64,000 nt of DNA from Ancylobacter sp. IITR112 (GTDB lineage Bacteria > Pseudomonadota > Alphaproteobacteria > Rhizobiales > Xanthobacteraceae). The position numbers were made by a program, and so were the translations under genes. The stretch lies in NCBI RefSeq assembly GCF_041415945.1, contig NZ_JBGCUS010000001.1:3658001-3722000 (forward strand). Direction: 5' to 3'. Of this stretch, positions 1 to 64,000 are shown piece after piece (the first letter of the stretch is position 1; every line of letters starts with the position of its first letter). Below the pieces are notes generated by a model. It ran no database searches. It was given only the letters and a program-made list of their open reading frames with translations, and was not told where the DNA came from.

Positions 1-1
1 G

Positions 2-712
2 GCGGCCCCGGCCGATGGCAGCGTGTTCTACGCCGCCACGCCGACCTATATCCACACCTCGCTGCTCTCCAAGCCGTCCGTCACCTATAAAGACCTGGAA
101 CCGCTGGCCAATCTGTTCGCCGACAGCGAAGTGATCTACACCCGCGCCGACGGCCCGCTCACCAGCCTCAAGGACGTGATCGACAGGGCGAAGAAGGAGC
201 GCGTCCGCTGGGGCGCCTCCAACCCGACCTCGCTGGAGAGCCAGGCGGCGGAACGGCTCAAGCGCGCCGCCGGCGTCGACGCCACCCTCGTCACCCATGA
301 GGGCGGCGGCGAAATCATGCTCAACGTGCTCAACGGCACGTTCGATATCGGCATCGGCGAAATCCAGGAGATCCGCTCGCAGCTCGACGCCGGCAAGATC
401 CGCCTGCTCGCCACCTTCAACCCGCAGCGCATCCCGGAAAAGCCTGACGTGCCGACGGTGAAGGAAAGCGGCTATGATGTGACGGTGGTGAAGTTCCGCG
501 GCCTTGCCGGCCCCAAGGGACTGCCGGACAACGTGACCAAGCTGTGGGACGAGGCGATCAAGAACGTGCTCGCCGACCCCGACTACAAGGCGCGCTACAC
601 CGAGGAGGTGCTGGTGCCGAACTACATCCCGCACGCGCAGTACCAGGCGTTCATCACCCATTTCGCCGACACGACCGAAGCGTTCCTGAAGGAAACCGGC
701 GCGGTGAAGTAA
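2..712 (+). CDS. Tripartite tricarboxylate transporter substrate-binding protein (TctC/Bug family), 5' truncated by window edge
   Basis: The frame is open from base 2 and ends at TAA 710-712, giving about 236 residues of a protein normally near 320, so the signal peptide and first lobe lie outside the window. Family features seen are the YIHTSLLSKPSVTYKDLEPL stretch, a GGGE turn after LVTHE, the LLATF strand followed by P-x-VPT, and a C-terminal helix ending in LKETGAVK. Bug proteins are periplasmic receptors for carboxylates and other small organic acids; the ligand cannot be read from this fragment. The TctA/TctB membrane genes are not downstream, so they would be upstream or this is an orphan receptor, as is common in the family. 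Confidence 0.85.
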   Translation, partial: AAPADGSVFYAATPTYIHTSLLSKPSVTYKDLEPLANLFADSEVIYTRADGPLTSLKDVIDRAKKERVRWGASNPTSLESQAAERLKRAAGVDATLVTHEGGGEIMLNVLNGTFDIGIGEIQEIRSQLDAGKIRLLATFNPQRIPEKPDVPTVKESGYDVTVVKFRGLAGPKGLPDNVTKLWDEAIKNVLADPDYKARYTEEVLVPNYIPHAQYQAFITHFADTTEAFLKETGAVK

Positions 713-1365
713 CCGCCGGCGACGAGGCCATTGACGGGCCTTTGGCAGGGCCGTCCATGGCCTCTGCGCGTATGATGGCCTCTGCGCGCATATCGGACGG
801 CGCGGATGGCCCGCGCCCTCCTCCCACCCCGGGAAGTGCTCTAACTCACTGATTACACGCAATTCCTATCGCAAAACCGCGCGGCCCCTTTGTGGGAATG
901 GCTCTCGACAAGACTCTGGCGCGGCCGGCGGCTCACATCGCCCGCGCCGCGCGGCGGGCGCGCCGGGCGCGCTTGCACGGGCGCTTGCACGAAATCGCCG
1001 ATGCGCCGCGGGTTGTCCACCAAAAGCCGTTCGGACGGCGCCGCGATGTCGGCGTCGCCAGCTTCACTGACGCGCCGGGCGATGTCAGCGAGCGGTTACG
1101 ATCGCACCATCGGCTGCCGCACGGACGGCCATCGACGGACCTCCCTCATGTATATGTCGGCCTTCTGGTTCATAAAATAAATAATTTATACATTTTGCTC
1201 GGAAGATGCGCGTCAGATATCTATCTGCCCGCGTCATTCATATGATGTTCTTTGGTCGACCTCCCCTTCAACTCAGATGTGAACGCTCCCTGTTCTCGAC
1301 ATAATCGAAAAATCCGCTGGCGCAGAGCGCCCTGAGCGCGTTGATCTCAGAACATGGAGAAGACG
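713..1365. other. Intergenic region, no supported gene
   Basis: About 650 bases separate the TctC-type gene from the XRE regulator. A 14-base unit ATGGCCTCTGCGCG occurs at 757-770 and 775-788. Several open frames here have low-complexity Arg/Ala-rich translations and no family resemblance. From about 1160 the sequence becomes AT-rich, with the palindrome TAAATAATTTA at 1178-1188. This stretch probably holds the promoter, and possibly an operator, of the regulator starting at 1366. Confidence 0.4.
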
Positions 1366-1716
1366 ATGAGTGAAGATCCCGCACGCGGCGAGCGGATTCG
1401 GCACGCGATGTTTGTCCGGAACTTCAGCAAGACACAGGCACTGGCAAGGGAATTGAACGTTTCGGTCGCGGCAATTTCGCGATGGCAGAACGGAGGACAC
1501 GTCTCATTACAGCGCGCCTGCGAATTCGCGGCCCGGCTCGATGTATCCTTGGATTGGCTCCTGCTCGATCGCGGCAGCCTCGACTGGCACAAGCATGACC
1601 GCGTCACGGCCATCGAAATGCAGTTTCTGGAATCCGTTCGCGACCAACCCGCTGCGATCCGCACCGCCCTTCGCGATCTCGTGGAGGCCCTGGCCTCGAG
1701 CCGGCAATTGCGCTGA
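1366..1716 (+). CDS. XRE-family helix-turn-helix transcriptional regulator
   Basis: The protein is 116 residues. The start at 1366 is chosen over an in-frame ATG at 1354 because GGAGAAG sits immediately before it. Residues about 5-65 form an XRE/Cro-type HTH: GERIRHAMFVRNFSKTQALA, then LNVSVAAISRWQNG as the turn and recognition helix, then LDVSLDWLLLDRG, typical of the last helix. The rest is a short helical tail with no recognisable sensor domain. It is the first gene before two paralogous unknown proteins and a nuclease/inhibitor-like pair on the same strand, so it probably controls that cassette; this is inferred from position only. Confidence 0.8.
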   Translation: MSEDPARGERIRHAMFVRNFSKTQALARELNVSVAAISRWQNGGHVSLQRACEFAARLDVSLDWLLLDRGSLDWHKHDRVTAIEMQFLESVRDQPAAIRTALRDLVEALASSRQLR

Positions 1717-1878
1717 GCGCAACAAAAGCGGCATCTTTTGAGCACTGTGAAACAACTTGAAGTTGCGTAACAATTCATTTCTACCCACGATACGTTATCA
1801 CCTGGCGTCGCTCTTACCCGTGCGCCAGTTGATCGTTGTCGCCAATGACGATGCAACGCTATTTCTGGAGCAACACTC

Positions 1879-2547
1879 ATGTCGACGCTACTGACGATCA
1901 ACGTCAAGAACCTCGAAGCCGCGACTCAGAACTTCTATTTCTTCCAGCAACCGGCCAACTACACCGGCGGCGGCGCGGTTTACAGCAACGCGCTCTACAC
2001 GCAGAGCCTCGGAAACTATCAGTCCACCGGCGGGTTGTTGACCTTCCAGGTCAACCTGCAGTACTACGCCGGCATTCAGCAGGCGAGCAATCAGGTTCCG
2101 CAGGTCGGCCAGAGCTCGGGCTTCGCGTCGGCCATCCGCGCGATTGATCTCGCGCCGGCGTCGGGCACCGCCGATGACTGCACCACCGCCTCGGTGAACC
2201 CCCTCGGCCTGTCGCCGCCCACGGTGGGACAGGGTGTGCAGGAGGGCGCCTTCCGCATCATCACCCCGATCTATCAGCCGCCCGCCGTCTACAATGTCGG
2301 CTCCGCGGTGCAGGTGAACGGCGGTGTCGTGCTGTCGAACTTCGTTGTCGCCAACCCGGCGAGCAACACCGACTGCCAGCCGATTCTCACCTACTATGTG
2401 CAGACCGGCAGCTACACGCCCGGCACGGTGATGAACTTCACGCAGTCGAGCGTCGGCGCAGCGAAGTGCGACTTCACCGGCGGCCATACCATCATCGACG
2501 TTACCCTGAAAGCTGACGGCAGCTGGTCGACGCAGATCATCCAGTAA
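1879..2547 (+). CDS. Uncharacterised beta-rich protein, copy 1 of a tandem paralogous pair
   Basis: The 222-residue protein starts at ATG 1879, with GGAG (in TTTCTGGAGC) about 12 bases before it. I do not recognise the family. It is rich in Gly, Ser, Thr, Asn, Gln, Val and Tyr with alternating hydrophobic stretches, so probably all-beta, and has no clear signal peptide or membrane segment. It shares several blocks with the next gene: VKN near the N-terminus followed by FYFFQ, a VYS segment, [15 protein letters not shown], and a C-terminal CDFTGG followed by a strand and a DGSW turn. Cysteines are near residues 98, 169 and 198. It lies 160 bases after the XRE gene and 120 before its paralogue, upstream of a NucA-like DNase. 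Function unknown. Confidence 0.75.
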
Positions 2548-2671
2548 CGCATCCCGGTTCGGCGGCCGCTCTGGATGGAGTACCCCGCACCCTCCTGCGG
2601 CGGCCGCCGCTCACCCGTCAAACTCAAGTCAAGCTGAACAGAAGCCATCCGCATGGGCTGAGGAGCAGACG

Positions 2672-3388
2672 ATGGGGGCGCAATACAAAATCATCGTCAA
2701 GAACATGACGAGCAACAACGCCAGTTTCTATGTCTTCCAGCGGCAGGCAAGCTTCACGGGATCAGGCTCGGGCGCGACCGTGTATTCATCAAGCCTTGCC
2801 ACCGGACAGCTTGCTCCCAGCGCGAGTTCGGGAGCGCAACTGGAGTTTGGCTTCGACATTCAGGTTTATGCCGGGGCCGTCTGCCGAAATCCGACGACTT
2901 CTTTAGCCGTTAAATCTGCAAACACGTTGACCAGCACCGCCTTCAACACGGCGAGCTTGTCGGCGGCTGTGCAGCCCATCAGCCTGACCACGGTGGGGGT
3001 GAATACGTCCGCCAACTACACAAACCTGTTGCTCAACCCTCTCGGGCTGTCCGCTCCCTACAACCAAGCGGGGCTTTCGGTTGGCTGCTTCGGCTTCCAG
3101 GTGCCGATCTTCGGCCCGAGCGATGTCGAAGACCTCTTTTGCGGCTGCGCGATGATCAACCAGGACAGCAGTATCGTCCTGTCAAGTTTCCTGACGCCGA
3201 AGCCCAGCAGCCAGCTCTACTGCGCACCTCTGCCTATCTTCTACGTCAAGATCGGCGCAATACCGGTCGGACAGATCATAATTTACGACACTGGCAACGC
3301 CGGGCCGTGTGATTTCACCTCCGGCGCGCGAGTTATATCGGTCGAATACAACCCGGATGGCACATTCACCGTGACGGTAGACGCCTAG
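2672..3388 (+). CDS. Uncharacterised beta-rich protein, copy 2 of a tandem paralogous pair
   Basis: The 238-residue protein starts at ATG 2672 after TGAGGAGCAGACG. It aligns along its whole length with the gene at 1879: IIVKNM, FYVFQRQASFTG, TVYSSSL, YAG, NPLGLSAP, LSSF, and CDFTSG followed by DGTF at the C-terminus. Identity is low, so the duplication is old or the copies were acquired separately. It has an additional cysteine-rich middle segment (LFCGCAM). No signal peptide, membrane helix or catalytic motif is visible. Codon use is less GC-biased than in the housekeeping genes of the window, suggesting transfer. It sits immediately before the frameshifted nuclease gene. Confidence 0.75.
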   Translation: MGAQYKIIVKNMTSNNASFYVFQRQASFTGSGSGATVYSSSLATGQLAPSASSGAQLEFGFDIQVYAGAVCRNPTTSLAVKSANTLTSTAFNTASLSAAVQPISLTTVGVNTSANYTNLLLNPLGLSAPYNQAGLSVGCFGFQVPIFGPSDVEDLFCGCAMINQDSSIVLSSFLTPKPSSQLYCAPLPIFYVKIGAIPVGQIIIYDTGNAGPCDFTSGARVISVEYNPDGTFTVTVDA

Positions 3389-3561
3389 AAGCACCCGCTT
3401 CGCACCTGAATCGCCAGAACTGCCTGAACCGCTGACCTCTGCGACGAGCTCTCGCGGAACGCGACAGTGTCGCCTGAAGCATCAGTAAACCAACCGTCCT
3501 CAACCCGGCTTGCATCAATTCTGGTGCGGGAATGGGAAGACTTTTGCCTCGGAAAACTCAG

Positions 3562-4114
3562 ATGAACAAACTGAATCTTGCACTTATATCGGCCACCCGC
3601 CGCCGCTTCACTGCCCGAACACTCGGCTCCACGCTCCTGTTCATCCTCGCAGCGGCCCAGAGCACGACAGTCGCAGCCCAGACGGTTACCTTTGATGGTG
3701 TCAATCTGCCCTGCATCACCTACAATATCGCAACCGCTCTGCAGGCCGGCCGGCCGGCCGGCGCAGTTGACGCGGACCACCAATCAGCAGGTCATTACCC
3801 AAAACCGGCAGGCCTCCTGCGGCGGTGTCTATGCCCAGACCGTCACGCAGCTCAACCAGCTGGCGGGCGGGACCGTGTTGTCGTGCGATGAATACGCCTT
3901 CGCCAGCACGGTCCAGGGCGGGGCTGGCAACCAGTCGATGATCGTTCCGTTGATTGAAAATAATAGCCAGGGAGGTATTTTGTCCGGGTTCTACACTCAA
4001 AATAACATTGGTGACGGCACCAATTTCAATGTCGCCCTCACCAATATACCGCAGGCGAACCAGCTGAACCTCGCCGTCGTGAATGGAGTGAACGTCTGTT
4101 ATGGCGGCAACTGA
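3562..4114 (+). pseudogene. Secreted NucA/NucB-type deoxyribonuclease, interrupted by a frameshift at a GGCC repeat
   Basis: Translation from ATG 3562 gives a signal peptide (positive N-region, hydrophobic GSTLLFILAAAQ, cleavage near VAA-QT) and a mature start QTVTFDGVNLPCITYNIA. That frame then enters unrelated sequence. The frame used by the rest continues after base 3763 with TRTTNQQVITQNRQASCGGV and then the family signature LSCDEYAFASTVQGG, followed by ENNSQGGILSGFYTQNN, as in NucA/NucB DNases. Removing one GGCC unit from the repeat at 3744-3762 joins both parts exactly. The stop at 4112-4114 overlaps the next gene by 14 bases. If repaired, the product is about 180 residues, exported, with DNase activity inferred from the family. 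A sequencing error cannot be excluded. Confidence 0.7.
3744..3762. repeat. GGCC tetranucleotide repeat (4.75 copies) at the nuclease frameshift
   Basis: Four complete GGCC units plus GGC lie inside the nuclease gene, between the signal peptide/N-terminus and the catalytic part. The present copy number puts the two halves in different frames; one unit fewer, or two more, restores the reading frame. Such a tetranucleotide tract is the structure through which slipped-strand mispairing switches genes, although the tract is short compared with classical phase-variable loci. Confidence 0.6.
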
Positions 4115-4502
4115 GCGACTTTATGCCGGCACCCACTACGTCAACTATGGCCAGATCGGCCTGTGGGACAAGGCGGACCTGTCGGCATATCCAGTCCCGA
4201 ACGGCCCCCTCCCGTGGTGGGGGCCGAAGGGCGTCGTGGTGCCAGCGCGCGATGATGGCGACGTCGCCGTCTGCGTCGCCGTCGAACCCACCGCCATTGA
4301 TGACGGATATGTTCTTCTTACGTCCGGCGACATGGACGTGGGCGACAGGGGCCTCACCGTTGGCAATGTGACGACCGCGAGCATGGCGGACGTCGCCGTA
4401 CCGCAGGGACGCTACGGTGTTAAATGCTACTATCGCGGGAAAGAGCCCTCAACGGCGATGGAGTTGTTCTTCGCGCTATCAGTGCGGGGCGACACGCCGT
4501 GA
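4101..4502 (+). CDS. Nin/ComJ-like small protein, candidate inhibitor of the adjacent NucA-like nuclease
   Basis: The 133-residue protein starts at ATG 4101 inside the end of the nuclease gene, so the two are translationally coupled. Length and pattern recall Bacillus Nin (ComJ, about 132 residues), the inhibitor encoded next to NucA. Comparable blocks are an N-terminal HYVNYGQIGLWDKAD (Nin: SISYHQFTVFQKD), a middle strand VVVPARDDGDVAVCVAVEPT, and a C-terminal VAVPQGRYGVKCYYRG (Nin: FDLPKGDYQLTCW). There is no signal peptide or membrane helix, so it would act in the cytosol, protecting the cell before export. The match is by eye and remote; the paired arrangement is the stronger argument. 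Confidence 0.55.
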   Translation: MAATERLYAGTHYVNYGQIGLWDKADLSAYPVPNGPLPWWGPKGVVVPARDDGDVAVCVAVEPTAIDDGYVLLTSGDMDVGDRGLTVGNVTTASMADVAVPQGRYGVKCYYRGKEPSTAMELFFALSVRGDTP

Positions 4503-4564
4503 TGGTGCTCGGCGGGCTGCTGCTGATCGTCGAGGGCCTGCGCGCGCCGATGTGAGGCGGCGCG

Positions 4565-5704
4565 TCAAGCCTTGGACGGTTGACCGAGGATATGCCGAAC
4601 AAGAGGGGCCGTCTGCGCCTCGGCATTCATCTCCTCGCGATGATAGCGTCGCGCCGCCTCCTTTGCGCTCTTGAGCCAGGCCGCATCGAGCAGGCGGTCC
4701 GCGAGCTGGTCCGCCCCCTGTTCCGGATCGGTCGGATCGAAGGCGATGGACAGCGAGTCCGGCAGGTAGCGCAGGCCCGGATTGCCGGCATAGGCGACGG
4801 CGAGCCCGGCGGCGATGTACTCGCCGACCTTGTTCGACGCGGCGGAGAGGAAATAGGCCTTCCAGAAGGCATTGGCGTTCTCCGCCTCCGCCACCGGTGC
4901 CCAGTGCAGCCCCGCATCGTAGGAGGGCAGGAGGGCGTAGAGCTCGGCTTTCGGCAGTTGCTCCAGCACCCGGTAGCCGGGATGCACAATGATCCCACGC
5001 GCGATCTCGACCATGCGCCGCGTGGCCTCGGGCTGGTTGGGGGCACCGTAGAGGTACCAGTCGAGAGTGATACCGCGGGAACAGAGACGGTCGAAGAACC
5101 GCGTCAGCCGATCGCGATCCATCGAGGTCAGAACATGGAAGGAACTGGTAAACACCACTCTCGGACTTGACGGCGGTCGGTCGACAGCCGGCGGGGGCGT
5201 GGTCAGCACCGGTGAAAGGCGGATGACGAAGCCCGGAGCCACCAACTTCGGCCAGTCCCGCCGCCGCCAGCTATGCCGCAGATCGCACACGTCGACATAG
5301 GCGTCGAGAAGTGACGCCAACCGGCCGATGAATTTCATGTGGCGATTGTCATAGTAGTCGCAGAAAAAGGCGGCGATACGGGTACGGCGGAACGGAAGCG
5401 CCATTTTATAGGCGAGTGCCGTCACTACCAGTTCGTGCTCGGCGATGATCCAGTCCGGTTGGAAGCGGGCGAGGATTGACAGCCCATCGCCATGCAAAAG
5501 GGCGAGGGCACGCAGGCCCTTTCGGTTCGCTTTGCGCGGCAGGCGCGTATGGGTGATGCCTTTTGGGAGGGGTGGCTGCAGGTCTTCCGGACGGTCTCGT
5601 GATGCGACGAGAACATCGGCCCCCTCAGCCGCCAGCCCCAGGGCGACATTGTAGAGCCCCGGAAAAGTGGCCAGCGCATACGACGAAAGAATAGCTACCC
5701 TCAC
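4565..5704 (-). CDS. Glycosyltransferase (GT-B-like fold)
   Basis: GTG at 5704 is taken as start because the family-like N-terminus VRVAILSSYALATFPGLYNVALGLAAEGADVL begins there and GGGGAAG lies upstream; the open frame extends 100 further codons without protein-like sequence. The product is 379 residues. The N-terminal half has the Rossmann pattern of a GT-B acceptor domain. The C-terminal half has VVFTSSFH, then LDWYLYGAPN and SNKVGEYIAAGLAVAYAGNPG, resembling the donor-sugar loop of family-1-type transferases (conserved Glu in KVGEY). It stands alone between the NucA-like cassette and the sigma-factor operon, so the polymer it serves is unknown. Confidence 0.7.
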   Translation of the reverse strand: MRVAILSSYALATFPGLYNVALGLAAEGADVLVASRDRPEDLQPPLPKGITHTRLPRKANRKGLRALALLHGDGLSILARFQPDWIIAEHELVVTALAYKMALPFRRTRIAAFFCDYYDNRHMKFIGRLASLLDAYVDVCDLRHSWRRRDWPKLVAPGFVIRLSPVLTTPPPAVDRPPSSPRVVFTSSFHVLTSMDRDRLTRFFDRLCSRGITLDWYLYGAPNQPEATRRMVEIARGIIVHPGYRVLEQLPKAELYALLPSYDAGLHWAPVAEAENANAFWKAYFLSAASNKVGEYIAAGLAVAYAGNPGLRYLPDSLSIAFDPTDPEQGADQLADRLLDAAWLKSAKEAARRYHREEMNAEAQTAPLVRHILGQPSKA

Positions 5705-6235
5705 CCAGCTTCCCCTGACTCCAAACGAGGGCCTATCCGTCCGACGCCTCTGGCTGCCCGCTGCGTCAGCAGCTATGCGCGCCCGACTACCCGCTGACAA
5801 GCGAGCGCGCGCAACAGATAGAAAAAATGTTGACGTTGGGTCCTTTATGTCCATCCAGAGCCACGTCGGGTCCGCGCGACGGCCCGCCGCCTGTCGGGCG
5901 CGCGGGCGCCACCTCCCATACTCCTGCAGCCCCTGCGACAGAGCCGCTGACGCGACCGGGGACTGCGGGTCCGGCGCGGCCTGGTCGTTACTGCGGCGCC
6001 ACACGGGCCGCGCAAATCTTGGCGGGCGGCGGGGATGTTTGCGTGAGGATGCCGGGCGGCGGGCGTGCGCAATGCCCGGAAAAACAACAGGAGTTCGCCA
6101 TTGCTGGAATCATTCCTGATTTGCGCGCGGCAATGCTTTAGAACTCATATAATATATTGTTATTGCTAGACTTTTTTATTGAAGCTAGAGGAGCCTCATC
6201 AACCATCCGATGACGCGACACCTCTGCATCCGGCG
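5705..6235. other. Divergent intergenic region with an AT-rich promoter candidate
   Basis: This 530-base gap lies between the minus-strand glycosyltransferase and the plus-strand sigma factor. Most of it is GC-rich with no convincing coding frame. At about 6140-6180 it becomes strongly AT-rich (CATATAATATATTG), the likely promoter of the fecI-like gene. A good AGAGGAG lies at 6187-6193 but no in-frame start codon follows at normal distance, so the sigma-factor start remains uncertain. Confidence 0.4.
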
Positions 6236-6760
6236 ATGACAACGGCAGCACCCCCCGCCAGCGACCTGATATCCTTCTACGTGCTGCAGTGGAAAACCTT
6301 GCGGCAGGCGCTCAGAAATCGCGTCGGCTCCCGCGAACTCGCCGAGGACGCGCTGCAGGAAACATGGATGCGGCTGGCGGGCATGACCGAGAAGGCGGGG
6401 ACGATCCATGACCGCCAGGCGTTCATCCTGCGCGTGGCCTCCAACATCGCCATCGACCTGGAGCGACGCGAAAGGCGGCACCGCTCGCGCTGCATCAGCG
6501 ATGACGTCGTGCTGGAAGCGATTGCCGATGCCGGCCCCTCGCCCGAGGTGGTGGCCATCGACCGCGACCGGCTGCGCCGGCTCGCCGTCGCGCTCGCCCG
6601 CCTGCCGGCCAAGCCGCGCCAGGCGCTGCTGCTGAACCGCTGCGACGGGCTTTCGCACCGGGAGATCGCCGCGCGGCTGCGCGTCTCCGACAGCATGGTG
6701 GCGCGCTATCTCGCGCAGGCGCTGCGCCATTGCCGCGACCATCTGCGCGAGGCCGCTTGA
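6236..6760 (+). CDS. FecI-type ECF RNA polymerase sigma factor
   Basis: The protein is about 174 residues from ATG 6236; an in-frame TTG at 6179 would add 19. Region 2 is visible as ELAEDALQETWMRLAG followed by the DRQAFILRVASNIAIDLERR helix. Region 4 is LARLPAKPRQALLLNRCDGL, then SHREIAARLRVSDSMVARYL, the HTH that reads the -35 element. It is followed by a FecR-like regulator and a TonB receptor with an STN signalling domain, the standard order of iron/heme surface-signalling loci, where the sigma factor is freed when the receptor is occupied. No Fur box was identified with confidence. Confidence 0.88.
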   Translation: MTTAAPPASDLISFYVLQWKTLRQALRNRVGSRELAEDALQETWMRLAGMTEKAGTIHDRQAFILRVASNIAIDLERRERRHRSRCISDDVVLEAIADAGPSPEVVAIDRDRLRRLAVALARLPAKPRQALLLNRCDGLSHREIAARLRVSDSMVARYLAQALRHCRDHLREAA

Positions 6761-6838
6761 GGCCCGTGGCCGGGTCATGCGACGGGATGCGCCCGGGAAG
6801 GCTCGTGCCTGACCTTATTCCCCTCGGCAAGGCGCGTG

Positions 6839-7801
6839 ATGGACGCAACGATGCGCAAGCGTAACGGACAGCCGGACGCCGACACCGCCCTCAGCGACGA
6901 GGCGATCGAATGGATCGTCCGGCTGCATTCGGGCCATGCCGCGCCGGCGGACCGGGCCGCCTTCGGCCGCTGGCGTTCGCTCAGCCCGGCGCATGAACGG
7001 GCGGCGCTGGAAGCCGAGTCCATCTGGCAGGGCGTCGGTGCGCCGGAGGCCGGGCTGCGCGAGACCGCACAGCGGCGGCTGCGGGTGACACGGCGCACGG
7101 TGATCGGGGGCCTCGCCGCCATCGGCGGCGGCATCGCGCTGGAACGGTCCGGGGCGATCCCGCCGCGTCTTTTCGCCGACCACTGGACCGGAACCGGCGA
7201 GCAGCGGACCGTGACCTTGCCGGACGGGTCGTCCGTGGCGCTCAATGCGGCGACCGCGCTGTCCGTCGATTACGACACCGACCAGCGCCGGCTGATCCTC
7301 TACCAGGGCCAGGCCGTGTTCAGCGTCGCCCCTGCGCCGGACCGCCCCTTCCTCGTCGAGGCGGAAGGCGGCACGACGCGCGCCCTCGGCACAGTATTCG
7401 ACGTGGATATCCGCACCCGCGCGGTGGTGGTCAGCGTGGTGGAGGGCACCGTGAGCGTGTCCTCCGGCGGTCCCGGGCAGGACAGCGTGGCGGTCGGCGC
7501 CGATCAGCGCGTGAGCTACGCGCCCGGTACGGGCGTCGGCAGCATCGAGCCCGCCGATGGCGAGGCCGCCACCGCCTGGCGCCGCGGCAAGCTGATCTTC
7601 AACCATCGCCCGCTCGGCGATGTCGTCGCCGAGATCGAGCGCCACCGCAGCGGCGTCATCGTCATCGCCGATCCGGCTCTGCGCGGCCTCGCTGTCACCG
7701 GCGTGTTCGACCTGCGCGATCCCGACGCCATTCTGGGCACCATCGAGGAGACGCTGCCGGTCCGCATCACAAGGCTGCCGCTGGTGACGATCCTGCGCTG
7801 A
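6839..7801 (+). CDS. FecR-family anti-sigma/signal transducer
   Basis: The protein is about 320 residues; GTG 6836 is an alternative start one codon earlier. The cytoplasmic N-terminus has the DUF4880-type pattern (EAIEWIVRLHSGHAAPADRA, FGRWRSLSPAHERAALE). A single membrane segment VIGGLAAIGGGIALE follows, then the periplasmic FecR domain beginning RTVTLPDGSSVALNAATALS and containing FLVEAEGGTTRALGTVFDVD and VVEGTVSV. The C-terminal LIFNHRPLGDVVAEIERHRS contacts the receptor signalling domain in the family. It sits between the fecI-like gene and the TonB receptor and should both hold and activate the sigma factor. Confidence 0.9.
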   Translation: MDATMRKRNGQPDADTALSDEAIEWIVRLHSGHAAPADRAAFGRWRSLSPAHERAALEAESIWQGVGAPEAGLRETAQRRLRVTRRTVIGGLAAIGGGIALERSGAIPPRLFADHWTGTGEQRTVTLPDGSSVALNAATALSVDYDTDQRRLILYQGQAVFSVAPAPDRPFLVEAEGGTTRALGTVFDVDIRTRAVVVSVVEGTVSVSSGGPGQDSVAVGADQRVSYAPGTGVGSIEPADGEAATAWRRGKLIFNHRPLGDVVAEIERHRSGVIVIADPALRGLAVTGVFDLRDPDAILGTIEETLPVRITRLPLVTILR

Positions 7802-7961
7802 CGCTCCCGCCGGCGCGCGGCCGGTGCGCTGAAAAAAAGCGCGCGGTGCCGGTGCAAGATTCCTCGCCTCGCTTCGTCCTTGCTCATGAACGGCATGCGG
7901 CTCCGGCGCCTTCGGCACCCCGGCCATGCCCGGATCTCAGCGAGGCAATGGGGCGGATGGC

Positions 7962-10900
7962 ATGAAGGTCAGGATATCGAGGCGAAACCGGAACGGCGCT
8001 CTCTCTCTGCGCCTCGCGCTGCTGACATCGGTGGCCCTTTGCGCCGTCCTCGGTGCGCAGGCGCCGGCGCGGGCGCAGGACAGGACGACGCAAAGCGTCA
8101 GCCTGAACATCCGCGCCCAGGATCTCGGTGCGGCGCTGACCACCTTCGCCGACCGCGCCGGGTTGCGCCTGCTGTTTCCCTCGCATCTCGTCGCCGGCCG
8201 CACCAGCCCGGCGCTGACCGGCAGCTATACGCGCGCGGCGGCGCTCGACCGGCTGCTCGCCGGTACCGGCCTCGTCTGGTCGTTCACCAGTGCCGATACG
8301 GTGACCATCGCCGGCGCCACCCTGTCGGCTGCCGAGGGCGGCGCGGACGGCGCCATCGCGCTCGACGCCATCGACGTGTCCGGCGCTCGCGCCGCCGCCG
8401 ACCTGCCCTTCGAGACGCCGGGCTCCACCAACTACATCTCTTCGGAGGAAATCGAGCGCTTTCCGCCGCAGACCGCCGGCGCCCTGTTCCAGGGCACGCC
8501 CGGCGTCATTTCCGGCGGCGGCAATAATGGCGCCTCGATCGACCCCAATATTCGCGGCCTGCAGGGGCAGAACCGCGTCGCCACCACCATTGACGGCTCG
8601 CAGCAATCGACATCGAGCTATCGCGGCTATTCCGGCATCGACAGCCGCGCCTATGTCGACCCGGACATGATTTCCGGCATCACCATCACCAAGGGACCCG
8701 ACGGCGCGGTGGCCGGCGCCATTGGCGGCACCATCGCCATGGAGACGCTCAATGTCGAGGACATTCTCAAGGCCGGCGAGCGCTGGGGGGTGCGGGTGCG
8801 CGGCGGGCTCGCCACCAATTCGGTCGCTCCGGTGGTGGGGGAGACAGCGGCGGTGTTCGGCGGCGGCGACGGCGCGGAACTCACCAATGGCAGCTTCGCC
8901 CTCGCCGTGCGCGAGGACAATGTCGACGTGATCGGCGCGGTGGTGCGGCGCAAGACCGGCAATTACTTCGCCGGCACGCAGGGCTCCCTCACCACGACCG
9001 ATTATCTCGGCGAGGAGGTGCCGCTGTCGAATTACGGCCATGGCCAGCTTGTCTACAACACCTCGGAGGATGTGACCTCGGCGCTGCTGAAAGCCACGTT
9101 CCGCCCCACCGACGAGCAGCAATTGCAGATCGGCTATCTCTATTACGGCAACGAGTTCGGCGAGGTGTCGCCCTCTGTCATCACGGCGGGCAACGGGGTT
9201 ACGGACCAGCTGCCGCTCTCCTCGGTCGACATCAACCAGGCCACGCTGCGCTATCACTACACCCCGACCAGTACCAATCTCGTCGATTTCAAGATCGACG
9301 CCTACGTCTCGAACACGGAGGAGACGAATGTCTTCATGGTGCTCAACGAGGTGGAGCAACTCGACCAGCAGTCGCAGAATGTCGGCGTGAACGCGAGCAA
9401 CACCTCGCGCTTCTCGGTGGGAGGCATGCCGGTCGCGGTGAGCTATGGCGGCTCCTATGTCTATGAGAATGCCCGGCCGACGCAGTTCTACGACTTCTCG
9501 GACGTGGCGCTCTGGGCCATTCCGGCCAATGGCGAGCGGGAGGTCGGCGCGCTCTTTGCGCGGGTGAAGTGGGAGCCCGCCACCTGGCTCGAACTTTCGG
9601 CCGGGCTGGAATATCTGACCTACAACACCTCCTTCAACGGCATCACCTCCTACAACGTTAAGGGCGAGCTGTTCTCCGGCTATTCCGGCGACGGACTGAG
9701 CCCCAGCGCCAGCGTGATGGTGACTCCCCTTGAAGGCTGGCAGATCTACGGCCAGTACCAGAGCGGCATCCGCCCGCCGAGCGTGCGCGAAACCAGCCAG
9801 ACCCGCAGCGACCAGGTCTTCAACCCGGACCTTCAGGCGGAAGAGGCGAGCAACTGGGAGTTCGGCACCAACCTGCTACGGGACGACGTTCTTCTGCCGG
9901 GCGACAAGCTACGGCTGAAGCTCGCCTATTTCGACAACACCACCGAAAACTATATCGGGCGCCAGTTCGACGGCAGTATGGGGCTGTTCAACTACGATTA
10001 TGTCCGCTTCAAGGGTGTCGAATTCTCCGGACGCTACGATGCCGGTGCCGTCTTCACCGAGTTCGGTCTCAACTACTACACCGACTTCGAGTCCTGCCAG
10101 CAGAACGGCGTCTGCACCGATTACACCCTTTCCGCCGACTACCTCACCAACCAGATCCCGCCGCGCTTCACCGCCTCGCTGACGGCCGGCGCCCGCTTCT
10201 TCGACGAGCGGCTGACGCTGGGTGGACGTGTCACCTATATGAGCGAGCGGCTGGTGCCGGTGGCGGAGGATGGCGAGTACTTCACCTGGGTTACGAAGGT
10301 GTGGGAGCCCTACACCGTGGTCGACGCCTTCGCCCAGTGGAAGCTGAACAGCCACCTGACTCTCGATATCAGCGTGCAGAACCTGCTCGACGCCTATTAT
10401 GTCGACGCGCTGAACAACACCGACATGCCGGCCCCCGGCCGCACCTTCATGGCCACGCTCACCGGCACCTTCGGCAGCGACGAGCCGATCGCTCCGCTGC
10501 CCGTCGGCCTGCGCGGCAATGGCGCGCGCTGGACCGGACTCTATGCCGGCGGCTCGTTCGGCTATGGCTTCGGCTCGGTCAGCGGCACCACCACGCTGGC
10601 GGATGGCAGCTACGCCCCCCGCGCGTTCAATGAGTCCGCCAATGAAGACTTCAGCGGCGGTCTGTGGGGCGGGCAGGTCGGCTATAACTACCAGTTCGCC
10701 AACAACGTCGTGTTCGGCATTGAGGCCGATGTCAGCTATCTCGACATCGGCAGTTCCAGCGTGCTCGGCGCGACCGAAGGGCCTAACCTGATCAACAACC
10801 GCATGCCGGAAGCGCAGACTGACTATTCCTTCGACTGGATGAGTACGGTACGCGCCAAATTCGGCTACGCCTTGAACGACCAGTGGTTGGTCTACGGTAC

Positions 10901-11360
10901 GGCGGGCGTGGCCTTCCTTCATGAGACCGAGGACCGCGCCCAGTACATCTCGGCCTCTGCCACCACCTCCAATCCGGGAGGCAGCCGGACCAATCTGAAC
11001 TTCACGGAATCCGCGAGCCAGACCCGGACCGGCTTCGTGGCCGGCGGCGGCGCGGAATACGCCATTAGTGACCGCTGGTCGGTCAAGGCCGAGTATTCCT
11101 TCGCCGGCTTCGATCCCAAGAGCTTCATGTTCTGGAAGGCGCGCTCGGGCGTGACCAAAACCTATTCGAAGAAGGTGGGCACGGCACTGGTGGTTCGCAA
11201 CGAGACGCTCTGCGGCACTCTTGGAGGCATTTGGTGCGACCTGGTCTCGCGGGCGGTCTATGAGAACGTGATCGGCACCTCCACCATCAAGGACGGCCGC
11301 GACGCCTCGAATTCGGCGTCGTTCCAGGCCGTCAAGATCGGCCTCAACTACCGGTTCTGA
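7962..11360 (+). CDS. TonB-dependent receptor with STN signalling domain and a C-terminal Omp25-like second barrel
   Basis: The protein is 1132 residues from ATG 7962. A signal peptide ends near ARAQD. The STN domain spans about 45-105 (SLNIRAQDLGAALTTFADRA, LLAGTGLVWSF), marking a receptor that signals through FecR. The plug follows (NYISSEEIERF, IRGLQGQNRVATTIDG, ISGITITKGP), then the 22-strand barrel ending near NLLDAYYVDALNN and RTFMATLTGTFG; the style is heme/hemoglobin-receptor-like. From about residue 857 an independent segment of some 275 residues starts WTGLYAGGSFGYGFG and continues GGQVGYNYQF, VFGIEADVSYLD, VYGTAGVAF, GGGAEYAISDRWSVKAEYSF and ends FQAVKIGLNYRF, the pattern of Omp25/OmpA-like 8-strand porins. 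This fusion is unusual. Confidence 0.88.
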   Translation: MKVRISRRNRNGALSLRLALLTSVALCAVLGAQAPARAQDRTTQSVSLNIRAQDLGAALTTFADRAGLRLLFPSHLVAGRTSPALTGSYTRAAALDRLLAGTGLVWSFTSADTVTIAGATLSAAEGGADGAIALDAIDVSGARAAADLPFETPGSTNYISSEEIERFPPQTAGALFQGTPGVISGGGNNGASIDPNIRGLQGQNRVATTIDGSQQSTSSYRGYSGIDSRAYVDPDMISGITITKGPDGAVAGAIGGTIAMETLNVEDILKAGERWGVRVRGGLATNSVAPVVGETAAVFGGGDGAELTNGSFALAVREDNVDVIGAVVRRKTGNYFAGTQGSLTTTDYLGEEVPLSNYGHGQLVYNTSEDVTSALLKATFRPTDEQQLQIGYLYYGNEFGEVSPSVITAGNGVTDQLPLSSVDINQATLRYHYTPTSTNLVDFKIDAYVSNTEETNVFMVLNEVEQLDQQSQNVGVNASNTSRFSVGGMPVAVSYGGSYVYENARPTQFYDFSDVALWAIPANGEREVGALFARVKWEPATWLELSAGLEYLTYNTSFNGITSYNVKGELFSGYSGDGLSPSASVMVTPLEGWQIYGQYQSGIRPPSVRETSQTRSDQVFNPDLQAEEASNWEFGTNLLRDDVLLPGDKLRLKLAYFDNTTENYIGRQFDGSMGLFNYDYVRFKGVEFSGRYDAGAVFTEFGLNYYTDFESCQQNGVCTDYTLSADYLTNQIPPRFTASLTAGARFFDERLTLGGRVTYMSERLVPVAEDGEYFTWVTKVWEPYTVVDAFAQWKLNSHLTLDISVQNLLDAYYVDALNNTDMPAPGRTFMATLTGTFGSDEPIAPLPVGLRGNGARWTGLYAGGSFGYGFGSVSGTTTLADGSYAPRAFNESANEDFSGGLWGGQVGYNYQFANNVVFGIEADVSYLDIGSSSVLGATEGPNLINNRMPEAQTDYSFDWMSTVRAKFGYALNDQWLVYGTAGVAFLHETEDRAQYISASATTSNPGGSRTNLNFTESASQTRTGFVAGGGAEYAISDRWSVKAEYSFAGFDPKSFMFWKARSGVTKTYSKKVGTALVVRNETLCGTLGGIWCDLVSRAVYENVIGTSTIKDGRDASNSASFQAVKIGLNYRF

Positions 11361-11418
11361 CGGCGGGCGGCGCGGGCGGGCCCGGCAGGGCCCTGGCGCC
11401 CGCGCCTTCGTCGCCGCG

Positions 11419-11691
11419 TCAGGCGGCGCGGCCGACCGGAAGGGTGAGGTCGCCCCGCACCTCGACCTCGATCTCCAGCACCGACATCGGGGTTCCGCGT
11501 TCCAGCCGGACCTTCACATTGTCCTGCTCGCAGGGCACATGCTTGGCGACGACGGCGAGAATGTCCTCGCGCAGGCGCGCCAGAAGATCGCTGCCGCCCA
11601 GCACCTGCCGCTCATGCGACAGCAGGATCTGCAGCCGCTCGCGCGCCTGCGGCGCGCTGGAGCTGGAGAATAGCCGCTTCCACAGTGTCAT
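11419..11691 (-). CDS. minE: Cell division topological specificity factor MinE
   Basis: The 90-residue protein begins TLWKRLFSSSS (membrane-binding N-terminus), has the MinD-contact helix ARERLQILLSHERQ, and a C-terminal dimerisation domain (LLARLREDILAVVAKHV, VKVRLERGTPMSVLEIEVEV). MinE stimulates MinD ATPase and drives the pole-to-pole oscillation that places the division site at mid-cell. Its start overlaps the minD stop by four bases, and it is the last gene of a minC-minD-minE operon. Confidence 0.96.
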   Translation of the reverse strand: MTLWKRLFSSSSAPQARERLQILLSHERQVLGGSDLLARLREDILAVVAKHVPCEQDNVKVRLERGTPMSVLEIEVEVRGDLTLPVGRAA

Positions 11692-12500
11692 GCCGCCCTC
11701 CGCAGGAGTTTGCTGAACAGGCCGCTGCGCTGGCGCGGAATCTCCATGGCGATGCTCTCGCCCTTGAGACGCAGCGCCGCGTCCTGATAGGCGCGCGCCG
11801 GCGCGCTGTTCGGCTCGTGGATCGAGACCGGCACGCCCATATTCGACGCTTTGAGCACGTCGGCGCTTTCCGGGACGATGCCGAGCAGGGGCAGCGACAG
11901 GATTTCCAGCACGTCCTCGGTCTTCAGCATGTCGCCGCGCGCGGCCCGGGCATGGTCGTAGCGCGTCAGCAGCAGGCGCTTGTCGACCGTCTCGCCGCGC
12001 TCGGCCTTCAGCGTCTTGGCGTCGAGAATTCCGACGATGCGGTCGCTGTCTCGGACCGAGGAGACTTCCGGGTTGGTAACGACGATGGCGATCTCGGCAT
12101 GGCGCATGGCCAGCGTCGCGCCGCGCTCGATGCCGGCCGGGCTGTCGCAGATCACCCAGTCGAAATGCTGCGCGAGTTGGCCGATGACCCGGTCGACACC
12201 CTCTTCGGTGAGCGCGTCCTTGTCGCGGGTCTGCGAGGCCGGCAGCAGGAACAGCGATTCCAGCCGCTTGTCCTTGATCAGCGCCTGCGGCAGGCGGGCA
12301 TCGCCCTGGATGACATTGACGAAGTCGTACACCACACGGCGCTCGGCGCCCATGATGAGGTCGAGATTGCGAAGCCCCACGTCGAAATCGACGACGACGA
12401 CCTTGTCGCCGGTGCGGGCCAAAGCGGCGCCGATGGCGGCGGTCGTCGTGGTTTTGCCGACGCCTCCCTTGCCCGACGTGACCGTGATGATCTTAGCCAT
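11688..12500 (-). CDS. minD: Septum site-determining ATPase MinD
   Basis: The 270-residue protein starts AKIITVTSGKGGVGKTTTTA with the deviant Walker A motif (KGGVGKT). VVVVDFDVGLRNLDLIMG is the switch I/Walker A' region and WVICDSPAGIERGA the Walker B/switch II region. The C-terminus PRQRSGLFSKLLRRAA is an amphipathic membrane-targeting helix. MinD-ATP dimers recruit MinC to the membrane and are released by MinE. It lies 14 bases after minC and overlaps minE, so all three are co-transcribed. Confidence 0.97.
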   Translation of the reverse strand: MAKIITVTSGKGGVGKTTTTAAIGAALARTGDKVVVVDFDVGLRNLDLIMGAERRVVYDFVNVIQGDARLPQALIKDKRLESLFLLPASQTRDKDALTEEGVDRVIGQLAQHFDWVICDSPAGIERGATLAMRHAEIAIVVTNPEVSSVRDSDRIVGILDAKTLKAERGETVDKRLLLTRYDHARAARGDMLKTEDVLEILSLPLLGIVPESADVLKASNMGVPVSIHEPNSAPARAYQDAALRLKGESIAMEIPRQRSGLFSKLLRRAA

Positions 12501-12514
12501 GTCTTTCTTCGCTC

Positions 12515-13207
12515 CTAAAGCGCGGTGATCTGCAGGGCGGCGTCGGCGGTCGAGACCCGGACCGCCTTGCCGCGAAAGGCGTCGTCAATGTCCTCGGCCG
12601 TGCGGTAGGTGCCGTCGACGGCGAGAAGTTCGGCATCGAGGCTGGTGCAGAAGATCTGCGCGGCGGCGCCGAAGGTCGCTCCGGCGATGGCGCGGCCGGC
12701 CAGCGTGCCATAGACGTGGATCGAGCCGCCGGCGATGATCTCCGCCCCGGCGCCGACGGAGCCGATGATCGTCACGTCGCCCTCAAGGCAGACAACCGAC
12801 TGGCCGGAGCGCACGCGGCGCTCGATGATCAGATTGACCGGCTCGGCCGGCTTGCGCGGTGCCGGCGCGGCCACATCCTCGATCACCAGCGTGGCGTCGC
12901 GCCCGCCGCGCAGAATCGGCGGCATGCCGGCATCGACGAGGCTGGGGCGGACGCCTTCGAGGCCAATGAGGCGCACGCCGCGCGTGGCGAGTTCGCTGAT
13001 CCAGCGCTCGACGCCCGCCTTGTTCTGCGCCGTGTCGGCGAGATCGAGCACCACGGTGCGGCCGTTGAAGAAGCCGGGGGAGCGCTGCAGCCAGACATCG
13101 AAATTGGCGAGCCACGCCTCGATCGGCACATCCGCCACCAGCGTCATCGCCATGAACGAGCGTCCCCGGAAGCGGATCGACGGTCCTGTCTGGCTGATAG
13201 TGCTCAT
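12515..13207 (-). CDS. minC: Septum site-determining protein MinC
   Basis: The protein is 230 residues. The N-terminal domain (about 1-105) includes IRFRGRSFMAMTLV and PGFFNGRTVVLDLAD and in the family inhibits FtsZ polymerisation. A Pro/Ala linker follows. The C-terminal beta-helix domain has RSGQSVVCLEGDVTIIGSVG, AGGSIHVYGTLAGRAIAG and CTSLDAELLAVDG, used for dimerisation and MinD binding. It is the first gene of the operon; its promoter should lie in 13208-13260, where TTAACC/GGTTAA repeats occur but no clear sigma70 match was found. Confidence 0.95.
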   Translation of the reverse strand: MSTISQTGPSIRFRGRSFMAMTLVADVPIEAWLANFDVWLQRSPGFFNGRTVVLDLADTAQNKAGVERWISELATRGVRLIGLEGVRPSLVDAGMPPILRGGRDATLVIEDVAAPAPRKPAEPVNLIIERRVRSGQSVVCLEGDVTIIGSVGAGAEIIAGGSIHVYGTLAGRAIAGATFGAAAQIFCTSLDAELLAVDGTYRTAEDIDDAFRGKAVRVSTADAALQITAL

Positions 13208-13463
13208 GGCGCGAATCTCCCCAACGAAGGGAGAGATTCGGTTAACCTTGGTTAATGATCGGTTAACCCGGCGCCGGTCTCCACCGCGCCCTGCGATTTC
13301 GTCTCGACACAGCCCCGCCCGGATGGCGGTTTTGCACCGTGCGCCGCCGGCACGCGGGCATGCGGACGATACCGAACTGGCCGTGCGGCGGGCGATCGGC
13401 TATTGCGTCCGGTCCGCTGCGGGCAAAGGACCTGCGGCCCTCCGTGCCGGGCAGGACCAGACC

Positions 13464-14987
13464 ATGACGCTTGCGACCTCTCCCTCCGATCTCCGCGCCC
13501 GTCCGCGCGACTGGGTGGCGCTGGGCGTCATCGCCATGCCCTGCGCCGTCTATGCGATGGACCTCACGGTGCTGAACCTCGCCGTGCCGCATCTCGCGCT
13601 CGACCTCGCCCCTTCGGCGGCGCAGCTTTTGTGGATCATCGACATTTACGGCTTCATGGTCGCCGGGGCGCTCATGCTGATGGGCACGCTGGGCGACCGC
13701 ATCGGCCGGCGCCGGCTTCTCCTCACCGGCGCGGCGGCCTTCGCCGCCGCCTCCGTGCTGGCGGCGATGGCGCGCAGCGCCGAACAGTTGATTCTCGCCC
13801 GCGCCCTGCTCGGCCTCGCCGGAGCGACGCTGGCGCCCTCGACGCTCTCGCTGATCCGCAACATCTTTCTCGACGACCGCGAGCGCACCTTCGCCATCGG
13901 CGTCTGGATCGCCTGCTTTTCCGCCGGAGCGGCGCTGGGGCCGCTGGTGGGCGGAGTGATCCTCACCTATTTCGGCTGGAGCGCGGTGTTTCTCGCCGCG
14001 GTGCCGGTTATGCTGGCACTGCTGGTCGCCGGGCCGCTGCTGCTGCCGGAATTTCGCGACGAGGCGGCGGGGCGGCTCGACATTGTCAGCGCCGTCCAGT
14101 CGGTCGTCGCCGTGCTGACCCTGGTCTATGGCATGAAGCGCGTGGCCGAGCACGGCCCGGGGCTGGAAGCCGGCGCCGCGCTCGCCCTGGGGCTGGTGGT
14201 CGCCGGGCTGTTTCTCGCCCGGCAGAGGCGCCTCGCCGACCCGATGATCGACCTCGCTTTGTTCGCCCATCCCGGCATCGGCGCGGCGCTGGCGATCAAT
14301 GTGCTGGCGATGATGGGGGTGATGGGCATCTTCGTGTTCATCTCGCAATATCTGCAGCTCGTGCTCGGCATGAGCCCGCTGGAAGCAGGGCTGTGGACCG
14401 CGCCGTCGGGCCTGTGCTTCGCCATCGGCTCCATGGCGACACCGCGCCTGGTGCGCCGCTGGCGGGCGGTGGATGTGCTCTCGGTCGGCCTCGTCAGCGC
14501 CATTCTCGGCTTCCTGCTGCTCACCCAGTTGCGGGCCGACGCCTCAATGGGGCTGCTGATGGCGGCCATCGTGCTGATGTGCCTCGGCTTGTCGCCGGCC
14601 GGCACGATCACCACCGATCTGGTGATGCGCCTCGCCCCGCCCGAGCGCGCGGGAGCGGCATCGGGCATTTCCGAGACCAGCTTCGAATTTGGCGGCGCGC
14701 TCGGCATCGCCGCGCTCGGCAGCCTGGTGGCGGCGAGCTACCGGCTCGGCATGGAGGCCGCCCCCCTGCCGGACGGCCTGCCCCCGGCGCTGCTGGAACC
14801 GGCGCAGCGCACGCTCGACGCGGCCGTGATCGCCGCCGCGACGCTGCCCGAGGCACTGGGCGCGCCGCTGCTGCGTGCCGCCCATGACGCCTTTTCCCAT
14901 GCGGTCGACCTCGCCGCGCTCGCCTGCGCCGCCTCGGCGGTGCTGGCGCTTCTCGTCGCCCGCACCCGGCTGGCGCGGGTGCGGTGA
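13464..14987 (+). CDS. MFS multidrug exporter, DHA2 (14-TM) family
   Basis: The protein is 507 residues from ATG 13464. The frame is open far upstream, but that part is antisense to minC and is not protein-like. Seen are VYAMDLTVLNLAVPHLALDL at helix 1 (a motif D1-like region), motif A GDRIGRRRLLLTG after helix 2, and ARALLGLAGATLAPSTLSLI followed by GAALGPLVGGVIL (motif C-like) around helices 4-5. Hydrophobic segments continue to the C-terminus, consistent with 14 helices. The nearest described types are SmvA/QacA/LfrA-like proton antiporters for cationic biocides. Substrate cannot be assigned from sequence; no TetR regulator is adjacent. Confidence 0.88.
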   Translation: MTLATSPSDLRARPRDWVALGVIAMPCAVYAMDLTVLNLAVPHLALDLAPSAAQLLWIIDIYGFMVAGALMLMGTLGDRIGRRRLLLTGAAAFAAASVLAAMARSAEQLILARALLGLAGATLAPSTLSLIRNIFLDDRERTFAIGVWIACFSAGAALGPLVGGVILTYFGWSAVFLAAVPVMLALLVAGPLLLPEFRDEAAGRLDIVSAVQSVVAVLTLVYGMKRVAEHGPGLEAGAALALGLVVAGLFLARQRRLADPMIDLALFAHPGIGAALAINVLAMMGVMGIFVFISQYLQLVLGMSPLEAGLWTAPSGLCFAIGSMATPRLVRRWRAVDVLSVGLVSAILGFLLLTQLRADASMGLLMAAIVLMCLGLSPAGTITTDLVMRLAPPERAGAASGISETSFEFGGALGIAALGSLVAASYRLGMEAAPLPDGLPPALLEPAQRTLDAAVIAAATLPEALGAPLLRAAHDAFSHAVDLAALACAASAVLALLVARTRLARVR

Positions 14988-14996
14988 GCGGGCGGT

Positions 14997-16151
14997 TCAG
15001 GCGCTGATCTCGTCCACGAGACGCCCCAGCATCCCCGCGCAGCGGGCGAGCTGGTCGCGGCTGACATATTCGTCCGGCTTATGCGCGTCGCGAATGTCGC
15101 CGGGCCCACAGACCACGGTGGGAATGCCGAGCTTTTCGCGGAACAGCCCGCCTTCGGTGCCGAAGGCGATCTTGCGCAACGGTCCCTCGCCGTTGAGCCG
15201 GCGCAGCATCGTCACCACCTCCGCCTCCGGCGGCGTCTCCAGCCCGGGATAGGCATTGACGATGTCGACGCTGACCCCGGTGCCGGGAAAGCGCGCCTCT
15301 GCCGCCCGCGTCAGCGCCGCCGCCTTGTCGAACAGCCGATCCATGAGGAGCGAGGGATCATCGGCGGGCAGGTTGCGGATCTCGAACTCCATCGTGCAGC
15401 CATTGGGCACGATGTTGAGCGCGGTGCCGCCCTGGATGGTGCCGGCATGCACGGTGGTGAAGGGCACGGCATAGGCCTCGTCGCGCGGGCCGGCGGCGAG
15501 TTCGTCCTGCATCAGGCGCATCTCCGCCAGCATGTCGGCGGCGAGGTGGATGGCATTGAGCCCTTCCGGCGCATGGGAGGAATGGCATTCCCGCCCCCGG
15601 CAGGTGACGCGCGCCGCCAGCTTGCCCTTATGCGCGATGACGGTCTCCAGCAGAGTCGGCTCGCCGATGACGCACAGCGCGGGCAGATCGGGCGCCCCGA
15701 CGAGGCGCTCGATCAGCCCGCGCACGCCGACGCAGCCGATTTCCTCGTCATAGCTGAAGGCGAGGTGCAGCGGCCGGGTGAGGCGGCGCGCCGCCGCCTG
15801 TTCCGCCGCCGCCAGCGCACAGGCCAGGAACCCCTTCATGTCGCAGGTGCCGCGCCCCAGCAGACGGTCGCCGCGGGCGGTGAGCCGGAAGGGATCGCTG
15901 GTCCAGGCCTGCCCCTCGACCGGGACCACATCCGTATGGCCTGACAGCAGCACCCCGCCCCCGCCGGCAGGGCCGAGCACGGCGTGGAGATTGGCCTTGC
16001 TGCCCTCGGCATTGGGCACCAGCGTCAGCCGCGCCCCGAGCGGCGCCAGGAGGTCGCGCACATAGTCGATCAGGGCGAGATTGGATTCGCGGCTGACGGT
16101 GGGAAAGGCGATCAGCCGGTCCAGAAGGGCGAGCGGGCGGGAAAGGGGCAT
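14997..16151 (-). CDS. argE: Acetylornithine deacetylase (ArgE-type, M20 family)
   Basis: The protein is 384 residues from ATG 16151. Metal-site motifs of M20A are present: LLSGHTDVVPVEG (His and Asp), LGRGTCDMKGF (bridging Asp), SYDEEIGCVG (general-base Glu plus metal Glu) and a C-terminal CGPGDIRDAHKPDEYV (last His). The lid/dimerisation segment is RECHSSHAPEGLNAI. ArgE removes the acetyl group from N-acetylornithine in arginine synthesis; the close formamidase/succinyl-diaminopimelate relatives are less likely because of overall similarity. It is divergent from another M20 hydrolase at 16381, and converges on the MFS gene. Confidence 0.85.
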   Translation of the reverse strand: MPLSRPLALLDRLIAFPTVSRESNLALIDYVRDLLAPLGARLTLVPNAEGSKANLHAVLGPAGGGGVLLSGHTDVVPVEGQAWTSDPFRLTARGDRLLGRGTCDMKGFLACALAAAEQAAARRLTRPLHLAFSYDEEIGCVGVRGLIERLVGAPDLPALCVIGEPTLLETVIAHKGKLAARVTCRGRECHSSHAPEGLNAIHLAADMLAEMRLMQDELAAGPRDEAYAVPFTTVHAGTIQGGTALNIVPNGCTMEFEIRNLPADDPSLLMDRLFDKAAALTRAAEARFPGTGVSVDIVNAYPGLETPPEAEVVTMLRRLNGEGPLRKIAFGTEGGLFREKLGIPTVVCGPGDIRDAHKPDEYVSRDQLARCAGMLGRLVDEISA

Positions 16152-16380
16152 GGGCAGGCCGAGGCAGGAGAGCGGGGCGGCAGGATGAAGGGCATTGCCG
16201 CTGGCGCAAACCATTAAATGGTCATGGTCTGGATCGGAAAAGCCGAAGCCGCAGCCACGGGCGCCGCGAAAAAAGGCACGCAAATATTCTCGCCACGCCG
16301 GCTTGGTGGCGGCGCGCCACGCCCCTAACATGCGCGGCTTTCGCCGGCGATCCTGCCGGCCCCTGCCCAGGAGCCCCCTC

Positions 16381-17631
16381 ATGAACCAGCAGACCGGCAA
16401 TATGCGCGTGGACGGAAGCCGGCTATGGGGCAGCCTCATGGACATGGCGCAGATCGGCCCCGGCATCGCCGGCGGCAATAACCGGCAGGCGCTGACCGAT
16501 GCCGACCGCGAGGGGCGGCGGCTGTTCCAGCGTTGGTGCGAAGAGGCCGGCCTCTCCGTCGGCATCGACGCGATGGGCTCGATGTTCGCCCGCCGCGCGG
16601 GAACCGACCCGCAGGCGCTGCCGATCCTCGTCGGCTCCCACCTCGACACCCAGCCGACCGGCGGCAAGTTCGACGGCGTGCTCGGCGTGCTGGCGGCGCT
16701 GGAAGTGGTGCGGACCCTGAACGATCTCGGCCTGCGCACCCGCCGGCCGATCGAGGTGGTGAACTGGACCAATGAGGAAGGCTCGCGCTTTCCCCCCGCC
16801 ATGGTCGCCTCCGGCGTCTATGCCGGCGTCCATACGCTCGACTGGGCGTATGACCGCATGGACGCGCAGGGATTGCGCTTCGGCGACGAACTGGAGCGCA
16901 TCGGCTTCAGGGGCGCGGAGCCGGTGGGCCAGCGCAAGGGCCACGCCTATTTCGAACTTCACATCGAACAGGGGCCGATCCTCGAAGAGGAAGGCGTCGA
17001 TATCGGCATCGTCACCCATGGCCAGGGGCTGCGCTGGGTGGAGGTGACGCTGACCGGTCGCGAGGCCCATACCGGCACGACGCCGATGGACCGCCGGCTC
17101 AATGCCAGCCTCGGCGCGGCGCGCATCATCGACCGCATCGAGTCGATCACCCGCGCGCATGGCGAGAAGGCGGTGGGCGCAGTGGGGCAATTGGTGTTCG
17201 CGCCGAACTCGCGCAACATCCTGCCGGGTAAGGTGGTGTTCACCGCCGATCTGCGCCATCCCGAACTGGCGACGCTCACCTCCATGGCGGAGCAGGTGAA
17301 GCAGGCGGCGCGCGAGGTGGCGGCCGATCTCGGCATCGGGGTGGCGATCGAGGAGGTCGGCGCCTTCGACCCCACGGCGTTTGACGAGGTGTTGCTGGCG
17401 AGCCTGCGCGCGTCAGCGGAGCGGCTCGGCTATTCCCACCGCGACATGGTGTCGGGCGCCGGGCATGATGCGTGCTGGGTGGCCAAGGTCATGCCGGCGG
17501 CGATGCTGTTCTGCCCCTGTGTCGGCGGGCTCAGCCATAATGAGGCGGAGGAGATCAGCCCGCAATGGGCCGGCGCCGGCGCGGACGTGCTGCTGCAGGC
17601 CGTGCTGCAGGCCGCGGAAGTGGTGGAATAG
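16381..17631 (+). CDS. Zn-dependent M20 amidohydrolase, hydantoinase/carbamoylase (allantoate amidohydrolase-like) family
   Basis: The protein is 416 residues from ATG 16381. Motifs are LVGSHLDTQPTGGKFDGVLG (metal His and bridging Asp), VVNWTNEEGSRFPPAM (two Glu), YFELHIEQGPILEEE (His/Glu) and a terminal CVGGLSHNEAEEISP. The lid domain carries REAHTGTTPMDRR. Members hydrolyse N-carbamoyl-L-amino acids, allantoate or ureidoglycolate-type amides; the set of motifs does not separate these, and no hydantoinase or purine-degradation gene lies adjacent. A role in amino-acid or purine nitrogen salvage is an inference. Confidence 0.85.
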   Translation: MNQQTGNMRVDGSRLWGSLMDMAQIGPGIAGGNNRQALTDADREGRRLFQRWCEEAGLSVGIDAMGSMFARRAGTDPQALPILVGSHLDTQPTGGKFDGVLGVLAALEVVRTLNDLGLRTRRPIEVVNWTNEEGSRFPPAMVASGVYAGVHTLDWAYDRMDAQGLRFGDELERIGFRGAEPVGQRKGHAYFELHIEQGPILEEEGVDIGIVTHGQGLRWVEVTLTGREAHTGTTPMDRRLNASLGAARIIDRIESITRAHGEKAVGAVGQLVFAPNSRNILPGKVVFTADLRHPELATLTSMAEQVKQAAREVAADLGIGVAIEEVGAFDPTAFDEVLLASLRASAERLGYSHRDMVSGAGHDACWVAKVMPAAMLFCPCVGGLSHNEAEEISPQWAGAGADVLLQAVLQAAEVVE

Positions 17632-17735
17632 GGGTCGCGCCTCGCCCTCATGCCCGGGCTTGAGCCGGGCTTCCAGAGGCTCGGGCGGCGGGGGATGGGC
17701 TTGGCGATCTGCCGTGTGGCAGTTGGAAAGGCCGG

Positions 17736-17758
17736 ATCCCCGGGTCAAGCCCGGGGAT
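17736..17758. terminator. Perfect hairpin between convergent genes (bidirectional terminator or REP-like palindrome)
   Basis: ATCCCCGGG (17736-17744), loop TCAAG, CCCGGGGAT (17750-17758) form a perfect 9-bp stem. A weaker related palindrome (CCCGGGCTTGAGCCGGG) lies at about 17652-17669. The element sits between the convergent carbamoylase-like and ROK kinase genes. There is no U-run. Palindromes of this CCCGGGGTCAAGCCCCGGGG type are, to my knowledge, scattered through Rhizobiales genomes, so this may be a dispersed repeat serving as a terminator. Confidence 0.55.
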
Positions 17759-17787
17759 GAGGGTGCACAGGAGGGAGAGGCCCCCGC

Positions 17788-18516
17788 TCACCCCTTGCGC
17801 CAGAGCGCGGCGCCGCCGGTGAGGCCGGCATCGTTGCTGGCCAGGCTGACATTGGCCGGCAGCTCGATCTCGACATGCTTGGCGTTGCCGCCGCCGAGAT
17901 AGAGATGATCATAGTGCAGCAGTACGTAGAGCAGCTCGATCACCCGCTTCACATGGTGGTTCCAGTGGTGCTTGCCGTGCGTCTCATAGGCGGCGACACC
18001 GAGATATTCGTCATAGGTGAGATTGTCGTGCACCGGGTGGTGCGCCAGCTCCATATGCGGCATCAGTTCGCCGTCGCGGAACAGCGCGGTGCCGCAGCCG
18101 GTGCCGAGCGTCATCACCAGTTCCAGCCCCGTGCCGGAGACGATGCCATAGCCCTGCATCTCGGCATCGTTGATCAGCCGCGCCGGCGCCTTCAGCCGTG
18201 CCGCCATGGCGTCCGCCAGCGCGAAACCGGCCCACAGCTCGGTGCCGAGGTTCGGCGCGGTGAGCACCCGCCCATTGCGCACCACGCCGGGAAAGCCGAT
18301 GGAAATGCGGTCGAAGGCCGGCAGCTTGGCCGCCATGCCGGCATAGGCATCGAGCAGCGCCTCCGGATGGCAGGGATGGGGCGTGTCGACCTTCTCCCGC
18401 TCGGACAGCATGGTGCCGTGATCGTCGATGAGGGCGCATTTGAGCCCGGTGCCGCCGATATCCGCCGCCAGAATGCCCGGCTTGCCCGTCTCGGCCGTCT
18501 TGTTCGCCTCTGTCAT
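17788..18516 (-). CDS. ROK-family polyphosphate glucokinase-like kinase
   Basis: The protein is 242 residues. GILAADIGGTGLKCALID is the phosphate-1 motif of the actin-like ATPase fold, RLINDAEMQGYG carries the catalytic Asp, and LVMTLGTGCGTALF is the phosphate-2 motif. DHLYLGGGNAKHVEIELP resembles the C-terminal part of PpgK enzymes, which phosphorylate glucose with polyphosphate. The zinc-binding ROK cysteine motif is absent, as in PpgK. Its start overlaps the stop of the glucoamylase by four bases, so glucose released by that enzyme would be phosphorylated by a co-translated kinase. Confidence 0.82.
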   Translation of the reverse strand: MTEANKTAETGKPGILAADIGGTGLKCALIDDHGTMLSEREKVDTPHPCHPEALLDAYAGMAAKLPAFDRISIGFPGVVRNGRVLTAPNLGTELWAGFALADAMAARLKAPARLINDAEMQGYGIVSGTGLELVMTLGTGCGTALFRDGELMPHMELAHHPVHDNLTYDEYLGVAAYETHGKHHWNHHVKRVIELLYVLLHYDHLYLGGGNAKHVEIELPANVSLASNDAGLTGGAALWRKG

Positions 18517-21020
18517 GTCTGCCCTCCTTCGACATCGCTGCGCGCGGGCTCGGCGACCCGTCGGCTCACCGCCGGCTCGTCGGCCGCCGCGTGGAACAGC
18601 GCGCCGTCGCCATCAATGACGACGCTGAAATCCTCGCCTTCCCACTTCTCGGCTTCTGGCCAGAAAAAGGTGAAGCGCAGATGACGCCCATGATGGCGCA
18701 GCGTGGTCGGCAGATCGGCGATGTGAAGGCCGAAGCTGGTCGGGCGCGTCGGCGTGTCCTCGCTGGTGGTCCAGCCGTCGAGCGACCAGTGGATGATGGC
18801 CGGCGCCGGCAGTTCGAGACGCAAGGCGAGGCCGGCGGGCAGCGAGCGGAGCTTCTGGTTGAAGTGCCAGAGCCGGCGCGGCGAGGTGACCTTGTCGACG
18901 AGATAGCGCTGCACGGTCTGCGGCGGCGTGTCGAACACCTTGCCGTCATGCAGCGAGCGCATCAGCTTGATGTGCTCGGAATGCGCCCAGACCAGCGGCA
19001 TGGCGCTGCCGGAAGGACGGCCCTTATAAAGCTCGCGCTCGGGAATGTCGTCCTGGTCCCACACCTGTTCGGGCAGCAGCCCGCCCGGCCCGGCGCAGTC
19101 CTCCAGCGTCACCAGAAGCTGGCCGGCGCGCACCAGATTGCCAGCGGCGATCTCGTAATGGGCGCGCTCGCCGGTGAGCAGCGGCCAGGCGCGGCCCACC
19201 CCGGTGCCGTCGAAGGGCGAGCCGTCCTCGTGCTCGCCATAGCCGTCGCCATTATAGCGGTACCAGACGGGGCCCTGCGGCAGTTCCACCTTGAGGATGG
19301 CGTCGATCGCCTTGATGGTGTCGAGGATGCGCGGATCGTCCGGGGCGCGCAGGCCGAAGCGCACCAGCGCCAGCGCGTCGGGGGAGATGAGCTGCGCCGC
19401 CGGCTGGTCGGTATCCGCCGGCGGGCGGTTCTTCACCGGGACGAAGCCGTCGAGCGGGGAGGCGGCATCCGCCGTCTCCGGCGGCGCGACGCGCACATAA
19501 TAGCCCTGCACGCCCAGCCTGTCGGCGAGATCGGTGCCGGTGGCGAAGGTCCAGTGCTCGATCGAGTCGTTCCACGCATCCGCCTTCTCGCGCAGATAAT
19601 GCGCGTCGGCGGCGCGGCCGGCGAGGTCCATCATGTCGGCGGCGGCGAGCAGGGCGGAGATTTCCGCCGCCAGGGTGAAGGGCGAGTAGCCGGCATCCTC
19701 CTCCCAGCGGTCCTGGCCGGTCACCGGGCCGTTGAGCACGATGAAGCGCGCGGCGCGGGTGATCATGTCCATGTAGCCATCGAGCTCGCCATGGGCGAAA
19801 TGGCCGCTGCGGCGGATCATGTCGGCGAGCAGGATCGGGAAGGCGCATTCGTCCATCTGCACGCCGCCCCAATAGGGCACGCCGTCGAGCCAGACATTCT
19901 GCGACCAGTGGCCGTCCGGCTCCTGGATCGCGCGCAGATAGCCGAGCACCGATTTGGCCTCGTCATAGGCGCCCGCCGCCAGCAGGCCGCCGGCATTCTC
20001 GACGAGATCGCGCGGCCAGACGAGATGATAGCCGCCGAGATCCTCGTCGCCCTTGTTGAAGCCCCAGGGGATCGACAGGCTGGCGATGATGGCGCCCGGC
20101 ATCGAGTTGGGCTGATGGGTTGCGAGCACGATGGTGCTGGCGCGGTAGGCGTTGATGTTGGAGCGCCCCTGCGGGTGGTCGAGCGGGATCAGCGTGTTCT
20201 GCCAGGCGCGCCAGCCCTGGACATAGCTGCGGCGCAGCTCGTCAAAGCCTTCCTGCAGGCTGGAGACGGCGCGGAAGCCCGCCTCTTCCGGGCGGGCGCC
20301 GAAGCCCAGCGCCACCAGCATCTCGCCATTGCTGGCTTCCAGATCGACCTCGGCGCTCAGCGCCACATTGCCGGATTCGGCGCGGCGGTAGCGCTCTTCG
20401 AGGCAGCCATGGTGGTTCAGTTGCTGCCAGCCATCCGAGGTGCCGACATAGCCGACCGAGCGCGCCTTCCACGGCACCGAGCAGGCGAGCGCCAGCGACT
20501 GGCCCCGGCGGCCGGAGGCGAACAGCATCGGCGTGCCCTTATAGTCGCCGACCCAGCCGGTATTGTCGGCGCCGGCATTGATGAGATGCGGCGCCAGCAG
20601 GGCGAACAGGCGATAATCCGAGATATCGCCGATCAGCGCCTCGAAGGTGACCTTCTGGACCAGCACCTCGCGGCGCGAATCGGTAAGAATCTGCTTCTGG
20701 ATGCGCCAGCGGCCATCGCGGGCGGTGTTCAGCAGGTGATAGGCGGGCACGCCGTGTTCGAGCACGCCGACCTCGTGGTCGGCATCGCGCTTCTCCTCGG
20801 CGAAATAGCCGTCCGGCCCGGTGATGAGGAAGCCGAAATCGCGGGTGCAGGCGGTATCGACCCGGGGATAGTAGATTTCGTTGAGAATGCCGTGGCTCAG
20901 CGTGAACCACAGCCGGCTCGCGGCCGTGCGGGCGGTGCCGACGCCCACCTTGGCGCTCGAGGTCCAGCGTGCCGGGCCGCCGGGGCCACCGGGCGGTATC
21001 AGGTCTCCATCGTCGCTCAT
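18513..21020 (-). CDS. Glucoamylase (glucan 1,4-alpha-glucosidase), GH15
   Basis: The protein is 835 residues from ATG 21020 (GGGGG at RBS distance). The N-terminal super-beta-sandwich (about 1-270; RTAASRLWFTLSHGILNEIY, YYPRVDTACTRDFGFLI) is the glucodextranase-N type. The (alpha/alpha)6 catalytic domain has GGYHLVWPRDLVENAGG, WLDGVPYWGGVQMDECAFP (general acid Glu in DECAFP) and GGLLPEQVWDQDDIPE (general base Glu). A C-terminal beta domain follows. No signal peptide is seen, indicating an intracellular maltooligosaccharide-degrading enzyme. It is translationally coupled to the downstream ROK kinase. Confidence 0.92.
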   Translation of the reverse strand: MSDDGDLIPPGGPGGPARWTSSAKVGVGTARTAASRLWFTLSHGILNEIYYPRVDTACTRDFGFLITGPDGYFAEEKRDADHEVGVLEHGVPAYHLLNTARDGRWRIQKQILTDSRREVLVQKVTFEALIGDISDYRLFALLAPHLINAGADNTGWVGDYKGTPMLFASGRRGQSLALACSVPWKARSVGYVGTSDGWQQLNHHGCLEERYRRAESGNVALSAEVDLEASNGEMLVALGFGARPEEAGFRAVSSLQEGFDELRRSYVQGWRAWQNTLIPLDHPQGRSNINAYRASTIVLATHQPNSMPGAIIASLSIPWGFNKGDEDLGGYHLVWPRDLVENAGGLLAAGAYDEAKSVLGYLRAIQEPDGHWSQNVWLDGVPYWGGVQMDECAFPILLADMIRRSGHFAHGELDGYMDMITRAARFIVLNGPVTGQDRWEEDAGYSPFTLAAEISALLAAADMMDLAGRAADAHYLREKADAWNDSIEHWTFATGTDLADRLGVQGYYVRVAPPETADAASPLDGFVPVKNRPPADTDQPAAQLISPDALALVRFGLRAPDDPRILDTIKAIDAILKVELPQGPVWYRYNGDGYGEHEDGSPFDGTGVGRAWPLLTGERAHYEIAAGNLVRAGQLLVTLEDCAGPGGLLPEQVWDQDDIPERELYKGRPSGSAMPLVWAHSEHIKLMRSLHDGKVFDTPPQTVQRYLVDKVTSPRRLWHFNQKLRSLPAGLALRLELPAPAIIHWSLDGWTTSEDTPTRPTSFGLHIADLPTTLRHHGRHLRFTFFWPEAEKWEGEDFSVVIDGDGALFHAAADEPAVSRRVAEPARSDVEGGQT

Positions 21021-21170
21021 GACGTTACCCCCAACTCTCGTCCCTTGAAGGACGATCTTGTTCGCGCACGCGCCGGACCGATCCGGCGCAGGTCTCCCGT
21101 GCCCCAGGGCGAACCTGCGGGGAATTTCCGGTGCGGTCAATCGTCATGGCCGGCGCGCACGGGCCGCCGC

Positions 21171-23981
21171 CTAGAAGCGCAACCGCAGGCTGGCCTGAAA
21201 ACCGTTGTCGCGCAGCCCGTCGCCGAACTGGCCGGTGTAGCGCACGCCGAGCTCAAGGTCGGCGCCGGCCTGCGCGACCAGCCCCGCCTCCAGCAGCGCG
21301 GTGTCCTGCGCCAGCGGCGCCCCGCTGACGGCGAAAACCGGCCCGCTGGCGAAGCCGCCGGACGGCGCGCCGGCAAAGGCGGCGGCGAGCGTCGGGGTAC
21401 CGCCCCACACATGCTGCCAGGCGGCGGAGGCGTCGACCCGCAGGTCCACCCCCGCCGGCGTGGCGAGCGGCAGCGAGAAGCGCGCGCCGAGCGTGCCGAA
21501 GCTGGCATCGGCGTCCGCTCCGGACACCGCCAGCGCCGCCGCGCCGCCGGTTTCGCGAAAGCGGCCGCCCTCCAGCGCGACATAGGCGAGACCGGCGAAA
21601 GGCTCCAGCCGCGCCCCGGCGAGCGCGATCTCATAGCCGATCTCGCCGAAAAGCTGCGCCGTGCCAGTGCTGAAATCGGCGGTGAGCGTCTGCGGCAGGC
21701 CGGGCAGGGCCAGGCTGCGGCTGGCTGCAACGTTGTTCCAGCCATAGGCGCCGCCCAGACTGAGCGCGAGCGGCCCCCAGCGGCGCCCGCCATAGAGGCC
21801 GAGCGTGTAGCTATCGACCCCCCAGGAGGCGGCCAGGCTCCCGGCACCGAGCGCGCTGTGGCTATAGCCGCCAAAGGCGCCGAGCCTCCAGTCCCCGAAC
21901 ACCAGCCGGTCGAGCCCGGCATGAAAGCCGCCAATGTCACGCGACAGGGCGGCGCCGGCGCTGTCGAGCGTGCCGAAGGAACCGAACCCCTGCAGCCACA
22001 GCGCCGCGCCCGAGCCGGAGGCCGCATCGGCGAGCCGGGTGCCGTCATCGGCATAGCTCGCCACCTGCGCGCCCGGTCCGCCGCCCGCGCCGGAAGCGGC
22101 CCGCAGCCGGTCGAGCGCCGCCGCGCGGGCGAAGCGGGAATCCTGCAGCAACAGGGTTTCCAGCGAGGCGTAGCTCTGGCCCGACAGACGGTCGAACGCG
22201 CCGCGCGCGGCGGAGAGGCTCGGCAGCCAGGCGGCGGAGGCGACCAGCGGCTCGCCGGGGCCGAGCGCGTCCAGCGCGGCGCCGAGCGCGCGCTGATTGG
22301 CGGTGAGGCCGGCGGAGGCGAAGGAGCGGGACTTCGCCACGACGAGGCTCACCGCGTCGTCGCCCGTCACCGCGCTGACAGCGGCGAAGGCCGAGGCCGG
22401 CCCCTCCAGCGCGGCGAATTCGCCCTCGACCCCGGCGCCGGCGGTGAGCATGGTGTAGCTGCCGAAGGGCGCGGGATCGAACAGGCGATAGGCCAGCGTG
22501 CCGCCGAGGCTGGCGGTGCCGCTCACCGCCAGCCGGTCCACCCCCGCCGTGCCGAGCCGCACATCCAGCCGGGCCTCGGCCTCCGCCCGGTAATCGCCGG
22601 TAAGGACCAGCGTGCCCAGCGCGCCGGCCGTTCCCGGCGCCAGCGCGCCGCCGGTCTGGACATAGCCGCCGGCCGCGCCGAGGGTTCCGGTCCCGGAGAG
22701 CACGCCGCCGGCCTGCAGCAGGCGGGCCGTCGTCAGCGCGCCGTCAATATGCAGCCCGCCGCCGATGAGCACCGTGTCGAGCAGCACGTCCAGCCGGCGC
22801 TCCGCCGCGATGTCGAGCCCCGCTCCGGCATGGGCGAGGGTCAGCCGGTCGATGGTCGGCGACATGTCGAGGCGGATCTGCGAGGGCTGCGCGAGCGTCA
22901 CCTCATAATAGCGGCCGAGATTTCCATAGCCGTCGAAATTCCCGTCCCCATTGTCCGGCACCTCGTGGCGGCCTTGCGTATCGGTCCAGTTCGCCGCCTC
23001 GCTCCAGGCGAAGGCGCCGGCGGCAGCGGTGGTGGCGCGCAGCGGGTCGAGGGCGGCAAGCCATTCCGCATGGTCGGAGACCGCGCCATAGGTGGCGAAG
23101 GAGCCATAGGTATAGATATAGGTGCCGGGATTGTCGGGATCCTCGATGCCCCCCGTCGACATCACGCCGATCTGGATGCGTTCCCCGCCCGGCCCGACCA
23201 TGAACAGCGGCCCGCCGCTGTCGCCGGGCGCGCCGGTGCCCTGCCAGGCCGGCACCGGCGCGGTGAGACCATAATAGTTCGGATCGTCAGGGTTCAGCGG
23301 ATCGCGGAACTGCAGGTCGAAGATGAGCGTGCCATCGGGAAGGGTTTCGGCAGTGCCAAGCAAGCTGGCGACGGCGCGGCGGCGCTCGTCATAGCCGAGA
23401 TTGCTCGCCGTTCCCGTGCCTATCTCGCCATAGCCCGCGAGCCAGACCACCTCGCCGGCGGCGGGCATCTGCTCCGGCGAGGTGGCGAGCGTCACCGGCG
23501 CGATTTCCGTCACCGGCCGCGCCAGCGAGATGAGGGCGACATCGTTGGAGGGGTAGCCGAAGGGGACATAGGCCGGATTGACCGCCACGCCTGTCAGCGC
23601 GCGATCATTGGCGGTCGGGCTGGGGGAATCGGGGGAGAAGCGGATCTCCGCCTCCTCCAGCATTGTGTAGAGGTGGCCAGTATCGTCGTTCAGCACGCAA
23701 TGGCCGGCGGTGAGCACGGTGCGGGAATTGATCAGCGTGCCGGTGCAGTGCGACAGGCCGTCGATCGAGAGCGACACCACATTGGGATAGTGGTTGGCGC
23801 TGTCATACCAGTTCTCCACTCCGCCGACCGCCTCGGCATCGACATCGTTGAGATAGATCGCGCCGGCCGGGGTGCCGGCGAGGGCACCGGCAAATGCGCC
23901 GCACGCTACGGCGGCCAGGGCGCCGACATGGCGCCGGGGGAAGAGGGACGCCGCCGCTCGTCCGAAGCTCACACGCACCAC
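21171..23981 (-). CDS. Autotransporter with trypsin-like serine protease passenger
   Basis: The protein is 936 residues from GTG 23981; residues about 1-40 form a long signal peptide. The S1 protease domain (about 50-310) shows the full triad: His94 in TAGHC, Asp146 in SNDVALISL and Ser254 in GDSGGPLF. A beta-helix stalk follows (about 330-560; GGLHIDGALTTARLLQAGGV, LVLTGDYRAEAEARLDV). The autotransporter barrel occupies roughly 670-936 (LWLQGFGSFG, YTLGLYGGRRW, AQLFGEIGYEIALAGARLEP) and ends in the terminal aromatic residue, SLRLRF. It belongs to type Va secretion; substrate unknown. It stands alone upstream of the glucoamylase. Confidence 0.92.
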   Translation of the reverse strand: MVRVSFGRAAASLFPRRHVGALAAVACGAFAGALAGTPAGAIYLNDVDAEAVGGVENWYDSANHYPNVVSLSIDGLSHCTGTLINSRTVLTAGHCVLNDDTGHLYTMLEEAEIRFSPDSPSPTANDRALTGVAVNPAYVPFGYPSNDVALISLARPVTEIAPVTLATSPEQMPAAGEVVWLAGYGEIGTGTASNLGYDERRRAVASLLGTAETLPDGTLIFDLQFRDPLNPDDPNYYGLTAPVPAWQGTGAPGDSGGPLFMVGPGGERIQIGVMSTGGIEDPDNPGTYIYTYGSFATYGAVSDHAEWLAALDPLRATTAAAGAFAWSEAANWTDTQGRHEVPDNGDGNFDGYGNLGRYYEVTLAQPSQIRLDMSPTIDRLTLAHAGAGLDIAAERRLDVLLDTVLIGGGLHIDGALTTARLLQAGGVLSGTGTLGAAGGYVQTGGALAPGTAGALGTLVLTGDYRAEAEARLDVRLGTAGVDRLAVSGTASLGGTLAYRLFDPAPFGSYTMLTAGAGVEGEFAALEGPASAFAAVSAVTGDDAVSLVVAKSRSFASAGLTANQRALGAALDALGPGEPLVASAAWLPSLSAARGAFDRLSGQSYASLETLLLQDSRFARAAALDRLRAASGAGGGPGAQVASYADDGTRLADAASGSGAALWLQGFGSFGTLDSAGAALSRDIGGFHAGLDRLVFGDWRLGAFGGYSHSALGAGSLAASWGVDSYTLGLYGGRRWGPLALSLGGAYGWNNVAASRSLALPGLPQTLTADFSTGTAQLFGEIGYEIALAGARLEPFAGLAYVALEGGRFRETGGAAALAVSGADADASFGTLGARFSLPLATPAGVDLRVDASAAWQHVWGGTPTLAAAFAGAPSGGFASGPVFAVSGAPLAQDTALLEAGLVAQAGADLELGVRYTGQFGDGLRDNGFQASLRLRF

Positions 23982-24038
23982 GCCACGCCTTCCCCGCCTG
24001 TTCCCTCAGGCATGACCCATGCGGCAATGCCCGCCAGC

Positions 24039-25061
24039 TTACGATAGCGCAGCCCCGTCAGCATCGGCGGTAATGGGCGGGGCGGTGCTGGCGCGCAGCA
24101 CCAGTTCGGTCGGCAGGACGATGTCGTCCTCGCGCGTCTCGCCGCCGATCATCGCCAGCAGGCACTCCGCCGCCCGCCGCCCGATCGCCTCGCGCGGCTG
24201 GCGGATGGTGGAAAGCGCCGGGGTCATGTGCGAGACCAACTCGATATCGTCGAACCCCATGACAGAGACATCGCGCGGAACGGCGAGGCCGCGATGCTGC
24301 ACCTCGCCGATGAAGCCGCAGGCCATGGCGTCGCTGGCGAGGAACACCGCCGTGGGACGTTCCTGCGCCGGCAAAGCCAACCACATCTCCCCGGCGCGAC
24401 GGCCGGAGTCGAGGCTGAAATCACCCGGCAGCACCAGAGGCGGCGGCAGGCCGCGCGCGGCGAGCGCCTGCTCGGTACCGGCGAGGCGCGCCTCGCTCAG
24501 CACATTGCCCGGTGGACCCGCGACATGGCCGAGGCGCCGGTGGCCGAGGCCGATGAGATGCTCCACCGCCACCCGTGCCGCCGCGCGATTGTCGATCTTC
24601 ACCCGCGGCGCGCGCAGGCCAGGAATCCATTCCCAGGCCAGCACGACGGGCACACGGCGCTTCAACTCCTCTGCCGGCAGCGAGCCGTCGAGCACGATCA
24701 GCCCGTCGGCGCGGCTCGGCTCGGCATAGGCGATGAGCGCCTCCCCGCCCATGACGCAGCTATCGGCGATCAGCAGATTATAGCCCGCCCCCGCCAGCAC
24801 CGCCGCCATGCCGGCGAGGATCTGCGAGAAGAACGGGTTGGACAGGTTCGGCACCAGGGCCACCACCCCGCCGGTCCGACGGTGGCGCAGATTGCGCGCC
24901 GCGTGGTTGAGGCGATAGCCGGTCTGGCGGATGGCTTCCTCGACGCTGCGCCGCGTCTCGGCGCTGACCACGTCGGGGTTGGAGAGCACGCGGCTGACCG
25001 TGGCGGTGGAAACGCCGGCGAGCCGCGCCACGTCCACGATCTTCGGTCTCTGGTGCTGCAT
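24039..25061 (-). CDS. LacI-family transcriptional regulator
   Basis: The protein is 340 residues from ATG 25061. The HTH is IVDVARLAGVSTATVSRVLS with hinge helix NHAARNLRHRRTGGV. The periplasmic-binding-protein-like effector domain contains VALVPNLSNPFFSQILAGMA, DGLIVLDGSL, VKIDNRAAARVAVEHLIGLG and VSVMGFDDIELVSHMTPALS. It is transcribed divergently from a sugar uptake and metabolism operon, with two operator-like sequences between them, so it is most likely the local repressor responding to the transported sugar or its product. Confidence 0.93.
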   Translation of the reverse strand: MQHQRPKIVDVARLAGVSTATVSRVLSNPDVVSAETRRSVEEAIRQTGYRLNHAARNLRHRRTGGVVALVPNLSNPFFSQILAGMAAVLAGAGYNLLIADSCVMGGEALIAYAEPSRADGLIVLDGSLPAEELKRRVPVVLAWEWIPGLRAPRVKIDNRAAARVAVEHLIGLGHRRLGHVAGPPGNVLSEARLAGTEQALAARGLPPPLVLPGDFSLDSGRRAGEMWLALPAQERPTAVFLASDAMACGFIGEVQHRGLAVPRDVSVMGFDDIELVSHMTPALSTIRQPREAIGRRAAECLLAMIGGETREDDIVLPTELVLRASTAPPITADADGAALS

Positions 25062-25140
25062 GGCCCCTCCATAGCCGCGCCGGGCCCTCGCTGGCAATCG
25101 CCTCGCGATGCCGTTACGGCAGGATCTGCCGATCACCTCT

Positions 25141-25186
25141 TGCAAACGATTACACGCCTCCGCTAGGCTCGCTGCAACCGATTACA
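25141..25186. promoter_or_regulatory. Two LacI-type operators in the divergent promoter region
   Basis: TGCAAACGATTACA (25141-25154) and TGCAACCGATTACA (25173-25186) are near-identical, each an imperfect palindrome around a central CG, as in LacI-family operators. Their 32-base spacing is about three helical turns, allowing binding on the same face. They lie 80-125 bases from the LacI start and 41-86 bases from the isomerase start, so can control both directions. Confidence 0.75.
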
Positions 25187-25226
25187 AAAACCAACGGTTG
25201 GCCGGCACGCCGGTCGGGAGGACACC

Positions 25227-26285
25227 ATGCGGACCATCAAGGGACCGGGCCTGTTTCTGGCCCAGTTCATCGGCACTGACGCGCCCTTCGATAGCTGGCA
25301 CAACATCACCCGCTGGGCCGCCGAGTGCGGCTATGAAGGCGTGCAGGTGCCAACCAACGACCCGCGCATTCTCGACCTCGACAAGGCGGCGGCCTCGCGC
25401 GACTGGTGTTCGGAATGGGCGGGAAAAGGCTCGCAGAACGGCGTCGTCGTCACCGAACTGTCCACCCATCTGCAGGGCCAGCTTGTCGCGGTGCATCCCG
25501 CCTATGACGCCATGTTCGACGGCTTCGCCGCGCCTGCCGTCCGCGGCAACCCGAAGGCGCGGCAGGAATGGGCCGTTGACCAGATGAAGAAGGCGCTCAC
25601 CGCCTCCAGGCATCTCGGCCTCACCGCCATGGTGACCTTTTCCGGCGCGCTGGCCTGGCCCTATGTCTATCCCTGGCCGCAGCGCCCGGCGGGGCTGGTG
25701 GAGGAGGCGTTCGACGAACTGGCCCGCCGCTGGCGGCCGCTGCTCGACTACGCGGATGAATGCGGCGTCGACCTCTGCTTCGAGATCCACCCGGGCGAGG
25801 ATCTGCACGACGGCGACACGTTCGAGATGTTCCTGGAGCGGGTGGACAACCATCCCCGCGCCAAGATGCTCTACGACCCCTCGCATTACGTGCTGCAGCA
25901 GCTCGATTATCTCGACCATCTCGACATCTATGCCGAGCGCATCGGCATGTTCCATGTGAAGGATGCCGAGTTCAACCCGACCGGCCGCAAGGGCGTCTAT
26001 GGCGGCTACCAGCCCTGGCTGAAGCGCGCCGGGCGCTTCCGCAGCCCGGGCGACGGGCAGGTGGATTTCGGCGCCATCTTCTCGAAACTGGCCGCGATGG
26101 ATTTCGACGGCTGGGCGGTGGTCGAGTGGGAATGCTGCCTCAAGCACCCCGAGGATGGCGCGCGCGAGGGCGCGCAATTCGTCAGGAACCACATCATCCG
26201 CGTCACCGAGAAGGCGTTTGACGACTTCGCCGCCGGTGCCACCGACCGCGCCGCCAACCGCGCCTTGCTGGGGCTGGACCGATGA
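25227..26285 (+). CDS. Sugar phosphate isomerase/epimerase-type TIM-barrel protein
   Basis: The protein is 352 residues from ATG 25227 after GGGAGGACACC. It has the xylose-isomerase-like TIM-barrel pattern: AAECGYEGVQVPT, VTELSTHLQGQLVAVHPAYD, VDLCFEIHPGEDLHDG (metal-binding Glu and His), MLYDPSHYVLQQLDYLDHLD (Asp/His), IGMFHVKDAEF (His/Asp) and WAVVEWECCLKH (last metal Glu). Such proteins isomerise or epimerise sugars, keto-sugars or cyclitols. It is the first gene of the LacI-controlled operon and overlaps the next gene by four bases. Substrate unknown. Confidence 0.85.
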   Translation: MRTIKGPGLFLAQFIGTDAPFDSWHNITRWAAECGYEGVQVPTNDPRILDLDKAAASRDWCSEWAGKGSQNGVVVTELSTHLQGQLVAVHPAYDAMFDGFAAPAVRGNPKARQEWAVDQMKKALTASRHLGLTAMVTFSGALAWPYVYPWPQRPAGLVEEAFDELARRWRPLLDYADECGVDLCFEIHPGEDLHDGDTFEMFLERVDNHPRAKMLYDPSHYVLQQLDYLDHLDIYAERIGMFHVKDAEFNPTGRKGVYGGYQPWLKRAGRFRSPGDGQVDFGAIFSKLAAMDFDGWAVVEWECCLKHPEDGAREGAQFVRNHIIRVTEKAFDDFAAGATDRAANRALLGLDR

Positions 26286-27429
26286 GCGCCCCCTCCTCCC
26301 ACGCCCCGCTGCGGCTCGGCATGGTCGGCGGCGGAGCCGGCGCCTTCATCGGCGCCGTGCACCGCATCGCCGCCCGGCTCGACGGCGAGTTCACCCTCAT
26401 CGCCGGCGCCCTCTCCTCCACGCCGGAGAAATCCCGCGCCTCGGGCGAGGCGCTCGGGCTTACCCGCGTCTATGACGACTACCTCGCCATGGCGAAGGGC
26501 GAGGTCCGGCGCAAGGACGGTATCGAGGCGGTGGCAATCGTCACGCCCAACCACATGCATGCCGGCCCGGCGATCGAGTTCCTCAAGCGCGGCGTGCACG
26601 TCATTTGCGACAAGCCGCTGACCGCGACCATGGCGGAGGCGAAGAAGCTGGCCAAGGCGGCGGAACAGTCCAAGGCGTTGTTCATCCTCACCCACAATTA
26701 CACCGGCTACCCGATGATCCGGCAGGCCCGCGCCATGGTGGCGGCGGGCGAGATCGGCCGCGTTCGACTGGTGCAGGTGGAATATGTGCAGGACTGGCTG
26801 ACCGAGGCGGCGGAGAAATCCGGCTCCAAGCAGGCGGAATGGCGCACCGACCCGGAGCGCTCCGGCGCCGGCGGGGCGACCGGCGACATCGGCACCCATG
26901 CCTATAACCTCGCCTGCTTCGTCTCCGGCCTGACGCCGGAAGCACTGGCGGCGGACCTCCAGACCTTCGTGCCCGGCCGAGCGCTGGATGACAATGCCCA
27001 TGTGCTGCTGCGCTTTGCGGGCGGCGCGCGCGGCATGTTGTGGGCGAGCCAGGTGGCGCCAGGCAATGAGAACGGGCTGCGCCTGCGCGTCTATGGCGAC
27101 AAGGGCGGGCTGGAATGGGCGCAGGAGGACCCGAACTATCTCTGGTTCACCCCCTTCGGCGAGCCGAAGCGCCGCATCACCCGCAACGGCGCCGGGGCGG
27201 GGCCGGAGGCGGGCCGCGTCTCGCGCATTCCGCCCGGCCACCCGGAAGGCTATCTCGAAGGCTTCGCCAACATCTATGCCGAGGCGGCACGAGCCATCCG
27301 CGCGCGTCAGGCGGGCGAGGCGGTGCCCGACGGCGTGCTGTTCCCGACGCTGGCGGACGGGCTGGCGGGGATGCGCTTCGTTGAAGCCTGCGTGCAGTCC
27401 TCCCGCCGCAATGCCGGCTGGGTGACGCT

Positions 27430-27433
<4 letters not shown>
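26282..27433 (+). CDS. Gfo/Idh/MocA-family NAD(P)-dependent oxidoreductase
   Basis: The protein is 383 residues from ATG 26282. The N-terminal Rossmann fold begins LRLGMVGGGAGAFIGAVH and contains VAIVTPNHMHAGPAIEFLKRGVHVICDKPLT, with the EKP-like CDKPL catalytic lysine. The C-terminal domain has GDIGTHAYNLACFVSGL, matching the GxxxDxGxHxxD-type substrate site. Members oxidise sugars or inositols at a ring carbon. Together with the preceding isomerase it forms a typical pair acting on the sugar imported by the following ABC transporter. Start and stop overlap its neighbours by four bases each. Confidence 0.92.
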
Positions 27434-28951
<1,518 letters not shown>

Positions 28952-28959
<8 letters not shown>

Positions 28960-29974
28960 CACCACGCGCGCCGGTGCCGGCCGGGAAGCGACGGCGCCCT
29001 CCCTCGCCGCGCGCCTGCCCGGTCTTTCCGCGCTCGGCCCGCTGCTGGCGCTGATCCTGCTGGTGGCGCTGGGGGCGTATCTCAACGAGAATTTCCTCTC
29101 GGCCGGAAACATCACCAATGTGCTCGCCCGCTCCGCCTTCATCGGCATGATCGCGGTGGGCATGACCTTCGTCATCACCTCCGGCGGGCTCGATCTCTCC
29201 GTCGGCTCGATGGCGGCTTTCATCGCCGGGGTGATGATTCTCGGCATGAACGCGCTGCTGCCCACCATGGGCGTCGGCGTGCCGCTGATCCTCGCCGGCA
29301 TGGGGCTGGCGCTCGGCCTCGGGCTGCTGGCGGGGCTGGGCAACGGGCTGCTGGTGACGAAAGCGCGGATCGAACCCTTCATCGTCACGCTCGGCACCAT
29401 GGGCATCTTCCGCTCACTGGTGACCTGGCTCGCCGATGGCGGCACGATCAGCCTCGATTTCGGCGTGCGGCAGTTCTACCGGCCGGTCTATTATTCCGGC
29501 CTGTTCGGCATCGCCTGGCCGATCCTCGTCTTCGCCATCGTGGCGGTCGCCGGGCAGATCGCCATGCGGCACACGCGCTTCGGCCGCTATTGCGAGGCCA
29601 TCGGCTCCAACGACAAGGTGGCGCTGTATTCGGCGGTGAATGTCGAGCGCATAAGGCTGATGACCTATGTGCTGCTCGGCCTGCTCGTCGGCCTCGCCAC
29701 CATCATGTATGTGCCGCGCCTCGGCTCGGCCTCCGGTTCCACCGGCATGCTGTGGGAGCTGGAGGCGATCGCCGCCGTCATCATCGGCGGCACGGCGCTG
29801 AAGGGCGGCTATGGCCGCGTCTGGGGCACGGTGATCGGCGTGCTCATCCTCAGCCCGATCGACAACATCCTCATCCTGGCGGACCTCGTCTCCCCGTACC
29901 TCAACGGGACGATCCAGGGCGTCATCATCGTGCTCGCGGTGGTTCTCCAGCGCGGCAAATCATCATCCGCCTGA
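28952..29974 (+). CDS. Sugar ABC transporter permease (CUT2, RbsC type)
   Basis: The protein is 340 residues from ATG 28952, within the last codons of the ATPase gene. It has the CUT2 permease pattern: LNENFLSAGNITNVLARSAF, IGMIAVGMTFVITSGGLDLSVGSM, GLLVTKARIEPFIVTLGTMG and LEAIAAVIIGGTALKGGYG, with about ten hydrophobic segments. It forms the membrane channel with the preceding ATPase and following binding protein. Confidence 0.94.
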
Positions 29975-30000
29975 GAGCGGAGACCATGGGAGAAACGACA

Positions 30001-30966
30001 ATGGAACGCAGGACCTTCCTTACCACCGCCGCCATCGGCGCGGCCACGGCTGCCGCAGGCGTCTCAATACCCGCGCTCGCGCAGGGCAAGAAAGCGGTGA
30101 TCGGTGTCTCGATCCCCTCCGCCACCCATGGCTTCATGGGCGGGCTGAACTGGCACGCGCAGGAAACCATCAAGCGGCTGAAGGCGACCTATCCGAACCT
30201 CGACTTCGTGCTCGCCACCGCCGGCGCGGTGGGCAAGCAGGTGAACGATATCGAGGACATGGTGGCGACGCGCAACATCGACGCGCTGGTGGTGCTGCCC
30301 TTCGAATCCGAACCGCTGACCAGCCCGGTCAAGGCGGTGAAGGACGCCGGCAAATGGGTGACGGTTGTCGATCGCGGCCTGTCCCAGCCCGGCATCGAGG
30401 ACCTCTATGTCGCCGGCGACAACACCGCCTTCGGCCGGGTCTCGGGGGAATATTTCAAGGCGAACCTCAAGCCCGGCGCCAAGATCGTGGTGCTGCGCGG
30501 CATTCCCACCACGCTCGACAATGAGCGCGTCGACGCCTTCCAGGCCGCCATCGCCGGCTCGGGGATTGAAATCCTCGACATGCAGCACGGCAATTGGAAC
30601 CGCGACAAGGCGTTCCAGGTGATGCAGGATTACCTGTCCAAGCACAAGCAGATCGACGCCGTCTGGGCGGCGGACGACGACATGGCCATCGGCGTGATGG
30701 AGGCCATCGCCCAGGCCGGGCGGCAGAAGGAAATGTGGATCGTCGGCGGCGCCGGCATGAAGGAAATCATCAAGCGGGTGATGGACAAGGACCCGCAGAT
30801 CCCGGTCGACGTATCCTACACCCCGGCGCAGATCTCCACCGCGCTCGAAGTCACCGCTCTGCGCTTCGTCTCCGACACGCCGGTCTATGGCCGCTTCATC
30901 ATCGGCTCGACGCTGATCACGCCGGAGAATGCGGCGCAATTCTACTTCCCCGACAGCCCGTTCTGA
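30001..30966 (+). CDS. Sugar ABC transporter periplasmic substrate-binding protein
   Basis: The protein is 321 residues from ATG 30001 (GGGAGAAACGACA before it; an ATG at 29986 is also in frame). The signal peptide is MERRTFLTTAAIGAATAAAG with cleavage near ALAQ-GKK. The mature part is a type-1 sugar-binding fold: VIGVSIPSATHGFMGGLNWH, NIDALVVLPFESEPL, VTVVDRGLSQPG, KIVVLRGIPTTLDNERVDAF, DAVWAADDDMAIGVMEAI. It completes the CUT2 importer. The ligand is not identifiable by eye; the RbsB/xylitol/inositol-type class fits the neighbouring isomerase and dehydrogenase. Confidence 0.93.
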   Translation: MERRTFLTTAAIGAATAAAGVSIPALAQGKKAVIGVSIPSATHGFMGGLNWHAQETIKRLKATYPNLDFVLATAGAVGKQVNDIEDMVATRNIDALVVLPFESEPLTSPVKAVKDAGKWVTVVDRGLSQPGIEDLYVAGDNTAFGRVSGEYFKANLKPGAKIVVLRGIPTTLDNERVDAFQAAIAGSGIEILDMQHGNWNRDKAFQVMQDYLSKHKQIDAVWAADDDMAIGVMEAIAQAGRQKEMWIVGGAGMKEIIKRVMDKDPQIPVDVSYTPAQISTALEVTALRFVSDTPVYGRFIIGSTLITPENAAQFYFPDSPF

Positions 30967-31039
30967 ACCGCCGGGCGGTGAGCCGCCGACCGCCGGAGGG
31001 GCCTGCCCCCTCCGGTCCCGGCTATGCTAGACGGAACTC

Positions 31040-31573
31040 ATGATCCCGCTTGAAGGCGACGCGCTCGCCCTCGCCCCGCGCCTCATCGGCGTGACACTAT
31101 TGGTCGACGGCGTCGGCGGCCTCATCGTCGAGACCGAGGCCTATCGGCGCGACGATCCCGCCTCGCACAGCTATCCCGGCCCGACGCCGCGCAATGCGGC
31201 TATGTTCGGCCCGCCTTTCCATGCCTATGTCTACCGCTCCTATGGCCTGCACTGGTGCTTCAACATCGTGGCGCAGGACCATGGCGCCGTGCTGGTGCGG
31301 GCGCTGGCGCCGGTGGCGGGGCTGGAGCGCATGGCGGAGCGCCGGGGCGGCCCCGCCTTTCTCTGCGCCGGCCCCGGCCGGCTGACGCAGGCGCTCGCCA
31401 TCACCGGCGCCCTCGACGGCGCACCGCTCGACCTTCCGCCCTTCGACTGGCGCGAGCGCGAGGGCGCGCCGGACATCGTGACGGGACCGCGCATCGGTAT
31501 CAGCAAGGCCATGGAAGCCCCCTGGCGTTTCGGCCTGCGCGGCTCGCCCTTCCTCAGCCGCCGCTTTCCCTGA
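31040..31573 (+). CDS. DNA-3-methyladenine glycosylase (AAG/Mpg family)
   Basis: The protein is 177 residues. The motif GGLIVETEAYRRDDPASHSY carries the catalytic Glu of AAG-type glycosylases; TPRNAAMFGPPFHAYVYRSYGLHWCFNIV is the damage-recognition loop. LCAGPGRLTQALAIT and GPRIGISKA complete the family pattern. It excises alkylated purines for base-excision repair. It lies 73 bases after the sugar transporter operon and near exonuclease III, which acts later in the same pathway, but an operon is not proven. Confidence 0.93.
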   Translation: MIPLEGDALALAPRLIGVTLLVDGVGGLIVETEAYRRDDPASHSYPGPTPRNAAMFGPPFHAYVYRSYGLHWCFNIVAQDHGAVLVRALAPVAGLERMAERRGGPAFLCAGPGRLTQALAITGALDGAPLDLPPFDWREREGAPDIVTGPRIGISKAMEAPWRFGLRGSPFLSRRFP

Positions 31574-31664
31574 CCGGAGGGATGCCTTGCCGGCAACAAA
31601 ATGCCGGGCGCGGGATTAACCGGGCAGGACGGGCCCGACGGCCCGCAGGCGGAAGGAGCAAGCC

Positions 31665-32273
31665 ATGGCGGCGCTCGGCCTCGTTCACGGTCCGCTCGGC
31701 GCGAACGCCCTGCATCTGTGCGTCGACATGCAGCGCCTGTTCGGCCCCGGTTCGCCCTGGGCGGTGCCCTGGCTGGAAAAGGTGCTGCCGAAGGTCGACG
31801 CGCTGTGCACCCATAAACCGGAGCGCACCGCGTTCACCCGCTTCATCCCGCCCCCGCGCCCGGGCGACGCTATCGGGAGTTGGGCGCGCTACTATCAGCG
31901 CTGGGAGGCCGTCACCGGCGAGGCGATCGGCGCCGACATGACGCGCCTGGTGCCGACGCTGGAGCGCTTCGTGCCGCCGGCGCGGGTGGTCGACAAGCGC
32001 GTCTACTCGCCCTGGACCGAGGGCGCGCTCGATGCGCTGCTGGCTCCCGCCGGGGTGGACACGCTGGTCGTCACCGGCGGCGAGACGGATGTGTGCGTTC
32101 TCGCCACCGCGCTCGGCGCCATCGACCGGGGCTTTCGCGTGGTTCTGGTCACGGATGCGCTGTGCAGTTCCTCCGATTCCACCCATGACGCGCTGATGGA
32201 GCTCTACACCCGCCGCTTCAGCCAGCAGGTGGAGGTCGCCCGCACCGAGGAGGTGCTGGAGCAATGGCGCTGA
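31665..32273 (+). CDS. Isochorismatase-family cysteine hydrolase
   Basis: The protein is 202 residues from ATG 31665 (GGAAGGAGCAAGCC before it). The Asp-Lys-Cys triad is visible: LHLCVDMQRLF (Asp), RVVDKRVYSPW (Lys) and VVTGGETDVCVLATALGA (Cys). Members hydrolyse amides such as nicotinamide or N-carbamoyl compounds, or isochorismate; the Trp/Tyr-rich loop WARYYQRWE is not diagnostic. It ends 13 bases before the exonuclease III start and may be co-transcribed with it. Confidence 0.88.
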   Translation: MAALGLVHGPLGANALHLCVDMQRLFGPGSPWAVPWLEKVLPKVDALCTHKPERTAFTRFIPPPRPGDAIGSWARYYQRWEAVTGEAIGADMTRLVPTLERFVPPARVVDKRVYSPWTEGALDALLAPAGVDTLVVTGGETDVCVLATALGAIDRGFRVVLVTDALCSSSDSTHDALMELYTRRFSQQVEVARTEEVLEQWR

Positions 32274-32286
32274 TGGAGGACCGGCG

Positions 32287-33093
32287 GTGAAGATCGCCAC
32301 CTTCAACGTCAACGGCATTAATGGCCGCCTCGCCGTGCTGCTGCGCTGGCTGGAGGAGGCGCGACCGGATGTGGTGTGCCTGCAGGAACTCAAGGCCGCC
32401 GACGCCCGCTTTCCCATCCGCGCCGTCGAGCAGGCCGGCTATGGCGCGCTCTGGCACGGACAGAAAAGCTGGAACGGCGTCGCCATCCTCGCCCGCGGCC
32501 GCGAGCCGGTGCTCATCCGGCGCGGCCTGCCCGGCGAGACGGAGGACCGCCAGGCCCGCTATATCGAGGCGGCGGTGGAGGGCATGGTCATCGCCTGCCT
32601 CTATCTGCCCAATGGCAACCCGGCGCCGGGGCCGAAATTCACCTACAAGCAGCGCTGGTTCGCCCGGCTCGTCGCGCATGCGGCGGAACTGAAGGCGCTC
32701 GACGTGCCGGTGGTTCTCGCCGGCGACTACAATGTGATGCCGACCGAACTCGACGTGTACCGGCCCGAGCGCTGGACCGACGACGCGCTGTTCCGGCCGG
32801 AGGTGCGAGCGGCCTTTCACGCTCTCACCGCACAGGGTTGGACGGACGCGCTGCGGACGCTGCATCCCGATGAGCGCCTCTACACCTTTTGGGACTATGT
32901 CCGCCGCGCCTTCGAGCGCGACGCCGGGCTGCGGCTCGACCATCTCCTGCTCAGCCCCTCCCTGGCGCCGCGCCTCGTCGCCGCCGGGGTCGACCGTGCG
33001 GTGCGCGGCTGGGACAAGGCGAGCGACCACGCCCCGGCCTGGATCGAACTCACCCCCGCCCGCTCCCGGCGCCCCCGGCGGAAAAGCGAATAG
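32287..33093 (+). CDS. xthA: Exodeoxyribonuclease III (AP endonuclease)
   Basis: The protein is 268 residues. Motifs of the Xth family: KIATFNVNGINGRLAVLL, VVCLQELKAADARFP (metal Glu), GLPGETEDRQARYIEAAVEG, VVLAGDYNVMPTELDVY (catalytic Asp/Asn), LRLDHLLLSPSL and WDKASDHAPAWIEL (catalytic His). It cuts 5' to abasic sites and removes 3' blocking groups in base-excision repair. It follows the isochorismatase-like gene closely and ends four bases before a convergent sigma-factor gene. Confidence 0.94.
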   Translation: MKIATFNVNGINGRLAVLLRWLEEARPDVVCLQELKAADARFPIRAVEQAGYGALWHGQKSWNGVAILARGREPVLIRRGLPGETEDRQARYIEAAVEGMVIACLYLPNGNPAPGPKFTYKQRWFARLVAHAAELKALDVPVVLAGDYNVMPTELDVYRPERWTDDALFRPEVRAAFHALTAQGWTDALRTLHPDERLYTFWDYVRRAFERDAGLRLDHLLLSPSLAPRLVAAGVDRAVRGWDKASDHAPAWIELTPARSRRPRRKSE

Positions 33094-33097
33094 TGCC

Positions 33098-34348
33098 TCA
33101 GGCGAGAGCGTCGAGATGGCTGCGTATATGGGCGGCCTCGGCCGGGGTGGTGGCGAGGCTGATCGCCGCCATGAAGCCCGCGCGCGCCTCGGCCTTGCGG
33201 CCGAGCTGCATCAGCAGCGCGCCGCGCAGGCCGTGATAATGGAAATAGTCGGACAGCCGCTCACCCAACGGTTCTACCATGGCCAGCGCCGCCTCGGGGC
33301 CGCGCAGCTTGGAAATCGCCACCGCCCGGTTGAGCGTCACCACCGGCGAGGGAGTCATTATTTCCAGCGTGCCGTAGAGCAGGTCGATCTGCGCCCAGTC
33401 AGTGTCCTCGGCGGTGGCGGCCCGCGCATGCAGCGCGGCGATGGCCGCCTGCACCTGATAGGCGCCGGGCCGGCGGTGGCGCATCGCCTTGTCGAGAAGC
33501 GCGAGCCCCTCGCCGATCATCGCCCGGTTCCACAGCGCGCGGTTCTGGTTCTCCAGCAGGATCACCGTCCCGTCAGCGGTGAAGCGGGCGGGGGCGCGGG
33601 CGTGCTGCAGCAGCATGAGCGCGGTCAGCCCCATGATTTCCGGCTCGGACGGAAAGAGACGCAACAGCAGCCGCGCCAGCCGGATCGCCTCCTCGCACAG
33701 CGGGTCGCGCGCGGCCGTGGCGTCCCCGGCGGCGGAATAGCCTTCATTGAAGACGAGATAGAGCATCGCCGCGACGGCACCGAGCCGCTCCGCCCGCTCC
33801 ACCGGCCCCGGCGGCTCGAAGGGCACGCCGCCCTCTCCCGCCTGGGCGCGGGCGATGCGCGCCTTGGCCCGGGTGAGGCGCTGCTCCATCGCCGCCTCGC
33901 TGACCACGAAGGCGCGGGCGATCTGGCCGACCGAGAGCCCGGAGACGATGCGCAAAGCGAGCGCGACCTGCTGCGTTGCCGGCAGTTCGGGATGGCAGCA
34001 GATGAACAGCAGGCGGAGCACGTCGTCGCGATAATGCGCCCCGTCGAGCCGCGCCGCCGCTTCCGCCTCGGCATCCCCGGTGTCGGAGAGGACATCTTCC
34101 GGCGGCAGCGCCGTCTGCTTCGCCTGGCGCCGCACGCCGTCAAGCGCGACATTTCGCCCGACAAAGATGAGCCAGGCGGCGGGATCGCGCGGCGGGCCGT
34201 TCTGCGGCCAGCTTTTCAGCGCGCGCAGGCACGCCTCCTGAAACGCCTCCTCGGCGAGGTCGAGATCGCGGAAATAGCGCAGCAGCGCCGCGAGTGCCTG
34301 CGGGCGCGCCGCAGCGAGCACAGCGCCGATCCTGCGCGCCGCATCCAT
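33098..34348 (-). CDS. ECF sigma factor of the ECF42 group with C-terminal TPR-like extension
   Basis: The protein is 416 residues. Region 2 is ALLRYFRDLDLAEEAFQEACLRAL and PAAWLIFVGRNVALDGVRR; region 4 is LPATQQVALALRIVSGLSVGQIARAFVVSEAAMEQRLTRAK. The long C-terminal half (LGAVAAMLYLVFNEGYSAAG, DLLYGTLEIMTPSPVVTLNRAVA) is the conserved extension of ECF42 factors. It overlaps by one base the DGPF protein gene upstream, the standard ECF42 partner. ECF42 factors lack a classical anti-sigma factor; the extension is thought to regulate activity. Confidence 0.92.
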   Translation of the reverse strand: MDAARRIGAVLAAARPQALAALLRYFRDLDLAEEAFQEACLRALKSWPQNGPPRDPAAWLIFVGRNVALDGVRRQAKQTALPPEDVLSDTGDAEAEAAARLDGAHYRDDVLRLLFICCHPELPATQQVALALRIVSGLSVGQIARAFVVSEAAMEQRLTRAKARIARAQAGEGGVPFEPPGPVERAERLGAVAAMLYLVFNEGYSAAGDATAARDPLCEEAIRLARLLLRLFPSEPEIMGLTALMLLQHARAPARFTADGTVILLENQNRALWNRAMIGEGLALLDKAMRHRRPGAYQVQAAIAALHARAATAEDTDWAQIDLLYGTLEIMTPSPVVTLNRAVAISKLRGPEAALAMVEPLGERLSDYFHYHGLRGALLMQLGRKAEARAGFMAAISLATTPAEAAHIRSHLDALA

Positions 34349-34719
34349 CAGGCCCGCGCGCCGCCGTCAAGGAACAGGCCGACCGGACGCACCTCATAGC
34401 AACCGCCGGGATTGGCCACGCCGAGCTGGCGGGCGATGTCGAGCGCCTCCTCCAGATTTTCGCAGTCGAGCACGTAGAAGCCCAGAAGCTGCTCCTTGGT
34501 CTCGGCGAAGGGTCCGTCGAGAATGAGGGGCGGATCCTGGTCCTTGCGCAGCGTGGTGGCGGCCGTGGTCGGCAGCAGGCGCGCGGCCGGGCCGAGCTTG
34601 CCAGCCGCCGCCAGCCGTTCGTGCACGACGCCGAGCCTCGTCATGACGGCGTCGTCCTCCTCCTTGGTCCAGCCGCAGACGACATCTTCCCTATGGTAGC
34701 AAAGCAGGGCGTAGAACAT
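34348..34719 (-). CDS. DGPF-domain (YCII-related) protein, ECF42 partner
   Basis: The protein is 123 residues. It starts MFYALLCYHREDVVCGWTKE and carries LILDGPFAETKEQLLGFYVL, the DGPF signature, and GGCYEVRPVG near the end. YCII-type domains are small ferredoxin-like folds. Genes for DGPF proteins are the usual targets or partners of ECF42 sigma factors; the exact function is not known. Translationally coupled to the sigma gene. Confidence 0.9.
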   Translation of the reverse strand: MFYALLCYHREDVVCGWTKEEDDAVMTRLGVVHERLAAAGKLGPAARLLPTTAATTLRKDQDPPLILDGPFAETKEQLLGFYVLDCENLEEALDIARQLGVANPGGCYEVRPVGLFLDGGARA

Positions 34720-34743
34720 GGGGTACCTCTGATATGCTAAAGA

Positions 34744-35049
34744 TCAGCCACCGCTGATCGCGGTGATGACGAAGACATCCGCCCCGGGGTCGAGCGGCGT
34801 GGAAAGCCGGGCGCGCCTTCCCTCGACGAAGACGTTGATGTGGCGCCGTATCGCCGGCGTCTCGTCGCACAGGCGCTCGCGCATGCCGGGCCAGAGCGCG
34901 TCGAGCCTGTCGACCATTTCCGCGACGCTGGCGGCGGGAAGCGCCACCAGCCGCTCGGCGCCGGGAAACAGCACGACGAGATGCGGCGGCAGGCGCACCA
35001 GCACGGGCGCCGGCGCCTCGTCCTGCCACTCCCCCGCCCGCGCGTTCAC
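34744..35049 (-). CDS. MoaD/ThiS-like ubiquitin-fold protein
   Basis: The protein is 101 residues with a beta-grasp pattern: VLVRLPPHLVVLFPG, ASVAEMVDRLDALWPGMRERL, INVFVEGRRARLSTPLDPGADVFVITAISGG. It ends in the Gly-Gly required for adenylation and thiocarboxylation in MoaD/ThiS. Its start overlaps the stop of the upstream BNR-repeat gene by four bases. The pair suggests a sulfur-carrier or protein-modification role rather than molybdopterin synthesis, since no moaE or moeB-like gene is near; this is inference. Confidence 0.8.
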   Translation of the reverse strand: MNARAGEWQDEAPAPVLVRLPPHLVVLFPGAERLVALPAASVAEMVDRLDALWPGMRERLCDETPAIRRHINVFVEGRRARLSTPLDPGADVFVITAISGG

Positions 35050-36131
35050 CGCTCCAGCACCAGCGTTTCGACCGAGGTGATGGTCGGCAGATGCGGGGCG
35101 ATGCAGTCCCAGGTCTCGCCCTCATCGGCACTGGCATAGAGCCCGCCAGCATTGCTGCCGAAATAGACCCCGGCGGGTTCCAGCGTGTCGGTGGCCATCG
35201 CCTGGCGCAGCACGTTGAAATAGGCGCCGCCCTGTGGCAGCCCGGCGCGCTGCGCCCGCCAGCTTGCGCCGGCATCACCGGTGCGCCAGACGGCGGCGTT
35301 GCCCTCCGGCATGAACCGGCCCTTGATGTCGCCGTTGAGCGGGATGAGATAGAGCCCGTCCGGGTCGCGCGGATGCACCGCCGCCGGAAAGCCGAAGGAG
35401 GAGGGCAGGCCCCGCTCGATGCTCTGCCAGCTATGGCCGCCATCGTCGGAGCGGTACATGCCGCAATGGTTCTGCTGGTAGAGCCGCCCCCGCCCGCCCG
35501 GCGCCATGACGAGGCAATGCACGCACTGGCCGAATTCCGGGTAGTTCTGCCCTTCCGGCATGAAATCGGCCCGCGTGCCGCGATTGCGCGGTTCCCAGGT
35601 GAGGCCGCCATCCTCGCTGGCGAACACGCCGGCGGCGGAGATGCCGACCCAGAGCTTGTTCGGATCGGCGGGATCGAGCACCAGCGAGTGCAGGATCAGC
35701 CCGGCGCCGCCGGGATGCCATTCCGGCCGGGTCGGGTGCTTCTGCAGCCCGTCGAGATGGGTCCAGCTCTCCCCGCCATCGGTGCTGCGGAACAGGCCGG
35801 CCGGCTCGACGCCGGCATAGAGCGTGCCGTCGCCGGCCACCGCCAGGCTCCACACCGCCTTTACCGGCGCCTCGCCGCCCTCATAGGCGAGGCCCTGGCT
35901 CGAATGGGTCCAGCTCGCGCCGAGATCGGTGGATTTCCACACCGCCGGGCCGAACCATTCATTGCCGCCACCGGCATAGAGCGTGCCGCTGGCGGGATCG
36001 GCGACGACATGATTGGTCGGCCATGTCTCGCAGAACGGGCCGCGCAGGGCCCAGGAGCGGCGAGCCGCGTCGCTTTCGGCGAGGAAGGCGCCCTTGCGGG
36101 TGCCGACGAGAAGGAAGACCTGCCGGGCCAT
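35046..36131 (-). CDS. BNR/sialidase-like beta-propeller repeat protein
   Basis: The protein is 361 residues from ATG 36131; a further 197 open codons upstream are antisense/shadow sequence. Repeated Asp-box-like blocks are visible: STDLGASWTHSSQG, STDGGESWTHLDG, SEDGGLTWEPRNRG, SDDGGHSWQSIERG, TGDAGASWRAQRAG, SADEGETWDCIAP. This indicates a six- or seven-bladed propeller resembling exo-alpha-sialidase/Ycf48-type photosystem assembly factors. No signal peptide is seen. Overlap with a MoaD-like gene is a recurrent arrangement but its meaning is unclear; enzymatic activity should not be assumed. Confidence 0.85.
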   Translation of the reverse strand: MARQVFLLVGTRKGAFLAESDAARRSWALRGPFCETWPTNHVVADPASGTLYAGGGNEWFGPAVWKSTDLGASWTHSSQGLAYEGGEAPVKAVWSLAVAGDGTLYAGVEPAGLFRSTDGGESWTHLDGLQKHPTRPEWHPGGAGLILHSLVLDPADPNKLWVGISAAGVFASEDGGLTWEPRNRGTRADFMPEGQNYPEFGQCVHCLVMAPGGRGRLYQQNHCGMYRSDDGGHSWQSIERGLPSSFGFPAAVHPRDPDGLYLIPLNGDIKGRFMPEGNAAVWRTGDAGASWRAQRAGLPQGGAYFNVLRQAMATDTLEPAGVYFGSNAGGLYASADEGETWDCIAPHLPTITSVETLVLER

Positions 36132-36142
36132 CTTCGCCTCCC

Positions 36143-36559
36143 TCAAGCCGTCGCCACGACAACCATCCACGACACGCCGAACCGGTCGGTGAGGGTGCCG
36201 AAGGCGGGAGCGAAGAAGGTGGGGCCGAGGGGCATGGTCACGGTGCCCCCCTCGGACAGCGCGGCGAAGCGCTGCTCCGCCTCCGCCGGCGAGGCGACGG
36301 AGAGCGCCAGCGAGATGCCGGCAAAGCCCGCGCCGTCCGACTGACAGCCATCGGACGCCATCAGCTCGGCGGCGCCGACGCGGAAGCTGGCATGCATCAC
36401 CTTGTCGTCCCAGCCTTCCGGGATCATGCCGGGCGGCGGCGCCTCCGGCGCCTCGCCAAAGCGCATCAGTGCCGTGACCTCCGCCCCGATGGCGCGCCCG
36501 TAGAACGCCAGCGCCTCCTCGGTGCGGCCGTTGAACATCAGATAGGCCTGCACGTTCAT
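36143..36559 (-). CDS. VOC-superfamily PhnB-like protein
   Basis: The protein is 138 residues from ATG 36559. It has the VOC pattern NVQAYLMFNGRTEEALAFYGRAIGAEVTALMRFGE, then VMHASFRVGAAELMASDG and the terminal FGTLTDRFGVSWMVVV. PhnB/YjdN-like members form glyoxalase-fold dimers of unknown function. It lies 11 bases upstream of the BNR gene, and with MoaD-like, DGPF and ECF42 genes it forms a same-strand block often regulated by ECF42. Confidence 0.88.
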   Translation of the reverse strand: MNVQAYLMFNGRTEEALAFYGRAIGAEVTALMRFGEAPEAPPPGMIPEGWDDKVMHASFRVGAAELMASDGCQSDGAGFAGISLALSVASPAEAEQRFAALSEGGTVTMPLGPTFFAPAFGTLTDRFGVSWMVVVATA

Positions 36560-36711
36560 CACGGGTTCTCCCTGTGGTCCGTCCTTGACGGCCCAAGGAC
36601 GAAGGGCGGCGGCGCGAACCGACAGCGTCCGGGAAAAAATGTGCCGGCCGTGTCGGCGCTGGCGAAGGTCGTTCGTCCTCGGGCAGGATGTCCCACAGGA
36701 GGCCCACCCGC

Positions 36712-37155
36712 ATGCCCAGCACGATACGCCTGCACCGTGTCCTCGCAACCTCTCCGGAGAAGCTCTACCGCGCCTTCATCGAGCCGGACGCGCAGGCGAA
36801 ATGGATATCGCCGCACGGTTTTACCTGTACGGTGCACGAACTGGACGCGAGGGTGGGCGGCAGCTTCCGCATGTCGTTCCGCAACTTCACCACCGGGGAA
36901 AGCCACGCCTTCGGCGGCACCTATGAGGAACTCGTGCCGGGCAAGAGCCTGCGCTACACTGACCGCTTCGACGACCCCGCGCTGCCCGGCGAGATGCAGG
37001 TGAGCGTTACCTTGCGGGAGGTGTCGGTCGGCACCGAACTGGAGATCGTGCAGGCGGGCGTGCCCGACATCATCCCGCCCGAAGCCTGCTATCTGGGCTG
37101 GCAGCAATCGCTCGACAATCTCGCCCGGCTGGTCGAGCCGGACATACGCGGCTAG
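36712..37155 (+). CDS. SRPBCC (AHSA1-like) domain protein
   Basis: The protein is 147 residues from ATG 36712, with CAGGAGGCCC before it. It has the START/AHSA1 pattern: IRLHRVLATSPEKLYRAFIEPDAQAKWISP, RVGGSFRMSF, GTYEELVPGKSLRYTDRF, TLREVSVGTELEIVQAG, GWQQSLDNLARLVE. These are small hydrophobic-ligand or unknown-function proteins commonly found next to PhnB-like and DGPF genes. It is divergent from the PhnB-like gene and converges on nrsF. Confidence 0.88.
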   Translation: MPSTIRLHRVLATSPEKLYRAFIEPDAQAKWISPHGFTCTVHELDARVGGSFRMSFRNFTTGESHAFGGTYEELVPGKSLRYTDRFDDPALPGEMQVSVTLREVSVGTELEIVQAGVPDIIPPEACYLGWQQSLDNLARLVEPDIRG

Positions 37156-37163
37156 AGCGGCGC

Positions 37164-37802
37164 CTACCAGCGCGCCACGCGGGGGCCGATCAGCGCCCCC
37201 GCCGCGGCGAGGCCGGCGATCGCCAGGCTGTACCAGCTCGCGACGAAGAGCGGGGAATCGTCGGGACAATGGGCGGCGTAGAACGCCGCCGCCAGCCCCC
37301 CGGCCAGCAGCCCCGCCACCGCTCCCGCCAGCACCGGCCGGGTGGGCGCGCCATGGCGCAGCACGGCGAGGAAGACGACGAGCGGGGCGGCGCCGATCAG
37401 CGGAATGAAGGTGAGGCAGGTGCGGGCATTGACGCCGACGAGCCGCGTGCTCCACTCGGCGGCCGGCACCGCCAGCAGTTCCAGCCCGACGCCGATGACG
37501 AGCAGCAGCGGCCCGGCCAGCAGCCAGCCGAGCGGGGCGCGCGCCGCCTCCCCCGGCCGCACCAGCCGGCCGAGCAGCACGAAGGCGCTCGCCGCGAGAG
37601 CCAGCGTCACCACGAATTTGAACAGGAAGCGCACCGTCTCCAGCGCCGCCAGTGCATCCGGGCGCGGGCCGAGGCTGAGCGAGAACACCGCCCCCGCCAG
37701 CAGGACCGCCAGCACGAGCGCCGCGCGCCGGACGGTGCCGAGCGGCGGCGCGGAGCGGCGTGTATCGGCGGCGAGCGCCCGGATGAGATCGTCGGTCTTC
37801 AT
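37164..37802 (-). CDS. nrsF: NrsF-family (DUF1109) membrane anti-sigma factor
   Basis: The protein is 212 residues from ATG 37802, one base after the sigF stop. A short cytoplasmic N-terminus (KTDDLIRALAADTRRSAPP) precedes six hydrophobic segments (ALVLAVLLAGAVFSLSL; FKFVVTLALAASAFVLL; WLLAGPLLLVIGVGLELLAV; CLTFIPLIGAAPLVVFLAVL; LAGAVAGLLAGGLAAAFYAA; SWYSLAIAGLAAAGALI). Conserved cysteines occur in ARTCLTF and AHCPDD, as in NrsF of Caulobacter, where paired cysteines sense metal or oxidative stress and release SigF. Confidence 0.88.
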   Translation of the reverse strand: MKTDDLIRALAADTRRSAPPLGTVRRAALVLAVLLAGAVFSLSLGPRPDALAALETVRFLFKFVVTLALAASAFVLLGRLVRPGEAARAPLGWLLAGPLLLVIGVGLELLAVPAAEWSTRLVGVNARTCLTFIPLIGAAPLVVFLAVLRHGAPTRPVLAGAVAGLLAGGLAAAFYAAHCPDDSPLFVASWYSLAIAGLAAAGALIGPRVARW

Positions 37803-37803
37803 G

Positions 37804-38352
37804 TCAGTCGCTTCCAAATCGCCGCGCGATCGCGGCCAGTCCCCGGTGCAGCGCCACCCGCACCGCCGTCTCCGTCATCTTCAGCCGCCGCGCCGCCTCC
37901 TCGACCGACTGTCCCTCGACCGAGATCGCCGCCACCACCGAGCGCTGGCCGGGGGCGAGACCGTCCAGCGCCCGGCCGATGTCGCGCGCGCTCACCGTCT
38001 CGACTTCCGGCTGGGGAATCGTCTCGGCGATGTCATCAACGTCGATCTCCGCCCGCCGGCCGCGCCGGCGAAAGGCGTCGATCAGCTTGAAGCGCGCAAT
38101 GGCATACACCCAGGGCAGCACCGGCGCCTCGGGCAGCCATGTATGCCGCTTCAGATGGATCGCCAGCAGCACCTCCTGCACCACATCCTCCGGCTCGACC
38201 CCGCCATGACTGATCCGACCGCGCACATAGGCGCGGACCAGCCCGGCCACACGCGCGAGAAACGCCGCATAGGCGCGCTCGTCACCCGCCAGCGCGGCGC
38301 GCAGCAGATCGGCGAGCTCGCGTTCGTGGTCGCGCTCCTTCCGGCCGTTCAC
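37804..38352 (-). CDS. sigF: ECF sigma factor SigF
   Basis: The protein is 182 residues from GTG 38352, preceded by AGGAGAGACC. An in-frame ATG at 38370 is rejected because the SigF-type promoter (38389 to 38364) would then be partly inside the gene. Region 2 is ERAYAAFLARVAGLVRAYVRG, GGVEPEDVVQEVLLAIHLKR and PWVYAIARFKLIDAFRR; region 4 is LAPGQRSVVAAISVEGQSVE and RLKMTETAVRVALHRGLAA. The nrsF neighbour, the promoter and the divergent bufferin operon together identify it as the SigF that responds to metal/oxidative stress in Caulobacter. Confidence 0.9.
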   Translation of the reverse strand: MNGRKERDHERELADLLRAALAGDERAYAAFLARVAGLVRAYVRGRISHGGVEPEDVVQEVLLAIHLKRHTWLPEAPVLPWVYAIARFKLIDAFRRRGRRAEIDVDDIAETIPQPEVETVSARDIGRALDGLAPGQRSVVAAISVEGQSVEEAARRLKMTETAVRVALHRGLAAIARRFGSD

Positions 38353-38363
38353 GGTCTCTCCTG

Positions 38364-38389
38364 TTCGCACGCCCGGGGCGATTTGTTAC
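38364..38389 (-). promoter_or_regulatory. SigF-type autoregulatory promoter of sigF-nrsF
   Basis: On the minus strand, GTAACA (38389-38384), a 16-base spacer and CGAA (38367-38364) match the Caulobacter SigF consensus GTAACC-N16-CGAA. The -10 element ends only 11 bases before the chosen GTG start, so the transcript would be nearly leaderless, and the good AGGAG (38362-38358) would sit around the start point. The same motif faces the bufferin operon. Confidence 0.75.
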
Positions 38390-38454
38390 GGCGCGGCGCA
38401 AAGATTGGCCAAGAGCCGGCCACAGCCGATCACGGCCTCGTGACAGGGTGGAGC

Positions 38455-38480
38455 GTAACATCGCCGGCGCCGGTCCCGAA
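38455..38480 (+). promoter_or_regulatory. SigF-type promoter of the bufferin operon
   Basis: GTAACA (38455-38460), 16 bases, then CGAA (38477-38480) equals the motif upstream of sigF, including spacing. A start point near 38487 would leave a leader of about 45 bases with CAGGAGACC before bufA. The two promoters face away from each other across 65 bases. Confidence 0.8.
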
Positions 38481-38532
38481 AGGCTGAGGGCACGGCCGAG
38501 GTCGGCCGCGCCCAGCCCTCAGGAGACCACTG

Positions 38533-38820
38533 ATGAACCGCTCGACCCTTGCTCTCGCCCTCGCCGGCTCGCTCGCCACCGCCCTCGCCACGGCGGCTGC
38601 CGCCGGCCCGCTGCCGCCGGAGAAGATGGCCGGCAACGAGAAGTGCTACGGCATCGCCCTCAAGGGCCAGAATGACTGCGCCGCCGGGCCGGGCACCACC
38701 TGCGCCGGCACCTCGACCAAGGACTATCAGGGCAATGCCTGGAAGGCGGTTCCCAAGGGTACCTGCGTGACCATGAAGGGCGGCGGTCATATGGGCTCGC
38801 TGACCCCGATCAAGAGCTGA
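38533..38820 (+). CDS. bufA: Bufferin precursor BufA (DUF2282), copper-binding RiPP
   Basis: The 95-residue precursor has signal peptide [20 protein letters not shown](AAA) with cleavage near residue 24, and four conserved cysteines at 38, 49, 57 and 78 ([24 protein letters not shown]). In characterised bufferins, core cysteines are converted to thiooxazoles by the MNIO enzyme BufB with BufC, and the exported product binds copper. It is first in bufA-bufB-bufC-doxX under a SigF promoter. Modification here is inferred from the family. Confidence 0.92.
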
Positions 38821-38883
38821 GCCGGCTCAGGAGGCTCGCCCCGGCGGGCCTCCCCTCCCGCACCCCACGCCGCGAGACACGCC

Positions 38884-39756
38884 ATGACCCCCGCCGATCA
38901 CCTGCCCGCCCGCGCCGGGCTCGGCCTCAAGCCCGAACATTACCGCGACATATTGGAGAAGCGGCCTGACATCGGCTTCTTCGAGGTTCATGCCGAGAAC
39001 TATATGGGCGCCGGCGGCCCGCCGCACCGCTATCTCGAAGCGGTGGCGTGCCTTTACCCGCTGTCGCTGCACGGCGTCGGCCTGTCCATTGGCGGGGCGG
39101 GCCCGCTCGACAAGGCGCATCTGCGCCGGCTGCGCGGGCTGATCGACCGCTACCGGCCGCAGAGCTTTTCCGAACATCTCGCCTGGTCGACGCATGAGAG
39201 CGGCTTTCTCAACGACCTGCTGCCGCTGCCCTACACGCCGGAGACGCTGGAGCGGGTGAGCGCGCATGTCGACGAGGCGCAGCAGACGATCGGGCGCCGG
39301 CTGCTGCTGGAAAACCCCTCCACCTATGTGCTGTTCGCCGAGAGCACGATCGACGAGATCGACTTTCTCGACGCCGTCGCGGCGCGCACCGGCTGCGGCC
39401 TGCTGCTCGACGTGAACAATGTCATGGTCTCCTGCGTCAACCACCGGATCAACCCCGCCGCCTATATCGACCGCTTCCCGGTCGAGCGCGTCGGGGAAAT
39501 CCATCTTGCCGGCTATGACGAGACGGTGGACGGCGCCGGCGACCGGCTGCTGATCGACACCCATGGCTCAGCGATCCGCACCGATGTGATGGCGCTCTAC
39601 GACCACACGCTGGCGCGCAGCGGCGCGCGGCCGACGCTGATCGAATGGGACAATGACGTGCCGGACTTCTCCACGCTGCACGCCGAAGCGGTGCGGGTGG
39701 ACGCGCGGATCGCCGCCGAGACCGCCCGGCGCAACGCACGGGTGGAGGCCGCCTGA
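38884..39756 (+). CDS. bufB: Multinuclear non-heme iron oxidase (MNIO, DUF692) BufB
   Basis: The 290-residue TIM-barrel protein shows the MNIO metal ligands: [11 protein letters not shown] (His/Glu), [14 protein letters not shown] (His), FSEHLAW (Glu/His), LLLENPSTY (Glu/Asn), [16 protein letters not shown] (Asp/Asn), [10 protein letters not shown] (His) and [12 protein letters not shown] (Glu/Asp). It installs thiooxazole-type heterocycles on bufferin cysteines. It lies 63 bases after bufA and four before bufC. Confidence 0.93.
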
Positions 39757-39759
39757 CCC

Positions 39760-40527
39760 ATGGATGCCGCCGCCCGCCAGAACGCCTTCGCCGAGGCGCT
39801 GCTCGATGCCGATGTTCCCCCGCCGCCGGGCCTTGCCGGCGCGTCCGGCACGACGGATGCCGCCCGCTTCGCCGTCTATCGCAACAATGTGCATGTCGGC
39901 CTCGCCCGCGCGCTGGCGCAGCGCTTTCCCGTCACGGAAAAGCTGGTCGGCTCCGCCTTCTTCGCGGGGATGGCACAGGCTTATGTGCGCCAGCACAAGC
40001 CCGCCTCGCCGCTGATACTCGCCTATGGCGACGACTTCCCCGATTTCATCGCCGGCTTCGCACCGGCGGACGATGTGCCCTATCTCGCCGATGTCGCCCG
40101 GCTGGAAGTGGCCTGGACGCGGGCCTACCACGCCGCCGACGCCGCGCCGCTGGCGCCTGGGCGGCTCGCCGCCGTGCCGCCCGAGCGACTGGCGGGGCTG
40201 GTGCTCGTCCCGCACCCCTCGGCGACGCTGCTACGCTCCGCCCATCCCGCCGGCTCGATCTGGGCGGCGCATCAGTCGGCTGCGATCACTCCGCTGGAGG
40301 CGTGGGAGGCCGAGACCATGCTGGTGGTGCGGCCGGAACTCGCGGTGAACATCCATGTGCTGCCGCCCGCCGACGCGCCCTTCGCCGCCGCCCTGTTCGC
40401 GGGCGAAGCGCTCGGCGTCGCGGCGGAGGCCGCGCTGGCGGCCGGGCCGGACTTTGATGTCGGTGCCGCACTTGTCGGCCTTCTCACCCTCGGCGCCTTC
40501 GCCGATTTGCAAGGGGACGTTCCATGA
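39760..40527 (+). CDS. bufC: Bufferin partner protein BufC (DUF2063)
   Basis: The 255-residue protein has the DUF2063 N-terminal pattern: QNAFAEALLDADVPPPPG, RFAVYRNNVHVGLARALAQRFPVTEKLVG, FFAGMAQAYVRQHKPASPLI and YGDDFPDFIAGFAPADDVPYLADVARLEVAWTRAYHA. A C-terminal domain of about 110 residues follows. Such proteins form a complex with MNIO enzymes and recruit the precursor. The stop overlaps the DoxX gene start by four bases. Confidence 0.9.
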   Translation: MDAAARQNAFAEALLDADVPPPPGLAGASGTTDAARFAVYRNNVHVGLARALAQRFPVTEKLVGSAFFAGMAQAYVRQHKPASPLILAYGDDFPDFIAGFAPADDVPYLADVARLEVAWTRAYHAADAAPLAPGRLAAVPPERLAGLVLVPHPSATLLRSAHPAGSIWAAHQSAAITPLEAWEAETMLVVRPELAVNIHVLPPADAPFAAALFAGEALGVAAEAALAAGPDFDVGAALVGLLTLGAFADLQGDVP

Positions 40528-41043
40528 CCTCCGCCTTTGAGCGCTCCTCCGCCTCCGGCCCTTCGGCCTCCGCGCCCCCGGCGCCGCGTACCGCCCTGCC
40601 AAGGCTGGTGGGCCGGGCGGAGGGACTGCTGGCGGCGATCCCGCCCGCCCTGCCGCTGCTGGGCCTCAGATTGGCGCTGGCGGTGCCGTTCTTCTTCTCG
40701 GGCCTGACCAAATGGGACGGCTTCCTCACTCTTTCGGCCGGCGCGCACTTCCTGTTCGAGGAGGAGTTCCGGCTGCATCTGTTTGGCGGCACCTATCCCT
40801 ACCCGTTCCCGACCCTGATGGCGGCAGCGGCCGGAACGGGCGAGATCGTCCTGCCGCTGCTGCTGGTCGCGGGCCTGTTCACCCGCTTCGCCGCGCTCGG
40901 CCTGCTGCTCATGACCGCCGTCATCCAGCTCACCGTTCCCGAGGGCTGGGCCAATTTCCACCTGCCCTGGGCCGCCATGGCCTTCGCGCTGGTGGTGTTC
41001 GGCGGCGGCTCGCTGGGGCTGGACGGGCTGAGGCGGCCACGGT

Positions 41044-41051
<8 letters not shown>
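40524..41051 (+). CDS. DoxX-family membrane protein, last gene of the bufferin operon
   Basis: The 175-residue protein has four hydrophobic segments after a Pro/Ala-rich N-terminus (LPLLGLRLALAVPFFFSGLTKWDG; AAAAGTGEIVLPLLLVAGLF; FAALGLLLMTAVIQLTV; AMAFALVVFGGGSLGL). LALAVPFFFSGLTK and TGEIVLPLLLVAGL are DoxX signatures. DoxX proteins close many bufferin operons; their role may be in membrane redox or thiol chemistry. The gene ends 8 bases inside the convergent PKS-NRPS gene. Confidence 0.88.
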
Positions 41052-49741
<8,690 letters not shown>

Positions 49742-49755
<14 letters not shown>

Positions 49756-50069
49756 CGCCGCCTCCCTCGATCATCGCCAACAGCTTTTCCCGGTCACCGC
49801 CGCCGCCGGGCGGCGGCGCTGTTGTCGAGGGGGAGGCTTGCGCAGGGCCTGCGGCACGGCACGGCCGGGATGCCCGACAGCCGAAGCTCCGGCATCCGCC
49901 AGAGCCCCGCGCCGGCGCCGTCGAGCAAGGCAATGGACCAGCGGATCTCGCTGCTGCCGGCCAGCGCGGCGAGCCGGGCCGCGACGGTACCGGCGGGACG
50001 GATCGGGCTCATAGCGAGGGCACCTGCAGCTTCTGCCAGCCAGAGTGTTTCGTCCTCGCCTCGTAGCAC
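49742..50069 (-). other. Possible frameshifted small gene upstream of and overlapping the PKS-NRPS start; remaining intergenic sequence to 50148
   Basis: Between the OhrR-like gene and the megasynthase (393 bases) the minus strand has a protein-like stretch from ATG 50069 (LAALAGSSEIRWSIALLDG, LWRMPELRLSGIPAVP, ASLPLDNSAA) which loses frame at a CCGCCGCCGGGCGGCGGCG tract near 49797-49816. Another frame continues GGGGDREKLLAMIEGGGGDH and stops at 49742, overlapping the megasynthase GTG as a coupled upstream gene would. Joined, the product would be about 105-110 residues. I do not recognise it; it is not MbtH-like. It may equally be non-coding. Confidence 0.3.
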
Positions 50070-50148
50070 GGGGCGACGGCGGAGACGATGATCTGCGCGA
50101 CCTCAAATGCGCGTCCTGGCGGCCCCTCAACCAGGCCCTGCGCCGCCT

Positions 50149-50616
50149 TCAGGCGGGTGGGGTCCAGTCGCCGAGCCGGGTGTAGAGCGCCTCGCGCAAC
50201 TGCCGCAGGTCGCGGTTCAGAGCGCCGAGCTGCGCCGGGCTGCGTCCCGAAGCCTGCGTCAGTTCCGCGCCCAGGCAGCCCGCCCTGCCCCTGAGCGCCC
50301 GCCCCGCCTCGCTGAGGGCGATCACGACCTGGCGCTCATTGTCGGGATTGCGCGTGCGGCGCAGCAGGCCGGCGGCCTCGAGCCGCTTGAGCAGCGGGGT
50401 GAGCGTGCTCGATTCGAGCGCCAGTCGTTCGGCGATGCCGCCCACGGTCAGCCCCTCCTCGCGCCACAGCACATTCAGCACGAGATATTGCGGGTAGGTC
50501 AGCCCGAGTTCGTCGAGCAGCGGCTTGTAGAGGCGCTGTATGGCCATGCCGACGGAATAGATGGTGTAGCAGAGGTGGTCGTCCAGCGGCAGGGGCGGGT
50601 TGGCGGCTTCGGTCAT
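50149..50616 (-). CDS. OhrR-like MarR-family regulator
   Basis: The 155-residue protein has the OhrR pattern: LDDHLCYTIYSVGMAIQRLYKPLLDELGLTYPQYLVLNVLW, with the N-terminal reactive Cys of peroxide-sensing OhrR, followed by the winged helix GGIAERLALESSTLTPLLKRLEAAGLLRRTR and wing NPDNERQVVIALSEAG. OhrR normally represses ohr, which is not adjacent here. The next gene downstream on the same strand is the PKS-NRPS, so it may have been recruited to control it; that is inference from position. Confidence 0.88.
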   Translation of the reverse strand: MTEAANPPLPLDDHLCYTIYSVGMAIQRLYKPLLDELGLTYPQYLVLNVLWREEGLTVGGIAERLALESSTLTPLLKRLEAAGLLRRTRNPDNERQVVIALSEAGRALRGRAGCLGAELTQASGRSPAQLGALNRDLRQLREALYTRLGDWTPPA

Positions 50617-50663
50617 AAAGGTACTCCTATCCGCCGATTATAGCGCAGGCGCCGCGAAAAATA

Positions 50664-50673
50664 TATCGCGATA
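50664..50673. promoter_or_regulatory. Palindrome in the ohrR-like/frmR intergenic region, candidate MarR operator
   Basis: The perfect palindrome TATCGCGATA lies in an AT-rich island (AAAAATATATCGCGATAATA, 50657-50676) about 48-57 bases upstream of the OhrR-like start. MarR-family proteins commonly autoregulate through such palindromes. It is not a clear match to the classical OhrR box. Confidence 0.4.
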
Positions 50674-50729
50674 ATATTAAGCCGCATGGGCCGTGCGTCG
50701 GCATCCACGTGCCGCTCTCTCTTGCGTGG

Positions 50730-50745
50730 ATACTCCCTCCAGTAT
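50730..50745. promoter_or_regulatory. FrmR operator (TACT-N6-AGTA type)
   Basis: ATACTCCCTCCAGTAT is an inverted repeat ATACT/AGTAT flanking a C-rich six-base centre, the architecture of RcnR/FrmR-type operators (TACT-G/C tract-AGTA). It is 48-63 bases upstream of frmR, the correct place for repression relieved by formaldehyde. Confidence 0.75.
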
Positions 50746-50792
50746 ATTCAACGACGCGATCCGCCGGCGCCGCCGGCCCGCAGGGTGTCGCG

Positions 50793-51074
50793 ATGCCCCA
50801 TTCACCCGACGACAAGAAGCGCGCCCTGACACGGCTGCGCCGTATCAAGGGCCAAGCCGAGGCGCTGGAACGGGCGATCGAGGCGGAGGCCGAATGCGGC
50901 GTGCTGCTGCAGCAGATCGCCGCGCTGCGCGGCGCCGCCGGCGGGCTGATGGCCGAGGTGCTCGACATCCATCTGCGCGAGAGCATCGGCCACGCCGTGG
51001 CGGCCGCCGGCGCGCGTCCCGCCGCCGACGAACTCGACGCCATCATGAAGATTTTGCGCACCTATCTGAAATAG
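50793..51074 (+). CDS. frmR: Formaldehyde-responsive repressor FrmR (CsoR/RcnR family)
   Basis: The 93-residue all-helical protein from ATG 50793 has DDKKRALTRLRRIKGQAEALERAIEAEAECGVLLQQIAALRGA; it carries the family cysteine in ECGVLLQQ (the formaldehyde-reactive residue in FrmR) and ESIGHAV further on. It starts MPHSPDDKK, keeping the N-terminal Pro-His of FrmR proteins. It lies 27 bases before frmA, downstream of a matching operator. Confidence 0.92.
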   Translation: MPHSPDDKKRALTRLRRIKGQAEALERAIEAEAECGVLLQQIAALRGAAGGLMAEVLDIHLRESIGHAVAAAGARPAADELDAIMKILRTYLK

Positions 51075-51101
51075 CGCACCAGATTCCGGAGGGAGAAGTC
51101 C

Positions 51102-52229
<1,128 letters not shown>

Positions 52230-52239
52230 GGAGCGCAGA

Positions 52240-53073
52240 ATGGAAACCGTCTCGAAAGCGAAGTCGCATGGCGGCGTTCAGGGCGTCTACCGCCACGATT
52301 CCACGGTCACCGGCACGCCGATGACCTTCGCCGTCTTCGTCCCGCCGCAGGCGGCGGACGGCCCCGTTCCGGTGCTGTGGTATCTCTCCGGCCTTACCTG
52401 CACCCATGCCAATGTGATGGAGAAAGGCGAGTACCGCGCGGCGGCGAGCGCCCACGGCGTCATCATCGTGGCGCCGGACACCAGCCCGCGCGGCGCCGAT
52501 GTGCCGGACGAGCCCGACAACTGGCAGTTCGGTTCAGGCGCCGGCTTCTATCTCGACGCTACGCAGACGCCCTATGCCACCCATTACCGGATGTATTCCT
52601 ACCTCGTCGACGAACTCTCGGCACTGGTCGCCGCGCAGTTCCCGGCGGATATGAGCCGCCAAGGCATCTTCGGCCATTCCATGGGCGGGCACGGCGCGCT
52701 CACCCTGGCGCTCAAGCACCCGGACCGGTTCAGGAGCTGCTCTGCTTTCGCCCCGATCACCCAGCCAAGCACGGCGGACTGGTCGCGGCCGGCGCTAGAG
52801 AAGTATCTCGGCGCGGATGAGCGGGACTGGCGCGCCTATGACGCCGTCGCGCTGATCGAGGACGGAAAGCGCTTCCCGGAATTCCTGGTCGATCAGGGCG
52901 GCGCCGACCCCTTCCTCGACACAGGGCTGCGGCCGCAATTGCTGGCACAGGCCTGCGCGAGCGCCGGCATTCCCCTCTCGCTCAACCTGCGCGAGGGCTA
53001 TGATCATTCCTATTTCTTCATCTCGACCTTCATGGCCGATCACATCGCCTGGCATGCCGCCCGCCTGCGCTGA
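52240..53073 (+). CDS. frmB: S-formylglutathione hydrolase
   Basis: The 277-residue alpha/beta hydrolase has PVLWYLSGLTCTHANVMEKG, PDTSPRGADVPDEPDNWQFG, the nucleophile elbow GIFGHSMGGHGAL, and catalytic Asp and His in DQGGADPFLD and EGYDHSYFFISTF. It converts S-formylglutathione to formate and glutathione, completing formaldehyde detoxification. It starts 10 bases after frmA. Confidence 0.96.
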   Translation: METVSKAKSHGGVQGVYRHDSTVTGTPMTFAVFVPPQAADGPVPVLWYLSGLTCTHANVMEKGEYRAAASAHGVIIVAPDTSPRGADVPDEPDNWQFGSGAGFYLDATQTPYATHYRMYSYLVDELSALVAAQFPADMSRQGIFGHSMGGHGALTLALKHPDRFRSCSAFAPITQPSTADWSRPALEKYLGADERDWRAYDAVALIEDGKRFPEFLVDQGGADPFLDTGLRPQLLAQACASAGIPLSLNLREGYDHSYFFISTFMADHIAWHAARLR

Positions 53074-53097
53074 CGGGAAGCGGTGGCGCCGGGCGCG

Positions 53098-55206
53098 TCA
53101 GTCCGGCGCCATCGAAGCGGCGAAGGCGGCAGGGTCCAGGGCGGGCTTCGCCGCCAGACGCCCGACGCGGTAGTAGAAACTCCCCACGACCCGGCCGTTG
53201 CTTTTCACCTCACGCTGTTTCACCTCGCCGAGTTCGGCGAAGGAGAAGCGCAGCAAGGGGCTCTCGATCCGACGCCGCGAGAAGGCGAACAGCACCGCCT
53301 GCCGCCCGCCATAGGCGTCGGGCGGGTACCAATAGCCATACATGAGGGCGGGCTGGCCGAGCACGCCGCGCCCCACGGACATGGCGGGCCTCGCCCCGGC
53401 GCCGGCGGCGTAGAAGGCGAGCTGGCTGGCGATGTTATAGGCATCCAGCCCGATCAGCACGGGCTCATCCCCGGTGGTCGCCCTCACCTCCTCGGCGAGG
53501 CTCGCCGCCTGGGCGCCGAAATCCTGCCAGGCCACCGGCACGGCGGGAAAGGGTGCCACCACATGCGGCCCCGGCAGGCCGGCGACGAGAAAAATGAGCC
53601 CGGCGCCGTAAAGCGCGAGAGCAATGGCCAGCGTGGGCGCGACGGCACGCTGCAGATGGCGCTGACGCGGACCGAGGCGGTCAGGCGCCGCCAGCAGGCC
53701 GGCCGCCACCGCCGGCAACACCGCCAGCCAGAGCGGGCCGGTCCAGTTCAGCCGCGCCATGTGAAACAGGCTGAAGCCGACGAAGACGGACAGCGGCACC
53801 AGCGTGAACAGCCCGATGAACAGCCAGCGGCGCCGCTCCTCCTGCCGTCCGCCGCCTTCGCCGGCGGTGGGCGCGGGCCCGCCCACGCCCCGCTCGCGCA
53901 GCCAGAGCACGGCAAGCGCGGCGACCAGCACCGTCGGGGTCAGCAGCCCGGCGCCGCCGAGCAGCAGTTCCGGCAACGAGAAGCGGAAGCTGCCGCTGAC
54001 ACGGCGCGTGCTCTGGAAGGCGAAGGAGGCGAGATCGTGCTCGAGGTTCCAGAGGATGACGGGCGAGAACACCAGCACCGCCACAACCGCCGCGAGATAA
54101 GGCTCCGGCCGCTTGAACCAGCCGCGCGCGCGCGGGTCCAGCAGCATGAACAGGAGAGCCGCCGGGCCGAGCAGGGCGATGGTGTATTTCGACAGCAGCC
54201 CCAGGCCGAAACAGAGACCGACGCCCCCCCACGCCCCGGCCTTGCCGCCCCGCAAGGCGCGCTCGAGGAAATACAGCGTTCCGGCCCAGCAGGCGGTCAG
54301 CGGGGCGTCCGGCGTCATGACGAGGCCGGTGCCGAAATAGAAGGGCAGCGTCGCCACCAGTAGCGCGGTGATGAACGCCGCCGACCGGCCGAACATGCGC
54401 CCGGCGAGCTGGAAGCTGAAGAAGGCGGTGACGCCCCAGCACAGCCAGGCGGCGAGGCGCACGCCGAACTCGTTGCTGCCGAGCAGTTCGGTGCCGGCAA
54501 AGATCAGCCACGCCACCATGGGCGGATGGTCGAGATAGCCGATGTCGAGATGCTGGGCATAGTTCCAGTAATAGGCTTCCTGCGGCATCAGTTCGGTGAC
54601 GCCCAGGAACATCAGCCGCAACAGCACGCTATAGGCCACCACGGCCAGCGCGGCGAGCCGCCAGCGCGCCGCCCGCGAGAGCGGCGCAAGCGTGGCGGGA
54701 ACGACGAAGAACACCGCGCCAAGGGTGCTGACCATCGCCGTTGCGCCAAGGGCGGGAAGGAAGGCGAGAGGCGCGGGAAGATCGAGCAGCGCGGCGGCGC
54801 TCGCCAGCACGCCCGTGCGCAGGGCAAGCGCCAGCACCACCACAATGGCGAGCCGCGCCGCGAGATCGACCTTTGGCGGAAGCGGCGCCGCGCCGTCACG
54901 CCCGGCCCAGCGCAACGCCAGCCCGTGAAGACAGAGCGCGGCGAGGCCGAAGCTCACCAGTTGCGCCCCCATCACCCCGACGCCGAGGCCGAGCAGCAGT
55001 AGAAAGGCCACAAGGTCGAGCGCCCCGCTCAGGCAGGCGGCGGCGATGAGCGGGAGCGCGCGGCGCGCGGGAAAGGCGCGGGCAAGCTCGGCCCGCAGGC
55101 GCCGCAGAAAGATGGAGGTCCGACGCCGCGTTGCCGGCGGCGGGTCCGCCACGCCGGGCCATGGCGCTCCACCGTCCCAAATCGGGCGCTCCGCACGTCC
55201 ATCCAT
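53098..55206 (-). CDS. GT39-like (ArnT/PMT type) membrane glycosyltransferase with N-terminal hydrophobic extension
   Basis: From ATG 55206 the protein is 702 residues; in-frame ATGs at 55266 and 55356 are alternatives, the former with GAGGGCGG before it. The N-terminal part has four hydrophobic segments (LPLIAAACLSGALDLVAFLLLL and following), somewhat GtrA-like. The GT39 core begins VLLRLMFLGVTELMPQEAYYWNYAQHLDIGYLDHPPMVAWLI, with the catalytic-loop acidic residue in QEAYYW and LDHPP. VATLPFYFGTGLVMTPDAPLTACW and GLGLLSKYTIALLGPAAL follow. A soluble C-terminal domain of about 140 residues lies in the periplasm. Such enzymes transfer sugar from polyprenyl phosphate to lipids or proteins; acceptor unknown. 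Confidence 0.85.
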   Translation of the reverse strand: MDGRAERPIWDGGAPWPGVADPPPATRRRTSIFLRRLRAELARAFPARRALPLIAAACLSGALDLVAFLLLLGLGVGVMGAQLVSFGLAALCLHGLALRWAGRDGAAPLPPKVDLAARLAIVVVLALALRTGVLASAAALLDLPAPLAFLPALGATAMVSTLGAVFFVVPATLAPLSRAARWRLAALAVVAYSVLLRLMFLGVTELMPQEAYYWNYAQHLDIGYLDHPPMVAWLIFAGTELLGSNEFGVRLAAWLCWGVTAFFSFQLAGRMFGRSAAFITALLVATLPFYFGTGLVMTPDAPLTACWAGTLYFLERALRGGKAGAWGGVGLCFGLGLLSKYTIALLGPAALLFMLLDPRARGWFKRPEPYLAAVVAVLVFSPVILWNLEHDLASFAFQSTRRVSGSFRFSLPELLLGGAGLLTPTVLVAALAVLWLRERGVGGPAPTAGEGGGRQEERRRWLFIGLFTLVPLSVFVGFSLFHMARLNWTGPLWLAVLPAVAAGLLAAPDRLGPRQRHLQRAVAPTLAIALALYGAGLIFLVAGLPGPHVVAPFPAVPVAWQDFGAQAASLAEEVRATTGDEPVLIGLDAYNIASQLAFYAAGAGARPAMSVGRGVLGQPALMYGYWYPPDAYGGRQAVLFAFSRRRIESPLLRFSFAELGEVKQREVKSNGRVVGSFYYRVGRLAAKPALDPAAFAASMAPD

Positions 55207-55489
55207 TGGCTCACCCGTTCTTGCCGGGCGGTACTGGGCACCGCCCGCAGCGGGCGATACCAACATACCGCCCTCACGGCAAAATTCGGGCAGAAGCGCT
55301 GACAGATCGCTGACGATTCTTCCGTTTCCGATGGAAAAGTCGGGCGACGCGGCCATTGCCCGGTTCTGGCGGCGGGCGACGACCGGAACCGGCCGCTGAG
55401 GCCGGTCCTGACGGCGGGGACGGGGGCCGGCGGGCCGGCCCTGGCCGGAAGAAGCGCAGGGAGGCAGGCGCGCCCTGTGGCGCCGCCGT

Positions 55490-56203
55490 TCAGGCGGGGA
55501 GGACGACGACTTTGGTCTTCACCGGAGTCTCGTTGTAGAGCTGGATCATGTCCTGGCTCAACAGCCCGACGCAGCCGCTGGTGACGCCCGAGCCGATGGA
55601 TTCGGGATCGCTGGTCGCATAGATCGTGTACAGCGTGTAGACGCCGTTCTGGTAGAGATGCAGCGTGCGCGCGCCGAGCGGATTGTCGAGGCCGCCCGGC
55701 ATGCCGCGGGCATATTTGGCGGCTTCCGGCTGGCGCTTGATCATTTCCTTCGGCGGCGTCCAGGTCGCCCATTCGCTCTTGCGCCCGACATAGGCGTCAC
55801 CGCTCCACAGGAAGCCCTCGCGGCCGACATTGGCGCCGTAGCGGGTCGCCATGCCGTCTTCCCCGATGCGGTAGACATAATAGTTCTTCGGGTCGACGAT
55901 GATGGTGCCCGGCGCCTCGTCCGTCTCGTAGCGGACGGTGCGGCGGAAATATTTCGGGTTGACCTTGCTGACATCGACCGCGGGGATCGGAAATTTCTCT
56001 TCCGGCACCGGGCCATAGACCTTGGCCGCCTCGGCGAGGCTCATCGTGTCGGGACTGGCGCAGCCCGCCAGCCCGAACGCCCCGAGGCTGAGGGCCGAGC
56101 CGGCGAGGAAGCTGCGGCGGCTCAGCCCGTCCGCCCGCCTGCGGGCACTCTCACCGGCCGTGCCGGCACCGGCATGGCGACCGTTGCTGATCATCTCTGG
56201 CAT
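55490..56203 (-). CDS. L,D-transpeptidase (YkuD) family lipoprotein with altered active-site motif
   Basis: The 237-residue protein has a Tat-like export signal (SRRSFLAGSALSLGAFGLAG) and lipobox LAGC with Cys48. The YkuD domain (about 90-237) shows TIIVDPKNYYVYRIGEDG, RYGANVGREGF, PGGLDNPLGARTLHLYQ, and SGVTSGCVGLLSQD with the nucleophile Cys211. The usual catalytic His segment HGT is YAT (Tyr195), and GCIR is GCVG. It may be a variant enzyme or an inactive peptidoglycan-binding relative. Canonical members form 3-3 cross-links or attach proteins to peptidoglycan in the periplasm. Confidence 0.85.
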   Translation of the reverse strand: MPEMISNGRHAGAGTAGESARRRADGLSRRSFLAGSALSLGAFGLAGCASPDTMSLAEAAKVYGPVPEEKFPIPAVDVSKVNPKYFRRTVRYETDEAPGTIIVDPKNYYVYRIGEDGMATRYGANVGREGFLWSGDAYVGRKSEWATWTPPKEMIKRQPEAAKYARGMPGGLDNPLGARTLHLYQNGVYTLYTIYATSDPESIGSGVTSGCVGLLSQDMIQLYNETPVKTKVVVLPA

Positions 56204-56515
56204 CCCATAGAGCGTTTTCGAGCGAAGTGGATCCCGGTTCGCGTGAAGAAAACGCGATAAAACAAAGAATTAGATCATTTCAGTGCTTCCGTGAAACAGT
56301 GAGATGACCCAGGGCTCGCGAAGCAGGGCCCGGCCGCACGGCCGGCGCGTCTTTCGGCCGGAGGAGATAACGCCGCTCGCGCCCCGCTGGCAAGCGCAGC
56401 CCTGCCCCGCGTCCGGCGCGGCCGGTGCCGTCATCACCCTGCCATCAACGACCGGAACGCCGGGCGACGCGAGGAATCGGCCAACCGGCGGGTCGACGGT
56501 GAGGCAGGGCCGGCC
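56204..56515. repeat. Intergenic region with a Rhizobiales-type palindromic repeat (56212-56255)
   Basis: GCGTTTTC (56212-56219) and GAAAACGC (56248-56255) flank GAGCGAAGTGGATCCCGGTT, forming an imperfect hairpin. From memory this AGCGTTTTCGAGCGAAGTGG-type element is widespread in intergenic regions of Rhizobiales. The remaining 250 bases, up to the PqqD-like gene, show no recognisable gene; in particular no transglutaminase-like lasso leader peptidase was found in any frame here. Confidence 0.5.
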
Positions 56516-56791
56516 TCAAGCCGCCAGCACCAGCTTGCGCTCCGCGAGTTCGGACAGGAAGGCCAGCACATCGCGCTGGATATCGGCGAGCGGCCCATCA
56601 TAGAGCTGGGCCAGTTCGGCGCAGAGCGCGCCGATCTCGACTGGCGCCTCCAGCCGGTTCCAGATATCGGTGCCGGTCGCGTCGAGCTGATAATAGGCGC
56701 CGTTCTCGACATTCATCATCACCACTTCGCCCTCCAGTTCCGCGGCCAGGCAATCCGGAGAACGGCGGATGCGGGACTGGAGTGTCAGCAT
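56516..56791 (-). CDS. PqqD-family RiPP recognition element protein (lasso B1-like)
   Basis: The 91-residue protein from ATG 56791 has the PqqD/RRE pattern: SRIRRSPDCLAAELEGEVVMMNVENGAYYQLDATGTDIWNRLEAP, then EIGALCAELAQLYDG and DVLAFLSELAERKLV. Such winged-helix proteins bind RiPP leader peptides and present them to the protease and cyclase. It is divergent from the kinase gene at 56952. Its grouping with the kinase, short precursors and asparagine synthetase homologue marks a lasso locus. Confidence 0.9.
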   Translation of the reverse strand: MLTLQSRIRRSPDCLAAELEGEVVMMNVENGAYYQLDATGTDIWNRLEAPVEIGALCAELAQLYDGPLADIQRDVLAFLSELAERKLVLAA

Positions 56792-56951
56792 GCAGGCTTG
56801 CCTCGACAATGAACACCACGCGGCGCCGACCGGGCGCGAACGGAGGCACCTTTTCGCATAGCCCGCTTCCGAAGGCGAGCCATGCCGGCTATAGACCCGG
56901 CACGAGGTCTTTCCGCCTGCCAGCCTTCCCCTCCGATGCCCGGAGCGCGCA

Positions 56952-57857
56952 TTGCACCGCTACCGCCTGCATGGCCTCACCATCGCCGCGCCGCGCGCCT
57001 TCCCCCTGCTCGTGCCCGAGCCGGAGACGGAGCGGCCGGCCGATATCCATATCCGCTTCACGCCCTGGCACGCGCCCGCCGCGGCGCCGGTCGCCAGCGC
57101 GCAGGGGCTCAGCCTCTTTGCCGATGGCAGCGCGCTGTTCGAGCCGGCGCCCGGCCAGCGCTTCGCCGCCATGGGCGGGCACACGCTGTTGGCCGATCTA
57201 TCCGCTCCCCTGCCGGATTTTGAGCTGCACACCTGGCTGTTCGGCCCGCCGCTGGGGCTTCTGCTGCACCAGCGCGGGCTGGCGCCGCTGCATGCTTCGG
57301 TGGTCAAGGTTGGGCCGGTGGCGGTGGCGCTGGCCGGCCATAGCGGGGCGGGCAAGTCGACCCTGGCGCGGGCGATGATCGCGCGCGGCCATGGCTTGCT
57401 GACCGACGATCTCGCCGTGGTCGAGCCGGGAACCGGCCAGGTGGCGCCGGGCGCGCCGGCGGTGCGGCTTTGGTCGGCCTCGGCGCAGGTCAGCGGCGAC
57501 GCGACGCCGGACGAGCGGCGGGTGAAGGCGGGGGTGGACAAGTTCCATGTGCCGCTGCCGGCCGCCTTCCAGGACGCGCCGGCGCCGCTGGGGCTGGTGT
57601 TGGTGATCGGGCTCGACCGCGACGCGGCGGATTTCCGCCTGCAGCGGCTGGCGCCGCCTGAGGCAGCCGCTGTCCTGCAGCATTTTCTCTACCGGATCGA
57701 GGCGGCGCGGCGCATCGACCGCGGCCGCAGCGCCTTCGCCTGGTCCGTGGAGATGGCGCGGCGGGTGCCGGTCGTCAGCCTGCTGCGCACGGCCGACATG
57801 GCGGCGCTGCCGGATATCTGCGCGGCGATCGAGGGGCTGGTGAGGGAGAGCGTCTGA
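56952..57857 (+). CDS. HPr kinase-like peptide serine kinase of the lasso locus
   Basis: The 301-residue protein has an N-terminal non-catalytic half and a kinase half starting LHASVVKVGPVAVALAGHSGAGKSTLARAMI (Walker A GHSGAGKST), LLTDDLAVVEPG (acidic catalytic region) and a later VKAGVDKFHVPLP. In lasso loci such HprK homologues phosphorylate the C-terminal serine of the precursor (paeninodin type). All three intact precursors here end in Ser, which supports that role. It is on the opposite strand to the precursors and converges on precursor A4. Confidence 0.85.
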   Translation: MHRYRLHGLTIAAPRAFPLLVPEPETERPADIHIRFTPWHAPAAAPVASAQGLSLFADGSALFEPAPGQRFAAMGGHTLLADLSAPLPDFELHTWLFGPPLGLLLHQRGLAPLHASVVKVGPVAVALAGHSGAGKSTLARAMIARGHGLLTDDLAVVEPGTGQVAPGAPAVRLWSASAQVSGDATPDERRVKAGVDKFHVPLPAAFQDAPAPLGLVLVIGLDRDAADFRLQRLAPPEAAAVLQHFLYRIEAARRIDRGRSAFAWSVEMARRVPVVSLLRTADMAALPDICAAIEGLVRESV

Positions 57858-57904
57858 AGCCGATGGTCAGGGCACCACGACATGCTGGCCGCGGAACGCG
57901 GCGC

Positions 57905-58096
57905 TCAGGATTGGACGACGGCCCCATCCACAACAACTTCAGTGCCGAGCCGGGTGATCTCATCCACCGCGACCGGCAGCACCGAAGGCGCCGTCCAGAG
58001 TTGACGGACCGCCCGGCGAGCCGGACCGACGCTCGCGACAACGGCCTGCGCGGCCATCAGCGAAGGCCTCTTGTCCTCCTCTGACATCACGCTCAT
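57905..58096 (-). CDS. Lasso peptide precursor A4
   Basis: The 63-residue peptide from ATG 58096 (AAGGGATGGTGCG before it) has a leader with RQLWTAPSVLPVAVDEITR. Cutting after the conserved Thr-x pair gives the core LGTEVVVDGAVVQS, with Asp at position 8 for an 8-residue macrolactam and a terminal Ser for the kinase. The W-x2-P-x7-D-x2-T spacing is shared with the other precursors. Core N-terminal Leu instead of Gly is unusual. Confidence 0.72.
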   Translation of the reverse strand: MSVMSEEDKRPSLMAAQAVVASVGPARRAVRQLWTAPSVLPVAVDEITRLGTEVVVDGAVVQS

Positions 58097-58229
58097 CGCA
58101 CCATCCCTTGCCGTGTGGCCGTCAGGCGGGCTTCTCCCGCGCAGCGGTTTTGACGTACCACAGGACGGCACCGATATCCACCGCAATGCCGCGCGTGCGG
58201 CCGCGACCGCCCGCTTCCGCAGAGGACGC

Positions 58230-58418
58230 TCAGCTAAGTTCCGAGATGTCGGGCCCCATATTACTTACGACGCTCGTCAGCGTGGCCACGCCGACATCGG
58301 CCACCTCTGGAACCTTCCAGGGCTGGCGCCCGGAACGAAGGGGTTGGCCATCGCCCGCGACAACGGCCTGCATCGTCGCCAGCGGACCCTTCTCATCCTG
58401 TTGCTTCATCACGCTCAT
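58230..58418 (-). CDS. Lasso peptide precursor A3
   Basis: The 62-residue peptide starts at ATG 58418, chosen because GAGGAGGAAGCC precedes it. The leader has RQPWKVPEVADVGVATLTS. The predicted core is VVSNMGPDISELS: Asp8 as ring acceptor, terminal Ser. Its N-terminus MSVM matches that of A4. The sequence after its stop resembles that after precursor A1, showing duplication of precursor units. Confidence 0.72.
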   Translation of the reverse strand: MSVMKQQDEKGPLATMQAVVAGDGQPLRSGRQPWKVPEVADVGVATLTSVVSNMGPDISELS

Positions 58419-58489
58419 GGCTTCCTCCTCGTTCACCCGGCAGCAGGCCGGCTTCTTTCTGCCACGGTCCCCGCCACCGCCGAGGGCGC

Positions 58490-58663
58490 TCAGCTAAAAG
58501 CTGCGGTATCCTCGTTATCAGTGCCGGCGACCTCGGTGACGGCATCCAGCGGCACCAACCGGACCGTCGGCCCCCTCCACGGGCGGCGAAGGGTCAGCGG
58601 TTCCGTGCCGGCGGCACGCTTCGGGTCCAGCCGGGAGCACGACTGCGCGTTCCGTTCCATCAT
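58490..58663 (-). CDS. Lasso peptide precursor A2
   Basis: The 57-residue peptide starts at ATG 58663 after GGAAGGGTG. The leader has RRPWRGPTVRLVPLDAVTE. The predicted core is VAGTDNEDTAAFS: Asp8 (Glu7 adjacent), terminal Ser. It has its own promoter-like element at 58786-58759, about 95 bases upstream, which is a copy of the A1 promoter. Confidence 0.72.
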   Translation of the reverse strand: MMERNAQSCSRLDPKRAAGTEPLTLRRPWRGPTVRLVPLDAVTEVAGTDNEDTAAFS

Positions 58664-58758
58664 CACCCTTCCGTCGCCTCGCTGCAGCCTGAGCGTTCCA
58701 CACTAAAGCACCCCAGAGCACTACTTAAATACCTACAGGCCCTGTGATCGTTGATTTT

Positions 58759-58786
58759 GTTATAAGCTGACACTCGATGCCGGCAA
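58759..58786 (-). promoter_or_regulatory. Sigma70-like promoter of precursor A2 (duplicated copy)
   Basis: Minus strand: TTGCCG (58786-58781), 16 bases, TATAAC (58764-58759). It is the duplicated counterpart of the promoter at 59360-59333, with one substitution in each hexamer. Confidence 0.6.
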
Positions 58787-58909
58787 AGGACAATATTGGC
58801 GTCGCTACCGCCAGACGTTGTTTCGCCCTACGCGCGAGACACTGGTTTTCTCAACCAAGGTTGCCGGGCAGATCCGGCACATGGCCCGACTTAAATACCA
58901 TTCAAGCCG

Positions 58910-59031
58910 CTAGCCATTGCCTCCCTCGACCCGGCGGATGAACCGCCCGACCGAGAGCCCGCGCAGCAGGGCGAGCCGGAGCCTCTGCTCATTGGCGCGG
59001 GTCAGCCTGTTGAGCGGGTCCGGCGGGGTGG
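58910..59031 (-). pseudogene. Remnant of the lasso cyclase 3' end
   Basis: About 40 codons in the cyclase frame encode LTRANEQRLRLALLRGLSVG and end RRVEGGNG plus stop, almost identical to the true cyclase C-terminus at 59484-59605. There is no start codon or catalytic region. It is a by-product of the 574-base duplication and sits between precursors A1 and A2. Confidence 0.88.
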
Positions 59032-59110
59032 CATTAAACACCACAGGCCGGCAGCGACATCCACCGCGATGCGGCGTGGTCATCCATCGCCGCCCGCCGG
59101 GGGCGGTCAG

Positions 59111-59293
59111 CTAAATATGCCAGCGTCCGTTGACCCGTCCGCACCAGCGCGTGATGTCGTCCAGCGCGACGGGGCGGGCCGAAGGCGCCGTCCAGGGCTG
59201 ACGGATCGCCGGCGCAGCCGCCTCGAAGCCGGCCGGGTCCGCGGCATCGGCCCCAAGGGAAGAGACCGCATCCCGCCCTGTCGTCATATCCAT
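59111..59293 (-). pseudogene. Lasso peptide precursor A1, frameshifted in the core
   Basis: From ATG 59293 (GGAGAACGACA before it) the 60-codon frame has an intact leader, RQPWTAPSARPVALDDITR, but then reads WCGRVNGRWHI, with no Asp/Glu acceptor and no terminal Ser. The next frame at that point reads AGADGSTDAGIFS and stops at 59107 with the same AGC-TGA ending as A2 and A3. A two-base gain gives a 13-residue core with Asp8; loss of one base gives GADGSTDAGIFS with Gly1 and Asp7. The core is thus disrupted by a small indel or a sequence error. Confidence 0.7.
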
Positions 59294-59332
59294 TGTCGTT
59301 CTCCGTCCACAGTCACAGTGCTCAATTGATTT

Positions 59333-59360
59333 ATTATAAACTGACACTGGATGCCGACAA
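59333..59360 (-). promoter_or_regulatory. Sigma70-like promoter of precursor A1
   Basis: Minus strand: TTGTCG (59360-59355), 16 bases, TATAAT (59338-59333). It starts transcription about 30-35 bases upstream of the A1 start codon, in the gap after the cyclase gene. This gives the precursors a promoter independent of the cyclase, as expected for a peptide needed in excess. Confidence 0.65.
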
Positions 59361-59483
59361 AGGACAATATTGGCGCTGCTGACGCCAGGCGTTGTTTCAC
59401 CCTACGCGCGAGATGCTGGTCGTCTCAACCAGAGTTGCTTGGCAGATCCGGCGCATAACCCTACGTAAATACCATTCAAGCCA

Positions 59484-61451
59484 CTAGCCATTGCCTCCCT
59501 CGACCCTGCGGATGAATCGCCCGACCGAGAGCCCGCGCAGCAGGGCGAGCCGGTGGCTCTGCTCATTGGCGCGGGTCAGCATGTTGAGCTGGTCCGGCGG
59601 GGTGGACGGGTCCGGCAGGGCGGCGGCGAGCGCCCGCAGGCGCGGCAGGTCGAGCGCGCGGGAGGCCAGTGGCGAGGATTCCAGCCGGGTGATCTCGGCC
59701 AGCAGCGTGTCGCGCGAGGCCACGACGCCCTCATACCAGTCCGCCGCCTGATAGCCGCGCCGCCGCTGCGCCAGATGCGCGGCCGGCATCAGCCCGGCCA
59801 TGGCATCGCGCAGCAGCGAGGAGGTCCGCCCCTCATGGATGAAGTGCTGTTCCGGCAGCGCGAGGCAGAAATCCACCAGCCGCCGGTCGGCGGTCGGATC
59901 GCGAGTGTCGATCCCGTGGCGCGCCAGGCTGGCATGATGCACGGCGCCCTGGTCGACGCGGTTCAGCACGGCGATCCGCATCGCCTTGCCATCGGCCCAG
60001 GGGCGGTAGCTCAGATCCCAGCCCCGCTCCCGGGCGATGGCGTCGAGGTCGATGGCGTGGCGGAAATCAGCGGCCAGCGCGGTGTGGATGAAGGGATCGG
60101 TCGAGGCCACGGGAACGGCGCCCTGCCATTCAAGAATGAAACGGGGCAGATACGGCCCGAGCGCCGCGCGGAACGGACCTTTGAGATTGGTGCCGTCCCG
60201 CCACATGCCGATGGCCACGCGCGCCAGCCGCAGCCAGCGCCCGCGCCGGAACAGTTGCGCCAGATGCGGCCGGCCATCATAGGACGCGGTCATGTTGCCC
60301 ATGGCGCCGGTGAGCAGCACGCGGATGCGCCGGCGCGCCGCCTCCGCCTCGATCGCGCTGATCCAGACATGGTTGCACGGGTTCAGCACCGGCTGGTCCT
60401 GCGCCGGCAGGTACTGCTCCACCCGCTGCAGAGGATCGACCGGGCCGGTGCGGATGACCAGGTGGTCGATATTGGCAAAGCGCGCTGCCAGCGCGGCGGC
60501 GACGGGGGATTCGTCGGTCGCCCGCCCCTGATAGGCGGGCGGGGCGAAGCCCTCGCGCGGCGCGGCGGTGAAGGCGGTGAGGCCCCGGCCCTGCCTCGCC
60601 AGCTCGTCCGCCGCCAGTGCGGTGACGGAGGCGCTGTCGAAGCCGGCGCTGAGATGGCTGCCCACCCCCATGCCCGCCGGCACGCGCAGACGGTCGCGAA
60701 CCGCCCGGGAATAGAGGCGGCGCAGTTCCCCCACCTGCTCGCGATAATCGCCCGCCGGCGCGGCGGGGGCCGCCTCGGGTCGCCAGTAGCGCTCAAGGCG
60801 CCGCGCCTCGCCGCGGACGGTCAGGCTGTGGCCGGGGGGCAGGCGGGAGATATCGCGATAGAGGGTGCGCGTGCCATGCGCCGGCAGCAGCGCCAGATAG
60901 GCGCCGATTTCCGCCTCGTCGAGCGCGTCGGAGAGGCCGGGCACGGCGAACAGCCCCTTCGGCATCGAGGCGAAGGCGAAGAAGCCGGGGCCATGGGCGA
61001 AATAGAGCGGGCGGCTGCCGATGAAATCCCGCGCCAGAAACAGGCGTCCGGCCTGCCGGTCCCACAGGGCGAAGGCGAAGTCGCCCACCAGCCGATCGGC
61101 GCAGCCCTCGCCCCAGCGCTGATAGGCGGCCATGATCAGCCCGGCATCGGTTGGGCGGTCCGGCCCCTCACCCGGCAGGCCGAGCGCGTCCGCGAGTTCG
61201 TCGCCATTGTCGATGCGGGCATCGGCCACCAGCCAGAGCGCGCCACCGGCGCCGATGAGCGGCTGGCGGTCGACACTGTCCTCGGCGGTGACGCGCATCT
61301 GCCGCCACACCAGGGCGAGGCCCTGCTCGCGCGCCTCCTGCAGGCCGCTGCGATCCGGCCCATAGGCGGCGAGCGCGGTGCTCATGCGCTCCGCCACCGG
61401 ACGCGCGCCGCCGGAGCCGTCGAATCGCCACAGTCCGGCAATCGCCGTCAT
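59484..61451 (-). CDS. Lasso macrolactam synthetase (asparagine synthetase B-like cyclase)
   Basis: The 655-residue protein from ATG 61451 has an N-terminal glutaminase-like domain starting MTAIAGLWRFDGSG: Cys2 of true asparagine synthetases is Thr, so glutaminase activity is absent, as in lasso cyclases. RLVGDFAFALWDRQAGRLFLARDFIGSRPLYFA follows. The synthetase domain has VGSHLSAGFDSASVTALAA (PP-loop, replacing SGGLDSS) and a later LTGAMGNMTASYDG. It would adenylate the core Asp and close the ring onto the N-terminal amine. It is first on its strand, followed by precursors A1-A4. Confidence 0.88.
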   Translation of the reverse strand: MTAIAGLWRFDGSGGARPVAERMSTALAAYGPDRSGLQEAREQGLALVWRQMRVTAEDSVDRQPLIGAGGALWLVADARIDNGDELADALGLPGEGPDRPTDAGLIMAAYQRWGEGCADRLVGDFAFALWDRQAGRLFLARDFIGSRPLYFAHGPGFFAFASMPKGLFAVPGLSDALDEAEIGAYLALLPAHGTRTLYRDISRLPPGHSLTVRGEARRLERYWRPEAAPAAPAGDYREQVGELRRLYSRAVRDRLRVPAGMGVGSHLSAGFDSASVTALAADELARQGRGLTAFTAAPREGFAPPAYQGRATDESPVAAALAARFANIDHLVIRTGPVDPLQRVEQYLPAQDQPVLNPCNHVWISAIEAEAARRRIRVLLTGAMGNMTASYDGRPHLAQLFRRGRWLRLARVAIGMWRDGTNLKGPFRAALGPYLPRFILEWQGAVPVASTDPFIHTALAADFRHAIDLDAIARERGWDLSYRPWADGKAMRIAVLNRVDQGAVHHASLARHGIDTRDPTADRRLVDFCLALPEQHFIHEGRTSSLLRDAMAGLMPAAHLAQRRRGYQAADWYEGVVASRDTLLAEITRLESSPLASRALDLPRLRALAAALPDPSTPPDQLNMLTRANEQSHRLALLRGLSVGRFIRRVEGGNG

Positions 61452-61757
61452 GCCGTGTCCTCGGTGGAAGGATAATCGGTGCGATGACCCGTATCACCGG
61501 CACGGCCGCGCGCAAAGGGCGGGCCGAGCTCGGGGAACCCCGGCTCCGTCCGGCCCCGCTGGCGGAGAACGTGGTGATGCGGGAGCCGATCGGTGCGGGT
61601 ATCGCCATGGGACGGAGCGCCGGCGGCGCGGCCGATGGCGGAGCCGGGGTGAAGGCGCGGGACGAATTGCGCGAGAAGCGGCCGGGGGACTTGTGCGGCG
61701 GCCGGGCCTCGGCTATTGAGCCCCACTCCTTGGCGCGCCTGACCCCGCGCCCGCGCA
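61452..61757. other. Intergenic region between cyclase and tRNA-Ser
   Basis: These 306 bases must contain the cyclase promoter (minus strand) and the tRNA promoter (plus strand). Open frames exist on both strands but are low-complexity and run into the tRNA, so none is supported. No clear -35/-10 pair was found for the cyclase; GAGGAC lies before its start. Confidence 0.4.
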
Positions 61758-61847
<90 letters not shown>

Positions 61848-62070
61848 TTTGATTGCCCTAAGCGGCTGATTTCAAATCGTTTTTATCACCGGGCTTGTTG
61901 GACGCCCCTCACTTTACCCCACATTTTTGAATCGCTGGGTGCCCTGAGCGAGCGTTGAGCGCCCTCTCACTGGGGCATTGGTCTCCCGGCCCTGGGGGGC
62001 CCGGTCGTGCGCTGCGGCCCGGCCCTTTACGGCGAAGCGGAGACGATCTGCTTCAGAAGGACGAGGAAGG
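61848..62070. other. Junction between tRNA-Ser and Rhs fragment
   Basis: This stretch contains no supported gene. A frame open from 61978 runs into the Rhs tip but its first 32 codons are Arg/Ser-rich and not Rhs-like. The break between chromosomal backbone and displaced Rhs sequence is therefore near 62060-62075. I found no direct copy of the tRNA 3' end within the window. Confidence 0.4.
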
Positions 62071-62580
62071 AATTGCACCGACCCACTAGGGTTGTGGTCC
62101 CTTGATGGAGATTTCGTGCTTATCGGACTGTCGATTGGCATTGGCAAGAAGTCGGGACAAGCGTTTTGGAACGTCCGCGCTGGCCTTGTAGGATCAGGCG
62201 TGAGTTACAATTCATCCGCCGACATTCCAATCGGCCCCAGCGGCGTATATCCCGGCGAGTGTTCATATTGTGATGTCAGAAGTATAGATTTGGATACGAC
62301 TATTGCGCGTTTGGGCGCGCAGATTGGACCTGTAAATATTTCTATATTTAATGATCAATCAAGTCTTAACGTGAGCGAATACGGTAAAGATGGATTTTTA
62401 CGGGCGGGGAAAACGCCAGGGAAGCTGGAGTTTTCCCCTGAAGTATCTCTTACAAGTGGATTTGGTTATAGATTGACGATCGGTTTTTACGCTGATATCG
62501 GAGGCACGATCCCGTGGCCAGAAATCCGGGATATTCTTGGCTGGAATGGCGCAAACGGCAGCGCATCTGATTTGAAGTAG
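62071..62580 (+). CDS. Displaced Rhs C-terminal tip: TDPLGLW boundary motif plus unknown variable domain
   Basis: The reading frame contains NCTDPLGLWSLDG, the conserved end of the Rhs core where the variable effector begins; the preceding Rhs repeats are absent and no start codon with a ribosome site is evident. The 155-residue tip has IGLSIGIGKKSGQAFWNVRAG, a Cys pair ECSYCD, RLGAQIGPVNISIF, GYRLTIGFYADIGG and a C-terminal WPEIRDILGW. It is not a toxin family I recognise. GC content falls towards the 3' end, as in horizontally exchanged tips. It is probably silent unless recombined onto a full-length rhs gene. Confidence 0.65.
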   Translation, partial: NCTDPLGLWSLDGDFVLIGLSIGIGKKSGQAFWNVRAGLVGSGVSYNSSADIPIGPSGVYPGECSYCDVRSIDLDTTIARLGAQIGPVNISIFNDQSSLNVSEYGKDGFLRAGKTPGKLEFSPEVSLTSGFGYRLTIGFYADIGGTIPWPEIRDILGWNGANGSASDLK

Positions 62581-62634
62581 CGTTAGATAAATTAAACACG
62601 TGGTTCGATAAAACGCACACTTAGGCCTGATGAC

Positions 62635-63090
62635 ATGTCGATTAATAATGTATATCCGCGAAGCATAATCGCAATGATTTTAATATTATTCATAACCGGT
62701 GGCATTTATGCATGGGTATGTATTTTGTTAATATTTAATGATTTAAATAAGATTTCCGATCGCAAGGTTTTTCCTGCCACTGCGATTTCATTATGCTTTT
62801 TGTCCCTCTTTATCGTTTACTTATTAATTATATTCATGCTACCGGGTCTCCGTGTCCATGCGGGGTCACCGCCATATGCCGTATTTTATATAATGATTTT
62901 TATTGCACTAATTTTAATTTTTTCGCTTTATGTATCGATATTATTGGCTAATAGATATATAAGAAAAATGTCCGGCGAGAATGGAGGCGTGGTTGACGAT
63001 TTAGTTCTTCTTTTTCTTATGTTATTTATGATGGCCTCCATTCCTCTTGTTCAGCATCGTTTGAACAAGTTCCTTCGGGCGCGTCACTAG
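62635..63090 (+). CDS. Low-GC four-TM membrane protein, candidate immunity protein for the Rhs tip
   Basis: The 151-residue protein from ATG 62635 has four hydrophobic segments (SIIAMILILFITGGIYAWVC; AISLCFLSLFIVYLLIIFML; AVFYIMIFIALILIFSLYVS; LVLLFLMLFMMASIPLV) and a basic C-terminus HRLNKFLRARH. No family is recognised. Its AT-rich codon use differs sharply from the window. It lies 54 bases after the Rhs tip in the position of an immunity gene; a multispan immunity protein would fit a membrane-active toxin. Assignment rests on context. Confidence 0.6.
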   Translation: MSINNVYPRSIIAMILILFITGGIYAWVCILLIFNDLNKISDRKVFPATAISLCFLSLFIVYLLIIFMLPGLRVHAGSPPYAVFYIMIFIALILIFSLYVSILLANRYIRKMSGENGGVVDDLVLLFLMLFMMASIPLVQHRLNKFLRARH

Positions 63091-63182
63091 TCAGAGGGGT
63101 CGACGATGGGTCGTCGAGTGCTTCAGTGCGGCATCGTCAGGGGGGCTGTTAATCGGGGTTGAATAAGGGCCTCGTATTTAGC

Positions 63183-63251
63183 TGACCTGAGACCCTTTTC
63201 TCCTCCGGCTTAGGAGAGAGTCCGAGGGTTGATGATCCGAGACCATTTTCT
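63183..63251. repeat. Two direct copies of a 19-base motif at the IS end
   Basis: TGACCTGAGACCCTTTTCT (63183-63201) and TGATCCGAGACCATTTTCT (63233-63251) match at 16 of 19 positions, 50 bases apart, between the membrane-protein gene and the transposase stop. The outer copy is the likely terminal inverted repeat of the element; the inner may be a subterminal transposase site or the end of a nested element. Confidence 0.5.
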
Positions 63252-63283
63252 GGACCGCCGGAAGCTGGAGTTTCCGGCCTTCT

Positions 63284-63922
63284 TCACGGCGGTGGGCTGG
63301 GTGCGCCGCCGGGGTTCTGCAGCGAGATCGGGGGTTTGTGGCCGATGGCCCCGTGCGGCCGATCCTCGTTGTAATATCTGAGCCAAGCCTCCATCTTTTC
63401 GGCCGCGTCTGCAAGCGTCAGGAACCAGTGCGTGTTCAGGCACTCGCTGCGGAAGCGGCCGTTGAATGCCTCGATGAAGGCATTGTCGGTGGGCTTGCCG
63501 AGCCGGGAGAAATCCAGCGTCACCCCCTTTGCATAGGCCCACAGATCGAGGTCACGGGAGATGAACTCCGAGCCCTGGTCGACCCGGATCGTCCGTGGAT
63601 AGCCCACCTTGGCGCAGACCTTTTCCAGGCTCGCGACCACGTGCTCGGCCCGATAGCTGAAACGCGGATCGACCACCGGTGAGAAGCGCGAGAAGGTGTC
63701 GACGACCGTCAGCACGCGGATCTTGCGGCCGGTGGCAAGCTGGTCATGGACAAAGTCCATCGCCCAGACATCGTTCGGCCGGGTGGCAGGCGCCCGATCC
63801 TCCCGCAACTTTGCCTTCACCCGACGCTTCGGCGTCTTGTTCCGCAACTGCAGGCCTAGGGGCCGCAGGGTGCGTGCCGGGAGGACATCGGTGTTGACGG
63901 CTTCCGACGTCAAGCGACCCAT
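63284..63922 (-). mobile_element. IS3-family transposase OrfB, N-terminally incomplete
   Basis: The 212-residue frame contains the complete DDE catalytic core: NDVWAMDFVHDQL (first Asp), TIRVDQGSEF (second Asp) and TDNAFIEAFNGRFR (Glu), then YYNEDRPHGAIGHKPPISL, typical of the IS3 family (IS407-like). OrfB normally has another 60 or so residues before the LGLQLRNKTPKRRV segment; here an in-frame stop lies upstream and the preceding codons do not look like a transposase. The first part may be disrupted or in another frame beyond the window, so the element is probably defective. Confidence 0.85.
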
Positions 63923-64000
63923 TCTGTTTATGGATATCGTGCAGGACTACCCGACCATGGGCGGCGTTGCGCGGGTATCGGAGCAGGTCTTCGGGCTGCT

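Follow-up and report, generated by a model that had tools for sequence, protein, structure and literature searches.

The 64,000-nucleotide stretch of Ancylobacter DNA analysed here (hereafter the window) carries five genes on the forward strand, in the order XRE regulator, orf1, orf2, nuclease and 133-residue partner. We consider it likely that this operon makes a Sec-exported DNase of the NucA/NucB type together with a cytosolic ComJ-fold protein that guards the producer's DNA, the pair filling the third slot of a RhiA-like operon. The DNase would leave the cytosol via Sec, and the ComJ-fold protein, translated from a start codon within the last codons of the nuclease gene, would remain cytosolic, bind nuclease not yet exported and so spare the producer's own DNA, following the logic of barnase and barstar; a cytosolic partner made from an overlapping start fits such a guard. 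Once exported, the DNase would cut foreign or environmental DNA in the periplasm or outside, and the pair would occupy the slot where other strains have RhiC or other small, mostly exported-looking proteins. We infer the target DNA and the role of the RhiA-like proteins, as well as a possible role of the pair in competition or in the clearing of DNA around roots or in biofilms. What the earlier note on this DNA had observed was largely confirmed, and its interpretation was supported in part.

The first gene of the operon (1354..1716) encodes the XRE or phage CI-type helix-turn-helix regulator that the note had mentioned, matching PF07022 with 34.7 bits and PF01381 with 30.6 bits. It is followed by orf1 (1879..2547, 222 aa) and its paralogue orf2 (2672..3388, 238 aa, 29% identity to orf1), by the nuclease gene (3562..4114), the whole of which is spread over two frames, and by the partner gene (4101..4502), which overlaps the end of the nuclease gene by 14 bases (4101..4114). 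A signal peptide was not seen in orf1 or in the partner. For orf1, orf2 and the small partner protein, neither Pfam nor NCBIfam gave a match above cut-off, and PHROGs had no convincing one. Promoter and terminator scans stayed near their shuffle means (2 versus 1.1 and 5 versus 2.8, respectively).

The catalytic motifs from which the note had recognized a NucA/NucB DNase, including SQGGILSGFY, are present in the nuclease, and this identity was borne out by hmmscan, in which the second-frame piece (3752-4111) matched PF14040 with an E value of 4.6e-19 and 69.2 bits against a curated cut-off of 23.8. A search of the genome itself found this single place, and PHROGs and NCBIfam gave no match to the nuclease; sequence searches of solved structures with the nuclease piece or its alignment did not reach NucB. 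When aligned with NucB of Bacillus licheniformis (5omt), the domain (3752..4114) retains the D, E and N corresponding to BlNucB D93, E94 and N117, residues described as essential for NucB activity (PMC5758888). The position of BlNucB H53 is occupied by Asn in all four intact relatives, and the window's first frame carries the same CITYNIATA segment with Asn at this position. According to the same source, BsNucB requires its His, the H47A variant being inactive (PMC5758888). Since this essential His is Asn in the four intact relatives, nuclease activity is not assured. Asn was also found at this position in one Streptomyces and one Mesorhizobium NucA/NucB protein, and His in the NucA/NucB proteins of two further loci (L012 and L013, see below); because His is absent from some PF14040 proteins, its loss bears more on activity than on family membership. 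We regard the protein as a putative DNase. It is also probably exported by Sec, as its signal-peptide-like start (3562..3678) consists of a basic stretch, a hydrophobic stretch and VAA before Q, and hydrophobic start segments occur in all four related proteins (P0007-P0010). The secretin of the type II secretion system, GspD, was not found in the genome by a search that gave a signal in 6 of 14 controls (above the cut-off in 2), so that a periplasmic location or leakage is as likely as true secretion of the nuclease.

The predicted fold of the 133-residue partner is that of ComJ (4mqd). This likeness was weaker by profile-profile comparison, as hhalign against four ComJ proteins gave a probability of 56 and an E value of 1.1e-4 in one comparison covering only 43 C-terminal columns, which is modest alone; the lowest E value among 20 shuffled controls was 0.073. 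By hmmscan the small protein had no match to PF11033 up to E 1 and is thus not filed as a member of that family. The note had made its reading depend on a hit to ComJ, which did not appear at PF11033; its ComJ-like partner stands by predicted fold and not by sequence match to the family. Within the genome no match to PF11033 was found up to E 10, sequence searches of solved structures with the small protein or its alignment reached no ComJ, and PHROGs and NCBIfam yielded nothing below E 0.2. The partner may thus be described as a protein of predicted ComJ fold and as a presumed inhibitor of the nuclease. Such an extension of the ComJ fold past the detection range of PF11033 would mean that ComJ-type inhibitors may be under-counted.

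A search of about 5.8 billion proteins, which finds only relatives sharing exact words, returned five matches for the nuclease and five for the partner, self included in each; the small protein is conserved. When one genome per species was scanned for 84,980 species, two loci were found, in Rhizobium sp. CG5 (L004) and in R. straminoryzae (L005). In all three loci read, the window included, the gene directly beside the NucA/NucB gene is the partner, which starts 14 bases before the nuclease end, so that the neighbour which the note expected beside nuclease homologues is kept; in R. straminoryzae the partner gene runs off the contig end. All five genes of the window recur in unchanged order in Rhizobium sp. 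CG5, with identities of 66% (XRE), 78% (orf1) and 62% (orf2); the flanks there, by reading of the ORFs, are unlike those of the window, comprising cytochrome bc1 genes and ABC transporters. Upstream of the R. straminoryzae pair lie an AraC-type regulator and, at 1878-2750 of L005, where the window has its RhiA-like genes, a protein of the Evf family (77.9 bits to PF18270) and an unknown 184-aa ORF, with no RhiA-like genes. Of 397 genomes from the window's order, the one analysed here was the only one in which the partner family was found. Likewise, 26 pattern stretches in viral contigs contained no relatives, the small protein had no match in plasmids, and B. subtilis ComJ had none by tblastn in plasmid and phage records. 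PF11033 itself was found in none of 398 genomes drawn from the phylum, yet members are present in two genomes of CG5's family. In summary, the operon is small and rarely found, and the occurrence of the pair is patchy.

From 3562 to 4114 the nuclease gene has no single open frame. Residues 1 to ~65, with the start and the signal-peptide-like segment, are encoded in one frame and the rest, with the catalytic part, in another, and the switch falls within a GGCC tandem run (3744-3762). The joined product proposed in the note accordingly contains the PF14040 domain but is not read in one frame, and the break had not been mentioned. The GGCC run is the sole tetranucleotide run of at least 14 bases in the window, and 20 mononucleotide shuffles produced no run of 18 or more bases; the break may be due to slippage at this run in the cell or to a sequencing error. 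The nuclease genes of the relatives are unbroken (P0007, P0008 and P0009 with 182 aa each, P0010 with 161 aa). The database entry for the genome analysed here (P0006, 139 aa) has the same length as the second-frame ORF starting at 3695, which would lack the signal peptide. The broken frame, and the finding of PF14040 in only 1 of 151 relative genomes searched (again this one), are what would be expected if the nuclease were a pseudogene here and its partner an orphan being lost, both without present function. We regard such decay as possible but not probable, since the frame of the partner is intact despite the break and the two nuclease pieces align with CG5 at 62% identity over 52 residues and 74% over 121 without further stop in the aligned parts. 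The conservation of both pieces without further stop points to a break that arose recently, can revert or stems from an error of assembly.

The remaining alternatives concern what the pair does, and their probabilities are not mutually exclusive. ComI is the same nuclease as NucA, and in the window, similar to the NucA-Nin (ComI-ComJ) pair of Bacillus subtilis, a PF14040 nuclease adjoins a ComJ-fold protein. The window agrees with NucA-Nin in the family of the nuclease, the fold of the partner and the order of the genes, in line with a competence module whose nuclease trims incoming DNA during uptake, but this is very improbable here, as the pair is rare and patchy and sits in an operon with RhiA-like genes upstream. 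Moreover, no com genes were noticed by eye among the ORFs of window positions 1-9000, L004 and L005, as the note had also remarked for the surroundings of the pair. Further differences from NucA-Nin are a partner too distant in sequence for PF11033 and Asn at the active-site His position in the relatives. For the roles in DNA uptake or phage defence that it had suggested no support was found; PADLOC gave no match up to E 0.1 for orf1, orf2, the nuclease piece or the ComJ-like protein, and weak matches (best 18.5 bits) for the XRE protein. Somewhat less improbable, though still a poor candidate, is a ComJ-fold protein with a ligand other than the nuclease, like CgnJ of crocagin synthesis (6i86), by its structure title a natural-product biosynthesis protein and in this unlike the nuclease-adjoining partner of the window; the 14-base overlap and the co-occurrence with the nuclease at all three loci, in R. 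straminoryzae even with different upstream genes, argue against it. An interbacterial effector-immunity pair, in which competitors would receive the DNase while the ComJ-fold protein would give immunity against kin as well as self, overlaps with the explanation that we prefer and is rather unlikely. In proteobacteria, ComJ homologues have been treated as conferring immunity to nuclease toxins of the ComI type, with Imm-ComJ and Tox-ComI listed together in alpha-, beta- and gammaproteobacteria, and the Bacillus pair has been suggested to derive possibly from a toxin-immunity pair (Zhang et al., 2012; PMC3482391). Both these cassettes and the window's pair consist of a competence-type nuclease and a ComJ-type protein in proteobacteria, so that such a pair outside Firmicutes, to which the note had drawn attention, is not new. 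However, the window nuclease stands alone, with its own signal-peptide-like start of Sec type and no delivery domain, no secretion genes were noticed in the module, and the genome search for the type II secretin was negative.

Other NucA/NucB loci are relevant to the effector-immunity reading. Among 297 genomes drawn from CG5's family, PF14040 was present in three, CG5 included, and in the other two the genes after it encode PF11033 proteins (three in all, 48.4 to 49.9 bits), which favours an effector-immunity function. One of these loci (L012, 1108-2966) has a NucA/NucB domain and then two ComJ proteins, the other (L013, 990-1472, reverse strand) a NucA/NucB domain and then one; each is possibly an effector-immunity cassette. 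In the Mesorhizobium ciceri plasmid pMESCI01 (L016, 3506-4852) a type VI cluster contains a gene for a PAAR-like protein similar to NucA/NucB, followed by one for a SUKH (SMI1/KNR4) protein, which points in the same direction. The nuclease matched 46 plasmid records, all below 60% identity, and in two of these the neighbours were read; the neighbour of a Streptomyces plasmid NucA/NucB gene is a 220-aa protein without Pfam match. ComJ-type neighbours thus occur at 5 of the 7 NucA/NucB loci whose neighbours were read, and the Mesorhizobium and Streptomyces plasmid genes without such a neighbour count against the explanation that we prefer.

The genes upstream of the pair had been noted as two unknown paralogues; the paralogy holds, and orf1 and orf2, judged from their sequences, belong to one superfamily with RhiA. 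An alignment of both compared with seven RhiA proteins (RhiA of Rhizobium johnstonii 3841 and six relatives) gave a full-length match over 204 columns with a probability of 97.8 and an E value of 8.6e-13, and 20 column-shuffled controls gave E values of 0.11 or more. Simpler comparisons were weak: the best BLAST hit of RhiA to orf1 or orf2 had an E value of 6.9e-4 (in a set of 15 proteins), the orf1/orf2 profile scored RhiA at 13.1 bits in hmmsearch (E 0.0027, 996 frames searched), and a comparison with RhiA as single sequence by hhalign gave a probability of 17 and an E value of 0.0015. The structure model of orf1 is confident and all-beta, with no close solved structure in the lists. For orf1, 372 relatives were found, itself included, and in the list of the best 120 the entries that bear a genus name come from alphaproteobacteria; its matches in plasmids also include Serratia and Azotobacter. 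Plasmid records were matched by orf1 in 100 and by orf2 in 101 cases, each query also matching the other protein, and the orf1 homologue of R. johnstonii 3841 is 71% identical to orf1. RhiA-like genes are patchy, being found at E<=0.001 in 6 of 397 genomes of the window's order, including the one analysed here and two with short weak matches, and in 5 of 337 genomes of CG5's family, CG5 included. The genome analysed here contains another RhiA-like gene (L014, 4896-5561, reverse strand), beside which no orf2 or nuclease match lies.

RhiA was reported in 1984 as a rhizosphere protein, according to the title of a cited reference, and in 2008 it was described as cytoplasmic, highly expressed and still of unknown function (PMC2275737), the rhi operon being described as under RhiR and AHL control (PMC5977203) and RhiB as a tail-collar-type protein (PMC13133039; COG name in PMC6969944). 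Like rhiABC of Rhizobium leguminosarum, the window has RhiA-superfamily proteins followed by a small exported-looking protein, and in A. vitis (CP146241.1) an XRE gene precedes orf1, orf2 and a gene annotated 'protein rhiC', whose product shares 61% identity with RhiC of R. johnstonii 3841. In contrast, RhiB carries the annotation tail fiber protein in 3841, whereas the second gene of the window is a second RhiA-like protein, and the third slot of the window holds nuclease and partner, RhiC having no match at 1e-4 in positions 1-8000. In addition, no AHL synthase or LuxR gene was noticed by eye among the ORFs overlapping positions 1-9000. Naming orf1 and orf2 outright RhiA and RhiB from the A. 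vitis annotation was rejected because the annotated RhiA, tail fiber protein and RhiC of 3841 lie elsewhere on the plasmid and RhiA resembles orf1 and orf2 weakly by BLAST, and the rhi genes of PMC2900269 were rejected as relatives, being unrelated rhizoxin genes.

To describe the third slot, 22 loci were read, which are not a random sample (the window, L004, L005, the second orf1 locus of the same genome, 12 plasmid records and 6 further genomes). Orf1 and orf2 occur together in 17 of them; the other five have orf1 only (L014, L020, L050), orf2 only (L047) or neither (L005). Among these 17 hand-picked operons, the third slot contains the nuclease with the ComJ-like protein in two (window and CG5), a 134-aa exported-looking type in six (some truncated or in pieces, two of them near-identical), a 131-aa exported-looking type in two, a 91-aa type without signal in three, RhiC in one and nothing recognised in one, and in two a 166-aa exported-looking type lies between orf1 and orf2. 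A homologous XRE gene precedes orf1 and orf2 in 10 of the 17, window included. Representatives of the slot types had no BLAST match to each other or to the nuclease except for RhiC with RhiC and short chance-level ones. By a simple rule of hydrophobicity and AxA, signal-peptide-like starts were called in the nuclease, RhiC and the 134-, 131- and 166-aa types and were not seen in the 91-aa type, the ComJ-like protein, orf1, orf2 and RhiA. The third-slot gene is in two pieces in R. johnstonii 3841 (L018, 5778-6177) and truncated in R. leguminosarum 23B (L042, 6081-6305), and in Rhizobium sp. RCAM05350 orf1 is split between two frames (L021, 4163-4826).

As a speculation to which we give little weight, RhiA-like operons, rhiABC among them, might act as a conserved vehicle whose cargo slot takes up one or another small exported protein for competition in the root or biofilm zone; nuclease and ComJ-fold protein would be one such cargo, and the GGCC run might switch the nuclease by slippage while the inhibitor stays on. 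If this were true, the nuclease and ComJ-fold cassette would be the cargo with guessable biochemistry. As far as searched, three things are new: an exported nuclease that stands alone and has a ComJ-fold partner which PF11033 does not reach, the location of this pair in a RhiA-like operon, and the variation of the third slot. Among the papers listed by literature searches, none joined RhiA or rhiABC operons with the ComJ-NucA nuclease pair. Since its third slot holds a nuclease together with a fold recognisable as that of an inhibitor, this RhiA-related operon opens a way to test the function of such operons. Elsewhere in the window, the frame of a 1144-aa TonB-dependent receptor (7926-11360) runs on past PF00593 and also encodes PF13505, a second beta-barrel domain of the outer membrane, and the ORFs upstream of it (6179-6760 and 6836-7801) resemble by eye a sigma factor and FecR.
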